From Chondrosia reniformis (Eukaryota; Porifera; Demospongiae; Chondrillida; Chondrillidae): a stretch of DNA of 64,000 bases. Location of the stretch: contig OX359199.1 in NCBI GenBank assembly GCA_947172415.1, positions 3,622,001 through 3,686,000 on the forward strand, given 5' to 3'. The notes beneath the pieces were generated by a model that saw only the letters and a program-made list of their open reading frames with translations, was not told the origin of the DNA and searched no databases. Shown piece after piece: positions 1 to 64,000 of the stretch; within the stretch, counting starts at the first letter, position 1; the number at the start of each line of letters is the position of its first letter. Both the position numbers and the translations under genes were made by a program.

Positions 1-1356
1 TAGTTAATGAAACCTTACCTTCTAAAAAGGTTGGAAATTTGACATTTAGCACAGTGAAAGGACGACTTGATTGTGAGCATGATACAGATGCAGTTGTTCA
101 CATAATAAGCGACAGTGAAGCTCAGACCATTAACAATGCAGTCGCAGTTGGTGACTTCCTAGCCAGTCCAGCCCCTGCTGACTGCTCTTTTAAACATGTC
201 TTCCACTTCAGATCACCAGAAGACCTGGCCCAGATGGGGCAGTGTATTAAATCACTGCTTGATCTAAAGAGGATGATAGAACTTCCAAATGTTTGCATAA
301 AAAGGACTAGTGTCAATGAAGGTTAGTTTTAAGTTTCCCGTTTGTGAATGGCATTATACTCATAGGCCAATGATGATGTACGTACATGTCATTAGTAAAT
401 AGTAAATAGATGCAGTCAATAGCTTTTTTAATATTGAGTGTTGGTCTTTATGATAAACAGACCCTAATGAAAATCTATTAGTGTCAAATCTTATGATTGA
501 GGGAAAATACTGTATATATAGTCTTGGAAATATTTTTTACAAAATATATGGCCAAAATACAGGAATATTTGATGCTTTTATTGCTGAAATCATTCAGATT
601 GTGCTGCAGTTGCCCTTATATATATACTAAATATTTTGATGAATTGCAATTTATCCATGAAATTTGTGAAAATATTCTCCCACCAAAATCTCCCACTATG
701 TGAAGATGTCTATTTCAATCTAAGCACCTTCCTATACTTAATGAAATGACTATATTTTGTAGACTATCCATTATCTTGGGATCCTATGGATTATGAAGCA
801 TTGAAGAATGACCACTTTGTATCCTTTCAACTGGATCCCAATGACAAGGAGTACCAAGAGGTTGAGAATGAGTTCTGCCGTTCCATGCATCCAAAGGACA
901 CTAACGTATCAGGGATGAACCGTCCTTGGTCAAAAATTGAGAAAATAGAAAGAATTCAAAACCCACATTTGTGGGCAGCTTTTAAGACAAACCTTGAAGC
1001 ATTACGGCGTTCTCTCAGTGATGCGACTGTTGAGCGAACTCTGTATCATGGCTGCAAAGGAGAAGTCACAAAGAGCATCAACAGAAATGGATTTCCTTAT
1101 TGAATGGCAGGTGAAAATGTTGGTAAGTAAATGTAATAACACAATTTTCTTAGATGCTACATCTACTTTAGAGTAAAGGCCTATATAGGGAACTAAACCT
1201 AGTGAGGATACTAGTTTTCTTCTTCTCCGCTGGACCAGACATGTCATTTAAAGAAATTACTTTCTGTCTTTCTAAAGGTGCTATTTATGGCAAAGGAATC
1301 TATTTTGCTTCTGAGGCCTCCTACTCAGCAAATGATCAATATTCTCCTCGAGTGCC
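1..1356. repeat. Left arm of 1.36-kb inverted duplication
   Basis: This block is the reverse complement of 40909-42263. Position x maps to about 42265-x, and five separate reading frames give identical translations in both arms. The visible differences are one substitution and one extra A near positions 18-28. Identity stops abruptly after 1356, where the left copy runs into zinc-finger cassette DNA while the right copy continues the PARP gene. The arm may extend beyond the left edge of the window. The near-absence of divergence means a very recent duplication, gene conversion, or an assembly artefact. Confidence 0.95.
3..1356 (+). pseudogene. PARP14: PARP14-like gene, 3' fragment (truncated copy)
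   Basis: This is the end of a macro-domain/ADP-ribosyltransferase protein, in exons at about 3-321, 763-1122 and 1278-1356 with GT-AG introns. The first exon is the segment after the second macro domain. The second begins YPLSWDPMDYEAL and carries the start of the PARP catalytic domain, with IQNPHLW and the NAD-binding LYHG histidine motif. The third holds AIYGKGIYFASEASYS with the conserved tyrosine. An in-frame TGA at 1101-1103 interrupts the domain just after NRNGFPY. The catalytic domain ends abruptly at 1356 in foreign DNA, so the C-terminal YPEYL strand is missing. Unlike the right-hand copy, the frame is open across positions 18-30. It is a truncated, non-functional duplicate of the 40.7-48.5 kb gene. 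Confidence 0.85.
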
Positions 1357-1357
1357 A

Positions 1358-1760
1358 ACATGTGTTTCCTTTCCTACTCTCACTCCAGAATGAAACGAAA
1401 TGTGATTTTGCGAGAGAATATTTCATGGCAAATACTCCAAAGCGGCAGTTAAGAGACATAATGCATACAATGAATGAAGAGGTGCCAACCAAAATAAGTA
1501 TTTTACTTATTTATCCGGTTAGTTCACCTCTGCAAGATTGACATTCACATGCTTGTTCAATGATGCATAGCCACCTCTCACTCCTTCACTTTCTTTTCCT
1601 ACCCTCACTCCACAATGAAGCAACATGTGAAAAATGTGGAAGACAATTTTATGGAAAGCACTGCAAAACTTCCTTAAAGAGACATTTCACAATGAAACAT
1701 AAACAATTAAAATGGCGAGATTTATCAAATCGGGTATGCCCAAACTGAGGCATTTTCAAA
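1358..1760 (+). pseudogene. Two degenerate zinc-finger exons, cassette A
   Basis: Two copies of the C2H2-like zinc-finger exon of the local repeat family. The first, near 1388-1480, needs one base restored in a TTTT run to keep its second cysteine and the downstream LKRH-like part. The second, near 1614-1748, reads CEKCGRQFYGKHC then LKRHFTMKH, so both cysteines and both histidines are present. Its splice acceptor is damaged: 1611-1613 is CAC where the duplicate at 6527-6529 has CAG. The following CPNC motif ends at TGA in place of a cysteine codon. The exon is therefore probably dead. The protein family is not recognised beyond C2H2-like spacing. Confidence 0.6.
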
Positions 1761-1958
1761 ATCTGGATTTTTAGAGGCAAATGAGGATATGAGGCAAAAT
1801 CACAACCACAAATCTCAACAAAGTGGAAGATTCTTATATATATAGGCACTATGGATACATTAAGTTTCAAAGAGTTATACAAAAAGATTATTTAACTTTG
1901 TATGCAGTGAAGATTTAAAGAATTTTAAGCCACAACTAAGGTACTACCCTCACTCTAG

Positions 1959-2154
1959 GATGAAGAAACATGTGACAAATGCGGTAAAACATTTTATGGA
2001 AAGCGCTGCAAAGCTTCTTTAAAGAGACACTTTACTATGAAACCTAAGGGACTAAGATGGCGTGATTTGGAAAATCGTGTTTGCCCAAACTGTGGTAGAC
2101 TAAATATGGATTTTATCGACATAAATGTAATATATTTTGTTGAATTAAAAAAAT
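1959..2154 (+). CDS. C2H2-like zinc-finger exon, cassette A
   Basis: The exon follows a clear polypyrimidine-AG acceptor (CACTCTAG) and reads DEETCDKCGKTFYGKRC, then LKRHFTMK, then WRDLENRVCPNCGR, ending in TGA after FVELKK. The pattern is Cys-x2-Cys, Phe, Leu-x2-His as in C2H2 fingers, with about three extra residues between Phe and Leu compared with the classical finger. A second CxxC (CPNCGR) follows. The expected last histidine is proline here (MKP), whereas other copies have MKH. This is the most open zinc-finger exon of cassette A. Nucleic-acid binding is an inference from the motif only. Confidence 0.5.
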
Positions 2155-2225
2155 GATTTATATTATTATTATCATCATTATTATTATGTACATACATTGA
2201 AGTGTTGATAAAATGACTATTTACA

Positions 2226-2470
2226 ATGGCTAAGGTGAATTCACTATTGGAATGGGCCAGGCACACCTCAGGGTGCACAAATTTGCCCCAAAGATTGGCA
2301 AGAATCGTAAGGAAATGTAAGTCAAGTGGTCAGGGTTTAGGCTACTGTTATATTTTTCTTATTGTTCTATCTCCTTGTTTTCTAGTGAATCCGATGCTGA
2401 ATCCCAAGAATACGGTGAAGACAATTATGATTTCGTCTTAACGAAAGTCAGAAGTACATAAATAGCAAAA
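2226..2470 (+). CDS. MAKVNSLLEWAR exon and acidic exon of the cassette family
   Basis: ATG at 2226 in good context starts MAKVNSLLEWARHTSGC and runs to a GTAAGT donor near 2316. A TTTTCTAG acceptor near 2385 opens an acidic exon (ESDAESQEYGEDNYDF) that continues LTKVRST and then meets a TAA stop. The same exon pair recurs at 7141 and around 14123-14700, where the acidic exon stays open much longer. The repeated conservation suggests real coding history. No family is recognised. Confidence 0.45.
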
Positions 2471-2523
2471 ACAATGGCAAAGTGATCAAATATGAGCCCA
2501 AAGAGAATCTATATACAAATTTG

Positions 2524-2820
2524 AGCCAAGCAGGAGGTGACACAAATTAGAGACCAGCAGGAGGTGACACAAATTAGAGAAAATAATCAATTCAGTGACA
2601 TTGCGAGATGAAATTAGTGAGCTTAAAAAGAAAAACACCCGCACAAAAAGGCTGGAAGAAGAAATTAAGATCTTACAAAAGATCCTGCAGATTGGAGAAA
2701 AAATTGAAAAATGAAGTAAGTTTGCAGGATGAAATTTCCCAACTCAGAAAAAAAAACACGCACACCAAAAAGTTGGAGGAAGAAATAAACATTTTACAAA
2801 AGGTACATACACATTAAGGA
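2524..2820 (+). pseudogene. Coiled-coil exon with TQIRDQQE repeats
   Basis: Two to three copies of a 24-bp unit encode TQIRDQQE-type octapeptides and are followed by a Lys/Glu-rich heptad region (DEISELKKKNTRTKRLEEE, then a second DEISQLRKKNTHTKKLEEE). It would form a coiled coil. Compared with the cassette B copy, about 700 bp between the two heptad blocks is absent and the blocks are joined near 2680. Stops upstream (the RST-stop and an in-frame stop near 2526) make it non-functional as read. Confidence 0.5.
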
Positions 2821-4360
2821 AAGGTTAAGGACTGAAATTTGAAGCTGACCTTGCCAAGGCTCTATTTAGATCTCTGAAGACTAGGGTTAGATGTGAAACA
2901 TCTACTATCAATGGTGGTGGCGGGCCTGAAAAGATTTGAAAAGATTAGAAAAGGAGCAGAAAAGGAGGAAGGATATTTGTATATATTTATTCTACTAGTA
3001 AATATAGCAAGTATATAAGATTATTTATGTGTTAGAGTTATATGTTTGAAAGATGAAAAGTTATATAGCTACAAGAAGAGTGTGACAAATTAGAGTATGT
3101 GAGGGATGAAAACATTGAGGTTTGTGAATTCCAGATTCCCTGTAAATATGTATATAGATACTGTAGATGATGTAAATATTGTAGATGGTGTAACAAAAAA
3201 CATGCATTATCAAATATTTCATATCTGTTTCATCGATAGATTAAACAAGAACTTGCAAAAGTTGTTGTAAAGAATTTGGTGTAGGTTTCTGAAGTGGCAA
3301 ATTACATTACTTGCAGAAGACATCTTATCGTAAGCATGTACCAGGGTATACTTATATTGGCATATATATACAATCATTATATATAATTTTTTTACAATTG
3401 CTATTCTGACCATAATTCTTATTATAACCAAAAAGTGAGGCAAAATCACAACCACATTTAAATCCCAATATACACATATGTACATTATTCCTCTTATATT
3501 GTAGATTGGAGAAAAAGCTCACAAATTCTTTATCATTAGAAGAATTTGCCTCATTGAAGAGGAAAAAGGTACATACGATACATCCTATCATGATTTTCTG
3601 TCGACAAAGTAGGCTTTCCAGAAGCAACTGCAGTTACGCACGTATGACAAAATGCCTAATCTTCCACAGTATCATAGTCCAGCTGGGTCACTTTGTGAAC
3701 CTTGAACAGCTCTGCTTAAAACTTAATTTTTTTCTGCATTTACTCTTTAAAAATTTTTTGAAATTTAATGGTTGGTTGGCTGCCTCGTCAAATCAGGAAG
3801 AATCAGTTTCTCTTTCAATCAATTCGAACAGACCATCACCAAATAAACTTTACACTTCACCGAACATCATCACACCTACTAATGTAAAATATCTGCTATG
3901 GCAACATTTCAAGGGGTATATTATTCAATTTATGTACATATGTGTGATTAATTATTTAAACACACTGTCTCCACTCTTATGTCTCTCTTCAGGTCATGTC
4001 GGTTGCAAATTATCAGAAGCAATCCAAGACGAATTTTCCAAAGTCATTGGTGACTGCATGCATTTTATAAAATCAAGCCCTTAATGAGCTTGGTTGAGGA
4101 GGTCCTCCACAGACTAAAAGCAGAAGGGAAAAGAAGGGAGGGCCTAGAAGAGGTACCAACCAACAAAATGTACACCTTCAGGTTTGATGCACTTTTTCCT
4201 TTAATTAATAGATTGTGTTTAAACTGGAGGAAGAAAATGCCGAAACAGTTGAAGAAATTAAATCATTAAAAGAAAAAAGAAAGGATAGTGAAAGTCAGAT
4301 GGACCGGAAGAAAAAACAGAGTACATATAGGCAAAGCATGTTTATTAGCTAACCATGCAC
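2821..4360 (+). pseudogene. Remainder of cassette A, including a decayed start exon
   Basis: Mostly intron-like AT-rich DNA shared with cassette B and with 19.54-20.14 kb. At 3993-4049 lies a decayed copy of the start exon best seen at 22261-22318: the CAG acceptor, ATGTCGGTTGC and the GTGA donor survive, but the middle is altered and one base short. At about 4085-4160 there is a coiled-coil exon (LVEEVLHRLKAEGKRREG) also found at 5270, 13345, 18660 and 18890. The 192-residue open frame over 3506-4084 spans introns and is not a credible protein. Confidence 0.4.
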
Positions 4361-5265
4361 TAATTGAGGGTTAACCAATTAACCACCACTGTTGCCTGTA
4401 TGCGACAGAAAATATAGTCGCTCGAAACGCCACTGTCGCATTAATGTGACATGCAGACATACTGTTAGAATTTCAGGCTTCATTGTTAAGTGCGATGAAC
4501 CTATCAGCAAGGTAACTTAGAACACACTTATTTAAGAGTTTTTGATATACACTTTGACATGTCGTAACAGGAAACTACAGAGTGTGATGACATCAAATTA
4601 CTGATGCAATTCCTGGCCACTTAGAATGTGCATCTACTAGCAAGAAGAACATTTTACCCAAGGACCCAGGAAATCAATTTTGCTATTCTGCTATTCCATA
4701 TTCTGTATTCTGTGTTTTTTAGACTCCCCATAAATGTTGGCAGATCACAATCTGAAATACATTATAAAATTGTGATAGACATTCTTGTAAAATAGCTAGT
4801 GTCACTGAAACTTCATTGTTTTAGACCACCAATTGAAAATTATTATAAATATAACATCGTTTTGCAAATGGTGGAGTTTATTTAACGAACCTTTTCTGTA
4901 AAGTTCAGGACATTTAAGAGTTGTAAATCATTAAAATTAAGAATTAACATATTAAATGCTAATGATGCAGCGAAGTAGTTTGAGTTAATTTGGGGGGCGG
5001 TAGCCCCACGATACTTTAACTAACAACTTGTTAAATTCAAACTACTTGTGTGAACAAGTTTGAACATTAATTACTGATGCTCAAATATATACCTCTTAGG
5101 CTCTAGAGCTTTACCACTGACTGCCTCTTTCAATCATTAATGATGTTAAGGGAGTGTTTTGTTATCCACAAATATATAATAGTGTCAACATATGTATATT
5201 CATTATCCATGTGATCTCTGGCCTTATTAGATCTCTGAGGGATAGAACCAGTAACGGCTCTTCTT
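4361..5265. other. Intergenic or intron-like stretch with no gene seen
   Basis: AT-rich DNA without a supportable exon. It contains the short block around 4400-4470 (ACCACTGT, GTCGCATTAATG) that recurs near 9590 and 11880. It also has a small GC patch at 4990-5010 beside a motif (AGTAGTTTGAGT) seen again near 33310 and, inverted, near 55030. Confidence 0.5.
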
Positions 5266-5267
5266 AG

Positions 5268-5690
5268 CATGGTGGTGGAGGTTCTCCATAAACTAAAAGG
5301 AGAACAAAAAAGGAGGGAGGGCCTAGAAGAGGTACCAACCAAAAATTGACTGTAGGTTACTGAAGTGACAATTTACAATTTTGTTAATAACATCTGTAAT
5401 ATCTCTAATACACACATTATAACCAAATATGAGGCAAAATCATTCACATGCTTGTACAATGATATATACTCTCTCTCCTTTCCTGCAGGATGAAGCAAAA
5501 TGTAACGAGTGTACTAAGATTTTTTTATGGCAAATTTTCCAAGGCTGCTTTGAAAAGGCACATTACAATGAGACATTCGGGGATACAATGGAGAGCTTCG
5601 CAGAAAATTGATTGCCCTAATTGTAAAAGAAAACTATCCAAATCTGGTTTTAACAGATATAAATGTGTATTATTAGGTTTAATTAAAGAC
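5268..5690 (+). pseudogene. Coiled-coil exon and frameshifted zinc-finger exon
   Basis: Near 5268-5340 is a copy of the VVEVLHKLK coiled-coil exon. After a TGCAG acceptor at 5485-5489, an exon reads DEAKCNECTKIF, shifts frame in a run of T, and continues FYGKFSKAALKRHITMRH and then CPNCKRKLSKSGFNRYKC. Both finger motifs are recognisable, and the second CxxC...C is better preserved here than in other copies. One base in the T run restores the frame, so this may be a sequencing error. Confidence 0.5.
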
Positions 5691-6271
5691 ATCACAACCA
5701 CATTTAAATCCCAATATTTTTAAAAGCATATATACGCTGTTCCTCTTAGTGTAGATTGGAGAGAAAGCTAACCATATAGAGTCTTACTTAAATCTCGAAT
5801 TGGTATTGCAAACAAATTTCCTCCACAATAAAGGTAACCAAAGGTCGAGGTGCTGTTGAGTGATGCACTCAAATAATTTAGCTACACCGGGTGGTGTAGC
5901 AAAATTATTTAATTAATTATAGCGTGGAGCCTTAATCCTCCTACAGCTCCTTCCCCCTCCTCTCCACCTGAAACCAGGGTTAGTGCACCTTTGTAAAATT
6001 GACATTCACATGCCTGATGTTCAATGATGTATAGCCACCTCCCCCTCTCACTTTCTTTTCCTACACTCAACTCCTGAATGAAGCAACATGTCAGTTCGTA
6101 TTATATATATATATCGATGTATAAAGTAAGTGTTATAAAAGTTGTTTACAGTGGAAGTACTGAAGAAATTAGAAAAGGAGCTGAAATGCAGGAAAGAACT
6201 TGGAAAGAAGAAATTAAAAAGCAACAGTCTTGACAAGTCGCTTAGATATTATAAATATTTTATTATATATG

Positions 6272-9200
6272 CAACATGTGTTTCCTTTCCTACTCTCACT
6301 CCAGAATGAAACGAAATGTGATTTTGCGAGAGAATATTTCATGGCAAATACTCCAAAGCGGCAGTTAAGAGACATAATGCATACAATGAATGAAGAGGTG
6401 CCAACCAAAATAAGTATTTTACTTATTTATCCGGTTAGTTCACCTCTGCAAGATTGACATTCACATGCTTGTTCAATGATGCATAGCCACCTCTCACTCC
6501 TTCACTTTCTTTTCCTACCCTCACTCCAGAATGAAGCAACATGTGAAAAATGTGGAAGAAAATTTTATGGAAAGCACTGCAAAACTTCCTTAAAGAGACA
6601 TTTCACAATTAAACATAAACAATTAAAATGGCGAGATTTATCAAATCGGGTATGCCCAAACTGAGGCATTTTCAAAATCTGGATTTTTTAGAGGCAAATG
6701 AGGATATGAGGCAAAATCACAACCACAAATCTCAACAAAGTGGAAGATTCTTATATATAGGCACTATCAATACATTAAGTTTCAAAGAGTTATACAAAAA
6801 GATTATTTAACTTTGTATGCAGTGAAGATTTAAAGAATTTCAAGCCACAACTAAGGTACTACCCTCACTCCAGAATGAAGCAACATGTGACAAATGCGGT
6901 AAAACATTTTATGGAAAGCGCTGCAAAGCTTCTTTAAAGAAACACTTTACTATGAAACTTAAGGGACTAAAATGGCGTGATTTGGAAAATCGTGTTTGCC
7001 CAAACTGTGGTAGACTAAATATGGATTTTATCGACATAAATGTAATATATTTTGTTGAATTAAAAAAATGATTTATATTATTATTATCATCATTATTATT
7101 ATGTACATACATTGAAGTGTTGATAAAATGACTATTTACAATGGCTAAGGTGAATTCACTATTGGAATGGGCAAGGCACATCTCAGGGTGCACAAATTTG
7201 CCCCAAAGATTGGCAAGAATCGTAAGGAAATATAAGTCAAGTGGTCAGGGTTTAGGCTACTGTTATATTTTTCCTATTGTTCTATCTCCTTTTTTTCTAG
7301 TGAAACCGATGCTGAATCCCAAGAATACGGTGAAGACAATTATGATTTCGTCTTAACAAAAGTCAGAAGTACATAAATAGCAAAAACAATGGCAAAGTGA
7401 TCAAATATGAGTCCAAAGAGAATCTATATACAAAATTAAGCCCAGCAGGAGGTGACACAAATTAGAGACCAGCAGGAGGTGACACAAATTAGAGAAAATA
7501 ATCAATACAGTCACATTGCGAGATGAAATTTGTGAGCTTAAAAAGAAAAACACACGCACAAAAAGGCTGGAAGAAGAAATTAGGATCTTACAAAAGGTAC
7601 ATATATACACTATATATTGCATATGTACGTATATACATAGACATACCATTAATGTAGAACTATATAGGCAGTATCACTACTTTTCTAGATTTCTAAAAAT
7701 GGCCCTCAAACTGATTCTTAAACATTTTAGAGAATACTGCCTAGGTATATATAGGAATACATGGTGTAAATGCTTTTTAGATAGTAAAAGACTCACTAGA
7801 AGTCTTAGTCTTATAGGTCTAAATTCATTAGTAAAGTACGGGGGGGGCACTCCCTTATCGTTGAGCCACATGTTCTGTACTCTGACATATTGCAATGAAA
7901 TTTAAAGTCGTAAACAAAATTATAACCATGAAAATACTTATAATTTTTAGCATATGCAATATAAGTTAGCTGTTTTGTCATAATCAATCATAATCAATTG
8001 GGAACAGAATTTGTCCTAGCTTGACTTTCCTTGTCTGTCCTGCTGTCAGCTTTGCAACAGAACATTCTTTGCCTAACAAGCAGAAACACAACACTCTACA
8101 GTTCACTACTCTAGGGAGGAGGAGCTGCTTACGGTGAATGGAAGACTCACCACGTCTCAGTCTGAGTTTCAAGTTGCCAAGAAAAAACTACTAATGCTGG
8201 ATCACGAAAACCCATGAGGCTGAAACCTTGAAGTTTACGTGAAAAGATGAGGCCCAGGTTTATAAACTGGTTTATATACTTTATTTGCTGTACGTACATG
8301 TGTCAGGGTATAATATCTTGCTCCTCATATATCCTTATATATCCTGTTGATTGGAGAAAAAATTGAAAATGAAGTAGGTTTGCAGGATGAAATTTCCCAA
8401 CTCAGAAAGGTTAAGGACTGAAATTTGAAGCTGACCTTGCCAAGGCTCTATTTAGATCTCTGAAGACTAGGGTTAGATGTGAAACATCTACTATCAATGG
8501 TGGTGGTGGGTCTGAAAAGATTAGAAAAGGAGCAGAAAAGGAGGAAGGATATTTGTATATATTTATTCTACTAGTAAATATAGCAAGTATATAAGATTAT
8601 TTATGTGTTAGAGTTATATGTTTGAAAGATGAAAAGTTATATGGCTACAAGAAGAGTGTGACAAATTAGAGTATGTGAGGGATGAAAACATAGAGGTTTG
8701 TGAATTCCATGCAGATTCCCTGTAAATATGTATATAGATACTGTAGATGATGTAAATATTGTAGATGGTGTCACAAAAAAAACATATAGGTTTCTGAAGT
8801 GGCAAATTACATTACTTGCAGAAGACATCTGATCGTAAGCATGTATCAGGGAATACTTATATTGGCATCATGTATATATATATACAATCATTATATAATT
8901 TTTTTTACAATTGCTATGCAATCCACAATTCTGACCATAATTCTTATTGTAACCAAAAAGTGAGGCAAAATCACAACCACATTTAAATCCCAATATACCT
9001 ATACACATATGTACATTATTCCTCTTATATTGTAGATACAAGAAAAGCTCACAAATTCTTTAGAAGAATTTGCCTCATTGAAGAGGAAAAAGATACATAC
9101 GATACATCCTATAATGATTACCTGTCAACAATGTAAGCTTTCCAGAAGCAACTGCAGTTACGCACGTATGACAAAATGCCTAATCTTGCAGAGTATCATA

Positions 9201-9600
9201 GTCCAGCCGGGTCACTTTGTGAACCTTGAACAGCTCTGCTTACAACTTATTTTTTTTCTGTATTTACTCTTTAAAAAAATTGAAATTTAATGGTTGCCTC
9301 GTCAAAACAGGAAGAATCAGTTTCTCTTTCAATCAATTCGAACAGACCATCACCAAATAAACTTTATAAAATATTAAAAGAAAAAAGAAAGGATAGTGAA
9401 AGTCAGATGGAAAGGAAGAAAAAACAGAGTACATATAGGGTTATGTAATGTTAGAAGAGGAAATAACACAACTGAAGGAGACAGGGAAGGAGCAGAAAGT
9501 TCTGCTTGAAAACCTAAAAACCAAAGTACGTATAGGCAAAGCATGTTTATTAGCTAACCATTCACTAATGGTTAGCTAATAAACTAACCGATAATTGCCA
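6272..9600 (+). pseudogene. Cassette B, tandem duplicate of cassette A
   Basis: From about 6272 this follows cassette A with an offset of about 4915 bp and very high identity for the first 1.25 kb. It carries zinc-finger exons at about 6305, 6530-6660 (acceptor CAG intact, CEKCGRKFYGKHC then LKRHFTIKH) and 6874-7070, then the MAKVNSLLEWAR exon at 7141 and the octapeptide/coiled-coil exon at 7440-7596 with a GTACAT donor. An extra stretch at about 7600-8340 is absent from A, and A carries pieces missing here (for example 3880-4270). The common TGA after CPN shows that damage predates the duplication. The family is unknown; nucleic-acid-binding zinc finger plus coiled coil is the likely architecture. 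Confidence 0.6.
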
Positions 9601-10264
9601 CTGTCACTTGTATGCGACATACCCGTTGTATATTTATTCGCTATTACATTAGATATACGTACATACCATAAATATGAAGACCATGAATTCATTATAAAGA
9701 AAATATCTGAATTGGACTGTAAAACAGAAGATAACTAAGCAATACATTGAGAAAGTGCAGAAATACGAAATCAATCTAAATGATCCCACCTTTCCATGCA
9801 GTACGTCCACATCCATACACAGTGGTGCAGTAGGGTGGACATGCTTTTGTTAAGGTTAGGGATGTAGTGTCTACTGATGTGCAATGTGCAATGGAAAGGC
9901 AGGCTTCCTTAAAGCAAAGAGCCGATACAGAGATAGATATAAAAGATGACCTATTGAAGAAGCAAGGCTATCTATATCTAGTTCAAGAGGAAAAAATTCT
10001 CCTTATCCAAATATTGAACATTTCACACCTTTTTATCGGTCTACCTTAAAAGTGTAGCTTCAAGTTTCAAAACAAAAATTATTGATGCTCAATCACTTTG
10101 GTGATCCGAGCCCATGAGGCAGAAGCATTAAAAGTGAACTTCTCCTTCCACTCCCACAGCCACTTTCCCCTCCACTTCTTTCAATCCGGTTAGTTCACCT
10201 CTGCAAGATTGACATTCACATGCTTTTTCAATGATGTCTAGCCACCTCTCACTCTCTCACTTAC
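9600..10264. other. Decayed cassette DNA, no clear gene
   Basis: Contains a short coding-like stretch near 9740 (KQYIEKVQKYEIN) similar to the end of the exon at 12344-12532, and otherwise intron-like sequence. A frame over 9867-10049 is unsupported. Confidence 0.35.
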
Positions 10265-11373
10265 ATTTCCTACCTTCACTCCAGAATGAAGCAACATGTC
10301 AGTTTGTATTATATATATATATATATATCCGTGTATAAAGTAAGTGTTATAAAAGTTGTTTACGGTGGAGGTACTGAAGAAATTAGAAAAGGAGCTGAAA
10401 TGCAGGAAGGAACTTGCAGAGAAGAAATTAAGAAGCAACAATCTTGACTAGTCACCTAAATATTTTATTATATATACAACCTGTCTTTCCTTTCCTCCTC
10501 TCACTCCATGCAGCAACTTGGCAAAAAGTGCGAAAGCTCTGGGAAAAAAACATTTTTCCCTTGCCCATAAAGACCATGAAAACATTTGAAAGTAGGATGG
10601 AAAAGAAGACAAAACAGAGTACGTATAGGTGACCTTTAGCCAATAACATACGTAGATTCAAACTACAAATGAGGTCATTGTAACAAATTATGAAAAAAAC
10701 TTTAAGGGACAAGGAGGACCAACAAAAACAATTACACGATATGACCAAAGTGTTAAAACTGCTGAAAGAAAAGAAAGTGTAGAAGGAAGGTTGCTGAAGA
10801 GGTACCAATCAAAAACTTAATAGATGGGACTTGTGTACAGAATTTTCAAAATCAGCTTGCCTACAACAGGCACCATATGACTTATCTGCGTCTTTTCAAA
10901 TTTTTTGATAAACACTTTTAAAAGTAAGTTTCCTTCTAACAAAAATAATTTGCTACCTTAAACTGGTATACATCAAAGCGCTTATTTAAATGTCAGTGGA
11001 GTCAAAAATTTGTGTGAGATTGAACAATCAATATCCAAGATGTAAAGCGTTAAAAAGGGCCGATTTTGACTGGTACGGTAGGTTTGGATTTGTTTCATGG
11101 CAAATACTCTAAAGCAACAGTTAAGAGACATATAAAAATGAAACAATACTTTCAATCCGGTTAGTTCATCTCTGCAAGATTGACATTCACATGCTTGTTC
11201 AATGATGTATAGCCACCTCTCCCTCTCTCACTTTCTTTTCCCATCCTCACTCCAGAATGAAGCAACAGGTGGCATATGCTGCAAAAAATTTCATGGAAAG
11301 CGCTGCAAAGCTTTGTTAAAAAGACACTTAACTATGAAACACAAACATGGCGTGATCTCCTTTTTTCTAGTGA
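10265..11373 (+). pseudogene. Cassette C fragments: zinc fingers and coiled coils
   Basis: A mosaic of partial exons. A truncated zinc-finger start at 10280 runs into a TATA repeat, as at 6075. A coiled-coil exon at about 10345-10450 resembles 6145-6230. At 10675-10800 an exon encodes a Lys/Gln-rich coil (DKEDQQKQLHDMTKVLKLL) shared with 22480. Partial fingers lie near 11090 and 11255-11350. In the last, the first cysteine codon TGT has become GGT (ATGGICCKKF), which would abolish zinc binding. Confidence 0.5.
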
Positions 11374-11515
11374 CACAAATAAGAACCCAGCAGGAGTGGA
11401 CACAAATTAGAGACCAGCAGGAGTGGACACAAATGAGAGACCAGCAGGAGTGGACACAAATTAGAGACCAGCAGGAGGTGACACAAATTAGAGACCAGCA
11501 GGAGGTGACACATTA
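11374..11515 (+). repeat. 24-27-bp minisatellite encoding TQIRDQQE
   Basis: About five units of ACACAAATTAGAGACCAGCA followed by GGAGTGG or GGAGGTG. In frame they encode octapeptides of the form TQIRDQQEW or TQIRDQQEV. Related shorter arrays sit at 2524-2580, 7440-7495 and 14766-14873, always at the start of the family's coiled-coil exon. Copy number differs among the loci, as expected for a coding minisatellite. Confidence 0.85.
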
Positions 11516-11579
11516 TTGATGCTCGATCACGAAAGCTGATGAGGCTGAAACCCTGAAATGGAACGTGAAAAGATAAGAT

Positions 11580-11830
11580 TGGAGAAAAAATTGAAAAATG
11601 AAATAAGTTTGCAGGATGAAATTTCCCAACTCAGAAGAAAGAACACTCACACCAAGAAGCCGGTGCTTTACCACTGACTGAGGCACTTTTTCCCTCAATT
11701 AATAGAGGGTGCTTCATCTGGAGCATACAAATATAGAAATTGAAGAGGAGCTTAAGGGGTTTAAAGAAAAATTGAAGGAGCAGAAAAGTCTGCTTGACAA
11801 ACAGAAAAAGAAAAGTTCGTATAGGCAAAG
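11580..11830 (+). pseudogene. Coiled-coil exon fragments
   Basis: Heptad-rich remnants (LQDEISQLRRKNTHTKK near 11610, and a Lys/Glu-rich stretch near 11720-11810) matching exons in cassettes A and B. The pieces are interrupted and have no continuous frame. Confidence 0.4.
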
Positions 11831-12343
11831 CATGTTTATTACCTAACCATTCACTAATTGAGGGTTAACAATTAACTGCCACTGTCACTTGTATGTGAGA
11901 GAAAATACACCGAAACGCCACTGTCGCATTAATGCAACATGCAAGTATATAGGAAAACGGTGTACCAGATTTATTCATATGTTTAGTTGAATTGTTAAAA
12001 GATGAATGTGACCAGTTGCCTGAACTAAGAGAACAATTTAATGAGGTTTGTGAATTTCCTGATTCCTATATACATGAATTGTCCAATATTTCATATTTGT
12101 TCATGCATAGATGGAAAAAGAAAACTGGCTGTAGGTTACTGAAGTGACAATTTACAATTTGTTAATAACATCTGTAATATCTGTAATACACACATTATAA
12201 CCAAATATGAGGCAAAATCTCAACCACATTTAAATCCCAATATACTTATACACATATATATATATGCTGTTCCTCTTACTGTCGATTGGAGAGAAAGCTA
12301 TTTTATTAGTATCCTACAGTAGACAGCTGAATAAAGCTACCAT

Positions 12344-12532
12344 GGCTTACTCCATATACTACAAAGTACCTCTGTTTGAAATAGATGGATATCTGGCACT
12401 CCCTAAGAGGAGGAGGAATATGCAGAGGTGCTACTCTGCAGAAGATGAAGACAGAGAGCTCAGGGAAGGACTACCAAAGATTATTAAGCAATACATCGAG
12501 GAAGTGCAGAAACAAACATTTCAGTCCTACTT
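12344..12532 (+). CDS. Unrecognised exon starting MAYSIYYKVPLFEIDG
   Basis: ATG at 12342-12344 in a strong context (CTACCATGG) begins an open frame of about 63 residues. It is hydrophobic and tyrosine-rich at the start, followed by a basic/acidic middle (PKRRRNMQRC, EDEDRELREG) and a Lys/Gln end (IIKQYIEEVQKQTF) that leads into coiled-coil cassette sequence (QLRKQNTHTKKLEEE) near 12565. A CCTACAG acceptor precedes it. A fragment of its end recurs near 9740. It may be an N-terminal exon of the same family. The product is unknown. Confidence 0.4.
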
Positions 12533-12659
12533 CTCATCACTGATCTTTTCAGGATGAACTTTCCCAACTCCGAAAACAGAACACTCACACCAAAAAGTTA
12601 GAGGAAGAGGTAAAAGTTTTACAAAAGGTACATACACTATATATATACTGCATTAGATA

Positions 12660-13075
12660 ACAACTAGACAAATGCCCAGCATTATGGACCGAGCCTTGCT
12701 AAGCGCTGCACATGCCAATGCTGTGGTGGTGGTGGGCAGGGTTGGACTGCTGCTTTCGTGTTGGATGTAGTGATTATCACTACAGGGAAAATGCTAGCTG
12801 TAGTAGTCGCTTGTCGTCCTGATTTCGCAGCGTATGTCATCGGTGGTGGGCAGGGTTGGACTGCTGCTTTCGTGTTGCTGGATGTAGTGATCATCACTGC
12901 AGGGAAAATGCCAAACCTCGATCGCGGGCGGCAGACATGTTCGCCGAGCCATAAAATTGTAGCGGGCAACCACAGCAAAAATTTACCGGGTGAACGTACG
13001 GCGACATATATACATACATAGCGCTTCCAGCCATACTACGCACTAGGTGGGGCTCGCTAAGGTTCGCCCCAATTA
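12660..13075. repeat. GC-richer island with internal direct duplication
   Basis: A block clearly richer in G+C than its surroundings. A segment of about 75-80 bp (GGGCAGGGTTGGACTGCTGC through GGGAAAATGC) occurs twice, about 118 bp apart (near 12734 and 12849). Open frames on both strands through it just follow the duplication (repeated TKAAVQPCPPP) and are not supported as genes. It looks like an inserted element. No terminal repeats were proven. Confidence 0.5.
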
Positions 13076-14120
13076 ATAGAATTCGTATATTTTGGTACAT
13101 TTTAATTTAGAAGAAAAAGTTTGAAACTTATTTGGAGTATTAATTGCTGATACTCAATTATATACCTCTTAGGTTCTAAAGAGAGGATCCAGGAACTGGA
13201 TGTGGAAATCCAAAACAACATCAAGTTTTTCATCGGCTTTGCCACTGACTGCCTCTTTAAATCAATTATGATGTTAACGGAGTGTTTTGTTTTCCGCAAA
13301 TATAATGTCAGCATATACATTATGTGGGCTAGAGAAAATGAAACCTCTTGTTACAAAGGCGGTGGAAGTTTTAAAGACGTTGGAGAAGGAGCAGAAATGA
13401 AGGGAGGAACTTGAAGAGGTACCAACCAACAAATGAGTGCCTTCATTGCTATGAGGCACTTTTTCCTTCAATTAACTGAGGGCCTTTCAATTAGAATATG
13501 ATAATTATAGGACAACTTAGGGACAAAGAAGAAATCTAGAAGCAACAGTCTTGATTAGTCACTTAAATATTTTATTAGAAACCAGGTCACATGAGAGGTT
13601 TTACAGTCAGCTGTGCTCTCTAACAGTGTTTGATGCCAGTCTCACCAAGACATCACAGAAGTAAGCTTACAGTTCTACAGCGAGAGCTTACAGAATGGCA
13701 ATCATTAAAAAACATAAAAGATGACAGGGAATACTTAGAAACCAAAGTCTATAAACTTGAGACAGAAACATTGAGGTAGGCTTCAGAAGTGCCAATTTAC
13801 ATTAATTGCCAAGAGCTCGTACATAAGCTGCCCTAAAATTAAATTCTTAGCAGACTTATATAGCTATACATGATAAGTATGATATAGCCCCTCTGGGCCT
13901 CCTCTAATAATATAATATTTATTCATATATTTATATCCTACTATAATAGACAAATCATTAATGAAGAACTAGGCATTGGCAGTACCTCTACTTATGCAAA
14001 ATGTACAAAAGTACCCCAGCAGTTAATTAAGAAGCACAGATTAAAACGGAAACCTGATTTATTCAAACAGAAAAAAATTTGTATACTATTATATAACAAC
14101 TGTGGTCGACTATTCGAAAC
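13076..14120 (+). pseudogene. Scattered coiled-coil exon remnants
   Basis: Near 13345-13430 is another copy of the KAVEVLKTLEKEQK-type exon ending in the EEVPTN consensus seen at 4150, 5330 and 18740. Near 13640-13790 an exon-like Lys/Glu/Leu-rich coil (LQRELTEWQSLKN) precedes intron-like DNA. The rest up to 14120 shows no supportable gene. Confidence 0.35.
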
Positions 14121-14122
14121 TA

Positions 14123-14875
14123 TGGCGAAAGTGAATTCACTGTTAGAATGGGCCAGGCACACCTCAGGGTACACCAACCTGCCACAAAGCTTGATAATGA
14201 CCAGAAAAAAGAGGTCATAAAGAAGTTAAAAAATTGATGTTGACAAAATGTCAAAGAAAAACAAAGAGATTCAATTTGAGGCAGACCATGTGAAGGCTGC
14301 TTTAGACGAATCTCTTGAAGAGAATAAAAAAGTAAGGAACCTCATTTCATGACAACTTCATGTATATAGTTAGTCAACATGTATATTTAAATATTCTGTA
14401 ATTCACTAGTCTGCGTTGCTGGACCTCCCCAAAATTTTAGTGTGTCTGGGCATATTCATTCCTAAATTTTCTTCTTTAACAGTTAATATAAAAGATTCAT
14501 TTATTGGAGGACGAGATATTTAGCTTAAAAATGCCTACACCTCTGGAGCCTACCACCAGCTTGGCAAGAATTGTGATGATAATGTAAGTCAAGTGGGTTT
14601 CTGTTATATTTTTGTTATTGTTCTATCTCCTTTTTTCTAGTGAATCTGACGGTGAATCCCAAGAAGACAGTGAAGACAATTATTATGACTTCATCTTAAC
14701 GAAAGTCAGAAGTACGTACCTAGCAAAAACAATGGCAAAGTTATCAAATAAGAGCCCACAGAGAATCGATATACAAATTAGAGCCCAGCAGGAGGTGACA
14801 CAAATTAGAGCCCAGCAGGAGGTGACACAAATTAGAGACCAACAGGAGGTGACACAAATTAGAGACCAGCACATC
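14123..14875 (+). CDS. Cassette D: MAKVNSLLEWAR exon, acidic exon and octapeptide coil
   Basis: ATG at 14123 begins the MAKVNSLLEWARHTSG exon. At 14640 a TTTTTTCTAG acceptor opens the acidic exon (SDGESQEDSEDNYYDF), which stays in frame through LTKVRSTYLAKTMAKLSNKS into four TQIRAQQEV/TQIRDQQEV repeats. This is the most intact version of an exon that carries early stops in cassettes A and B. The frame is cut at about 14876, where a dispersed repeat (partner near 42.7 kb) takes over. The intact acidic-linker to coil design suggests what the ancestral protein looked like. Confidence 0.5.
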
Positions 14876-15180
14876 GTATCGTTAAACAAATTATATAGAA
14901 TTGAAGCGCTATTCTTTCTTAATATTTTGGCTACAACAGCGTCACGATTGCAGGCTTAAAGGAGAAGGTAAGCGGCTGTAAGTAATAGGTGCCAAATCGG
15001 CAAAAATGTTTTATTAGACAGTGGAAAATACGAAAATTGAATAATTGGTGACACCAATCTATAAAGGATAATGATATCTAACGATTGTATGTATACTCCT
15101 TTTAAATTTCCCTTTAGTTTTTGAATTATAATCGCAAACCTTAATCGGCCGCCTCTAATAAGCCTATTGCATAACTGCAA
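14876..15180. repeat. Dispersed repeat inserted in the coil exon
   Basis: About 265 bp beginning CATCGTATCGTTAAACAAAT match 42625-42890 in inverted orientation, with scattered differences, in the intron of the PARP14-like gene. It interrupts the octapeptide coil exon. Beyond it, 15185-15280 matches 23410-23500 (TATTCTGGAATACCTA, CACCATAGGCTGGGGTATTA), so a second dispersed segment lies alongside. Confidence 0.7.
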
Positions 15181-15764
15181 ACGTTTAGCTTGAAAACTGG
15201 AGAAGTCGCTACATATTCTGGAATACCTAATTAGTTGTGAATAAAGACACCATAGGCTGGGGTATTAGGAATAGAGTTAGGGTTAGGGTTATTAAAAAAG
15301 CAACACTAAACCTCCACAGAAGAAGCAAAACTACCATTTTAGTGTATACTATTGAGCAATTATTTAAATGCCAGTATATGTCATCAGAATATTAAGTCAA
15401 TATTCTCAGGGAGGATCTTGCAAGTCAGATTATATTTAATTTTCTCTTTTTTGAATAGTTGAAAGACATCTTGAGGAAAACAGAACAAAAATTGGAAGAT
15501 ATTACAACTGGAATTGGATAAGGAAATGTTATAAGTCAGGAGGGGGCACCAATGAAAAAGAAACATGCAACAAATTTTATCAGGAGGAGAATACAGCTTC
15601 AGCAATATTTACATTTTACAATTGAGGTAGGTAGGAGAGAAGTGTTAATTTACATAAATTTGCATGTGCAAGTAAAAGGATATAACAATGTATTTACATA
15701 TTTCCTCTTAGAGATTGGAGAGAAGTGTACAAAATACAATTAATCTTCAAGTGATCTTTCCCTT

Positions 15765-15878
15765 CTTACAGGATGAAGCAAAATGTCACTATAAAAATTG
15801 CAATAAGATATATTATGGAAAGCATGGCCAGACTGCCTCGAAAAGGCATATTACAATGTCACATTCGGGAAAGGTTTG
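15765..15878 (+). pseudogene. Zinc-finger exon truncated by a transposon fragment
   Basis: After a CTTACAG acceptor the exon reads DEAKCHYKNCNKIYYGKHG then SKRHITMSHSGK. Both histidines are present, and the cysteine pair is Cys-x4-Cys (CHYKNC) because of two extra residues. Immediately after the SHSGK codons the sequence switches to the end of a transposase remnant on the other strand, so the finger's second half is missing. Confidence 0.55.
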
Positions 15879-16484
15879 AGCCACTATCAAGTCAAAGGTA
15901 TCATTTCCAAATATGGCTTCAAAAAAATGGTATGGATGGTCACTCCCATCAAGATCCAACAAAGAACCAGTGTGCTTCCTGAAGGGTGGATGAGAGATGG
16001 CTAGCTGATTTCCAGTTGTTACTATTGTAGGTAAAGAATCTAACGTAGCATCTGGAACATCCACAGTTGGTGGTGAAGGATCTAACGTAACATCTGGAAC
16101 ATCCACAGTTGGTGGTGAAGGATCTAACGTAGCATCTGGAACATCCACAGTTGGTGGTGAAGGATCTAACGTGGCATCTGGAACATCCACAGTTGGTGTT
16201 GAAGGATCATTGACAGGAGTGGAAATAAATAGAGGGAAGTCTGAGGAGCCAGTTGGATCTGGAGTTGAAGGTCTATCCTCAGAGACAGTTACCATGCCTG
16301 TGTAGAGAGTTGTTTTATCTTTACAGGCTTCCTATATCTTGTCAAGTGGAGTTACCATGCTTCTAGCATTGCTGTCCACTTCACCTTCGTTTTCTTCAAG
16401 CTCGTCTTCAGACACACCCCAGTCACTGAAGGAATCATCATAAAATTATCTCACAACAAAGGATAAATTCGTTTTCTCTGCCAT
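15876..16484 (-). pseudogene. piggyBac-like transposase N-terminal remnant
   Basis: Read from 16484, an ATG opens MAEKTNLSFVV, hits a stop, and continues in frame with DDSFSDWGVSEDELEENEG, another stop near 16334, a Pro/Asp/Thr linker of 14-residue repeats, and FRKHTG...HPYHFFEAIFGNDTFDLIVAQT. The last part matches the start of the DDE_Tnp_1_7 (piggyBac) domain, where a short-side-chain FF, then LIV and ET/QT, is typical. Acidic N-termini are also usual in this family. The copy is cut at about 15880 against a zinc-finger exon, so the whole catalytic DDD region is missing. The piggyBac assignment is by motif resemblance. Confidence 0.5.
16040..16205 (-). repeat. 42-bp tandem repeat, four units
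   Basis: Four near-identical 42-bp units encode the 14-residue repeat DPSPPTVDVPDATL on the - strand, inside the linker of the transposase remnant. Differences are single substitutions (for example DVT versus DAT), implying recent expansion. Confidence 0.85.
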
Positions 16485-16485
16485 T

Positions 16486-17380
16486 GCCTTACAGTTTAAT
16501 TTTGTGCAGTTAACTTTTATGTTAAATGTGTGTTTCAATCAATATGCATAAAGTTATACAAGCACTTTGAGAAAAAATGACAATTCCTTCGGATTTCGTA
16601 CAGTTAGAAAAAACAATTTTTTAAGCTTATCATCCAAACAGTAGTTGAGTACTTTAATCTTACTAAAGCTTAAATTCGTCTTTACTATAAAGCTTTAAAA
16701 ATGCTTAAAGTTGTACGTAGGGTGAACTACATTCGATAAAGAATCTACATTAGCGGTAAACTTGAACGTTCCCATTCAAAAAATGCTTAACAATTTGAAA
16801 CTTTTACCAAGTCAGTAATCGCTTTAGCTGTTAAACGACAAAATATCCTCAGGAATAGCGTAATAACTACTTTTCAACTTCGCGCCAGGAAAGTGGTCTT
16901 TAGGACATAACGGGTTTACGAAAAATCGATAAAAGGTTAATACTGAGGTCGTTAAGCGAGGTTACACTTTACTAGAAATACAGTCAGTCTCCATATGTAT
17001 GTACATATTCAATTACACTTTGGTTCCACTGGCCATTGACACTTCCTATAGCCAGAAAAGCCAGAATATATTTAATACTCTCCTTTTTGAATAGTTGAAA
17101 GATACAGTGAAGGAAACAAACTATTTTACCCCAATTACCATGTCAATAGCTGGCTGATGTAGCTAGATCTCTCTACCTGTCAGCACCTGTTGTCTTAAAT
17201 TGCATTTGTGAAAGCTTCAAAGTTAGAAGATATATCCAAAATATGTGCAATATTATAGATCGCTTAAGTATACCTAGATTTAAAAGTAAAAATTCCTGGA
17301 TATTGATCAAACTTACTCAGACTGCTGCAGCGTCAAAAAGTTTAAGGTTTAATTAAAAATGAATTATATATATAGATCAA
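16486..17380. other. AT-rich stretch with no gene seen
   Basis: No exon, RNA gene or tandem repeat could be supported. The region may include the 5' part of the piggyBac-like element, but terminal repeats were not identified. Confidence 0.4.
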
Positions 17381-17389
17381 TAAAACTTC

Positions 17390-17610
17390 ATTATAATGTA
17401 GATTGGAGAAAAAGCTCACAAATTCTTTATCATTCGAAAAATTTGCCTCATTGATAAGGAAAAAGGTACATACGCTACATCCTGTCATGATTGCCTGTTT
17501 TAGATTTTTGGCTGGCACGGTAAGCTTAGATGGACGGCATAAAAGGTACAAAACCTAACTGATATTCACAAACAGAAGACAAAAATATTTTGGAAGGTAT
17601 GATTATAAAA
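17390..17610 (+). pseudogene. Duplicated exon-like block (partner at 20.51-20.61 kb)
   Basis: At 17505-17600 a block (TTTTTGGCTGGCACGGTAAG, then AACCTAACTGATATTCACAA) recurs at 20513-20610 with a few substitutions. It is preceded by a copy of the GATTGGAGAAAAAGCTC segment also at 3505 and 19810. This is debris of the cassette family with no readable product. Confidence 0.4.
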
Positions 17611-18025
17611 ATGGTATATTTAAGTAACCATCCTGTAGCTGGTAATATGCAGAGTATTTAAGGTTTTATTATATCAAATGCTATGGTCATCATACGTACA
17701 TGCATTATCTATGCAATCTCTGCCTTATGGGTGGAGCCAATAAAGGCCTCATTAGCCATGGTGATCAACATCATGTCCGTTTCCTATTGAATTTTGGTAA
17801 ATTGACTTCTTCAAAGTGGCAGAGCATTTTTAAGGGGAGACAACGTCACATCCGCATGCACTTACGTCATGAAATAAGGCCGATATGAATAAAATTGCGC
17901 ATGCGTACAAAGGCACCAAAAATGCGTGAGATTCGTACGTTCTTGTTTGGAGATATTTTAGAAAGAAAGGAATTGTTCAGGTTTGAGGGTATTTCATCCA
18001 ATCGTGGTTCAGAAGTAATTCGAAA

Positions 18026-18215
18026 GTAAAGGGGTGGGGCAGTACACAGAGGGGTGGGGCAGTTCACAGAGAGGTGGGGCAGTTCACAGAGGGATGGGGC
18101 AGTTCACAGAAGTGTGTGGCAGTTAACAGAGGGGTGTGGCAGTTCACTGAGGGGTGGGGCAGTTCACTGAGGGGTGGGGCAGTTCAGAGAAGGGTTGGGG
18201 TAGTTCACAGCCCTT
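18026..18215. repeat. 20-bp minisatellite array 1
   Basis: About nine units of GGGGTGGGGCAGTTCACAGA and variants (GTACACAGA, GTTAACAGA). The same monomer forms three further arrays in this window, at 24.8, 26.2 and 37.6 kb. A 20-nt unit leaves all frames open over long spans, so frames such as MGQFTEGWG are artefacts. Confidence 0.95.
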
Positions 18216-18639
18216 TTAATTGGAATGAGTGCTTAGGGTGAGATGTTTGTTGAATATATTAACTTATTACGACGATGGGGCAGTACACACAAGTTAAATT
18301 ATACAACTTTCCATTTCCATGAAATGAAATTCTGACATATGAATGGTTTTCACTGTAACAGCGTATGACAATGGTTGGATGCAAATAACATGTTTTGGTA
18401 GGATTTGTGTCTGAGCCTGCACTAATTGAATAGAATTTTCTTTGAGAATTACAATGCCTTCGATCTACGTACATACATATGTATGTCAGAATGCCATTTC
18501 ATTATCATATCTTTTTTCAGACACTTCTTAGGCAAGGAATAAGGAAAATGGATGCTGAATAAAGCTAAAGGATACCAGGTTCTTCTAGATTAGTGACAGG
18601 CTTCATTATTGAAATAAAATATTAGATCTCTGTGGGCTA

Positions 18640-19260
18640 GAGTCAATGAAAACTCTCCTTGGGATGGTGGTGGAGGTTCTCCATAAGTTAAAAGGGGAAC
18701 ATAAAAGGAGGTAGGAACTTGAAGAGGTACCGTACCAACCAACAAAATGTATATCTTCATTGTTACCCAATGATGTTACCCAAATGGCCAAGAAAGGCAA
18801 AGAACTGCAATTTGAGGCAGACCATGCCAAGGCTGCCTTAGATGAATCCCTTATAAAGAGAATCAAAAAGTAAAACACATATACATATATAACAGAAATG
18901 GAGGGAGGGCCTTGAAGAGGTACCAACCAACAAAATGTATACCTTCATTGTTATGAGGCACGTTTCCTATAATTAATAGAGGGTGCTTCATCTTGAAGAC
19001 ATTAACCAAAATTTAGAACAGGAGCTCCAAGAGCTGAAACAGAGAGGGAAGGAGCAGAGTCTTTCAATTGGAAGATGCAAACATAAATATGGAAAATGAG
19101 CTAAATGAAAAATGAAGAAAGCCAAACAGCAAATCAGTCTGCTACAAAAGCAGAAAAAACAAAGTACGTACGTAAAGCATGTTTATTAGCTAAAACCTTT
19201 ACGGCAAACACTTCAAGGCAGCCCTAAAACGCCATAAAACTATGAAAGAATAGTATTAAA
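18640..19260 (+). pseudogene. Coiled-coil and zinc-finger exon fragments
   Basis: Two copies of the VVEVLHKLK...EEVPTNK exon (near 18660-18740 and 18895-18945), coil fragments around 18790-18850 and 19010-19150 (LEQELQELKQRGKEQ), and the end of a finger (KTFYGKHFKAALKRHKTM near 19195-19250). Frames are broken between pieces. Confidence 0.45.
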
Positions 19261-19539
19261 TGTCGCGATTTAGAAAAGCAAGATTTAGTCAATATAGAAG
19301 AACATTATCTATTGAGATTTTTATACAAAATTGTATATTATTGTCATCCAAAAATATATATAATGCCAACATAACTATATATATTATCCATGCAATCTCT
19401 GTCCTTATTAGCTCGAGAAAACGACACCTCTCAGCTTCAAGTTGCCAAGAAAAAACTAGTGATGCTCGATCACTTTAATGATCGAGCGATGAGGCTGAAA
19501 CCCTGAGGGTAAAGTTCCTTGAAATGGAACGCAAAAGTT

Positions 19540-20145
19540 CTGGAAAAAAATTTGGTGTAGGTTTCTGAAGTGGCAAATTACATTATAATTACTTGCTAAT
19601 GACATCTGATTGTAAGCATGTACCAGGGTATACTTATATTGGTATCATGTATATATATACAATCATTATATATAATTTATTACAATTATTATGCAATCCA
19701 CAATGTCTGACCATAATACTTTTTATAACCAAATATGAGGCAAAATCACAACCACATTAAATCCCAATATACATATACATATATGTACATTATTCCTCTT
19801 ATATTGCAGTTTGGAGAAAAAGCTAACAAATACATCTTCACTAGCTGAAGAATTTGCTTTGTTAACAAGGAATAAGATACATAAGATACATCCCATCATG
19901 ATTGCCTGTCAACAATGTAAGCTTTCCAGAAGTAACTGCAGTTACCTAATCTTGCACAGTATCGTAGTGCAGCCAGGTCACTTCGTGAACAATGACCTTG
20001 AACAGCTCTGCTTACAACTTAAGTTTTTCTGTATTTACTCTTTAAAAAATTGAAATTTAGTGGTTGGTTGGCTGCCTCGTCAAATTAGGAGTTATCAGTT
20101 CCTCTTTCAATCAATTTGAACAGACCATCACCAAATAAACTTTAC
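19540..20145 (+). pseudogene. Third copy of the 3.27-3.87 kb cassette segment
   Basis: Matches 3270-3870 and 8790-9360 with small indels (GGTTTCTGAAGTGGCAAATT, then CAGAAGTAACTGCAGTTAC). The short open frame MEKKLTNTSSLAEEFALL corresponds to a conserved exon-like piece in all three copies, but it has no recognisable domain. Confidence 0.4.
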
Positions 20146-20614
20146 ACTTCAATTATACCATGGCAAAACATATTACAGCATCACCGAACATCATCACACC
20201 TACTAATGTAAAACGTCTGCTGTTGCAATAGTGGACTAACTATCTGAATATTCCTTGGTAAAATTCAGTCCTACAATCACTGTAAAAAGACTACTCAGCT
20301 TGTAGAAAGTCGCTTAACCTTCAGCCAGTACCCCGTAATTTGAAGTGTACCTAAATTCTCATTTTGATTTTTAAATTTCTGCTGTAAAGACAAAAACCGG
20401 AGCAGAGTGGGTACTAACCATTATGTCATTATATTATATTGTTATATGGCGTGTTAAGGCCGCCTTACAATACTTTCCAAAAAACAAACTTCTCTACAAA
20501 ACACAAACACATTTTTGGCTGGCACGGTAAGCTTGGATGGACTGCATAAAAGGTACAGAACCTAACTGATATTCACAAAGAGACGACAAGAATATTTTTG
20601 AAGGTATATGCATA

Positions 20615-22225
20615 AATGTAAATCTAAAAAAAGTTTTGATATAGGTAATTCACAGTTACTACATAGGATATTTGGTGTGGCATGTAGTATATATCACTTG
20701 TTCCATGGCAGTTTGGTTAGATTTTGCTGAGAAAATCTATAAATGTACATCTTTGTGCAGTATATAGTTCGCGTTTGAGATGCCTTTGAAGTTTTTATGT
20801 AAGTATTAAAATAATTTATATAATATAAAAATGTAATAGTATTGTATATAGCGCTAAGTCATTAAAATTGTTTCTAGCAAACTTAACTGTTATTATTGTT
20901 TAACTTGTACTGTGTTTCTACATATACCATAGCAACTGTGAGAAAATATATGACATAAACAACCCAGATAAGACTGTCCTATATTATATAAATAAAGGTC
21001 TGTTCAGTTAAGTGATAAATTGTTGCGCAGGCGTAATTGTGCTACCTACGCATACAACTAGAATTGTGTACGTACGCCTTTATTTCTGGCCTAATAGTCT
21101 TCAATAGAGTAGCTACAGTTTCATTGTAGAACGGTAAATTCCACCAAAATTGCCACTTTAATTATGAGTATTAATTTAACACCTCAATAATTCCACATAT
21201 GATGATAATTTTCCTAGAATTACGTAGCTAAGCATGTTATGGGTGGAGGTTGTGGTGGAGTTTGTGATGAATGTGCTAAACCTAAGAATGAATACTGAGA
21301 CTAGACCTTTAAGATTTCTGGTTTTAAGAGTGCCTTGTCTTTCTTCTACCTTATGCGGGCACTGGTGGTCTAGAGCTGACTCAAGATTCTAGATTCTTGT
21401 AATTAAGGGATATCCAGTTCAAGGTCATGGCAATAGGCTTGCAGTGACAGGCACCCCACCCCCCCAAAACAAACACCGCCAACTGAACAGCCACTTGACT
21501 AATGACTGATTTACTACGTATGGCTGGAAATATTGGCCAGGAATTAAATTTGACCAGTTGGATACTGTAAAAGTTCCAAATTTTGAAGCTATGTATCTAA
21601 TATTGCATAACAGTCCATGCCAAATTAAAATTAAGCGAAGCATATCTTGCCAGTTTGAAGGCAGTGGTATGTGTATGTTTGTGATTGCATGCACCCCCTG
21701 ATAACAAACACTGAACAGAAACTAATTCACACCTTGATTAAACAATTACTTTTGCCCAACTTGCATGTATCCCCCACAAATGAAGGCGTAATTGGGCTGG
21801 CTACCTATACATTGGATTTGCGCTTTGTAGTGGTTCAGCTAATACTAGGCATGTGCATTATTTCATTGTGGGGGCGAGCCTGAGCAAGCAAGTAAATCAA
21901 AAAGTGGTAGGTAGCCCAGGATCGAGCTGTTAAGGAGCTGGAGAGGCTAGTAAAAGACATGAGTTAGTTGCGATGTGAAATGGTATTGATAGAGGTCACT
22001 AGATCCTATAGGGTTCATTACAGCACCATGAGTGTTCATTATTTGGGCATCACTTTTTCATAGTGTTAAGAGTGACCTTCAATCTACCAATACCGTATCA
22101 CATTGCAATTGGTTTAAATCTCTAGATTCCATGTAGAGTACAATATACATATACACATGTACAGTATAGCAACATTTCAAGGGGTTTAATATTCAATTTA
22201 TGTACATATGTGTGATTAATTATTT
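20615..22225. other. Gene-poor stretch
   Basis: No supportable exon. Short frames on both strands (for example around 21430-21880) show neither splice context nor domains. From about 22140 the sequence matches 3880-3990 and, inverted, 36240-36350, leading into the start exon at 22261. Confidence 0.45.
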
Positions 22226-22260
22226 AAACACACTGTCTCCACTCTTATGTCTCTCATCAG

Positions 22261-22318
22261 GTCATGTCGGTTGCAGATATATCTGAGGAAATTCAAGCTG
22301 AATTTTCCAAAGTCATTG
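22261..22318 (+). CDS. Start exon MSVADISEEIQAEFSKVI of the cassette family
   Basis: Bounded by TCTCATCAG and GTGAGTGC, this 58-nt exon contains ATG and encodes MSVADISEEIQAEFSKVI. It is repeated in decayed form at 3993-4049, and truncated and inverted at 36191-36229, each with the same upstream intron (AACACACTGTCTCCACTC). It is the cleanest candidate for the N-terminal coding exon of the coiled-coil/zinc-finger family. Confidence 0.5.
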
Positions 22319-22459
22319 GTGAGTGCATGCATTTTATACATACATATAGACATATGGCATACATAATGAAAATAATAATTAATAGTATATATATATGGTC
22401 CTCGGCTTTATAATATGGCATTTGTTTCTTTGATTGTATTTATGTAACCATGGTGATCA

Positions 22460-22600
22460 ATGCCCTAACAAATTATGAAAAGACTTTAGACAAGGAGGAC
22501 CAACAAAAACAATTACACAAGATGACCAAAGTGTTAAAACTGCTGAAAGAAAAGAAAGTGTAGAAGAAGGAAAGTTGCTGAAGAGGTACCAATCATTTGC
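22460..22600 (+). pseudogene. Coiled-coil exon (DKEDQQKQLHKMTKVLKLL)
   Basis: A Lys/Gln/Leu-rich heptad segment shared with 10675-10800. A stop follows LKEKKV in both copies, so either the exon is a C-terminus or both inherited the same lesion. It lies downstream of the start exon at 22261. Confidence 0.45.
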
Positions 22601-22619
22601 TTAATAGATGGTACTTGTG

Positions 22620-23585
22620 TAAAGAATTTTCAAAATCAGGTTACCAGAGATATAAATGTATTTTATCTGGTTTAAAACATAATTAGTATTATATTACATA
22701 AAATGAGAAAAATTAAATTCACTGCATTAACATAAATTATCTTACGAGTGCAACCTATAATGATTGGATGGATACTGCCAATTTTCTTGTTCAGAGGATG
22801 ATTTGATTAGAGTATTAGTTTCATTAATATTGGTTAACTTCGCAAAAGTGAGTGAGTCTGAAAGAGGCAGTTTAGTGGCAGCAGTCGCTAGTTCAGTAAA
22901 CTTCTACTGCAATATATAACATGGATTCACTTAATGCATGACACCAGGTAATTTCATGATGGAAAGGCACAAATCACGTCCAAACTTATATTAAAAGAAA
23001 ACAGATTAAAAGTTATCTGGTACAAGTTTCCTGGCCTGGGAGTCACAGTTGGACATGATCAATTCTTAACTTCACATAACACTTAAGCTATTTCTCTTAT
23101 AGTCTTCAAAAAGTTTCAATGAAATCAGTAAATATTTGTAAGATGCCCTTTGTGAATGGGAAATCAAAAAATTGGCCGACTATGGATGCTCCAAATGGCC
23201 TCTTTCTATGCACATGCTATATACAGTGCTGGTTGCAAGTTACCCTAAAAACAAGTAGTAAGGAGGGCTTGAGGACGTCTACGACGAGTACTTGTGTATT
23301 AACAACCTAATCGAAATGCACGAACGTGTCTTTTTTCGATTGCACGAACGTGTTGTTTTTCGATTGCACAAAAACAATCTTATATATCCATAACCATACA
23401 TTCACATTACTTTTAGCCTGAAAATTGGAGAAGTCACTACATATTCTGGAATACCTATATAATTAGTTTTGAAATAAAGACACCATAGGCTGGGGTATTA
23501 GGAATATAACTATGACATTTACAAAGTTAAAGTCCTCTCATCATTTATTTTAGTGATAAATTGGTTACTAGTAATAGTTATATCT
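22620..23585. other. Gene-poor stretch with one dispersed repeat
   Basis: The only notable content is the block at 23410-23500 that matches 15185-15280. No gene is seen. Confidence 0.4.
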
Positions 23586-23589
23586 TAGT

Positions 23590-23900
23590 CTAAAAAGGGG
23601 GATTTCCTAGGGCTGGTATTTGTCTTTTAAAGAATAAGTTTCTTGGGGTAAATATCACTAATTGACAGTTTAAAGTCCTTATTGATACACAAAAGGTCAT
23701 CAATATAGCTACAAGTATTCTTAATTTAACAGCTAGGGTGATGTTACCTTTAACTAAAGTTAAGTTTCGTAAACTCATACTCGTAGGCAAACAGAAAATG
23801 ATTAGCAACTACAGGGGCACAGTCAGTAGGGATACCTACACATTGCTTAATACAGAACTGTCAACACTTACATAAATGTTATCAAGGTCATTAAAGAGCT
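23590..23900 (-). pseudogene. Reverse transcriptase fragment
   Basis: On the - strand a broken frame reads FNDLDNIYVSVDSS, then GIPTDCAPVVANHFLFAYE, a stop, and CSYIDDLLCINKDF...IYPKKLIL. GIP...CAP and YIDD are the B/C motifs of retroelement reverse transcriptases, and the asparagine/proline-lysine tail (YPKKL) follows YxDD in many such elements. At least two frameshifts and stops are present. The family (Penelope-like or another non-LTR type) cannot be fixed from this piece. Part of it is duplicated at 25390-25545. Confidence 0.7.
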
Positions 23901-24067
23901 CTACTAAATGATCAGCAGCGACTCCTTCTATTGCAGAGACTGTTGGACCAAAAGGCTTACAGATTTCAAAGTTTTGGGATTTCCTATAGCTCTATGAAAA
24001 CAAAAGTACTACCAACTGAGTGACACTGTATACACATTACACAATCAGTCAATCTAAGGCCAAATAC

Positions 24068-24155
24068 ATTACCTAGATCTCGCTAACACCTTACCTTGAT
24101 CTTGCTAACACCTTACCTTGATCTCGCTAACACCTTACCTTGATCTCGCTTCGAC
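24068..24155. repeat. 23-24-bp tandem repeat
   Basis: About four units of CTTACCTTGATCTCGCTAACAC. No coding role is evident. Confidence 0.85.
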
Positions 24156-24329
24156 TCTACCCATTCGATCGTAAAACTGCTTACGTTTCGTTTACGCTTC
24201 CGCCTGTTTCCATTTCTGCTTCCGCCTTTGCACTCGCTTATGCATCTTTCCGTTTCCGCTTTCGTAATATGTACAATATATTCAACAAACGTCTAACACT
24301 AACCTCTCAGCTTGCTCCAAAGCTCTAAC

Positions 24330-24436
24330 ACTGAAGCCAAATAAGTGAGGATTCTCTTTGAAGACACTCTTCAAAATAGTGCTCTTCCCTGATCCTGATG
24401 GTCCACAAATCACAAGAGGTCTTGGGAGCTGAACCT
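24330..24436 (-). pseudogene. GUK1: Guanylate kinase first catalytic exon
   Basis: After a TTGTAG acceptor the exon reads [19 protein letters not shown] and then [25 protein letters not shown] is the P-loop of guanylate kinase (GMP to GDP phosphorylation), and [12 protein letters not shown] is close to eukaryotic GUK1. The exon ends at GFS and no downstream GUK exon is found in the window. The neighbouring upstream exon is a histone H3 fragment, so this is a displaced exon, not a complete gene. A second, mutated copy lies at 35186-35268. Confidence 0.75.
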
Positions 24437-24498
24437 CTACAAGATCGCACAAAAAGAGTTAACAGTAAAACTGAATTCCTAAGTAGACATGCACTTAC

Positions 24499-24667
24499 CT
24501 GATCAAAAGCTCAGTTGACTTTTGGTAAACGACGAATCTCTCTTAGAGCAACAATTCCTGGCCTGTAACGATGAGGCTTCTTGACTCCTCCTGTTGCTGG
24601 TGCACTCTTTCTGGTTGCTTTGGTCACAAGCTGCTTCCTTACGAGCCGTCTGCTTTGTACGAGCCAT
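24499..24667 (-). pseudogene. H3: Histone H3 N-terminal pseudogene, copy 1
   Basis: From ATG at 24667 it reads [10 protein letters not shown], then loses the STGGKAP segment with a frame change, and continues in another frame as [20 protein letters not shown] to VALREIRR. An extra T then shifts it again into [10 protein letters not shown] before a GTAAGT donor at 24498. The residues are diagnostic for H3. It stops at residue about 63 because the next H3 exon is absent. It sits 62 bp upstream of the guanylate kinase exon on the same strand. Confidence 0.85.
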
Positions 24668-24778
24668 TTCTCTTCTCCACAAATAGTAATAAACCGAATC
24701 TGCTCTTAGAACTTGTCTTTACTTTCGAACCTCAACCCTAAAATGGGTAAAAAAGGATGAATTGATGCTGAAAGGGGT

Positions 24779-25385
24779 ATGGCAGTAAACAGAGGGGTGG
24801 GGCAGTTCACAGAGGGGTGGGGCAGTTCACCGAAGGGTGGGGCAGTTCACAGAGGGATGGGACAGCTCACAGAGGGGTGGAGCAGTTCACAGAAGAGTGA
24901 GGCAGTACACAGAGGGGTGGGGCAGTTCACAGAGGGGTGGGGCAGTTCACAGAGGGGTGGGGCAGTACACAGAGGGGTGGGGCAGTTCACAGAAGGGTGA
25001 GGCAGTACACAGAGGGGTGGGGCAGTTCACAGAGGGGTGGGGCAGTTCACAGAGGGGGGGACAGTTCACAGAGGGGTGGGGCAGTACACAGAGGGGTGGG
25101 GCAGTACACAGAGGGGTGGGGCAGTTCACAGAGGAGTGGTGGGGCAGTACACAGAAGGGTGGGGCAGTTCACAGAGTGGTGGGACAGCTCACAGAAGGGT
25201 GGGGCAGTTCACAGAAGGGTGAGGCAGTACACAGAGGGGTGGGGCAGTTCACAGAGGGGTGGGACAGTTCACAGAGGGGTGGGGCAGTACAGAGAGGGGT
25301 GGGGCAGTAAAACAGAGGGGTGGGGCAGTAAAACAGAGGGGTGGGGCACTTCAGAGGGGTCGGGCCGTACACAGAAGGGTGGGGC
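24779..25385. repeat. 20-bp minisatellite array 2 (largest)
   Basis: About 30 units of GGGGTGGGGCAGTTCACAGA with GTACACAGA, AGCTCACAGA and GTAAAACAGA variants. The left flank (ACCCTAAAATGGGTAAAAAA, then GATGAATTGATGCTGAAA) is shared with arrays at 26.2 and 37.6 kb. Overlapping frames up to 157 residues arise from the repeat and are not genes. Confidence 0.95.
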
Positions 25386-25389
25386 AATT

Positions 25390-25545
25390 TAGTTAAGTTT
25401 CGTAAACTCATACTCGTAGGCAAACAGAAAATGACTAGCAACTACATGGGCACAGTCAGTAGGGATATCTACTCTTTGCTTAAAACAGAACTGTCAACAC
25501 ATACATAAATGTTGTCCAGGTCATTAAAGAGCTCTACATGGGTGA
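25390..25545 (-). pseudogene. Second copy of the reverse transcriptase fragment
   Basis: Matches 23752-23910 (TTAAGTTTCGTAAACTCATA, then GTCATTAAAGAGCTCTAC). The same DLDNIYV and DSSVLSKE coding traces are visible on the - strand. It abuts the minisatellite on one side and the GGAT repeat on the other. Confidence 0.65.
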
Positions 25546-25866
25546 GTGGATGGGTGAGTGGATGGATGAGTGGGAGGATGGATGGATGAGTGGGAGGATG
25601 GATGGATGAGTTGGAGGATGGATAGATGAGTGGGAGGATGGGTGGATGAGTTGGAGGATGGATAGATGAGTGGGAGGATGGGTGGATGAGTTGGAGGATG
25701 GATAGATGAGTGGGAGGATGGGTGGATGAGTTGGAGGATGGATAGATGAGTGGGAGGATGGATAGATGAGTGGGAGGATGGGTGGATGGATGGATGAATG
25801 AGTGGATATATGGATGGATGGATGAATGGATAAGTGGGTGGAGGAGTGGGAGGATGGTGGGTGGGT
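25545..25866. repeat. GGAT/GAGT-type complex tandem repeat
   Basis: Irregular 4-bp based repeat (GGATGGATGAGTGGGAGGAT and variants) with a higher-order unit of about 30 bp. Pro/His/Ser/Thr-rich open frames on the - strand simply translate the repeat. Confidence 0.95.
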
Positions 25867-25926
25867 TAACGGATGCATTCACTAACATTCCTATTCCTAG
25901 GCCTTCCTAAGTAGACATGCATTTGC

Positions 25927-26122
25927 CTGATCAAAAGCTCAGTTGACTTTTGGTAAACGACGAATCTCTCTTAGAGCAACAATTCCTGGCCTGTAACGAT
26001 GAGGCTTCTTGACTCCTGTTGCTGGTGCACTCTTTCTGGTTGCTTTGGTCGCAAGCTGCTTCCTGGGTGCCTTGCCTCGATTAAATTGTAGATTTACGAG
26101 CCGTCTGCTTTGTACGAGCCAT
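25927..26122 (-). pseudogene. H3: Histone H3 N-terminal pseudogene, copy 2
   Basis: ATG at 26122 gives [12 protein letters not shown] and then a stop caused by an insertion of about 8 nt (AATTTAAT region). After the insertion the frame resumes as [19 protein letters not shown] and runs to VALREIRR, with the same extra T before the YQKSTELLI codons as copy 1. The boundary corresponding to copy 1's GTAAGT reads GCAAAT. The insertion is shared with copy 3 at 35.7 kb. Confidence 0.85.
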
Positions 26123-26224
26123 TTCCCTTCTCCACAAATAGTAACAAGCCGAATCTGCTCTTAGAACTTGTCTTTACTTTCGAACCTCAACCCTAAAATG
26201 GTTAAAAAGATAAATTGATGCTGA

Positions 26225-26405
26225 AAGGGGTATGGCAGTACACAGAAGGGTGGGGCAGTACACAGAGGGGTGGGGCAGTTCACAGAGGGGTGGGGCAGTA
26301 CACAGAAGGGTGGAGCAGTACACAGAAGGGTGGGGCAGTTCACAGAGGAGTGGGGCAGTTCACAGAGGGGTGGGGCAGTTCACAGAGGGGTGGGGCAGTA
26401 CACAT
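26225..26405. repeat. 20-bp minisatellite array 3
   Basis: About nine units of the GGGGTGGGGCAGT(A/T)CACAGA monomer, with the same left flank (CAACCCTAAAATGG) as arrays 2 and 4. Confidence 0.95.
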
Positions 26406-26815
26406 ATGCCTCAACATCATTCAGATCCCAGCTCTATCATGACACAATTGCTGTCGTTGATTCAATGTCAGGTTAGGTCTGACAATAAGATAAATAGGTT
26501 GGAGGTATAGTGCAAATTACCACACCAATTATTGTAGAATTTATTTTTAATTTATTCAAAGAGGCACTTCTACAAGCAGGAGTGCGACAAGTGCTATGAC
26601 ATTCCTTTGCTAAAATCACTGCTATACTTAGCTATACTTGGGTTGACATCTCTATCTCGATTCGACTCCCTACCGACTGGATCATAAAGCCTCGCTTCCG
26701 CTTCCGCTACGCTCGGTAATAAGTGCAATATTCAACAAATAGTATTGAATACTCTCTTCGCTTCGTAGGAAAATATATCTAACTGACACTCACTTGACTA
26801 ATATATTGATAAGCC

Positions 26816-27270
26816 TCATTCTCCAGACCAATTCTCAGCTGCCAGAGCTCCTTGCAGGAATATTCTGAGGGAGATCTCCGGAATGACATCGTTAAGTGTC
26901 AGTATAGTCCTGACAGAAATCCAAAATCTTTTCATATTTCCTCTGCCATTGTTCATCCTAAAGGCCTGAACTGATGAACTCTCCATTTCAAGGTTCACTT
27001 TGCTAATGAAAAACAGAAAACATGTGTACAAGTGTAAATATAATAATAATACAATAGTAATATACATAACAGCTTTATAATAAGTATACAATAGGTAAGG
27101 TGCAGAGAGTTCGGCCTTACTTGTGCAAAGGCTAGCTACGATGATTAATGAATAATTAAGTTAAATGTACGTATCTTTCCTCTCTACTTGATTCTACTGA
27201 TAATTCTCTTGTCAATCATAGCTGATAACAGAGAAGTCAATGAAGGCATGGGATCTTGGTAATATGACTG
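26816..27270 (-). pseudogene. Displaced DYNC2I1 (WDR60) exon and intron fragments
   Basis: At 26968-27130 the sequence matches 30197-30420, including the CATTAG acceptor and the first codons (VNLEMESSS) of a WDR60 WD-repeat exon. It then diverges into an open stretch of unknown origin (26820-26960). At 27180-27300 it matches the WDR60 exon at 31441-31550 (SHAFIDFSV) with stops. This is a scrambled partial duplicate of the 29.1-33.0 kb gene. Confidence 0.6.
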
Positions 27271-27569
27271 CATTAGCTATGGCGCAATCGTTGGCTGAAT
27301 TGTTTAAATCGATGAAGATACGGTTACGTTCGAAATCAACAGCTGCGTTCGCGAATTTGGTGAAGAATTTAATTTGGCGAGCTCCAAATTACTCACCAAA
27401 TTTAAGTCTTAGCCAAATTTTACAGTATGTATTGCATATACCTGTATAGGGTATATATTTCATTCTTACTGCATATTGCTCATCAGAATGGTCTGCTCAG
27501 AAGTGGTGAATGAAACTGGCCACTTGCTCTTGTTCCTCCGTCTCCAGATCAGAATTAACCTAATTCATA

Positions 27570-27604
27570 TATACATACATACATACATACATACATACAT
27601 ACAT
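27570..27604. repeat. (CATA)n microsatellite
   Basis: About eight ATAC/CATA units in an AT-rich context. Confidence 0.9.
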
Positions 27605-27689
27605 CGGGTGAATAACACTAAAGATAGTTACACTAACACATACATACTTAATAGAATAAGAGATGAAGGTTTATTGAGCTTCAGAAACA

Positions 27690-28140
27690 TGAATTGATAA
27701 ATTCTGAACTTTCGACCCTGAGGTCTTCATCAGCAATATATCACAGTGCTAAAAATAACAGGCGGACATCGGACCATGTCCGATTAAAATCATGCTAGGG
27801 GCGGTCAAATAGATCTTCAGTCGGTCATTGGGTCCGGACACTTTTTGTATTATTAGGAAGTACAGTATGCGCTACGTAGATTTAAGAAACGCCTGCTCGA
27901 TTGAGATTTTTGAGCGAGGCACTCGGCGAGAAGAGTGCCAACGAGTGGTATTCATTCATACCACTCGCCGTTTCACTCGATTGGCGATTTACAAGGTCGA
28001 GATTTTGTCGAGACTTCTACAATAATTTCCGACCAAAAAAAGCAAATGTCCAAGCAAATCCTAATTCTTATTTTAAGCACTGATATCATATATTGCTGAT
28101 GAAGACCTCAAGGTCGAAACGTTCAGAATTCAGCTGTAAG
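27690..28140. ncRNA. Inverted pair of hammerhead-like motifs
   Basis: At 28096-28120 (+) the sequence CTGATGA, then GACC-UCAA-GGUC, then GAAAC has the conserved hammerhead ribozyme core (CUGANGA, stem II, GAAA). The reverse-complement counterpart is at 27710-27733 (GAAAG instead of GAAAC). The two lie in imperfect inverted repeats of about 55 bp (AAATTCTGAAC...CAGCAATATAT) flanking about 330 bp. Such cores are known from Penelope-like retroelements and retrozymes. Stems I and III and the cleavage site could not be established by eye, so catalytic activity is unproven. Confidence 0.45.
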
Positions 28141-28255
28141 TTGGATACAACACATGATCCTTTTGCGACACCTCTTCGACTACTCAGTTTCCCGATACAA
28201 AGATAATTTAATTACAGAACACCTCTCTCAACAGCTACACTCGAGCTACTCACCT

Positions 28256-28378
28256 CGCCTGTAACATCGACTTCTCCTTGCGACACTGCTCCAAGTTCTG
28301 TTTCAAGTCCTCCACTTGAACTTTGAGGCGATCGTTTTCGTCTTTAAGCTTAGCGATTATCTTGTCTTCCTTGCCCAT
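28256..28378 (-). CDS. First coding exon of an unidentified coiled-coil protein
   Basis: ATG at 28378 begins MGKEDKIIAKLKDEND, a continuous heptad pattern (LKVQVEDLKQNLEQC) to MLQA before a GAG|GTGAGT donor at about 28255. The frame is also open upstream to 28573, but no better ATG occurs there, so that part is probably 5' UTR. No downstream exon is recognised towards 24 kb, so the gene may be broken by rearrangement. A GCGCATGCGT motif lies upstream. The family is not identified. Confidence 0.5.
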
Positions 28379-28678
28379 TTTCTCCTCGCTCGAACTGACT
28401 GCCCTACAGAGATGGGAAGGATCAATAGGTGCGGCCGTGTCGATTAATTTGTCAGACGCAATCGGATCACAGTCGCTCGCCACTCCATTAAACTGCGACT
28501 CAATCAAGTCGAAGCCAGTCTCACACAATATCTTACCTTCAAAACGAAGCTCTACAAGTCTTCGTCTTTTCAAAATTAAACTTTAACTCCAAAAATTGGA
28601 TCACCCGGTACAAGACAGAATAAAGTACAGCTCTCAGTTTTAATCAATTCTCGGCTATTCTGCCTTTTATATCTCGTG

Positions 28679-28689
28679 GCGCATGCGTA
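28679..28689. promoter_or_regulatory. NRF1-like GCGCATGCGTA motif
   Basis: A palindromic GCGCATGCGT element about 300 bp upstream of the coiled-coil start exon at 28378. Similar motifs occur in duplicated blocks near 17895 and 36025, the latter upstream of an H3 pseudogene. NRF1-type sites are common in housekeeping promoters. Only the sequence match is seen. Confidence 0.3.
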
Positions 28690-29125
28690 ATATTTTTCGT
28701 AATCATAACGTTGCGTAATTTTCCTTCGAAAGTCGTCGAGTAACCAACAAATAATCGTCCGGATCGATTAAGAAATCGGTATTTTCAGCCACCCTATTCA
28801 AACGTCTTTAGCGCAAACATGCAGTGAGATAGAAATTCCTAATTGCGCACACTATGTTCTCTCAAAAAGGCCTGTGTAATGATGTTTATTTGAAGTTGAT
28901 AGCTTTCGTAGTGTTTGAGATATGAGTGGGCGAAAATCGATCCGGCCGATTATTGATTGGGTACTCTATGCACTGTGTTACATTGAACTAATCGTCAGGC
29001 TATATATCAACGCGCTCTAACCAAAAAATGATGCCTCATAAAGGGGCCGAAATTGGTCTTTTCAGACGCAATTATTTACTTGTACATTTTAATGTGATTC
29101 TGCATATAATAATCTTTACAAGTAT

Positions 29126-32100
29126 TTAACGTTGAAACAAAAGTGTTTGCAGGTAGCCATGGAAACACTCCTCCTCTTTATCTTTTGGTACGCTGTACTG
29201 CTCTACCAGTTGGTGCACTTCCACTGTGCCATCCTCAAAGGACAGAACCAGCTGAGACTGACCACTCGGAGACAGAGCCACTCTCTGATTGAGAGCAATG
29301 CTAGCAATCTTCATATTCTGTGCTCCAGCCTTTAAGACTGGGGCAGAGCCTTTTAATTAAATATTGTACAGTGAAACACATGTATGTATTAAAAGTGACA
29401 ACCTTACCACAAGTGTATGGTAGATGAATCATCCAGGACAATAAATACACTTGGGCGGTGATGGGACCACATCAGCTGATGAATGGGTTTTCCCCTTGTG
29501 GACCGGTTCCATGACAACAGAGGTCGCTCATATTTTGTGTTATATAGAAACAAGGTCCCATTGCTACGTCCTACCACAAAGTGATCGGGTTGCCATGGCG
29601 AGAAGGCTAGACTGGTGACATTAGCAATCTGTTCTAAAGACAACAAAATCGGAAACTGCTGTAATCACAATAGTAAACCACGACCATTCTGAACCTACTT
29701 AGTCTCGCACTTGACAATATGCACATACCTTGAGGTCTCTTGTACTCCCTTGGCACCGGTCTATTACCATACCTCTGGCAGTGCAAGACACCTCCCTACA
29801 GCACGACACAAGGGACCAACTGTCACACACTGCTAGACATAAGTCATAGCACAGTTGGCACATTTACCGTGTCAGTCCCCACGTAAAAGTGGTTGAGGTC
29901 TCTAGGGTGGAAGGCTAGACTGTGGACAGTCATTGTGGTTACCATGCCAACAGAAGTGGGGGAGGGATCCATCACTTGGAAGGTGGAGCTCTTTATCAAC
30001 TTCACTTTGGCTGGTGGAGCTAGTCCTTAGAGTGTAAGGAAAACATGAGCATGTGGTTGGATGGAGAGAGGGCATCTTGTACCTACCTAGGTCTGTAATG
30101 GATCCATGAGGGTCTGGCTGTCCCAGCTCTGCTACCACCCAAATGATTACCTTACCAGTAACATCCATTGTCGCTATCTGAAACGACAGGCCTAGTGATG
30201 AACTCTCCATTGCAAGGTTCACTTGGCTAATGATAAACAGAAAACATGTGTACACTTTTAAATAAAATAGGAATATAATAGCTATATACATAATAACTGT
30301 ATAATAGCTATATAATAGCTATATACATAATAGTTATATAATAGGCATACAATAGGCAAGGTGCGAGGGTTCAATTAACTAAAGGAAGCCTTACTTGTGC
30401 AAAGGCAATGATTAGTGATTAGTGAAGTTTTTAATGCCAAATCAGCAAGGAAATGAGAAGGAGAGGGAGAGTTGGAGGAGAGGGAGAGGAGAGGAGAGGA
30501 AATGAGAAGGAGAGAAAGAGGGGAGGGGGAGGGAGAGGGAGATATAATGAAATCTGTCACAGCACTGAAAGCAATCACTGATTTTCCCTTCTGCTGTGCC
30601 TGTAGAGCTGTCTCTCCATTAACGACAGGGTTCTCCTCCTCCAATATAATTGAGATAACCTACATACATACCGTATGTAACAAATAATACTCATTCTTAT
30701 AACAGTTACCATAGAGCTACCAGGAACAGACTAAAGCACATTCTAAATTATCATGTCACATGACAGTCACATGACACTCTTACTCGTCCAGCTGTGTGGA
30801 GGAAAGCTTCGCAGAATCCATGACATTCAAGTGTTCTGTATCCATAGTAACCATGTTGGAATTCAATTCAAAGTCACCTTCTGTAGAATAGTAACAATGT
30901 GAGTCACATGACAGTCACAAGGTAGTCATGTGACTGCCCACCTTTGTCTCCTCCTGATATGCTAGCCCCCTCCTGAGGATGCTGCGTCCTTTTTTCTGTA
31001 GTACTAATTTCCTCCGTTTGTGTATCATTCTCAAAAGTGTCCTCTCCCGTTTCTATGGCAACCTGCCGGGCATTTCTTTGTCCAAAACTTCTCATATATA
31101 CCTCATATTCTGACATCGGAGGAAGATCAAATATCTCCATGGCAACCACATCTAATCCAACAGCTCCTGAAACAGTAGAAGAGATTGTTATTATAGAAAA
31201 TCACTGCACTCAGTATAGCTAAAGAGTACGTATACTTACGTATAATATAACATAGTTCTCCAATTCACAGATATTACGACAGAGACTGCCAAGTTTTAAG
31301 TACATACATAAGTATGTACATATGTGAACACGTGTAAAATTAATATAATAGCTATATAATAGGTACTAAAGGAAGCCTTACTTGTGCAAAGGCTATGGAT
31401 TAGAACAACTGTAGAGATGTGACGTGTCAAATGTACGTACCTTTCCTCTCTGCTTGATTCTACTGATAACTCTCTTGTCAACCATAACTGACTTGAAAAC
31501 AGAGAAGTCGATGAAGGCACAGGATCTTGGTGATATGACTGCATTAGCTACTGTATCCTCCCCCATAATAATTAGAGGGTTTTCCCCATCCTTCACTTCT
31601 GACAGACTGGGATATGACATGTTTGTATTTTCAAGATAAATAGCATCCATGATCTACAGGAAGTGACAATTGTAACTCTACAGGAAGTGACAGCTTTAGA
31701 TCTACAGGAAGTGACATTTTTAGATCTACGGAAAGTGAGTTGTAGCTCTACAGGAAGTGACAGTTCCAGAGGCACTTGGACCAAATTAAAATAGGAGGAG
31801 AAGGAGCGTAGTTCATTTTGAGGAAGAGTATGTTCAACTGTAGTACATAAAATAAAGAAACATTCTACTTGCCTCATCAAGATGATCTTCTTCAATTTGA
31901 TCACCTTCCTCCAAATCTTCACTTGAGGCACCTTCAAATTCATCATTGTAATCCTGTACATATAATATCATGTGACTTGCATGTGACCACTAAGTGATTC
32001 CCATAGCCATTTTACTTCAAACTCATCCTCTTCATAATTGATCTCTTCCTCTGGGAGATCGTCCTCCGTCTGGTCCTTTACCTCTACCATCGGCTGGATG

Positions 32101-33036
32101 TCTCCTCGAATAGCTCTCTTGTGAACCTCCACATCTGTAACAAACTCAGACTCTTCAAGCCCATCCGAATGGACTGCCATCTTCACTGTACTACCTTCCT
32201 GAGAGGACAAGGTCAGTTCTGATGCAACTGGGTGCAGGTCTGCAGAGGAAAACACTTGTGGTTCACTCTCATTATCTCCATCTATCACTGATATGATCTC
32301 TGGTCTTTCCTTTGGAAGTAGAATGTTTGTCCTTTAAAGCCTTTTGAATATTATTCTCTGCTATTGTCTCTTTCCTCTTCTCCCTCTTTCTCCTCTCTTC
32401 TTGTTTCTGCTCCTCTTTAGGGTTCACTTTCTTAACCTCTTTATCCTTACTCCTTCCTGAAGACTTTATCTTGCTACCATCTTGCTTCTCTTTTGGGGGC
32501 TTTCCCTCCTCCAAACGCCTTTCTTTACTCCTTGCAGTTGCTACACTAGACTTTGAGTCTTTCTGAGCCACACGTTGCTTAGCAACAACATCACCTAGAG
32601 CAATCAAGACTTTTCTTCAATATTTCACCTATACTTCTGACCTACTTCATACTTTCATAGAGAGCGTTTCTGTCCGTGGACCTTAATGAGTTTTATAACT
32701 GATGAACCGAAACGTTCTATTGTGAATTGTGAATTGCTACGGATAAGCTCAAGACTAATTAATACTTCATACGTACTTCTTTGCTCACCAGAATGAGCCT
32801 TGTTCTTAAATCTCGCTTGCCTTCCCGGTCGCTAGATCTCTTACTTGAATCAGCTTTGCTAGCTTTAGTATCTCGATTCTCACTGGAATCTCTCTTAGAA
32901 CTTGTCTTCTGTCTCAACGCCTTCGTCAGCTCCTCTTCTCCCCAAGTGTCATTTTTACTCTTCGGCTGTGAAGAAGGGACTAATAAGTCAATGTCAGAAT
33001 AGACTGCAATTAAAGTACCTTTGATGAAGACGACAT
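29126..33036 (-). CDS. DYNC2I1: Dynein-2 intermediate chain 1 (DYNC2I1/WDR60)
   Basis: Intermediate chain of the retrograde intraflagellar transport motor, which acts in cilia. Exons (upper to lower): 33019-33036 (MSSSSK), 32789-32965 (KNDTWGEEELTKAL), 32016-32594 (Lys/Glu-rich, then acidic), 31873-31953, 31441-31653, 30942-31166 (IFDLPPMSEYEVYMRSFG; DTQTEE; TQHP), 30784-30880, about 30545-30659 (ILEEENP), 30087-30227 (LSFQIATMDVTGKVIIWVV), 29868-30025, 29729-29795, 29408-29633 and 29126-29337. The order and motifs follow animal WDR60 from the charged N-terminus to the WD40 C-terminus. Two oddities: about 200 residues with the central WD repeats are missing between 30545 and 30227, and one frameshift lies near 32290 (HIS to VIDGDNE). 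One intron (31873) uses a GC donor. It is either an assembly-damaged real gene or a decaying copy. Confidence 0.85.
30452..30542. repeat. Homopurine GGAGA-rich tract
   Basis: Roughly 90 bp almost entirely A and G on the + strand (GAGAGGAGAGGAAATGAGAA type), within the WDR60 intron where the central WD-repeat exons are missing. Mirror-symmetric segments could form triplex DNA. The tract may also have caused a local assembly collapse. Confidence 0.8.
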
Positions 33037-33324
33037 TTTCCGCTTTCCAAAATCGTGTCATTTTTGCAGCCCCCTCTATTGTTTTCATAACGCGATTTAT
33101 GTATGGCTTCATGTTACGGATATATGTATAATACGAGTTCATACGCAACTATTGTAACACTTAACTTATACGTCAATACATCGTTTTTGCAAATGGCGGC
33201 ATTCAGGAAGCTTTAGTTAACGAAGCTTTTCTGTCACTATTTATAATTTTAAGCGTCCTCAATCGTTAGGATTAAGAGTAATATGTCAAAGCCCAACGAT
33301 GCGGCCAAGTAGTTTGAGTAAATT

Positions 33325-33810
33325 CACTTGATGTACTTTTTATTACTGCTATACGAAGTTAATGTATGGTGAGAGATAGGGCAAATTTGATTATATATCA
33401 AACTTTACAAATCTCTTCATTTGGAAGAGTTACAGCACTTGAGGTACTTTTTATTACTGCTATACGAAGTTAATGTATGGTGAGAGATAGGGCAAATTTG
33501 AGTAGATATCAAAATTTGCAAAACTCAATCAAAACCTTTCATATATCTCTGTGAATACTGAGATAGAGTTTAAGATTCATATCTCTTCATTTGGAAGAGT
33601 TACAGCACTTAATGTACTTTAAATTACTGCTATACGAAGTTAATGCATGGTGAGAGATAGGGCAAAATTGAGTAGATATCAAAATTTGCAAAACTGATTG
33701 GATGCCTTTCATACATCTCTGTGAATACTGAGATAGAGTTTAAGATTCATATCTCTTCATTTGGAAGAGTTACAGCACTATAATGTACATTAAATTTTTA
33801 CTATACGACC
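33325..33810. repeat. Tandem repeat of about 185 bp
   Basis: Three units, the first shortened to about 120 bp, each with ACTGCTATACGAAGTTAATG, GGTGAGAGATAGGGCAAA and CATTTGGAAGAGTTACAGCA. It lies upstream of DYNC2I1. A diverged relative is at 34880-35190. No coding content. Confidence 0.9.
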
Positions 33811-34430
33811 TTTAATAGTGTAGCATTTATATCGTGCGATACTATTATGGAAATTATCGGCATACCAAGTTAAAATGATTTGACATGAATGGGCCAACTA
33901 GAAACACGCAGGGACAGTCCAGAACGCAGCTATCAGAAGGTCTTTATATAGAGGAAGGTAGTCATTATACTATTACAGCAATTGAGATTGAGTGTGGCTG
34001 GTTATACCAGTTTACGTTCATATCGGAACACCTCTCGCTAAAATCGTTTCTACGTGGGACGAGAAAAGTTGGTCTCCTCCGCCAATCAAGACACTTACAG
34101 GATTCTATCCATTTTTCCCAGTTTTTAGATGAACCACAAATACTGGATATACCTTTAAAATGGCTTGGAACGATGCACTGATCCCGAATTAACTTGATAT
34201 AATTTGACTACATTTTTCTCGCAAATACCCTATTCTTAAGTATGGAATAGCGCCAACCACAATCGTTTCCTTTTGAAATTTTGTTGTTTAGATAGAAGCG
34301 CAAAACCTTATAAAGTAGGCCTACCTGGACACATCTCTATGGTGGTAGCGGTTCCCATAGGGGTTGGTAGCGCTTAGACTCTGAAGCTGTCTCCTAATCG
34401 GTTGGTGCCATAGAGACGTGCTCACCAATA
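33811..34430. other. Unassigned stretch with a 98-residue open frame
   Basis: An ATG-led frame at 33885-34181 (+) encodes MNGPTRNTQGQSRTQ... with no recognisable domain. A GAAG|GTAGTC splice donor could end a short first exon near 33957. The opposite strand is also open for much of the span. I do not assign a product. Confidence 0.25.
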
Positions 34431-34440
34431 ATCCGGATTT

Positions 34441-34506
34441 CGGTGGGGTTCCACGTAATGTGGGATTGGCATCTGATATCTCTAAGGATTCATATGAGTC
34501 GGCCAT
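34441..34506 (-). CDS. Possible first exon (MADSYESLEISDANP)
   Basis: ATG at 34506 in a good context (AATATGG) encodes 22 residues, MADSYESLEISDANP to KSGLL, ending at a consensus GTGAGC donor. No downstream exon is recognised before DYNC2I1. It could be an orphan exon left by rearrangement. Support is splice and start context only. Confidence 0.25.
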
Positions 34507-34879
34507 ATTGAGAAGAACTGGTTCTTCTCACGCAAGTGACACCCAAAGCTTAACTCGGCAGAGCGTTACCACCGATCCCGGCCTCTGAGCGTCGTGGATG
34601 GTAGCGTTCGGTATGGTCCAACTTTTTTTCTTTGCAGTTTCGTTGGCTGTCGATTGACGAAATTTGACTTTAACCAGATCCATATATTAAATATGGATAT
34701 ATAGTGGTTTAAAAAACAATCAAGTGCTACACAGTGCATTTCCCAAAGTATAATAAAATTTAGAAAGTCTTCTAGATTTTCGGATATAGTATCGAATTTT
34801 TTCGTTAAATACACCTTCTAACGGTCGGCCATATATGATATTACGCAATTATCTCAATATAGTACAAAATAGTACGTAA

Positions 34880-35185
34880 AACTATAGTTCTGTAACTCTA
34901 TCAAATGGAAAGATATGAAGCTGTGACTTTGTGTCAGCATTCACAGTCACAGAGAGACAGGGCAAATTTTAAGTTACATCAAAATTTCAAAAACACATTG
35001 GACAAACTCCATATATAGGTGACTATGAATGCTGACACAAAGTCACAGCTTCATATGTGTCCATTTGATAGAGTTACAGCCCTCAATGTACATTAAATTG
35101 TTTGTATGCAAAGTAAAATAAGTTAATGTATGGTGAGAGATAAGGCAAATTTTAAGTTGCATCAAAATTTCAAAAACACATTAGG
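34880..35185. repeat. Diverged satellite with an internal dyad
   Basis: Related to the 185-bp repeat (GAGTTACAGC, AAGTTAATGTATGGTGAGAG). It contains an inverted repeat of about 34 bp: GAAGCTGTGACTTTGTGTCA near 34917 pairs with its complement ending near 35055. Confidence 0.8.
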
Positions 35186-35268
35186 TTCTCTTTGAAGACA
35201 CTCTTCAAAATAGTGCTCTTCCCTGATCCTTATGGTCCCCAAATCACAAGAGGTCTTGGGAGCTCAAC
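35186..35268 (-). pseudogene. GUK1: Guanylate kinase exon, mutated copy
   Basis: Aligns to 24330-24436, but the P-loop is destroyed: the codon for Ser in GPSGSG has become TAA and the preceding Cys is Trp. The downstream intron and the H3 3' boundary (CTGATCAAAAGCTCAGTTGA) are kept to about 35360, showing that the GUK-H3 block was duplicated as a unit and then broken. Confidence 0.75.
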
Positions 35269-35622
35269 CTCTACAAGATCACACAAAAAGAGTTAACAGC
35301 AAAACTGAATTCCTAAGTAGACATGCACTTGCCTGATCAAAAGCTCAGTTGACTTTAGGTAACGACTTACTGTAACGCACCGACTCGAAACGCCTATAAT
35401 CTTGACAAATTCCTAACTCTGACGCACTGAGAGACCAGATGAAGTACAATTCCCTTTGCCGTGTGACTTCCAATATTAGTAGCTACGCACACCCATTCGT
35501 ACATATTGTAGCCTTTGTCTTAATATAAAGATAACAGTTAAACTTTATACTTTTTGAGGTGCTCTGAATATGAAGTTGGTCTTTAGCACAGGCGTTTTGA
35601 GTCGGTACGTTAGAGCAAGTCA

Positions 35623-35997
<375 letters not shown>

Positions 35998-36190
35998 TTA
36001 CGGCTGATCCTGCCTTTGTACGCATGCGTAATTTTATTCATCGGCCGTATTTCATGACGTAAGCGCGTGCGTAACTTCCTTATAATTAACTGAACCCTCA
36101 ACACCTTATGTATTGTATCCATTATACACCTATTGTATGCCATGTGTACTTGTTTGGCAGTTTTTCTCTTTAATGGATCTCTTAGTCTTC

Positions 36191-36229
36191 AGCTTGAATT
36201 TCCTCAGATATATTTGCAACCGACATGAC
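36191..36229 (-). pseudogene. Truncated copy of the MSVA...EEIQAE start exon
   Basis: Inverted relative to 22261-22318. Acceptor, ATG and the first 13 codons are preserved, then the sequence changes and meets a stop. The upstream intron (36230-36350) is also shared, so a block of about 150 bp was moved. Confidence 0.6.
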
Positions 36230-36404
36230 CTGATGAGAGACATAAGAGCGGAGACAGTGTGTTTAAATAATTAATCACACTGATGTACATAAATTGAATA
36301 TTAAACCCCTTGAAATGTTGCTATACTGTACATGTGTTATATATGCATATTGTACTATACATGAATTCTAGAGATTTAAACCAATTGCAATGTGAAACAT
36401 AGAT

Positions 36405-36570
36405 TGAACAAGGAAATTATGAACCGTTTTAATACCTACATTGGACTCACTTAGTCTCACCATCGCGGCGTTGAAGAAAGGGTTGCGGCCCAGGCTTATG
36501 GGGCTACTGGTGAGACTAATTATAAGTGAGTCCAATGTAGGTGTTAAAACGGTTAATAATTTCCTTGTCC
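36405..36570. repeat. Fold-back element (inverted repeat)
   Basis: Arms of about 50-55 bp (AAGGAAATTATGAACCGTTT to TAGTCTCACCA at 36410-36463, and the complement at 36510-36568) separated by a GC-richer loop of about 45 nt. A few mismatches are present. It resembles a small MITE or hairpin. No terminal duplication was identified. Confidence 0.85.
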
Positions 36571-36574
36571 ATAC

Positions 36575-37445
36575 TATTTTGCCTACATAATAATATTGAT
36601 GTTGGTTGTAGAGTTTTCTGAGTTTTAGGTTTGACGTTTTTAAATGTGTTTCAGCCAATCCTTTGTCGAGAGATAAAGAATTGGTAACTCTATTGGTTAC
36701 TCTAAAGAATTGCTACTCAGAAGTGCCTGGAAATATATATTTTCGGACAGATAGCATGTATTTTCGGACAGTGAAGCGTACGTCGCAAGGCGCAGGTATT
36801 TGCTAGCACTTTCTACATTGCCGAATGGGTACAGACTTGTGCTACTTAGGACTAAAATTTCAAAAGAAAACTCTTCCTCGAAGGCGCTAGGGAACTTTTA
36901 ATAGGGGTGGGGTCGGGGTCACGGGGTATACTTAAGCGTTCTATAGCTAATATATTGCACAGAGAAACGTACTTTTGATATATCTTCAAACTTTGCAGCT
37001 TTCTAAAACGCAATTCTAGAACAACAGGTGTTGACAGGTATAGATATATCGCTACAGCTATTACCATGGTAATTGGGGAAATATCAGTTATTGAAATGCT
37101 ACAAAAAGAGCATTAAATCCTGATAATATATACAGGGTGCAATATAACTTCCTTCTAACTATGTTATATATCTTTGGAAAGATGACCCTTTTCAAAGATA
37201 AGTTCGACGAAGTAAGAAGAAATCCTTACTCAATTACGTTATATACATAATTTAGAGAAAAATAATTAAAAATTCTGTGACCGACTTTAAGTAGTGGAAT
37301 AATCTTTACAACTCCAGCATGCAAATTTCACAAATAATTCTCCTAGAACCAGTTATAAGTTTCACTATTAGCTGGCTTCTTCAAAAAGGCATGTTTGCAT
37401 TAAATTTGAGAATTGAAATCAATGATACATAAAAATATACAAACG
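36575..37445. other. No gene seen
   Basis: AT-rich sequence between the fold-back element and the myosin tail's last exon. Short frames lack splice or domain support. Confidence 0.4.
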
Positions 37446-37446
37446 T

Positions 37447-39202
37447 CTATAAAACTAGGAAATCAATGACTGGACCCTTCCTTCGGCAATCTGGCCCAGT
37501 TCCAGCGTCAGCTGAAACTCTAAACCGAATGGTAACCTTCTCTTTTATAAAGTTCACTTCAACCCTAAAATGGTAAAAGATGAATTGATGCTGTGAGGGG
37601 TGGGGCAGTACACAGAAGGGTGGGGCAGTACACAGAAGGGTGTGGCAGTACGCAGAGGGGTGGGGCAGTACACAGAGGGGTGGGGCAGTACACAGAAGGG
37701 TGGGGCAGTACACAGAAGGGTGGGGCAGTACACAGAAGGGTGGGGCAGTACACAGAGGGGTGGGGCAGTACACAGAAGGGTGGGGCAGTACACATGCAGA
37801 CTCACTGTTCACAGATATTGACTTTTAAAGCCTTTCTAAAGGTCTCCTGAATGGTGGCCTGGAGTTTTGTCACTAGCTCCACAACATTGGGAGTGTTCAG
37901 CACTAGATCACCCTTGTTCACAGCATTGGCTTTGGGCTGCATGGACACAACAAGGCACTGAAATACAGTAAATACTCATTTAAGTCAACTAACCTGGTTC
38001 ACATGCAAGATGCAGTTGCCATCTGAGTGGGAACTCAGGGAGACACACTCTAAGTCACCAAGACCTACTCGACTTTTGACAACAAAAGTCTTGGGATCCA
38101 TGATGTAAAAGCATTTTGCAGTAACAACCATCAACTGAGGTACAGTCTGTGGATTCGAGAATCAAGATTTACTTATCCTGATTAACAGCATTTCAGCAAT
38201 ACCACACCTTGGCATCATTTCTGTTGACTTTTATGATGTTATCTGCCCACACTATTCGTGGTTCATTAAACTCAGCTGCCACCTTTGACCATCGCGCATC
38301 ATTACGCAAGCTCAAGTGGTCACCGTAAAATGGAACTGAAACACTGAATAAAGCAAGATAAATATTTTCATGCAAAACAATGATGAATAGACAGTTACAG
38401 AAACTCATGTCTTCTTATAAAGTTTCTTCTTTCCTGCAAACAGTGAACTTGCTCTGGCTTTCTCCATCATCCTGGCCTTCCTCCTGGGGTTGGTGCTGTA
38501 GTGGTCCCTCAGCTGCTGACACTAGAGAAAAGGTGTCTGCATCAGGACCGCTCCAACAGTGACAGACACTGACTCACCCTCCACCTGTGATGGATGATCC
38601 TAAGAATCTTTGAGGTGTCCTTGAACTTGGCTGGCACCTGGGGCCACCTCTTGTCAATGGGAGATGGCGTGGGAAGATGGTCCCTTATGAACACCAAGAA
38701 GCGATAGTTCTGTACAAAGAAAATCCTCATTGGATGGAGTAGATGTTTAACACCTTATATGTATACTTACCAAGTAGGCTTTGAAGAGTCGTATGATCAT
38801 TTCAGCAGCTGCCTTTTGATAGTTTAATGTCTTTCTCTTCAGGATTGCTCCATAGTGCTTGCGCACCTAACAAGAATACAGTGCAGTAGTGGCGTGGCCA
38901 TATTGGAATACGGCCCATGCAGATACCTTGTAACCTCTCCAGTATCGTATGATCACTCCCACTGCCCAAGGACCTTTCACAGCACATTTCATCCTCCAAA
39001 GCTCTGTCCTTGCCTTATATGGAAAGACAGTATTTCAGTAATTGGGTAAAACCCCATTATTAGCAGCTGGACCCACCATCTTGCCCCTCCAGTGCTTTTG
39101 CAACACTATGGCTGCCTCCCGTACTTGAAGATAGTCTTTCCTCACTTGGTAGCCTTTCCAGTGCCTAGCTATGCAGACTTGGGCATTCCTTATTTGAAGA
39201 TA
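37447..39202 (-). pseudogene. MYO1B: Class I myosin tail (IQ motifs and TH1), MYO1B-like
   Basis: Nine exons: 39077-39202 and 38927-39013 (IQ motifs; VLQKHWRGKM, IIRYWRGYK), 38771-38866 (third IQ), 38578-38709 (NYRFLVFIRDHLP, TPSPIDKRWP), about 38403-38521 (LFAGKKKLYKK), 38208-38335 (VPFYGDHLSLRND), 37994-38146, 37806-37957 and 37447-37564 (VEVNFIKEKVTIRF to a stop). The SPIDKxWP motif and TH1 order match vertebrate MYO1A/MYO1B tails, which bind calmodulin and membrane lipids. The motor head is entirely absent: upstream lie a tandem repeat and a beta-adaptin fragment on the same strand. A TGA follows KKT near 38403, at the exon edge. The final intron contains minisatellite array 4. Either a head-less remnant or part of a chimeric gene. 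Confidence 0.8.
37594..37795. repeat. 20-bp minisatellite array 4, in the myosin-I last intron
   Basis: Ten units of GGGGTGGGGCAGTACACAGA. On the - strand the array lies between the GTGAGT donor of the 37806-37957 exon and the CCATTTTAG acceptor of the last exon. The acceptor plus the first exon bases (CCATTTTAGGGTTGA) also flank arrays 2 and 3. Confidence 0.95.
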
Positions 39203-39271
39203 CTACCATAAAAGGTAATAGTAAATTCAAGTCCAAAAGAGTTAAATACAAATCAGTAAGTAAGCCCTTAC

Positions 39272-39416
39272 TGGACTCTCCATTAAAAGTGTGTGGTCCC
39301 TAGTGGACTCTCCAAAAGTGGGCGTGGTCCCTAGTGGACTCTCCATAAAGTGGGCGTGGTCCCTAGTGGACTCTCCATTAACTGGGCGTGGTCCCTAGTG
39401 GACTCTCTATTAAGTG
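39272..39416. repeat. Tandem repeat of about 34 bp at a gene junction
   Basis: About four units of GTGGTCCCTAGTGGACTCTC followed by CATTAAAGTGGGC. It starts exactly where the beta-adaptin similarity ends (after ITEYL) and lies just upstream of the myosin IQ exons. Confidence 0.9.
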
Positions 39417-40510
39417 AAGGTACTCAGTAATCTTGTCCACCCTGATGCATCCCATAGTCCTCACAGCAAGAGCTCTGATGAGTGGATTGGAGTCCTCACA
39501 GTCCTATATACGATATGTGTACAGGAGGAAGCGGACATTTTTCTGATTTACCTATTGAACTAATCTCTGAACTAAAAATGGCAGCTAAATAATGGTTATT
39601 CACATTTCATACATACATACCTATAATACATATTGATGTCCATGCAGGAGGTGTAGAAATTACTAGCTATGCCATCTTGATATATTTAGGAGTGGCACGT
39701 GAGTGTACCACACGTACCTTGGAGAACGTGTTCACAGCCAGAATTGCAAGGTCAGGCTGAGATTTGGCATAGTTCATGATGTAGAGGTAGACAAGCTTCT
39801 TTAGCTCAAGATTATCTGTCTGGGTGCAGTTCACCACATCAGGAAACAGAGAACTACAGAAGATACAACACACTAAATGTAAAAATTGAGCAACTTTCAA
39901 CCAATCTCTTGATTATTGTAGAACCTGAGCCTACGTAAATATTTTAATTTTAAAGTGAGTGAATATGTAACAACTTGCCCAAAGTCAAAGAATCCAAATC
40001 TGGTCAAGAGGAAGATTATAGGTTCATTTTTCATTATAAATTGAGGGGTTTTAATTCATTGCGTGACATTTACTAATAACAGACTCTTAGTCCTAAAGGT
40101 TCTGTAATGTTTCTCATGCAGGATCCCTGAATGACCAAATATATTTTTTCCTGTAAATTTTCAATTATCTAGCTCACCAAAAATCTAGGAGCTAAAAAGA
40201 GCAGCCAAACAATGATTAAACCGCTCGATCACTAGTACGTACCTAACCCGTACCCGTCTTTGCCAACTGTCATGTTAGCATTGATCTTCTTGACCGCCTC
40301 CTTCTTCTTAATCTTGTTGTCTCCTTGGAGATCAGCTTTAAGCTCGGCAAGCTCACCTGGACGAGAGAGAGAGAGAAGGAGTGCTCTCATCCCATGCTGT
40401 TTACTTCAACACATCTTTAGACAAGTTTAAGGAGATATATCTTGATTAGAGATCAGGTCGGTTACTGGAGTACCTTTCTTAGTCGTAGTAAAGTACTTGG
40501 CGTCACTCAT
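39417..40510 (-). pseudogene. AP1B1/AP2B1: Beta-adaptin (AP-1/AP-2 beta) N-terminal fragment
   Basis: Four exons with consensus splice sites: 40474-40510 (MSDAKYFTTTKK), 40254-40356 (GELAELKADLQ, INANMTVGKDG), 39718-39853 ([34 protein letters not shown]) and 39417-39503 ([27 protein letters not shown]). These are the first ~110 residues of the large beta subunit of clathrin adaptors AP-1/AP-2, near-identical in pattern to animal proteins. All exons are free of stops. Similarity ends after TEYL at a tandem repeat, and the remaining ~800 residues of trunk, hinge and ear are not in the window. A myosin-I tail follows on the same strand. The fragment cannot be a working adaptin. Whether it is transcribed into the myosin exons is unknown. 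Confidence 0.85.
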
Positions 40511-40908
40511 CTTCGATCGCTCTTCCTCGTCTTCGTGAAGAAACGTACCGCAGTGCGACTTAACGTTAAAAAACGCAAACACAAACTAATGCTAACGGTG
40601 CTTATCCCTTTTTGTATGGCTGGGCATGCATATGTGGTGTATATGTGTATGTATCTGTATATGGTTAAGGGATAAAATTACAAAGCAAATGTCTACCTAG
40701 GAAAAGGCTATTAAATATTCTGGATACACTTGATGATCCTTGAAGATTGCAAATATTTTGGGTTTGTCCTCATTGTCTAACAGAGTCATACCATGCCTCC
40801 TATCTCTTCTCGTCCACTGGTGGAGGCTTACTCAAATCCTAATTCCCCTTTACGAACCTTCCTGTGATCACCTTGGCTTGGTAGATATGCTTGAAGTCAC
40901 CATGGGAA

Positions 40909-42263
40909 GGCACTCGAGGAGAATATTGATCATTTGCTGAGTAGGAGGCCTCAGAAGCAAAATAGATTCCTTTGCCATAAATAGCACCTTTAGAAAGACA
41001 GAAAGTAATTTCTTTAAATGACATGTCTGGTCCAGCGGAGAAGAAGAAAACTAGTATCCTCACTAGGTTTAGTTCCCTATATAGGCCTTTACTCTAAAGT
41101 AGATGTAGCATCTAAGAAAATTGTGTTATTACATTTACTTACCAACATTTTCACCTGCCATTCAATAAGGAAATCCATTTCTGTTGATGCTCTTTGTGAC
41201 TTCTCCTTTGCAGCCATGATACAGAGTTCGCTCAACAGTCGCATCACTGAGAGAACGCCGTAATGCTTCAAGGTTTGTCTTAAAAGCTGCCCACAAATGT
41301 GGGTTTTGAATTCTTTCTATTTTCTCAATTTTTGACCAAGGACGGTTCATCCCTGATACGTTAGTGTCCTTTGGATGCATGGAACGGCAGAACTCATTCT
41401 CAACCTCTTGGTACTCCTTGTCATTGGGATCCAGTTGAAAGGATACAAAGTGGTCATTCTTCAATGCTTCATAATCCATAGGATCCCAAGATAATGGATA
41501 GTCTACAAAATATAGTCATTTCATTAAGTATAGGAAGGTGCTTAGATTGAAATAGACATCTTCACATAGTGGGAGATTTTGGTGGGAGAATATTTTCACA
41601 AATTTCATGGATAAATTGCAATTCATCAAAATATTTAGTATATATATAAGGGCAACTGCAGCACAATCTGAATGATTTCAGCAATAAAAGCATCAAATAT
41701 TCCTGTATTTTGGCCATATATTTTGTAAAAAATATTTCCAAGACTATATATACAGTATTTTCCCTCAATCATAAGATTTGACACTAATAGATTTTCATTA
41801 GGGTCTGTTTATCATAAAGACCAACACTCAATATTAAAAAAGCTATTGACTGCATCTATTTACTATTTACTAATGACATGTACGTACATCATCATTGGCC
41901 TATGAGTATAATGCCATTCACAAACGGGAAACTTAAAACTAACCTTCATTGACACTAGTCCTTTTTATGCAAACATTTGGAAGTTCTATCATCCTCTTTA
42001 GATCAAGCAGTGATTTAATACACTGCCCCATCTGGGCCAGGTCTTCTGGTGATCTGAAGTGGAAGACATGTTTAAAAGAGCAGTCAGCAGGGGCTGGACT
42101 GGCTAGGAAGTCACCAACTGCGACTGCATTGTTAATGGTCTGAGCTTCACTGTCGCTTATTATGTGAACAACTGCATCTGTATCATGCTCACAATCAAGT
42201 CGTCCTTTCACTGTGCTAAATGTCAAATTTCCAACCTTTTAGAAGCTAAGGTTTCATTAACTA
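40909..42263. repeat. Right arm of 1.36-kb inverted duplication
   Basis: Reverse complement of 1-1356, covering the last part of macro domain 2 to the middle of the PARP catalytic domain, introns included. Because the arm is embedded in a longer, collinear PARP14-like gene here, this side looks ancestral and the left side the copy. Confidence 0.95.
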
Positions 42264-42599
42264 GGCAGACTCTCAAGGCATATTCAAAGGCCTCCTTTAC
42301 CTTCTCATCAAAGGCTACAAGGAAGATGCTTTGAATAGAAGTGCTATCCTTGTGACTGTGACAGTAAGTGATGGCAGAGCGCACTATATTGAGAGCCACT
42401 TCCTTGGGAGAGAGCCTCAAGTTGCCCGTTTCTATTCCAGGAAAAGCAATAGATTCAGCATTTTTAAGATCAGCCTGTTCCATTATCTACCAAACAACAT
42501 CCTTCAAGTCCTATAATGCAAGAAATACAAATTAAGTACTGGCATATGTATGTACAGATACACTTGTGCATATACCGTATAGCAGGAAAGTACTAGAGG

Positions 42600-42895
42600 C
42601 GCCCGATTAAGGTAAGAAAACACGTTTTCGATTATAATTCAAAAACTCAAGGGAATTTAAAAGGAGTATACATACAATCGTTAGATATCATTATCCTTCA
42701 TAGATTGGTGCCACCATTTATTATATTTTCGTATTTTCCACTGTCTGGTAAAACGTTTTTGCTGATTTGGCACCTATCACTTACGGCCGTTTCCCTTCTC
42801 CTTTAAGCCTGCAATCGTGACGCTGTTGTAGCCAAAATATTAAGAAAGAATAGCGCTTCAATTCTATATAATTTGTTTAACAATACGATGTTTCT
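42600..42895. repeat. Dispersed repeat in a PARP14-like intron
   Basis: Inverted partner of 14876-15140 (shared AACGATTGTATGTATACTCC and GCGTCACGATTGCAGGCTTA cores). It lies in the intron between the two halves of macro domain 2. Confidence 0.7.
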
Positions 42896-43019
42896 AAAGT
42901 AAAATAGAATAAATTAAAAAAGTCTTAGTTAGCGAGTTTTTTTGAAAATTTGCGGAAGTGTTGACATGTTCCACTAGCGTAGGCATATAGTCATGACTTC
43001 GTTGGGGGTAACTACAACA

Positions 43020-43212
43020 TATTAGTGATACTATGAGAGGAATGGGAGTGGTACAATGAGAGGAATGGGAGTGGTACAATGAGAGGAATGGGAGTGGTAC
43101 TATGAGATGAATGGGAGTGGTACAATGAGAGGAATGGGAGTGGTACAATGAGATGAATCGGAGTGGTACAATGAGAGGAATAGGAGTGGTACAATGAGAG
43201 GAATGGGAGAGC
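43020..43212. repeat. 22-23-bp intronic minisatellite
   Basis: About eight units of GAGAGGAATGGGAGTGGTAC with GATGAATG and AGGAATAG variants, in the same PARP14-like intron. Tyr/His/Ser/Pro frames on the - strand come from the repeat. Confidence 0.95.
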
Positions 43213-46200
43213 TTATTACAGTTGGTTTAATGACAGCTTATGCATGTTAGAATCTTTTTATATACACACATGCCTGCAATATACGTATTTCAATTACTCA
43301 CTGGAACAGTGTCTGAGGAAGTGTTTTGTGGCAAGATGGCATGAGCCACAAACTTGGCAGGCAGGTTAGGAGACTCAATCATGACCACGTCCCCTTCATG
43401 CAGTACCCTGCTTGCCTTTACATCATTACACTTTCCTTGTAATGTAGGGTCTGTGTCGCTGAGAGCTTTGGAAATATAACCTGACTTAAGAGTTAAGTTT
43501 CGGTTTGTTGAGCTCACCAAAACATCAGCCTGGTTGTAAGGGAAGAAAAGTAGCTAAACTATAGGTACATTAAAATACTCCATACATCTGTATGTGTATT
43601 TCAGCTTTCCATATGCACATACCAAATAGAATTTTGTCTAAAAAGGAGGAGAGAAGGAGAAATTTTAACTGTGTTAGACTTATCATTGTCTTTCAATTTG
43701 TAAGGAAGACTCACGGGATTGAAATGTCTAATAACAAAAGAGTTGCCAAAAGACATTCGATCAAAAGTCAAAAAATGAACCACACAATGATACTTGAATA
43801 GGCTGAATGTTAATCCATGATGATCAGGAGTGTCCCACACTAAACTACTTATACATACATGATATGTTTACATACATGATATGTTTACATTGTGATTTTG
43901 CTATGTATACGTACATTGACTTTACAAATGTCTTCCTCGATGATGCCAAACTTATCAAGAAACACTCCAACATTACCAAGGCCTTCCTTAGGGAGCTCTG
44001 GAATGGGAACACCTGCACCAATGCGCCCAATCAATGCCTCTTTGAAGAAGTGAGTTATATTGTCTTTTGCAAGTAGTACTATGAAGACCGATTCAATGGA
44101 AACACTACGGTTTTGAAGAAATTCCAAGATCGTAGTTACCATAACCTCGGCGCATATTTCAGGTGGACACCGAAATACTCCAGTACTGATAGCTGGTAGG
44201 GCAATGGATTGATATTCTCTTGATTTTGTAAGAGAGTTTTTTACAGCATCTCGTAGCCAACCTCTCTTAACCTGCTCTGGTTTTTCACTCTGCCATCTTG
44301 GCCCAACCACATGAACAAGTGCCTTACATTTCAGGTTGCCCACTGCTTCCATCAACACAGCTTCTCCTACTTTTAGTTTGCCATGCTGAAAGATATATTC
44401 ACTAGATTTCTGCTGGATTATGGGTCCCCCTCTGAGCAGTATTGCCCTGGCTAATCCTCCACCATGCTTCAGTTCTTCGTTGGCTGCATTGACTATAATA
44501 TCAGTCTGCATCTCAGTGAGGTCTCCAGTCACAAGAAATACCTTCTTATTCTGACCAGGTATGTAACCAGAAAACAAGATTTTGTGTTTTAATTCAACCA
44601 GTTCGGGAACTAAACCCATCTTTTGGGAATGTTCAGCCTCATTTATGATTACCCTAACCTTGTTCTTTTCCTCAAATGCTGGTATAGTGCCTGCAGCCCT
44701 ACCTTTTGGGTCCAGTAGAAGCTTAATTATGCCTGGACGCAAAAGAGAGAAGTTCACCTTTGGTAACTGCTCTAGTGGTAACTGCTCTAGTGCTTCAACT
44801 ATTCTTTCTCGAAGAGGTTTTAGTACATTCTTGTGTCGCGACAGGTGAATGACTTTGTCCAAGTTTGTTACTGTGATTTCCAAATTGTGTTTACTGGCCT
44901 CAGCTCTTATCTGTTGCCATTTCTCTGTTTCTTTCAGCATTTCCCATTTTATAAGAGACGTGAGAACGGATGCCTCATCAGCATAGGCCTTCTCAAGGAA
45001 CTTCATTATCTTTTCTTTTGCTGCGAGTACATGATGCCTCTCTCCCCAGCTATGACTATTTCACTTTGCGTCTGCTTCAAATGAATTGGCTCATCCACCA
45101 AGACCCTCTGGAATTTGTCCCAGGATGGGCCAGCAACAAAAGAGAAATCCTCTTGGATATCAATGGATACAGCAATAAAGGTTTTCTGCAATTGAGCTCC
45201 CATTTCTGCTACTTCTTCCTTACTTTCTGAAGCAAGGAACAAGTGACTGAATGATGATTCATCTGGAGGCACTTTATATTCATCATTTGTGAAGACTGAG
45301 ACCACCTGATTGTTTGACAAAGCAAGTGTCTGCCTCAATCTCCTTCTTCCAGCTATAGTAGTCAGAAACGCTATTACTTCAGGAGGCAGTTTCACCAGCT
45401 TTCCCTTTACCTTGCAATTCCTCAGAGCATCTGTTGCTTGGATACAGGATTTCTCAGTTCCTTGACAAGTGACCTCTCCAGAAGTGACATTCAGAAGGAA
45501 AGTAACTCCAAATCTGCCTTGCAAGTCTCTCTTAAGGTTGCTAGCCTCAAAATAAGCAGTGTGAACTAGGGGCAGAGAAATGGTTTGTGATATAATACCA
45601 TGTGGCTTCACAACTTCCACAAATCTAGCTGAGCCATGTTTTTACTATGGCAGCTTTACCAACCAAGACTATCAAATTCCCTTCAAAATACACTTTAAGA
45701 GATGAGGCATCATCAGCTTCTAATTTTCTTGCTATTTGTTCAGCTTCCGTCTTGGCAGCTTGTGGAAAGGGTACTTCCAATTGGCTAAATCCATATTGAA
45801 AGTCTTCTGCAGCTGTTTTGCAATCCATGCGCCGTCTTTCATCTGGTTGGTAGCATCCAATTAGTCTAATGACTATGTATGTGCTATCAACTATGCCCAC
45901 AGCATGCAACTTAAAAAGCTTAATATTAAGCGGATTCAGTCTGCCTTTCAAGAAGGAAGCCACTCTCTCATTCAAGGGCAGCTTCACTCTGTGTCTCTCA
46001 TCCTTACAGATGTACAGATCTGGATAGTTGATTTCAGCAAACATTGGAGCTTCTTCAGTGGAGGATTCACAGCAGACACTTCTCACATTAAGAATGTCTA
46101 AAGAGAGAAGAATGAATATTCACAGTGATAATCAAACCACAATATCTCATCTCATACAAAGAGGAAAAAAACATAAAAAGGTTACCGGTCACCCCATACC

Positions 46201-48599
46201 ATGCTTTATGAACATTTTCCATTTAAAATATTGTCAATTTTAAATGGCTTTAAATCTTGGTAGTCTACATGCAATTGTAGCTCAGTTGCAGAGTTAAGAT
46301 GGCTAATTTAAAGCTAGTAGTCTTGGATTCAGCCACCAAGAGTTGGTTCTCTTTCATGTTTTTCTTCTAAACAGATATGTATGTATCTATTAAACATGTA
46401 GTTTCTTGAACTAGGTGCATGTACAGTACCTACAGCCATGTACACATTTACAATGTGTCAGTATGTGTTCATTTACCTTTAGGATTCTCCACATTCACAA
46501 TGATATTGTCTCCTTCTAGAGTCACAGAACAGTCAATTTTTTCTTGAGCAAACTAATCTGAAGACTCTTATCTTTGGCAGCCTCTGAAGTTAACCAAGTG
46601 ACTTGCAAAGACTTGACTTTACCCAAGAGAATGGGATTACGATATACTTGTGGTAGCAGTGGCTGAGTTGACATCTTCTTCTGCCATTTTGAAAAGTTAT
46701 CTATACAAATATAATTGACATATAATAAAAACATGTCATGCAGGAATATTAGCTATCATTTTACAAATTTACCTTGCACAGAGGAATCAAAAAACAACAC
46801 TGCATTATCGCTGTACAAGTTAATATCAAAGTCTCCATTAACGTGACTCAGCCCTGTTGCGTATTCAACAAATCTAATAAAACGTTCCAGTTTCATTGTA
46901 TGAGCTTGTGGTAGGTTTGGAATTAGCATTCCAAATCGATAGTCCTCATAGGCTGCAGTAGGAGGTACCAGTGAAGGGTACACTGTATGACCAATTGATT
47001 CAATAGGTCTCTGTTCCCTTATAACCTTCCTTACATCTACATAAATAAATCAATAATTAGAATATTAAGTGGAAAACATAGCGATGTATACAACAAAGAA
47101 TGTGCATAGACATGATACACTACATGTGTTAGATAATCGCAATCAGTTGAAAGGATTGCTAAAATCAACATGAAAATCAATTTTTAATACATTGACTTAA
47201 ATGGAGATATCAGAAGTCCTTAATGGTCCTTAACAGTCCGCTCAGATAAAAGAGGAGTGCATCTTCATTGTAAGCAACAAGCAACAATCAACTACAACAA
47301 TACATATACGTATAAGATCCACTGACCTTCAAAAGATAAGAACTTGACAAACACCAATTTCTCCAAAGGTCTCCAGCTCCGTATCTGAAATTTACAGCCG
47401 GGTAATAAATTGTGGATTATATCTCCAATCCATTCTTTTTTAAATTTACTGCTATTCCAAGTCAGTTTTACAATATGTAGCCCAATGTTTGACTGACTCA
47501 GATTGGTAGTAGCTAATGACTTGCTCCGAGAAGGCGTAGTCTTTTGTGGTGTTCTGACTTGAGGACTAATGTGGGAGAGCTCTCTTGGTCTTTGAGGTTT
47601 GTGTATTGGGTTACGGGTATCTACATCCTGAAGAGACTGGGTATCTGGTGCAGAAGAAGTGCGCTGTGAAAACTGAGTGCTCTTTAGTGGAGTAGAATTG
47701 AATGAAGATTCAATTCCGGAGGCTTTTGTGTGAGGCAACTTCTGTAAAATTGTTGAAGGGGACTGTACAGCTACATTAGATTGAGGACCCTTAATGTTAC
47801 TACAAAAATTGTAAGATGAAAAGTCATCTTGCTGTGACAGAGAAGTGTTAGAGTTGACATCCTCTTGTAGTGACCTTGTAATCTCTCCAGACCTATGCTG
47901 TTGCTGGGGAGATAATGATGAGGTCTTAACAAAGGAGGTCCCTGGCTTTGGCTAACTCTGGTTGGATGAAGCAACTTGCGATTCACTTAGAACAGGTGAA
48001 CTCTTCTGAGTAGCTTCAGATGGCACATTAACATAGTCATCCCAATATGAATGCGGGGATGATTGTGTGTCTTGATCAACAGTTACAAATGATTTGAAAG
48101 ACGAAGGGGTACTTATGCTTTTTAGTACAGAATCATCTTCATCAGTGCTATCAGAATATCCAGTAATGTTGATATTTACTGGAATTCCTCCAAGTTGTAA
48201 ATTTTCAGGGCAGCTTTCTACATAGTTGATAAAGAGTTAAATAAGCTGTCACTGTTTAAGTTACATCACATATTATATTTATACACCTTGTACATAAAAC
48301 ACAGTGTCCATACACAGTACGTAGATGTGTACATACCTGAGTCAAGTTCACAAGTGACCTTGGCTCGAATTCTTTCTGCGCTATTTTCACGGACAAGTAT
48401 AATTTCCCGTTCAGGGATCATTGGTAGTTGCGCTTTAATGAATGCTTGAATATCACCATCTGATACTTGCTTAAGGTGACCAGAGGTCGTAGTGATGATG
48501 ATATAGGAACCAGACATCTCATCCATACGAAGCGTACGTAGTAGCTACATGGGACAACATTAATCATATGAATCATGAATCAAAATATAAACCCTTTTA

Positions 48600-49380
48600 A
48601 TAAGTGTTACCTCAATAATCTACCACAATTGGTTCAAGGAAAAATGTGGTAGAAAAGTGGGGTTGGTGGATTAAAGATGTCAGCAGGATATAATTACTTA
48701 CTAGATCAAAGACATAAATTATTTATATACGTACTAATAACAATACTTATAGATACATGTTTGTAGCAATTATGAATGTTTTATGTATATCTCCCAACAC
48801 TGGCATGGTTTCAAGCACAAAGGGAAAAAGCACTGTAGCAACGCCAACAAGAATGATCCAGAACCACGTTTTCAATTTTTGATGGAGACAGAATTTCACA
48901 CAATGAAGGAAGGACACACGCCCATTAACACAGAGAGAAGCACAATTACTGGCATTGTAAATGGTTATTTTACTCCTTCCTCATTTGGGCATGATATAAC
49001 AACCCTGTGATGATAATGCTTTTTGTTATACGTATGTCATATCCCAGCTATATCTTGGTACAGTACATACAGCAAACATATAGTCCTCAGGTTGTGAACA
49101 ATGTGGTGGACTTGAAGTAGAATATTCCTTCAAGCACTTTGATTAGTAGATAGTAGGATAATTGGTGGATTAATACCTAAATGCAGCTATATGATATAGA
49201 ATCTTACATTGTCTTCAACACCACTCACTTGATGGCTTTTTTCTGTTTGTGTTTCACTATCCCTTGATATCATAAAAGCACACTACATGGAGAGGAGAAT
49301 ATTGAACACAAATAAATCCATCAATCATACCAATACTCTATGAAATGTTGACAGTTTAATACACTGCTATGATGAGGCAT
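48600..49380. other. No supportable gene
   Basis: Upstream region of the PARP14-like gene. A 75-residue frame at 48783-49010 (+) has no recognisable features. A promoter was not identifiable. Confidence 0.35.
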
Positions 49381-49383
49381 GCA

Positions 49384-49596
49384 TTATGCATGATTTATCA
49401 TAAATATCTTTGTATCAATCTCATTAATTTTGGAAAGGCCTTTCTGATTAGCTTCTCTGTTCCTTAGTTCCTCATCCTTGTGTTTCAGTTTGACTTTGAG
49501 GGCTTCAATCTCAATACACTTAGATTCCGCTTCCTCCAGTTCCAAATTCTTAGCCTTCAGCTCACCTTCTAGGTCCTCAATCTTTATACTTTGTTC
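49384..49596 (-). CDS. C-terminal coiled-coil exon of an unknown protein
   Basis: After an AATGCAG acceptor at 49597 the exon reads EQSIKIEDLEGELKAKNLEL and continues with regular heptads (LEEAESKCIEIEALKVKLKH) to a stop after MINHA. About 70 residues, charged and Leu-rich throughout. No upstream partner exon was found, because a Penelope-type remnant and AT-rich DNA lie there. It might belong to the coiled-coil cassette family, but no close match to its exons is visible. Confidence 0.5.
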   Translation of the reverse strand, partial: EQSIKIEDLEGELKAKNLELEEAESKCIEIEALKVKLKHKDEELRNREANQKGLSKINEIDTKIFMINHA

Positions 49597-49839
49597 CTGC
49601 ATTATACGTACATACTGTAGTAAATGCATTTACATATAGGTTACTATCTACTATACATAGGTATAGTAAATGATTTGATATATTTAAACTAAATTTCCTT
49701 GTTCTATATAAATAGTCAACTGAACATTTGCATGTACGTATGTCACATTATAAATACACTGTATATTTAGTATAATCCAATGGTATTTAATATTAGAAGT
49801 TTATCTCTAATTCGCAGGAAAATGGAGGACTAAAAAAAT

Positions 49840-50153
49840 TTCTGTTAAATTATAATCATCGCTCTATGTTTGAGTCTGGTATCTCTGTTGATGAACCCGG
49901 CAAGTCACTCAACCAGAGAATGAGTGAACATAAAAGAGCTGTTTGAAGAATGCATCCAAACAACTCATTAGCAGCACATCTACAATCAACATTACACTAC
50001 ATAGACTGGGATGGGGCCACAGTGCTACAATGTGAACAAAACAGAACAAGAAGGAAGATCAAAGAGGCCATACACATCAGAACCACACCATGCATGAACA
50101 TGGATCAGGGGATGCACTTGGATTCCATTTGGGACGACATCATCGCCAACTAA
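49840..50153 (+). pseudogene. Penelope-type GIY-YIG endonuclease C-terminal remnant
   Basis: The frame reads EPGKSLNQRMSEHKRAV, a TGA, then HPNNSLAAHLQSTLHYIDWD, VLQCEQNRTRRKIKEAIHI and a stop after WDDIIAN. The GxSLxxRxxEHKRA, H...IDWD and E...R+xKEAIHI pattern is that of the C-terminal GIY-YIG region in Penelope-like retroelement polyproteins. The reverse transcriptase is absent here, and the TGA looks like a mutated CGA. It supports Penelope-like activity in the lineage, consistent with the hammerhead-like motifs nearby. Confidence 0.7.
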
Positions 50154-50159
50154 CTCATT

Positions 50160-51415
50160 AACACTCTATTCAGTCCACTAATTACCCACTCATTAACCAC
50201 TTAAATCATTTTTTGGGGCACGCAGGCACCCCTATATTGTTTTCAGAAATTATGTTAACGTATGGCTTCCTGTTCGTAGTCTTGTATATATATATATATA
50301 ATACACAGGAAGTGCTTTACATTAAACATTGTAAGTCATATAGGGAGGATTCCTTAATGGAATGCTGTACAAACAAGGAACAGGAAGTGGTACATCCTGA
50401 AAACATAAAATATAAATCAAGCAGAAGGTACATATCAAAAGTCAGTGATGGATACTACATACATGTACATCGTACATATATCCACTGCCCAATAAGGTGA
50501 TATACATATTGAAAACCATTTGGGGGCAATCTATCACAGTAAAAGCATTTAAATAACAATTTGTCTTATCTTAGACACACATCTCCATTATATCACTCTG
50601 ACTTCCTTGGCTTAACTAGCCTATTCTATAAATTATTCAAGACATTTTTTGGTGATGTGGGCATAATGACATGACTGCATACAAGTACAAAGACATATTC
50701 AACCATGATTTCAAACACCACAAATCCCACATTCACTCCTAAACCTTTGCAGCTGGTGAGCATATACTCAAGTGACAGGAACAAATTGCATTAAAGAGAT
50801 AGTTATCACAATGAATAATTGAAGTCATAATCGAGTAGTTCTAATCCTTCTCAGTCATCATAAGGAGGAAAAACCATGTAATAAGCAATTTCTGAGAACT
50901 GAACCCAACTGCTTATGACTCTGTCACTGATCTACAATAGCTACAACAATTCTCCATACATATTCTTTATTTCCCTTCTTGTATTAACTACAAGGATTTA
51001 GTCTTTATTCACCAACTAGTGGTGATTCTCTTTCAGAACAAGATGGCAATCAAGATCAACATTTAATGCATACTGTATGCACACTACATCGGAAGAAACA
51101 ATAGGAGGTATTTTGTTGCATTCATAATGGATGAAAAGGTAGGTATATCAGCAACACTTATATTTGAGAAACAGAGATTTGAATGTTTTGACCTGTAGGT
51201 CTTCTTCAGCACTGATGCTCAAATATATACCTACGTTTTCACTACATTGGAAGCATATGTGTTATGAGAGCTTATATAAATAGTTTAATGACAAGGAAGG
51301 AAGCACTCATGAAGTATCACATGTTTCTGATTCCTGTTACTTCACAGTACTAAAGCTACCTACCATTATATCAAAACCAGAGTAGTTTTCTGGGTACAGT
51401 TGCATCACTGCTAGC
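50160..51415. other. Gene-poor AT-rich stretch
   Basis: No exon supported. Around 51185-51225 (-) a degraded relative of the hammerhead-like core occurs (CTGAAGA...AAAAC), without the conserved residues needed for catalysis. Confidence 0.4.
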
Positions 51416-51419
51416 AAAT

Positions 51420-52410
51420 AGAGACAGTTCCAAAAGCATGAAACATTTAATATACTATTTTCTGACATGCTATACCTATTCTGTAAAAAAGCCTATAGGG
51501 GAACTAAACCTGAAGAGAGCTTTGGATGAAGATACAGGAGTCTTTTCTTAATTCTTTCATCTTCTCTTTATCTTGATCTTCTGTGAATCCTTGGCATGCT
51601 TTTTAAATAAACATATGTATGTCTAACCCTTAAGTGGATAGATAAAATCAGATAGGCTTATTGTTAACTGTGCACTTTGTAAATGTTAAAGACCATGTTT
51701 TGATAATTAGAAAAGCATTTAAATCATGGGTATGCAACCACAAATAGCCTCTTTGTTAATTTATGAGCTGTTAATTGATAATACATAGAATAGGGCAGCC
51801 ATGTTTCTTTTGGTCATTCCTAGTGAGTGCACTTAAAGAAACACAATCTTAATTACATTCCAATGTCCATACCAGCAATAGAAATATAAAAATCATTTAA
51901 AAAGAATACATACCTACAGTACTTTAAGTATCAAATATTAGGTGTATTTCATTTTAACTGGTAAGACTTATATAGTCAATGCCTTCTATAAATGTAGAGG
52001 CATTCTAATTAGTCAGTATGTAACATACAACGGGAAATGATATCCTCTTCATACAGAAGTTCCAGATCAATTGCTGTGGACTGTAACACTGAACAGCACA
52101 TTGTACGTACGTATTGGTATATCTTGTGAAAATCCAACAACAAAGACTTTTATGCATGCATGCAAGGATTCACAGAAGATCAAGATAAAAAAGACAAAGA
52201 CTCCCAGGATCACTGATGAAGGGTGGAATTCCCAGAAACAGCTGTCTGACCCAGTGGAGATGAAAGAGAGGAAGAGAAGAAAGAAAAGACTCCTGTATCT
52301 TCATCCAAAGCTCTCTTCAGGTTTAGTTCCCCTATAGGCTTTTTTATATAATAGGCATAGCATGTCGGAAAATGGTATATTAAATGTTTCATAGTCTGTG
52401 TAGCTTGACA
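51420..52410. repeat. Element with long inverted ends (family D1)
   Basis: About 140 bp at 51425-51565 (ATGAAACATTTAATATACTA to AAGATACAGGAGTCTTTTCT) recur as their complement at 52270-52410, with further complementarity near 51580 and 52170 (TGATCTTCTGTGAATCCTTG). The ends therefore form a fold-back structure around about 600 bp. Single-end copies are at 54185-54295, 62036-62115, 1175-1240 and 41025-41092. No transposase is seen. A MITE-like or fold-back element is inferred. Confidence 0.75.
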
Positions 52411-52414
52411 TAAA

Positions 52415-53470
52415 AATGCTTTAAATTTAGAGTGTGTTCCAATGTTAAATATTAGCAGAGTTGTTACATGACATAAAAAAGAATACAGCATATAAAAAGA
52501 TATATACATATTTTGTGTTCAGCAAAATCAACTTGTGGCTAAGAAAGTGGCATACGTACATACATATATTTATGTAAATGAAATTTATGTAAACACTAGA
52601 GTTGCGTGTAAAAAGCCTTTAAAATAATATAAAATGCCTTCATCTAGGAAATGAAATTATCTATGTAGAATCTACTTTAGTAACTGAAACCCATTTAGGG
52701 GCTTTCAAGTGAAAATGGAAAATCCCCAAATTCATTGATTAGGTAGTAACAGTTATTGGGCATGGGAGCAAGGAAGAGAAGAAGATTGTATTCTCATTGT
52801 ATGATTGTATTTTGGGTGCACACTAGCTCTAGCAGTAAGCCTAGAAAGGAAATGGCGTCCTTAGAAATACGCATACATACTTAGGTACAGTATTGTAGCT
52901 AATAATCAGGAACTATGTATTATATAGTATATAGCCAGTTTGCTAGCATTAAGTCATGAAAAGATACAGATGTACTGTTATTATGAACTTTATAAATATC
53001 ACCCTACAATAAAACTATTTCCGATGCACGCAATTTGGCCCTATTCCAATTAAAAAGTTCAAATTTCCTACAACCAGATATAGCACTACGCCAAATATCC
53101 TATTTGTGATGTGATGTATACAGAGAGATTTTAGTTCAAGTAACTTCACTGTGTTCTCAAAAATCTATTAATTGAATCCCATAATATGGGGTCAAAGGAT
53201 AATCATAGAAACTAGAAAGATTTTGTACAAAGCAACATTGACACTAAGATTTCAAGATCATTAGGATTTGCACATAACTTAAAGATATTCCTTTCTAACA
53301 ACAAAGCACCTTAATGGGACACCAAAACAGATATAAGTAAACTTTTTGGACAAGGATCTAGTTAAGGAGCTTTTACAAACAGTTTACATAACAAGTAGGA
53401 ATCTGGTAACCTAGACAACATAAGATCACAGTTCAAGCCCTATAAAGACATATTCAATATACACACATGA
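52415..53470. other. No gene seen
   Basis: AT-rich sequence, no supportable exon or repeat. Confidence 0.4.
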
Positions 53471-53477
53471 CCAATAC

Positions 53478-53575
53478 AAATCTCCATTGGTCGCCAAGGA
53501 AACCCATACAAAGTCTCCATTGGTTGCCAAGGAAACCCTTACAAAGTCTCCATTGGTCACCAAGGAAACCTATGG
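53478..53575. repeat. 39-bp tandem repeat, three units
   Basis: Three units of TCTCCATTGGTCGCCAAGGA followed by AACCCATACAAAG. Substitutions are few. Confidence 0.9.
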
Positions 53576-54184
53576 ATCATATATAATCACATGTGGTTGA
53601 ACTAACATGTGCCTAGCAACGTCTCAGTAGCAGGGTGGTTGCTAAGAGCCTAATGGGTAGTTCAGCCAGGGTTACCTATTAACTGCACAAAAATGAAATG
53701 CCCACACAATAACAATATGTGGATAATAATAGGACTTGTGTGTGATTGATGTCTAATGACACTATAAGTCAACAGCTGGACTAACAGAAGGTACCTGTAC
53801 AAGAACTATAGATACGTACGTCCATCTGTTCCTAGAATTAGCACTCAGTTCAAATGTGATACCTTCACATTCATATATGAGTTCACACGAAATAGTGAAG
53901 GCCAATTGTTCCATTCATCATGACATATGAAAGGGCGTCTCCTAGTTTTCAACTTCCTCATACAACTTCTGCAGTGAAAGTAAAGTAACTCCAATAAAAA
54001 TCAAATCTGACATAATACACTATATGGTTTCAAACTACTGTATGCCACAAGTTACAGGAATATTCCGTGAGAAACTTTTAAGACCAAGTGACACTATTGA
54101 TTAGAGATCATTAGTCTATTTTGAACTGAAATTCAAATTTTACCAACGTAATTATTTAGCTGTATACATGTGGTGCAAATGTAG

Positions 54185-54295
54185 GAAATGAAGACTCCTG
54201 CTGCATCTTGATCCAAAGCTCTCTACAGGTTTAGTTCCCTATAGGCTTTTTTAATTTATTATAGAGTAGGCATAGCATGTATTATTAGACTATTT
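54185..54295. repeat. Single-end copy of family D1
   Basis: Shares GGTTTAGTTCCCTATAGGCT and the AAGACTCCTG...CCAAAGCTCT core with 52280-52400, in the same orientation. Confidence 0.75.
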
Positions 54296-54299
54296 ATGT

Positions 54300-55315
54300 A
54301 CCCTGGATGTATGTACTATATACGTACACCTACGTATAAGTCTCCTAACTATAATTCTATAACTGATAGAAGCAATACTATTACATAATCTCCTTCAGGC
54401 ATAAGATTACCACTGCTTCAATGCTATATGTACAAACAGTAGGAATCACAAATTGCATAATCAGAACTAAGCATTACATTTAGTCCTGACAAATTAGTTT
54501 AGTACAAACTCAGTGGTCAGTTCCATTTAGCTTATGCAATCAACACAACCCAGTGTAAACCGAAAACAGTAGACATTGTGTTACTGAAAAGGTACTGAAA
54601 GTTTAGGGGAACTTTCAATGTATATAGCTCGTATAACCATCTACAAGTTAATTAAAAAATCTTTTAAAATGATTTTAGAAGTAGGGATGGCAGAGCTGCA
54701 ACAGCATGACTAGCACATCTGGAAGAAGTAATGAAATAAGATAATGATCATGTGATAAGGCTAACCATACAGAAGTGGCGTACTGAAATTTAAGCAACTT
54801 TAAACCAACACACCATTTCCGTGCTTAGGCATACCATGATAGCTGAAGTATGGTTGGATGATCTGCCAAAGTGAATCGGGGAATCTTTCAATGTAAATAG
54901 CTAACATATACATCTGTAGACATACACTCTCTTAACTGGAAATAGATTTTTATTCAATACATATAAACTGTAAAACAAGGAGTTCAAGTTTAAAAAACTC
55001 GTGGGGCGCCAGGCGCCCCTAAGTAAACTCAAACTACTTGGCTGGTTCTCATAGATATACGGTTAACAGATTTCCGATCGACTCTTGCTGGCCGTCAATT
55101 TTTCAAGGCCATATCTCGTAGAAAACGTTTTTGCGCAAGCTCTACGTTACATAGTATTAGTAAGGGTGGTTTTTAAGTCCATTTCGTTCGTTCAAGGTTC
55201 TACGCTAAGGAAGAGAAAGCTAATTTTAAGCTAGAAAACGAAAGCTAGCCGAACGTCCGCCATTTTTTGACAGATATATACATATATATACCTTAGTATA
55301 TTGTAACTTGTACTG
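54300..55315. other. No gene seen
   Basis: AT-rich, with a small GC patch at 55005-55020 (GGGGCGCCAGGCGCCCC, a perfect short dyad) beside a dispersed AACTACTTGGC motif. No exon is supported. Confidence 0.4.
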
Positions 55316-55319
55316 TATA

Positions 55320-55795
55320 TAAGTACTTACACAGTGCAAGTTACAAATTTATACACAGATGCAAGTGACTCCCAAGATAATCACACTGAGGTATATAATA
55401 TAATATGGATGCAAATGACTCCCAAAATAGTCACAATCAGGTATATTAAATGCTACAAGACTTTAGCCACACTGAAATTCTCAACTGCTGCATACAGAGT
55501 AGTAGTCTCTACAGATCATATAAGGTTAAACACATGGCCTTCCAATTACCTTTTCACACCTTAGTATAGACTGAAGATGATGCATCTGCATGCCATTATC
55601 AGCAAAAATTCCCGTCTCATGCAGGGGGTCTCAGCCAATAATCAACGCAGATTTGACTTGCCTTGAGTGTGAGCTAGGAGTACCGTTGGTTGCTTGCATG
55701 CATTCACATAAACAACAGGGTGAGAGACAATTTGGTAACTTGCACACAAGGGACATTGTTCATGAAATAAATTAAAGGCCCCAGCCTTTATATAT
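55320..55795. repeat. Half-copy of palindromic family F1
   Basis: Diverged copy of the left arm of the 57700-58510 palindrome, in the same orientation (ATTACCTTTTCACACCTTAG, GAAGATGATGCATCTGCATG, CACAAGGGACA). The mirrored arm is absent. Confidence 0.75.
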
Positions 55796-56065
55796 ATATA
55801 TACTACACATGGACAATTGCAAGTAAAAATATATTAATATATATACTTGCATCCGTGTATAAATTTGTAACTTGCACTGTATAGTATACTTGATTGTATT
55901 AATTATTATCTATTGTAATTGCACTGTATATAAAAGTATACCTTTGCTGGGGCTAGCAATATACTGAGAGATTGACTATATGTACTGTATGAGCTTGCAC
56001 GCACGCATATTTATCCAAATCCACCCCTACGTATCCAATTACACTCCTGCATACGTACGTACACA

Positions 56066-57290
56066 CATGGATAGGTAAAAATATTAACAGAAAAAAAAAG
56101 AAGAGATGACAAAGCTTAAAGTACCAAAGTTTTACTACGATCGTCTAAACGAATTTATTTTATTTATTTTACATCAATATACAGCAACAATCCTGCCTTA
56201 AACTTAACATGAACGTATACAAATACGCTTTATCTAACCTTCGCTACAACTCGCTTATTCCGTAGCTCCTTCTCGTAGGAGAGCGTCGACTTGTCATAGC
56301 CGTTCACGAAAGGGATGATCTTCTTTAACAACGAGGCGGTGACGTTTTCGCAACGTCACTAGATTCACTAAATGTTTACGGAGCGATATACGAGAGGTGT
56401 TGGTGACGCACTAGAGAAACATCATAATACATCACCAGATTGCACAATCGTAAACTTGCATTCTTCATTATATCTTGATTATTTTGCAACTTTAATTAAG
56501 CAAAACTTCGCCAGACGTTTCCTATGCACATGTACCATGATATATGTCAGTTTCACAGTTATCTGACAAATTGAAATTTTTTATTAATATAACACATTGT
56601 TTGAATATAAATTTTCCATAGGCTTTCTGTAGTCCTATGGCCTTTTATATGCAGACTTTGTCCTCCGTTTTCTAACAAACGGAGGCCTAAATAAGAAATC
56701 CTTTAATTTAAAACGAGTTTGCCATAGGATTATAGAAAAGCTATAGAAAATTTATATTGAAACCAAGTGTTATATTAGTAAAAAATTTCAATTTTTCAGA
56801 TAACTGTGAAACCGACATATATCATGGTACATGTTTATGACAAACGTCTGGCGAAGTTTTGCTTAATTAAATGAGCAAAATAATCAAGATATAATGAATT
56901 CAAGGCTACGATTGCGCAATCTGGTGATGTGTGGTGATGTTCCTCTGATGCGTTGCGAACACCTCTCGTATATCTCTCCGTACACATTTAGTAAAAAATC
57001 ATGTGACGTTCCGAAAACGTCACCGCCTCGTTGCTAAAGAAGATCATCCCTTTGTGACGGCTATGACAAGTCGACGCTCTCCTACGAGAAGGAGCTAGCG
57101 AACAGGCGAGTTGTAGCGAAGGTTAGATAAAGCGTTTTTGTATACGTCCCCGTCAAGTTTGAGGCAGAGTTGTTCCTATATTGATGCGAAAGACTGAATT
57201 CGTTTGGTCGACCGTATTACTTTGGTAATTTAAGTTCTGTCTTCTCTTCTTACGTTATCTGTTAATGTTTTTACTTGTCCATGTGTAGGA
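56066..57290. repeat. Large palindromic element F2
   Basis: Two arms of about 570 bp (56066-56640 and 56721-57290) are complementary along their length with scattered mismatches, around a spacer of about 80 bp that holds its own hairpin (CCTCCGTTTTC...AACGGAGG). Each arm has a trace of an open frame (GYDKSTLSYEKEL..NKRVVAKVR and a stop, read outward) also present in the copy at 58.9-59.6 kb. The outer ends begin CACATGGA. No known domain. It may be an inverted dimer of an element that elsewhere exists singly. Confidence 0.8.
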
Positions 57291-57320
57291 ATAAGGAGTG
57301 TTTGTTGCAATCATTATGAG

Positions 57321-57480
57321 AATAAAGCCTTGTTGAGTTTAAGCAACATGAATTTACAAATTTCCTATTTGTACTAAATTGTATTCCCATTCCTCATGTA
57401 TTGCTGATGAAGACCTCTGTTTTGAAACGTCCAGAATTAGTAATTTCATGTTGCTGACGTTCAACAAGGCTTTATTCTTA
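57321..57480 (+). ncRNA. Hammerhead-like retroelement unit adjoining F2
   Basis: Closed by complementary ends of about 30 nt (GAATAAAGCCTTGTTGA...CAACATGAA and its complement at 57447-57480). Inside, CTGATGA at 57404-57410 and GAAAC at 57424-57428 bracket a short possible stem II (AGAC/GUUU), the layout of a hammerhead ribozyme core. The flanking strand GAATTTACAAATTTCC is partly complementary to the strand after GAAAC, which could form another stem. An inverted copy is at 58712-58872. Resembles non-autonomous retrozymes or Penelope pseudo-LTR ribozymes. Activity is not demonstrated. Confidence 0.45.
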
Positions 57481-57699
57481 TCCATGTGTAATACATACAG
57501 TAACGAAATTGCTCATAGTGAATGTCTATAACTATAGTGAAATACTTTGTTAGCTAATTACACTCAAGTACACTACACAGTGCAATATATATAAGTACAC
57601 ACATGGATAAGAATAAAGCTTAGTTGAACGTCAGCAACACGAAATATATAAGTATATACAGTAATATATATATATATAAAATACTAAAATTACAGTCAA

Positions 57700-58510
57700 G
57701 TACTACACAGTACAAGTTACAAATTTAAGAGGGCCAAGTGACCCCTATAGGATAATCAGTATTTTAAATAATACGTATAGTTGCAGACTTTCAAATGCTC
57801 AACTACTGCATAGACAGTAGTAGTTGATACAGATCATCCAATTGCAAGGTAGAACACATGGCCTACCAATTACCTTTTCACACCTTAGTATATAGACTGA
57901 AGATGATGCATCTGCATGCCATATATCAACAAAGGCTCCAGTATTAAAGGGGTCTCAGCTAATAACAACAGCAGATTTGATTTGCCTTGTGAGGGAGCTA
58001 AGAACACCGACGGTTGGTTGCATGCATTCGCATAATCAACAGGGTTAGAGACCATTTTGTAACTTGTACACAAGGGACATAAAAGGCCAAGGCCTTTATA
58101 TACGTATGTGATGTCCCTTGTGTACAGGTTACAAAATGTTCTCTAACCCTGTTGATTATGCGAATGCATGCAACCAACCGTCGGTGTTCTTAGCTCCCTC
58201 ACAAGGCAAATCAAATCTGCTGTGGTTATTAGCTGAGACCCCTTTAATAATGGAGCCTTTGTTGATATATGGCATGCAGATGCATCATCTTCAGTCTATA
58301 CTAAGGTGTGAAAAGGTAATTGGTAGGCCATGTGTTCTACCTTGCAATTGAATGATCTGTATCAACTACTAGTCTTAATGCAGTAGTTGAGGATTTCAAA
58401 GCCTGCAACAGTACTAGTGTGACTAAAGTCTTGTACTGTTTAAAATACTGATTATCCTAGGGGTCACTTGGATCTCTTTAAATTTGTAACTTGCACTGCA
58501 TGTGTAGCTA
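57700..58510. repeat. Large palindromic element F1
   Basis: Symmetric about 58095: arms 57700-58079 and 58112-58510. The inner 190 bp of each arm is nearly identical as complement (for example GACTGAAGATGATGCATCTG and its complement), with outer parts more diverged. The 32-nt loop contains AAAGGCCAAGGCCTTT. A single-arm copy is at 55320-55795. Open frames on both arms are mirror translations (NACNQPSVFLAPSQGKSN) with no recognised domain. Confidence 0.85.
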
Positions 58511-58711
58511 GTACTTGATTGTAATTTTAATATTAGTCACTTGGCCCTCTTAAATTTGTAACTTGTACTGTGTAGTACTTGATTGTAATTTTAATATTGC
58601 CAGTAACTTTCACTGTGTAGTGTACTTGAGTGTAATTAGCCTCACTATACTTAAGACATTGACTATGAGCAATTTCGTTATGAGATTCTACTGTACACAT
58701 GGAAAATGTAC

Positions 58712-58872
58712 ACACATGGATAAGAATAAAGCCTTGTTGAACATCAGTAACATAAATTTACTAATTCTGGACGTTTCAACCCGGAAGTCTTCATCAGTAA
58801 TACAGGAATGGGAATATCAAGTAGGAAATTAGTAAATTCTTGTTCCTGAAGCTCAACAAGGCTTTATTCTCA
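58712..58872 (-). ncRNA. Second hammerhead-like unit, inverted
   Basis: Reverse-strand counterpart of 57321-57480: CTGATGA complement at 58791-58797 and GAAAC complement at 58773-58777, with the AATAAAGCCTTGTTGA ends. On the - strand, AATTTACTAATT before the core pairs perfectly with AATTAGTAAATT after GAAAC, a candidate closing stem. It adjoins the F2 half-copy just as the other unit adjoins F2. Confidence 0.45.
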
Positions 58873-58899
58873 TAATGATCGCAACAAACACTCCTAATT

Positions 58900-59555
58900 C
58901 CTACACATGGACAAGTAAAAATATGAACAAAAAGCGTAAGAAGAGAAGACAGAGCTTCAATTACCAAAGTTTTATTAAGGTCGACTAAACAAATTTCTTT
59001 TGCATCAATATAGGGACAATTCTGCCTCAAACTTAACGGAAACGTACACATATACGCTTTATCTAACCTTCGCTACAACTCGTTTATTCCGTAGTTCCTT
59101 CTCGTAGTAGAGCGTCGACTTGTCATAGCCGTTCTCGAAAGGATGATCTTCTTTTGCAACGAGCCCTGACGTTTTCCCAACGTCACATGATAATCCATTA
59201 AATATGTACCGAGCGACATACGAGAGGTGTTGGTGACGCACTAGGCAAACATCATAATACATCACCAGATTGCGCAATAGTAAACTTGTATTCTTCATTA
59301 TATCTTGATTGTTTTGCAACTTTAATTAAGCAAAACTTCGCCAGACGTTTGTCATACACATGTACCATGATATATGTCGGTTTCACAGTGATCTGATCCA
59401 TTGATAATTTTTATTAATATAACACTTGGTTTCAATATAAATTTCATATAGGTTTTCTATAGTCCTATGGCATTTTATATGCAGACTTTGTCCTCTGTTT
59501 TCTACCAAACGGAGACCTAAATGAAAAATCCCTTATTTAAAAATGAGTTTTATAC
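58900..59555. repeat. Half-copy of palindromic element F2
   Basis: Collinear with 56066-56720 (left arm plus the CCTC/TGTTTTCTACCAAACGGAG spacer), with about 10 percent differences by eye. It ends at the spacer, without the mirrored arm. The - strand frame (ENGYDKSTLYYEKELRN to KVR and a stop) is open for 86 codons, longer than in the palindrome. Confidence 0.8.
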
Positions 59556-59694
59556 CCTAAACTTTATGATACTACGCCCATTCTGTTGCTAGGTACTTTC
59601 CTGGAGTCAAATGAATTATTTATATTATATTATTTATTTATATTATTTATATTATATTAGATTATCTTAGTATATTGTAACTTGTACTGTATAT

Positions 59695-59760
59695 ATCCGT
59701 AACATGAAGCCATACATAAATCGCGTTATGAAAACAATAGAGGGGCTGCTAAAAAAGGGT
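59695..59760. repeat. Copy of the DYNC2I1 upstream segment
   Basis: ATCCGTAACATGAAGCCATA to AACAATAGAGGGGCTGC matches the complement of 33060-33125, immediately upstream of the DYNC2I1 start. Another displaced fragment. Confidence 0.7.
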
Positions 59761-60089
59761 CCAATGTATAGCAATAGCACATATGTCAAGTAACATAAAT
59801 TAAAGGAACACTTAAACCATGATACATAATACAAACAGCAGCATACACATACCAAGCTAGCTATCAGTGTATATACTCACGAACCTTTCACTCAATCACT
59901 CCTTACTACTATTATTAGGGTTTCTCTGAGAAATATATCACCAAGGTGGGAAAATACAACATAGCAAAGCTTTGAGGAGCCATCCTAGTTTAATTTGCTA
60001 ATAGTAATTATTGATAATTGACTTTCTTCAAGGGGGAGGGGAAAATATTGAAATTACCCTCACTAAAATGAACCATGAGTACACTGACG

Positions 60090-60345
60090 TACCTTTCGTT
60101 CAATCAGATGGTCCTTACTATCAGCTTTCAGAAGAACAGGTGTCAGCAAACGGTGCAATACACTTTCAAACATTTCATCGGAGTCGGCTAGGGCAATCTG
60201 CCAAAACGCTCTTTCAACTAGTTCTAAAAGTATTCAATGCACGTAACAATAAATATAAACAGAGAAGATGTAGCCTCAGATATATCCTCTCCTTCGGTCA
60301 TACACTGAAGAGTAGCGAGGATGTCTTTCAGAGAAGCTTACCTAT
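60090..60345 (-). CDS. Probable exon of an unknown protein
   Basis: On the - strand an open frame reads SLKDILATLQCMTEGEDISE, continues to FIFIVTCIEYF, and after a 1-nt shift in TTTT continues LELVERAFWQIALADSDEMF...VLHRLLTPVLLKADSKDHLI to a consensus GTACGT donor. About 80 residues, helical and Leu-rich like HEAT-type or telomere/kinase scaffolds, but I cannot name it. The + strand frame at 60011-60406 is the shadow of this exon. The upstream acceptor is weak. Confidence 0.4.
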
Positions 60346-60409
60346 TTCACTTGTCACTGGCTCAGGTTGCCTAAATATACATAAAATGAAACATTCGCAG
60401 TACTGATAG

Positions 60410-61235
60410 CAATTTTCGTGCACAATAATGCTTTAGAAATAAAGATCTAAATATGCAACGTACTTCGTATTTGTTTGGCCGGCCATTTTCTGCTACATGT
60501 ACTATAAAGGGGAAAATCCCTTGGTGCGCTCTAGCATTGGTGCTTTGATCTTGAGCTTTGAAAGTAAGTCATTTACCCCGCTGCAGTGGTCCCAGCTACA
60601 TGCACTCTATAGTCATGCTATTAGAAGACTTAGCTAGTCATATACATAACAATACCATATCTAGTCGAAGAGGAATTTTTAGTGATCAAATATAAACTAA
60701 ATCTTCTTATCTCCTTTTAGGATATAGTGTTGCAAGGGTTAGAGGACTCGTTCAAAGTAATTTTGTACCTCTATTAAAATCATAGCCATGGCAAGTTGAG
60801 ATGGGACTTAACTATATATGTATGATTACATACGTAGTATACGGTGCATAGAACTGTAAAGTGTATGTATTGTAGTAATATTGTTAGTAACTTGTTCATG
60901 ATTGTTATTCAAATAATCCAACACACGCAAACACTCTAATTTAGTAATTTAGCAATGATACAAACCAGTTCAACTAGTAATCAAGCAAATTGTCAAGTAT
61001 ATATAAAGAATGTAGTTCACACTCAACCTATCAGAGAGTACGGTAGTACTCTCTATGTAGGGATGGTACGGGTTGTTTCGTTTTCCCCAAACATTGGTAT
61101 AGGAGCGAAATTCCGAATTAGGCTGAAAATCGCCGAAATGAGACTATGTAGAGTTAAATATAGAACAGCCATGCTATAAATAGGCCTTGAAGGCAAGCGA
61201 CCGTGTATCGTTGGCAAATGAACGAACTTTGAAAT
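60410..61235. other. No gene seen
   Basis: No supportable exon. A 74-residue frame (60955-61179, +) lacks a domain or splice support. Confidence 0.35.
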
Positions 61236-61240
61236 CTCCC

Positions 61241-61295
61241 ATTTTCGTTTTCTTCTTCATCTTCTTCATCTTCTTCTTCATCTTCTTCGCCCGCT
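61241..61295. repeat. TTC/ATC trinucleotide tract
   Basis: CTTCTTCATC-type repeat. The - strand would encode an acidic Glu/Asp run (EEDEEEDEEDEEE), which may be coding, but no exon context was established. Confidence 0.85.
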
Positions 61296-61548
61296 GTAAC
61301 TAAAAAACGAAATAAGCCTTCGGACTACTTCTTAATCGAAATTACTCTAATTTTTCCGAGCTGTATTCTTTTGTAGAAGCGAGAGCGATAACGCTATTAT
61401 TGAGTATGACAGTTTTCATGGCTCCAGAGTCAAGACCTCAATAAATTCGCCATTTTAATGACGTCATAATCAGTCGAAGATTGCGAAACCAAAGTGGTTT
61501 AAAATACAACAAATTCCTAGCTTATGCTCCATTAAAAAGTACAGAAAC

Positions 61549-61791
61549 TAGAGAATAATAAAAATTTTCTACAAAAATAGTGAAGATGTAGGGTTGGCAC
61601 AAAAAGCATAGAAACAAGAAAGGAATGTTACACAGTGAAGCATTAGCTATGCATGAATCCTACAAGCAAGGGTGTTGTATGATTCATGCATAGCTAATGC
61701 TTCACTGTGTAACATTCCTTTCTTGTTTCTATGCTTTTTGTGCCAACCCTACATCTTCACTATTTTTGTAGAAAATTTTTATTATTCTCTA
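61549..61791. repeat. Perfect palindrome, 111-bp arms
   Basis: Arms 61549-61659 and 61681-61791 are exact complements base by base (starting TAGAGAATAATAAAAATTTT). A further 5-6 nearly paired bases leave a loop of about 10 nt. Perfect identity implies very recent origin or active maintenance. The structure ends 66 bp before the last PTP exon's stop codon in genomic order, so it lies in or just beyond that gene's 3' UTR. A transcript would form a long perfect hairpin. Confidence 0.97.
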
Positions 61792-61856
61792 GTATAGTTT
61801 ACAATTAACTACCAAATCAAACAGTCAAGTGTTTATTGTCACCATCTTGCAATTGG

Positions 61857-63750
61857 TTACTTGAAATTGGCATATGTGTCAAAAGACTCCTGATAGCTGA
61901 GAAGTATTTCATGGCACACCTCATAATCGACCTACATTTAATATTCAAGGCATATACTTACATTATGTACTGTTAGTACATGAGTTGTCTAAAAACGTTT
62001 TCCTACATACGTACTCCATCCATTCTATAATGAAAGGCCTGTAGGGAACTAAACCTAGTGAGAGCTTTGGATGAGGATACAGGAGTCTTCTCTTTCTTCT
62101 TCTGCTCTACTGGGTCACAGAGCTTTTTCAAATACCAAGATGAATTATATGTAAAATAGGTTGATTACTATAGACCATAATTTATTTATAATAATTATAT
62201 AAATTACCAAACATGTTACACTATACACATCTTACAGCTGATGACACCATGTGTGGTCTGCTAGCACGGAGAGACTTAACCCTCTGAAATATATCCATCA
62301 TTCCTTCCACTTTGATCCTCTCAATTTCAGACATTGCACATAGGAATACCCCAGTCCTTGACATACCATCACTGAAGGAATAAATGTTACGTCAGCCTGT
62401 ATTATACATACCTGTTCATGTTAAATTTATACTAACCAATTAGAATAGGAACTATGTATATATAGCATTATTGAAAAGGAGGTATGTGTTTTTAGAGTTG
62501 TATATGGAATATACATATATTAGTCTAGAAAACATCTATTCTAAGTTTCTTTCCTCAGCCTTAATGATGTCAACTGTAGGAAAATGCATATGGTTTTGTA
62601 GATTATTCATGGCTTATGTTTAGTGCCTAAAAATACACTGAGATACAATATGCATAGAAAGCTATATACATATATATGTAGGTTGTTATTGTTTAATTGC
62701 AATGTATCTAGGTTCAGTGTGTGTGCTTGCTCTACTGTGTATGTATGTATAAGAGACGTACTCGCACATGATGATCACTGGAGCATGTGTTTTGTAGTGT
62801 GTCCTCTCAGTGTCACCCATCATTGTCAGAAGACCTGGTGTCCTTGGATGATCATCCCTTGGCCAACCATAGTAATGGTACAGATGCACAGTCAGTGTCA
62901 CCTTCTCGGTAGTCCTCTATATACGTATTTACCTAGGTAAATATAATTTATTCATATTTATATGTACGTACATACTGTATATTTGTACGTACATACATAT
63001 GTACCATTTATATGAGTGTAGAGCTACATATGGAGTCAGTTTAATGTGCATTATATGTTTGGGCTTCATTTAGGGGACAGGGGCATTCCTACCCTGTTAA
63101 ATCTGATACCCCCTTGGTATAAGTAAGTACACTAGGATACCTCCCAGTAACAAGTTTTGTCCATTATTGATTGGTGAAATATGTACTTGTGTGAAGTTAC
63201 AAGCTTATACAGTGTAATTTAAAACTTTTCTCAGGAACCCATGCCCCAGACCTCCTTATACATATGGACAACAAGGGAATCCCCGCTCCCAACATTTTCA
63301 TGAAAACTGTTTTCACCCCTCCACCCTTGATATTTTTGTTAATGAAGCCCTGATTATACACTTACATTTGAATAATCTGTTACTGTCAGCTTATACATAT
63401 TAAAGTCTATTTCTTTGCTTTTAAAATTTAGATCAACTTCTATGTCACCAAGCTGCATCTTATTAGTCTCTTCCACTGGCCAAAAGTGACTACAAGTTGA
63501 CTGTATGGAAACAAAGTGAGTCCCTATAATAGTCTCTGCAGTACATTACAGTGCAGTTATTAGGATAGGAATTGGATGCAGGAGTAGTATTTCACAAGCA
63601 ACTGTGTATTCTCTCACTTACCTCCTCTGCTTCAACAAAGTTGGCCAGTACAATTATAGTTGGACATTTGTTGTTTGCAATGACTTTCCAGATATCTTCT
63701 GTGTGTTTCATTGGTGCTTGTGCAGCAATATATTTCTTGCCACCATATCC
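61857..63750 (-). CDS. Receptor-type tyrosine phosphatase, C-terminal phosphatase domain
   Basis: Exons on the - strand: about 63622-63750 (GGKKYIAAQAPMKHTEDIW, CPTIIVLANFVEAEE), 63366-63500 (STCSHFWPVEETNK), 62762-62916 (VHLYHYYGWPRDDHP), 62236-62371 and 61857-61931 (TYANFK and a stop). These are ordered PTP motifs. The loop assembled across the 62762/62371 junction reads CDDGMSRTG, so CX5R is intact. The usual WPDxG is WPRDD, lacking aspartate at the normal position, which is typical of weak or inactive D2 domains. The ending TYANFK and the stretch LRASRPHMV are those of receptor PTPs. The rest of the gene is beyond 64000. Confidence 0.85.
62036..62115. repeat. Family D1 copy in a PTP intron
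   Basis: GGCCTGTAGGGAACTAAACC then GCTTTGGATGAGGATACAGG, matching 51480-51560. It lies between the last two PTP exons. Confidence 0.75.
62920..63360. other. PTP intron
   Basis: Lies between PTP exons at 62762-62916 and 63366-63500. AT-rich with GTAC/ATAC-rich dyads near 62960-63000. No separate gene. Confidence 0.5.
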
Positions 63751-63912
63751 CTTCGTAGTACGTAGTGTAATGGGTACAGTACGTATATATACAAAATGGT
63801 TTATGTGTAGATACAGTTCTGTCAATTGCATATAAATATGTACGTATATCCTTATTATTTGATTAGTGGATTCCATATGAGCATCCAGAGAGATATCCTT
63901 TTGCTGATGAAG

Positions 63913-64000
63913 CCTCCTCTGCTTCAACAAAGTTGGCCAGTACAATTATAGTTGGACATTTGTTGTTTGCAATGACTTTCCAGACATCTTCTGTGTGTTT
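63913..64000 (-). pseudogene. Duplicated partial PTP exon
   Basis: The 88 bases match 63621-63708 with one difference (ACATC versus ATATC). They encode the same EDVWKVIANNKCPTIIV... segment. The donor following EAEE in the first copy is replaced by GCTTCATCAGC, so splicing as in copy 1 is lost. The duplicate runs off the window edge. Confidence 0.8.

Follow-up and report, generated by a model that had tools for sequence, protein, structure and literature searches.

The locus described here raises the question of whether a large palindrome and the hammerhead-like unit beside it belong to one mobile element or to several. The window, a stretch of 64,000 nucleotides from the sponge Chondrosia reniformis, harbors the palindrome F2 at 56063-57286, which is 81.6% self-complementary, and a larger palindrome at 56720-59472, self-complementary at 81.0%, with inner arms (57891-58080/58111-58300) that are 98% alike. 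Hammerhead-like cores of the form CTGATGA..GAAAC are located at 57404 on the plus strand and at 58797 on the minus strand. The junction of F arm and unit at 57.05-57.49 kb is repeated in inverted orientation at 58.7-59.13 kb, with arm pairs 57057-57193/58996-59132 and 57219-57371/58818-58970 alike at 88% and 90%. A sequence-only reading had described F2, the inverted recurrence at 58.7-59.2 kb and the cores, all of which are confirmed by these coordinates and arm identities. The unit it placed directly after the F2 arm indeed has complementary ends over 47 nt (57316-57362/57435-57481, 85%; 58720-58766/58827-58873, 87%), and the perfect 12-bp closing stem it saw in one unit is present in the 58.7-kb unit (AATTTACTAATT/AATTAGTAAATT). 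No open frame of 160 aa or more was present in 55-60 kb. We assign a probability of roughly 0.6 to the explanation that the locus consists of four or more stacked copies of a single dispersed repeat, lying between halves of T-like repeats, in which TA-targeted copies have stacked into palindromes, the hammerhead-like unit is an amplified passenger, and mobilization was most likely DNA-mediated.

The dispersed repeat has one invariant end, reading ..TTGTAACTTGTACTG-TATATA, and another end that is variably cut, and its copies lie in TA-rich sites. The invariant end TTAGTATATTGTAACTTGTACTG-TATATA was found at 1378 genomic sites with three or fewer mismatches and at none with the reversed control. 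In all of the 20 ten-kb loci, unrelated sequence follows the invariant end, and in the six used as references the homology limits were sharp; since these 20 were selected by best or long matches, such counts do not describe a random sample and copy lengths are skewed (the list of ends supplied L038-L041 and L070-L073). The repeat inserts into TA repeats: the cut end lies at a TA run in all 17 long copies measured, and in each of 17 loci this run exceeds the one at the invariant end (medians of 17 and 7, with search misses at the invariant ends of L017 and L024 scored as 0 and read as about 6 and 4). T copies without interruption are present elsewhere in the genome, and the T site at C2:4761423 is exactly empty compared with the filled sites L015, L016, L020 and L027. 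Copy lengths span 26-78 nt to about 2.4 kb. Long copies of about 2.1-2.4 kb contain an inner palindrome, K/K', the outer edge of which shows a 15-nt inverted match to the invariant end. We read the repeat as dispersed, TA-targeted and mobile, without long open frames.

One fixed end and truncated copies were the grounds for our first class assignment, a retroposon whose RNA is copied from a fixed 3' end by target-primed reverse transcription at TA tracts, giving 5'-truncated copies, with the palindrome produced by cDNA snap-back. The span of lengths from 26-78 nt to about 2.4 kb agrees with this, as do the copies L033, L035 and L036 that end near the palindrome center and the abundance of reverse transcriptases (150 scored of 1688 candidates); the shorter copies L032, L033, L035, L036 and L040 are cut without a TA run and look like truncated retroposons. 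However, the long runs of TA at the cut end and the 15-nt inverted match between inner edge and invariant end argue against it, and no reverse transcriptase gene leads into a repeat end among 100 listed ends and 150 matches compared by eye. The match at C2:4984952 lies about 1 kb past the cut end of the L024 copy on the opposite strand, and that at C7:6027594 about 3 kb past the invariant end of the L020 copy. The inverted end match and locus L071 led us to demote the retroposon to a rather improbable rival. L071, with arms 98% complementary, is the sole two-ended candidate among the loci examined and may be two head-to-head copies; it was rejected as proof of two-ended elements because head-to-head neighbors occur.

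The copies and passengers recognized in the window are as follows.

54972-55282, minus strand: left flank, half of the dispersed target repeat T, with a TA tract as landing site (311 bp matching L048, an empty T copy, at 92.6%)
55290-55321, plus strand: ultrashort copy, reduced to the final 26 nt of the invariant end and TATATA
55322-56720, plus strand: copy A, of divergent type, lacking an intact hammerhead unit and the last ~140 nt; contains part of K, a remnant of K', F' and part of the tail
56063-57286, no strand: F2 palindrome, copies A and B1 tail to tail with the junction at 56720/56721, compared with other copies (L009 has a TATATA-joined version)
56721-57663, minus strand: copy B1, with F, hammerhead-like unit and J; its cut lies at a TA tract near 57664
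57287-57476, plus strand: 190-bp hammerhead-like passenger of B1, flanked by direct repeats at 57274-57286 and 57477-57489 (12/13 identical)
57404-57432, plus strand: core of the B1 unit, CTGATGA..GAAACGTC, stem II broken (GACC/TTTT)
57664-59695, plus strand: copy B2, with K, K', J', unit, F' and tail; invariant end at 59689, then TATATA
57680-58598, no strand: K/K', internal palindrome of B2 (57891-58080/58111-58300, 98%; 57680-57742/58536-58598, 97%)
58725-58902, minus strand: 178-bp hammerhead-like passenger of B2, flanked by the direct repeats ACACATGGATAAG (58712-58724) and ACACATGGACAAG (58903-58915)
58769-58797, minus strand: core of the B2 unit, first stem I pair mismatched; in antisense orientation if the invariant end is taken as 3'

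Stacking of this kind is found elsewhere in the genome. Copies adjoin through TA in tail-to-tail, head-to-tail and head-to-head arrangements, and the tail-to-tail junction with TATATA is seen in L009, L033 and L034. Another copy abuts 8 of the 33 strictly matching ends (21 loci) within 60 nt, the L009 junction entering this count twice, once per side, compared to about 0.4 estimated by chance, so that the repeat forms modular arrays joined at TA. Given these abutting copies, composite palindromes would arise via self-stacking followed by deletion, and F2 is, as judged from the junction sequence, the meeting point of two copies of the dispersed repeat. The 99% match of B2 on C3 was rejected as a sign of a recent jump and represents a segmental duplication; therefore, the head-to-head junctions of the window and of L009 are not independent on the B2 side. 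The C11 and C3 duplicates show internal differences within the stack.

The sequence-only reading had also proposed that F2 and the unit form a single non-autonomous retroelement replicating through processed or circular RNA. Exact matches to the core pattern number 593 in the genome against none for the reversed control, more than chance would give. Among 27 of these neighborhoods, all drawn from the 100 listed places of C1 and C2, 25 lack F, J and K, close to the outcome which that reading had itself named as refuting. The unit is a separate piece of 178-190 bp flanked by 13-bp direct repeats, which are also found, some with changes, in the listed copies. Flanking repeats of at least 13 bp with one mismatch or fewer occur at 7 of the 27 loci versus 25 of 702 swapped pairs, and those of at least 12 bp at 8 of 27 versus 70 of 702, a control that is imperfect since family sequence is common to the swapped pairs. 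The genome also has stand-alone units that combine long stems with flanking repeats of 12-15 bp. No clean pre-insertion site of the passenger was found; copy A was rejected as an empty site on account of its ambiguous flank, and two other unit-lacking copies (L009 and L034) retain a remnant of the unit's end. The core, CTGATGA A GAC..GAAACGT without stem III, is of the same type as that of L037, an element with reverse transcriptase and GIY-YIG in the same genome. The unit thus looks like a small separate passenger rather than the driver of spread, and appears to resemble the motif of a local Penelope-like element.

For the units in the window, the label hammerhead applies at the motif level only. 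Of 34 composite-borne cores, 18 are interrupted by a CATG insertion and three more are altered, and among the 13 intact ones, with stem pairs read by eye, stem II is broken in seven and the first stem I pair mismatched in six, leaving no composite copy (0/34) with the core and both stems. Covariation support was rejected for both stems: among 39 distinct units, a set without L037 and L059, which have other loop lengths, stem I was paired at 0.667 versus 0.695 when shuffled and stem II at 0.885 versus 0.888. In L037 and L059 themselves, stem I is well paired with a different sequence. The hammerhead fold was not the minimum-energy fold in any of the four units folded; folding did show the 12-bp stem of the 58.7-kb unit. 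Rfam gave no match of any kind in the window at the gathering score, and scanning 55.8-60.2 kb permissively yielded no hammerhead. Ten stand-alone-unit loci including L037, scanned in the same permissive way, returned 27 matches and no hammerhead; Rfam was rejected as a test of these units, the minimal type of which it does not recognize, and its silence in the window is therefore not decisive alone. At least 51 canonical hammerheads elsewhere in the genome pass the Rfam cut-off, some of them in ~354-bp tandems.

The joint travel of F, H, J and K in most long copies mapped would suit a fold-back and hammerhead joined in one retroelement, as would the stand-alone units with their flanking repeats, the canonical tandem hammerheads and the well-paired stem I of L037 and L059. 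Set against these, F2 joins two copies, most composite cores are interrupted or altered, covariation is absent from both stems, and the hammerhead is not the favored fold. Dimers typical of retrozymes were not seen among the composite copies, which carry single or inverted units, the ~354-bp tandems being of the canonical type. We consider this explanation very improbable: a multicopy mobile entity with an internal fold-back and a hammerhead-like unit does exist, but neither spread driven by the ribozyme nor F2 plus unit as one fold-back retroelement is upheld.

As for the mobilizing enzyme, the genome has 124 DDE_3, 8 MULE and 133 Helitron-type matches, none of which could be placed inside a repeat copy. 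Proximity was judged by eye for 100 listed ends of the 1378, and by position none of the reverse transcriptase, GIY-YIG, DDE, MULE or Helitron genes showed a convincing tie to the repeat. Candidate leads are DDE_3 matches 3.6 kb inside (C2:5005870) and 0.7 kb outside (C2:6140341) a listed end, along with two Helitron matches. Tc1/mariner-type elements have a CAGT end and a TA target, with a DDE transposase between such ends. The target duplication of the sponge repeat is unreadable in TA tracts. A non-autonomous rolling-circle element of Helitron or Helentron type, fixed at one end and imprecisely terminated at the other, would fit the large intact Helitron-type genes (open frames up to 2555 aa), the AT-rich targets and the short inverted subterminal match. 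However, the invariant end lacks the Helitron end signs (TC..CTRR), and the two matches at C2:4470380 and C2:5106110 lie within 10 kb upstream of same-orientation listed ends by eye, against about 0.8 estimated by chance, making this origin quite unlikely.

The closest known elements are the microsatellite-targeted SaTar and MuTAnT elements of plants. SaTar elements, of up to 1.7 kb and from guayule and rice, have terminal inverted repeats, are assigned as Mutator-like, and form arrays joined via (TA)n in which internal deletions fuse neighbors and drop the link (PMC5907723). The sponge repeat likewise forms multi-copy arrays joined through (TA)n, with an internal deletion inferred for F2. However, it resides in an animal, its long copies reach about 2.1-2.4 kb and are one-ended in the loci examined (L071 being a candidate exception), it has captured a unit and holds a large inner palindrome, and none of the sponge MULE matches is tied to it. 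MuTAnT of Medicago is a fold-back element in TA microsatellites with variable TA on both sides and 50 of 198 copies defective (PMC4486113); the fold-back structure, the TA target with variable TA on either side and the commonness of defective copies are shared, whereas the 9-nt target duplications and mudrA-like partner described there have no readable equivalent in sponge TA tracts and no tied MULE gene, respectively. Penelope-like elements carry minimal hammerheads (PMC11167929), and the passenger core, like that of L037, lacks stem III; covariation lends the passenger's stems no support. The passenger differs in being short and non-coding, with degraded composite-borne copies. Metazoan retrozymes hold type I hammerheads of canonical form within small tandem repeats (PMC7229834). 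They too are short non-autonomous units bearing a hammerhead, but the window units fall below the Rfam cut-off and are not in tandem.

In the preferred explanation of stacked TA-targeted copies, each insertion would leave TA at its ends and so new landing sites, on which later copies therefore would stack; the composite palindromes would be such stacks, and a deletion would afterwards have removed from F2 the TATATA link together with the tail ends of both copies. A small Penelope-type passenger would have inserted into an ancestral copy and been amplified along with the repeat, its cleavage dispensable for spread, while mobilization was most likely DNA-mediated, of a fold-back transposon-like kind. 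More doubtfully, the repeat may be an animal counterpart of the plant microsatellite-stacking elements in a class of its own, one-ended and TA-targeted, taking passengers into both arms of a palindrome rebuilt by fold-back synthesis in each copying cycle, with ends that recreate the target and give palindromic arrays. Arms are 97-100% alike within one copy and 88-93% between subfamilies (8 arm pairs), which counts for the preferred explanation and would also follow from such rebuilding. Comparing K arms within and between copies told nothing for the young subfamily; those of the window are 0.954 alike to each other and ~0.97 alike to other copies. The outer arms were clearer.

The preferred explanation shows how self-targeted stacking, nested capture and deletion, all ordinary steps, could produce large palindromes that contain a ribozyme motif. 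Because arms resemble each other within a copy, fold-back copying can be tested against gene conversion. Stacking on microsatellites, if it occurs in animal elements as in plant SaTars, would provide a route to palindromes and local rearrangement.

The palindromes and their recurrence in inverted orientation were confirmed in the window (C11:3622001-3686000), as were the complementary ends of 47 nt, the 12-bp stem and both hammerhead-like cores. Comparison with the genome (117.4 Mb, 15 contigs) placed them in a stack of copies of a dispersed, TA-targeted mobile repeat. Modules were defined on the window (F, 56700-57290; H, approximately the hammerhead-like unit, 57291-57490; J, 57491-57680; K, 57681-58095; primes mark inverted modules) and mapped on 36 loci, some of them overlapping. 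Long copies read (part of H or J)-K-K'-J'-H'-F'-tail from a variable cut end to an invariant end, and very short copies are present too. Homology between loci begins and breaks off sharply (six loci served as references, each set against the remaining 19). At the invariant end the sequence reads ..TTAGTATATTGTAACTTGTACTG, then TATATA, then unrelated sequence; this end has 1378 genomic matches at no more than three mismatches, and the reversed control gave 0. In long copies the cut end is spread over ~300 nt and follows a TA run that is longer than that at the invariant end in 17/17 loci (medians 17 and 7 nt), two of the invariant-end values being search misses scored 0 whose actual lengths, ~6 and ~4, leave the sign unchanged. 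The excess at the cut end is about 10 nt (L010, L012-L018, L020-L028). No open frame of 160 aa or more was found in window 55-60 kb.

Several copies of the repeat are inserted in another dispersed repeat, T, of which an exact uninterrupted site lies at C2:4761423. T copies are uninterrupted in the best 40 of 746 candidates, a choice by score that favours uninterrupted ones. In the window, a stack of copies lies between T-like halves.

Features of the stack
54972-55282: half of T, left flank, 92.6% match
55290-55321: end fragment of the repeat, 26 nt
55322-56720: copy A
56721-57663: copy B1
57287-57476: hammerhead-like unit in B1, with the flanking repeats of the B2 unit inverted
57664-59695: copy B2
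58725-58902: hammerhead-like unit in B2, flanked by direct repeats ACACATGGATAAG and ACACATGGACAAG
after 59695: T-like half, right flank

We do not claim the two flanking halves as one single T, because the right half matches less well. Stacking was also seen elsewhere: another copy lies within 60 nt at 8/33 strictly matching invariant ends from 21 loci, a count that takes loci picked for long matches and enters the junction of L009 (C3:3727000-3736999) from both sides. By chance we would expect ~0.4 abutting ends, taking a genome of 117 Mb and 1378 copies no longer than ~1 kb. Copies meet tail to tail through ..ACTGTATATACAGT.. in L009, L033 and L034, and a head follows ..ACTG(TA)n in L011, L013 and L022. 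Head-to-head junctions via TA occur at window 57640-57690 and in L009, where B2 is common to both by duplication and the neighbours differ. The duplication is segmental, matching window 54858-63000 to L009 in pieces at 95-99%, with 63000 being the end of the query. Inside the stack the duplicates differ: of the divergent copy, L009 has retained tail'-F-K and the window K'-F'.

The F2 palindrome (56063-57286) spans the junction at 56720/56721, where copies A and B1 meet. Since both tails are cut there, the most likely origin of F2 is two copies joined tail to tail, from which the linking TATATA and both tail ends would then have been lost by deletion. Deletions of the same kind, fusing neighbouring copies, are described for plant SaTar arrays (PMC5907723).

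The inner palindrome K/K' belongs to long copies. Its outer arms are 97-100% identical within a copy and differ by 7-12% between subfamilies (eight arm pairs; of nine loci entered, the L009 pair was set aside as a tail-to-tail junction). Because likeness within a copy exceeds that between subfamilies, one arm has served as template for the other since the subfamilies diverged, via fold-back synthesis or gene conversion. For the inner part (23 pairs), the uniformity of the young subfamily makes it uninformative, and the window's own inner arms are 0.954 alike, below the likeness of each to other copies. The window also holds a 1332-nt inverted repeat (25-1356 / 40909-42240, 100% complementary, 39.6 kb apart), a hairpin at 61547-61793 (119-nt arms, 99% complementary, 9-nt loop), 20-bp tandem repeats at 17949-18248 and 24692-26404, and higher G+C (49.5%) at 24-26 kb.

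A 15-nt inverted match between the outer edge of K and the invariant end, together with the TA target, favours a DNA-mediated fold-back element, to which we give a probability of about 0.5. A retroposon seems unlikely, and a rolling-circle element is the least probable of the three; profile matches to DDE_3 (124), MULE (8) and Helitron (133) occur in the genome, none tied to the repeat. Long Helitron-type genes, with open frames up to 2555 aa, are present genome-wide. One locus, L071, appears two-ended and may be two copies. In the literature on TA-targeted elements, the available text yielded plant cases.

The hammerhead-like unit is probably a passenger of this repeat. Its flanks are alike in other copies, with some changes, and its core pattern has 593 exact genomic matches (reversed control, 0). 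The sequence-only reading had tentatively joined F2 and the unit in one retroelement. Of 27 neighbourhoods of core matches sampled on C1 and C2, 25 have no F, J or K homology, and in one of the other two (L056) the match is short and to a TA-rich part of J. L059 lacks a match even to H. Direct repeats of at least 13 bp (up to one mismatch) surround 7/27 core-bearing units vs 25/702 swapped pairs, and of at least 12 bp, 8/27 vs 70/702; they are perfect in L046 (12 bp) and L050 (13 bp). At L037 (C6:3932900-3938400), a 772-aa frame combines RVT_1 (E 1.9e-10) with GIY-YIG (E 6.8e-5), as in Penelope-like elements, and CTGARGAAGACCCCCAGGGTCGAAACGTTTG occurs in its 3' repeats, where GUCA/UGAC forms stem I. 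Because L037 bears such cores and minimal hammerheads are described for Penelope-like elements (PMC11167929, PMC7229834), the unit is filed as a Penelope-type passenger, an assignment to type rather than to L037 as its source. The 3' part of L037 repeats every 615 bp and adjoins a 13-bp minisatellite; in 2/3 repeats, hammerhead-like cores converge around a short loop. Window 27656-28130 holds another two hammerhead-like cores, placed in inverted order at 27733 (-) and 28096 (+); stem II, GACC/GGTC, is complete in both.

The unit is probably not a working ribozyme here. Rfam found no hammerhead in the window at cut-off, nor in permissive scans of 55.8-60.2 kb and of ten minimal-type loci, L037 included; because the minimal type was missed there too, this silence means not canonical, rather than not a ribozyme. 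Among 34 H copies in composite elements, including apparent duplicates such as L018 and L019, the core has a four-base insertion in 18, is altered in 3 and keeps its seven bases intact in 13. Of those 13, seven carry GACCTCTGTTTT, which makes stem II impossible, and six have a stem I mismatch beside the core. Stem pairing in 39 distinct units was no better than in shuffles, in a comparison weak for stem II, whose 5' arm is fixed by the search pattern, and made without L037 and L059, whose stem I pairs well with other letters. Minimum-energy folds of four units gave no hammerhead. A spread driven by the ribozyme is not supported: it is in the broken-core subfamily that the K arms are ~99% alike, so cleavage by this unit was not needed for the spread of that subfamily.

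Canonical hammerheads are recognisable in this genome, since Hammerhead_1 has at least 51 matches above the gathering score elsewhere in it (73 scored of 11,921 candidates); none exceeded the cut-off in 14 control genomes. The literature search found no paper on hammerhead ribozyme, Porifera and retrotransposon together; for retrozyme, hammerhead and sponge, the matches listed, as far as their available text goes, deal with viroids and retrozymes of plants, with RNA circles, or with circRNAs in cancers. Direct tandems 354-355 bp apart occur among the above-cut-off matches at C3:1599837/1600191, C6:3921765/3922119 and C6:4724360/4724715, all on the - strand; a pair 352 bp apart at C6:3372216/3372568 is below the gathering score. 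These canonical hammerheads, some of them in tandem, are likely to be genuine retrozymes in a sponge.
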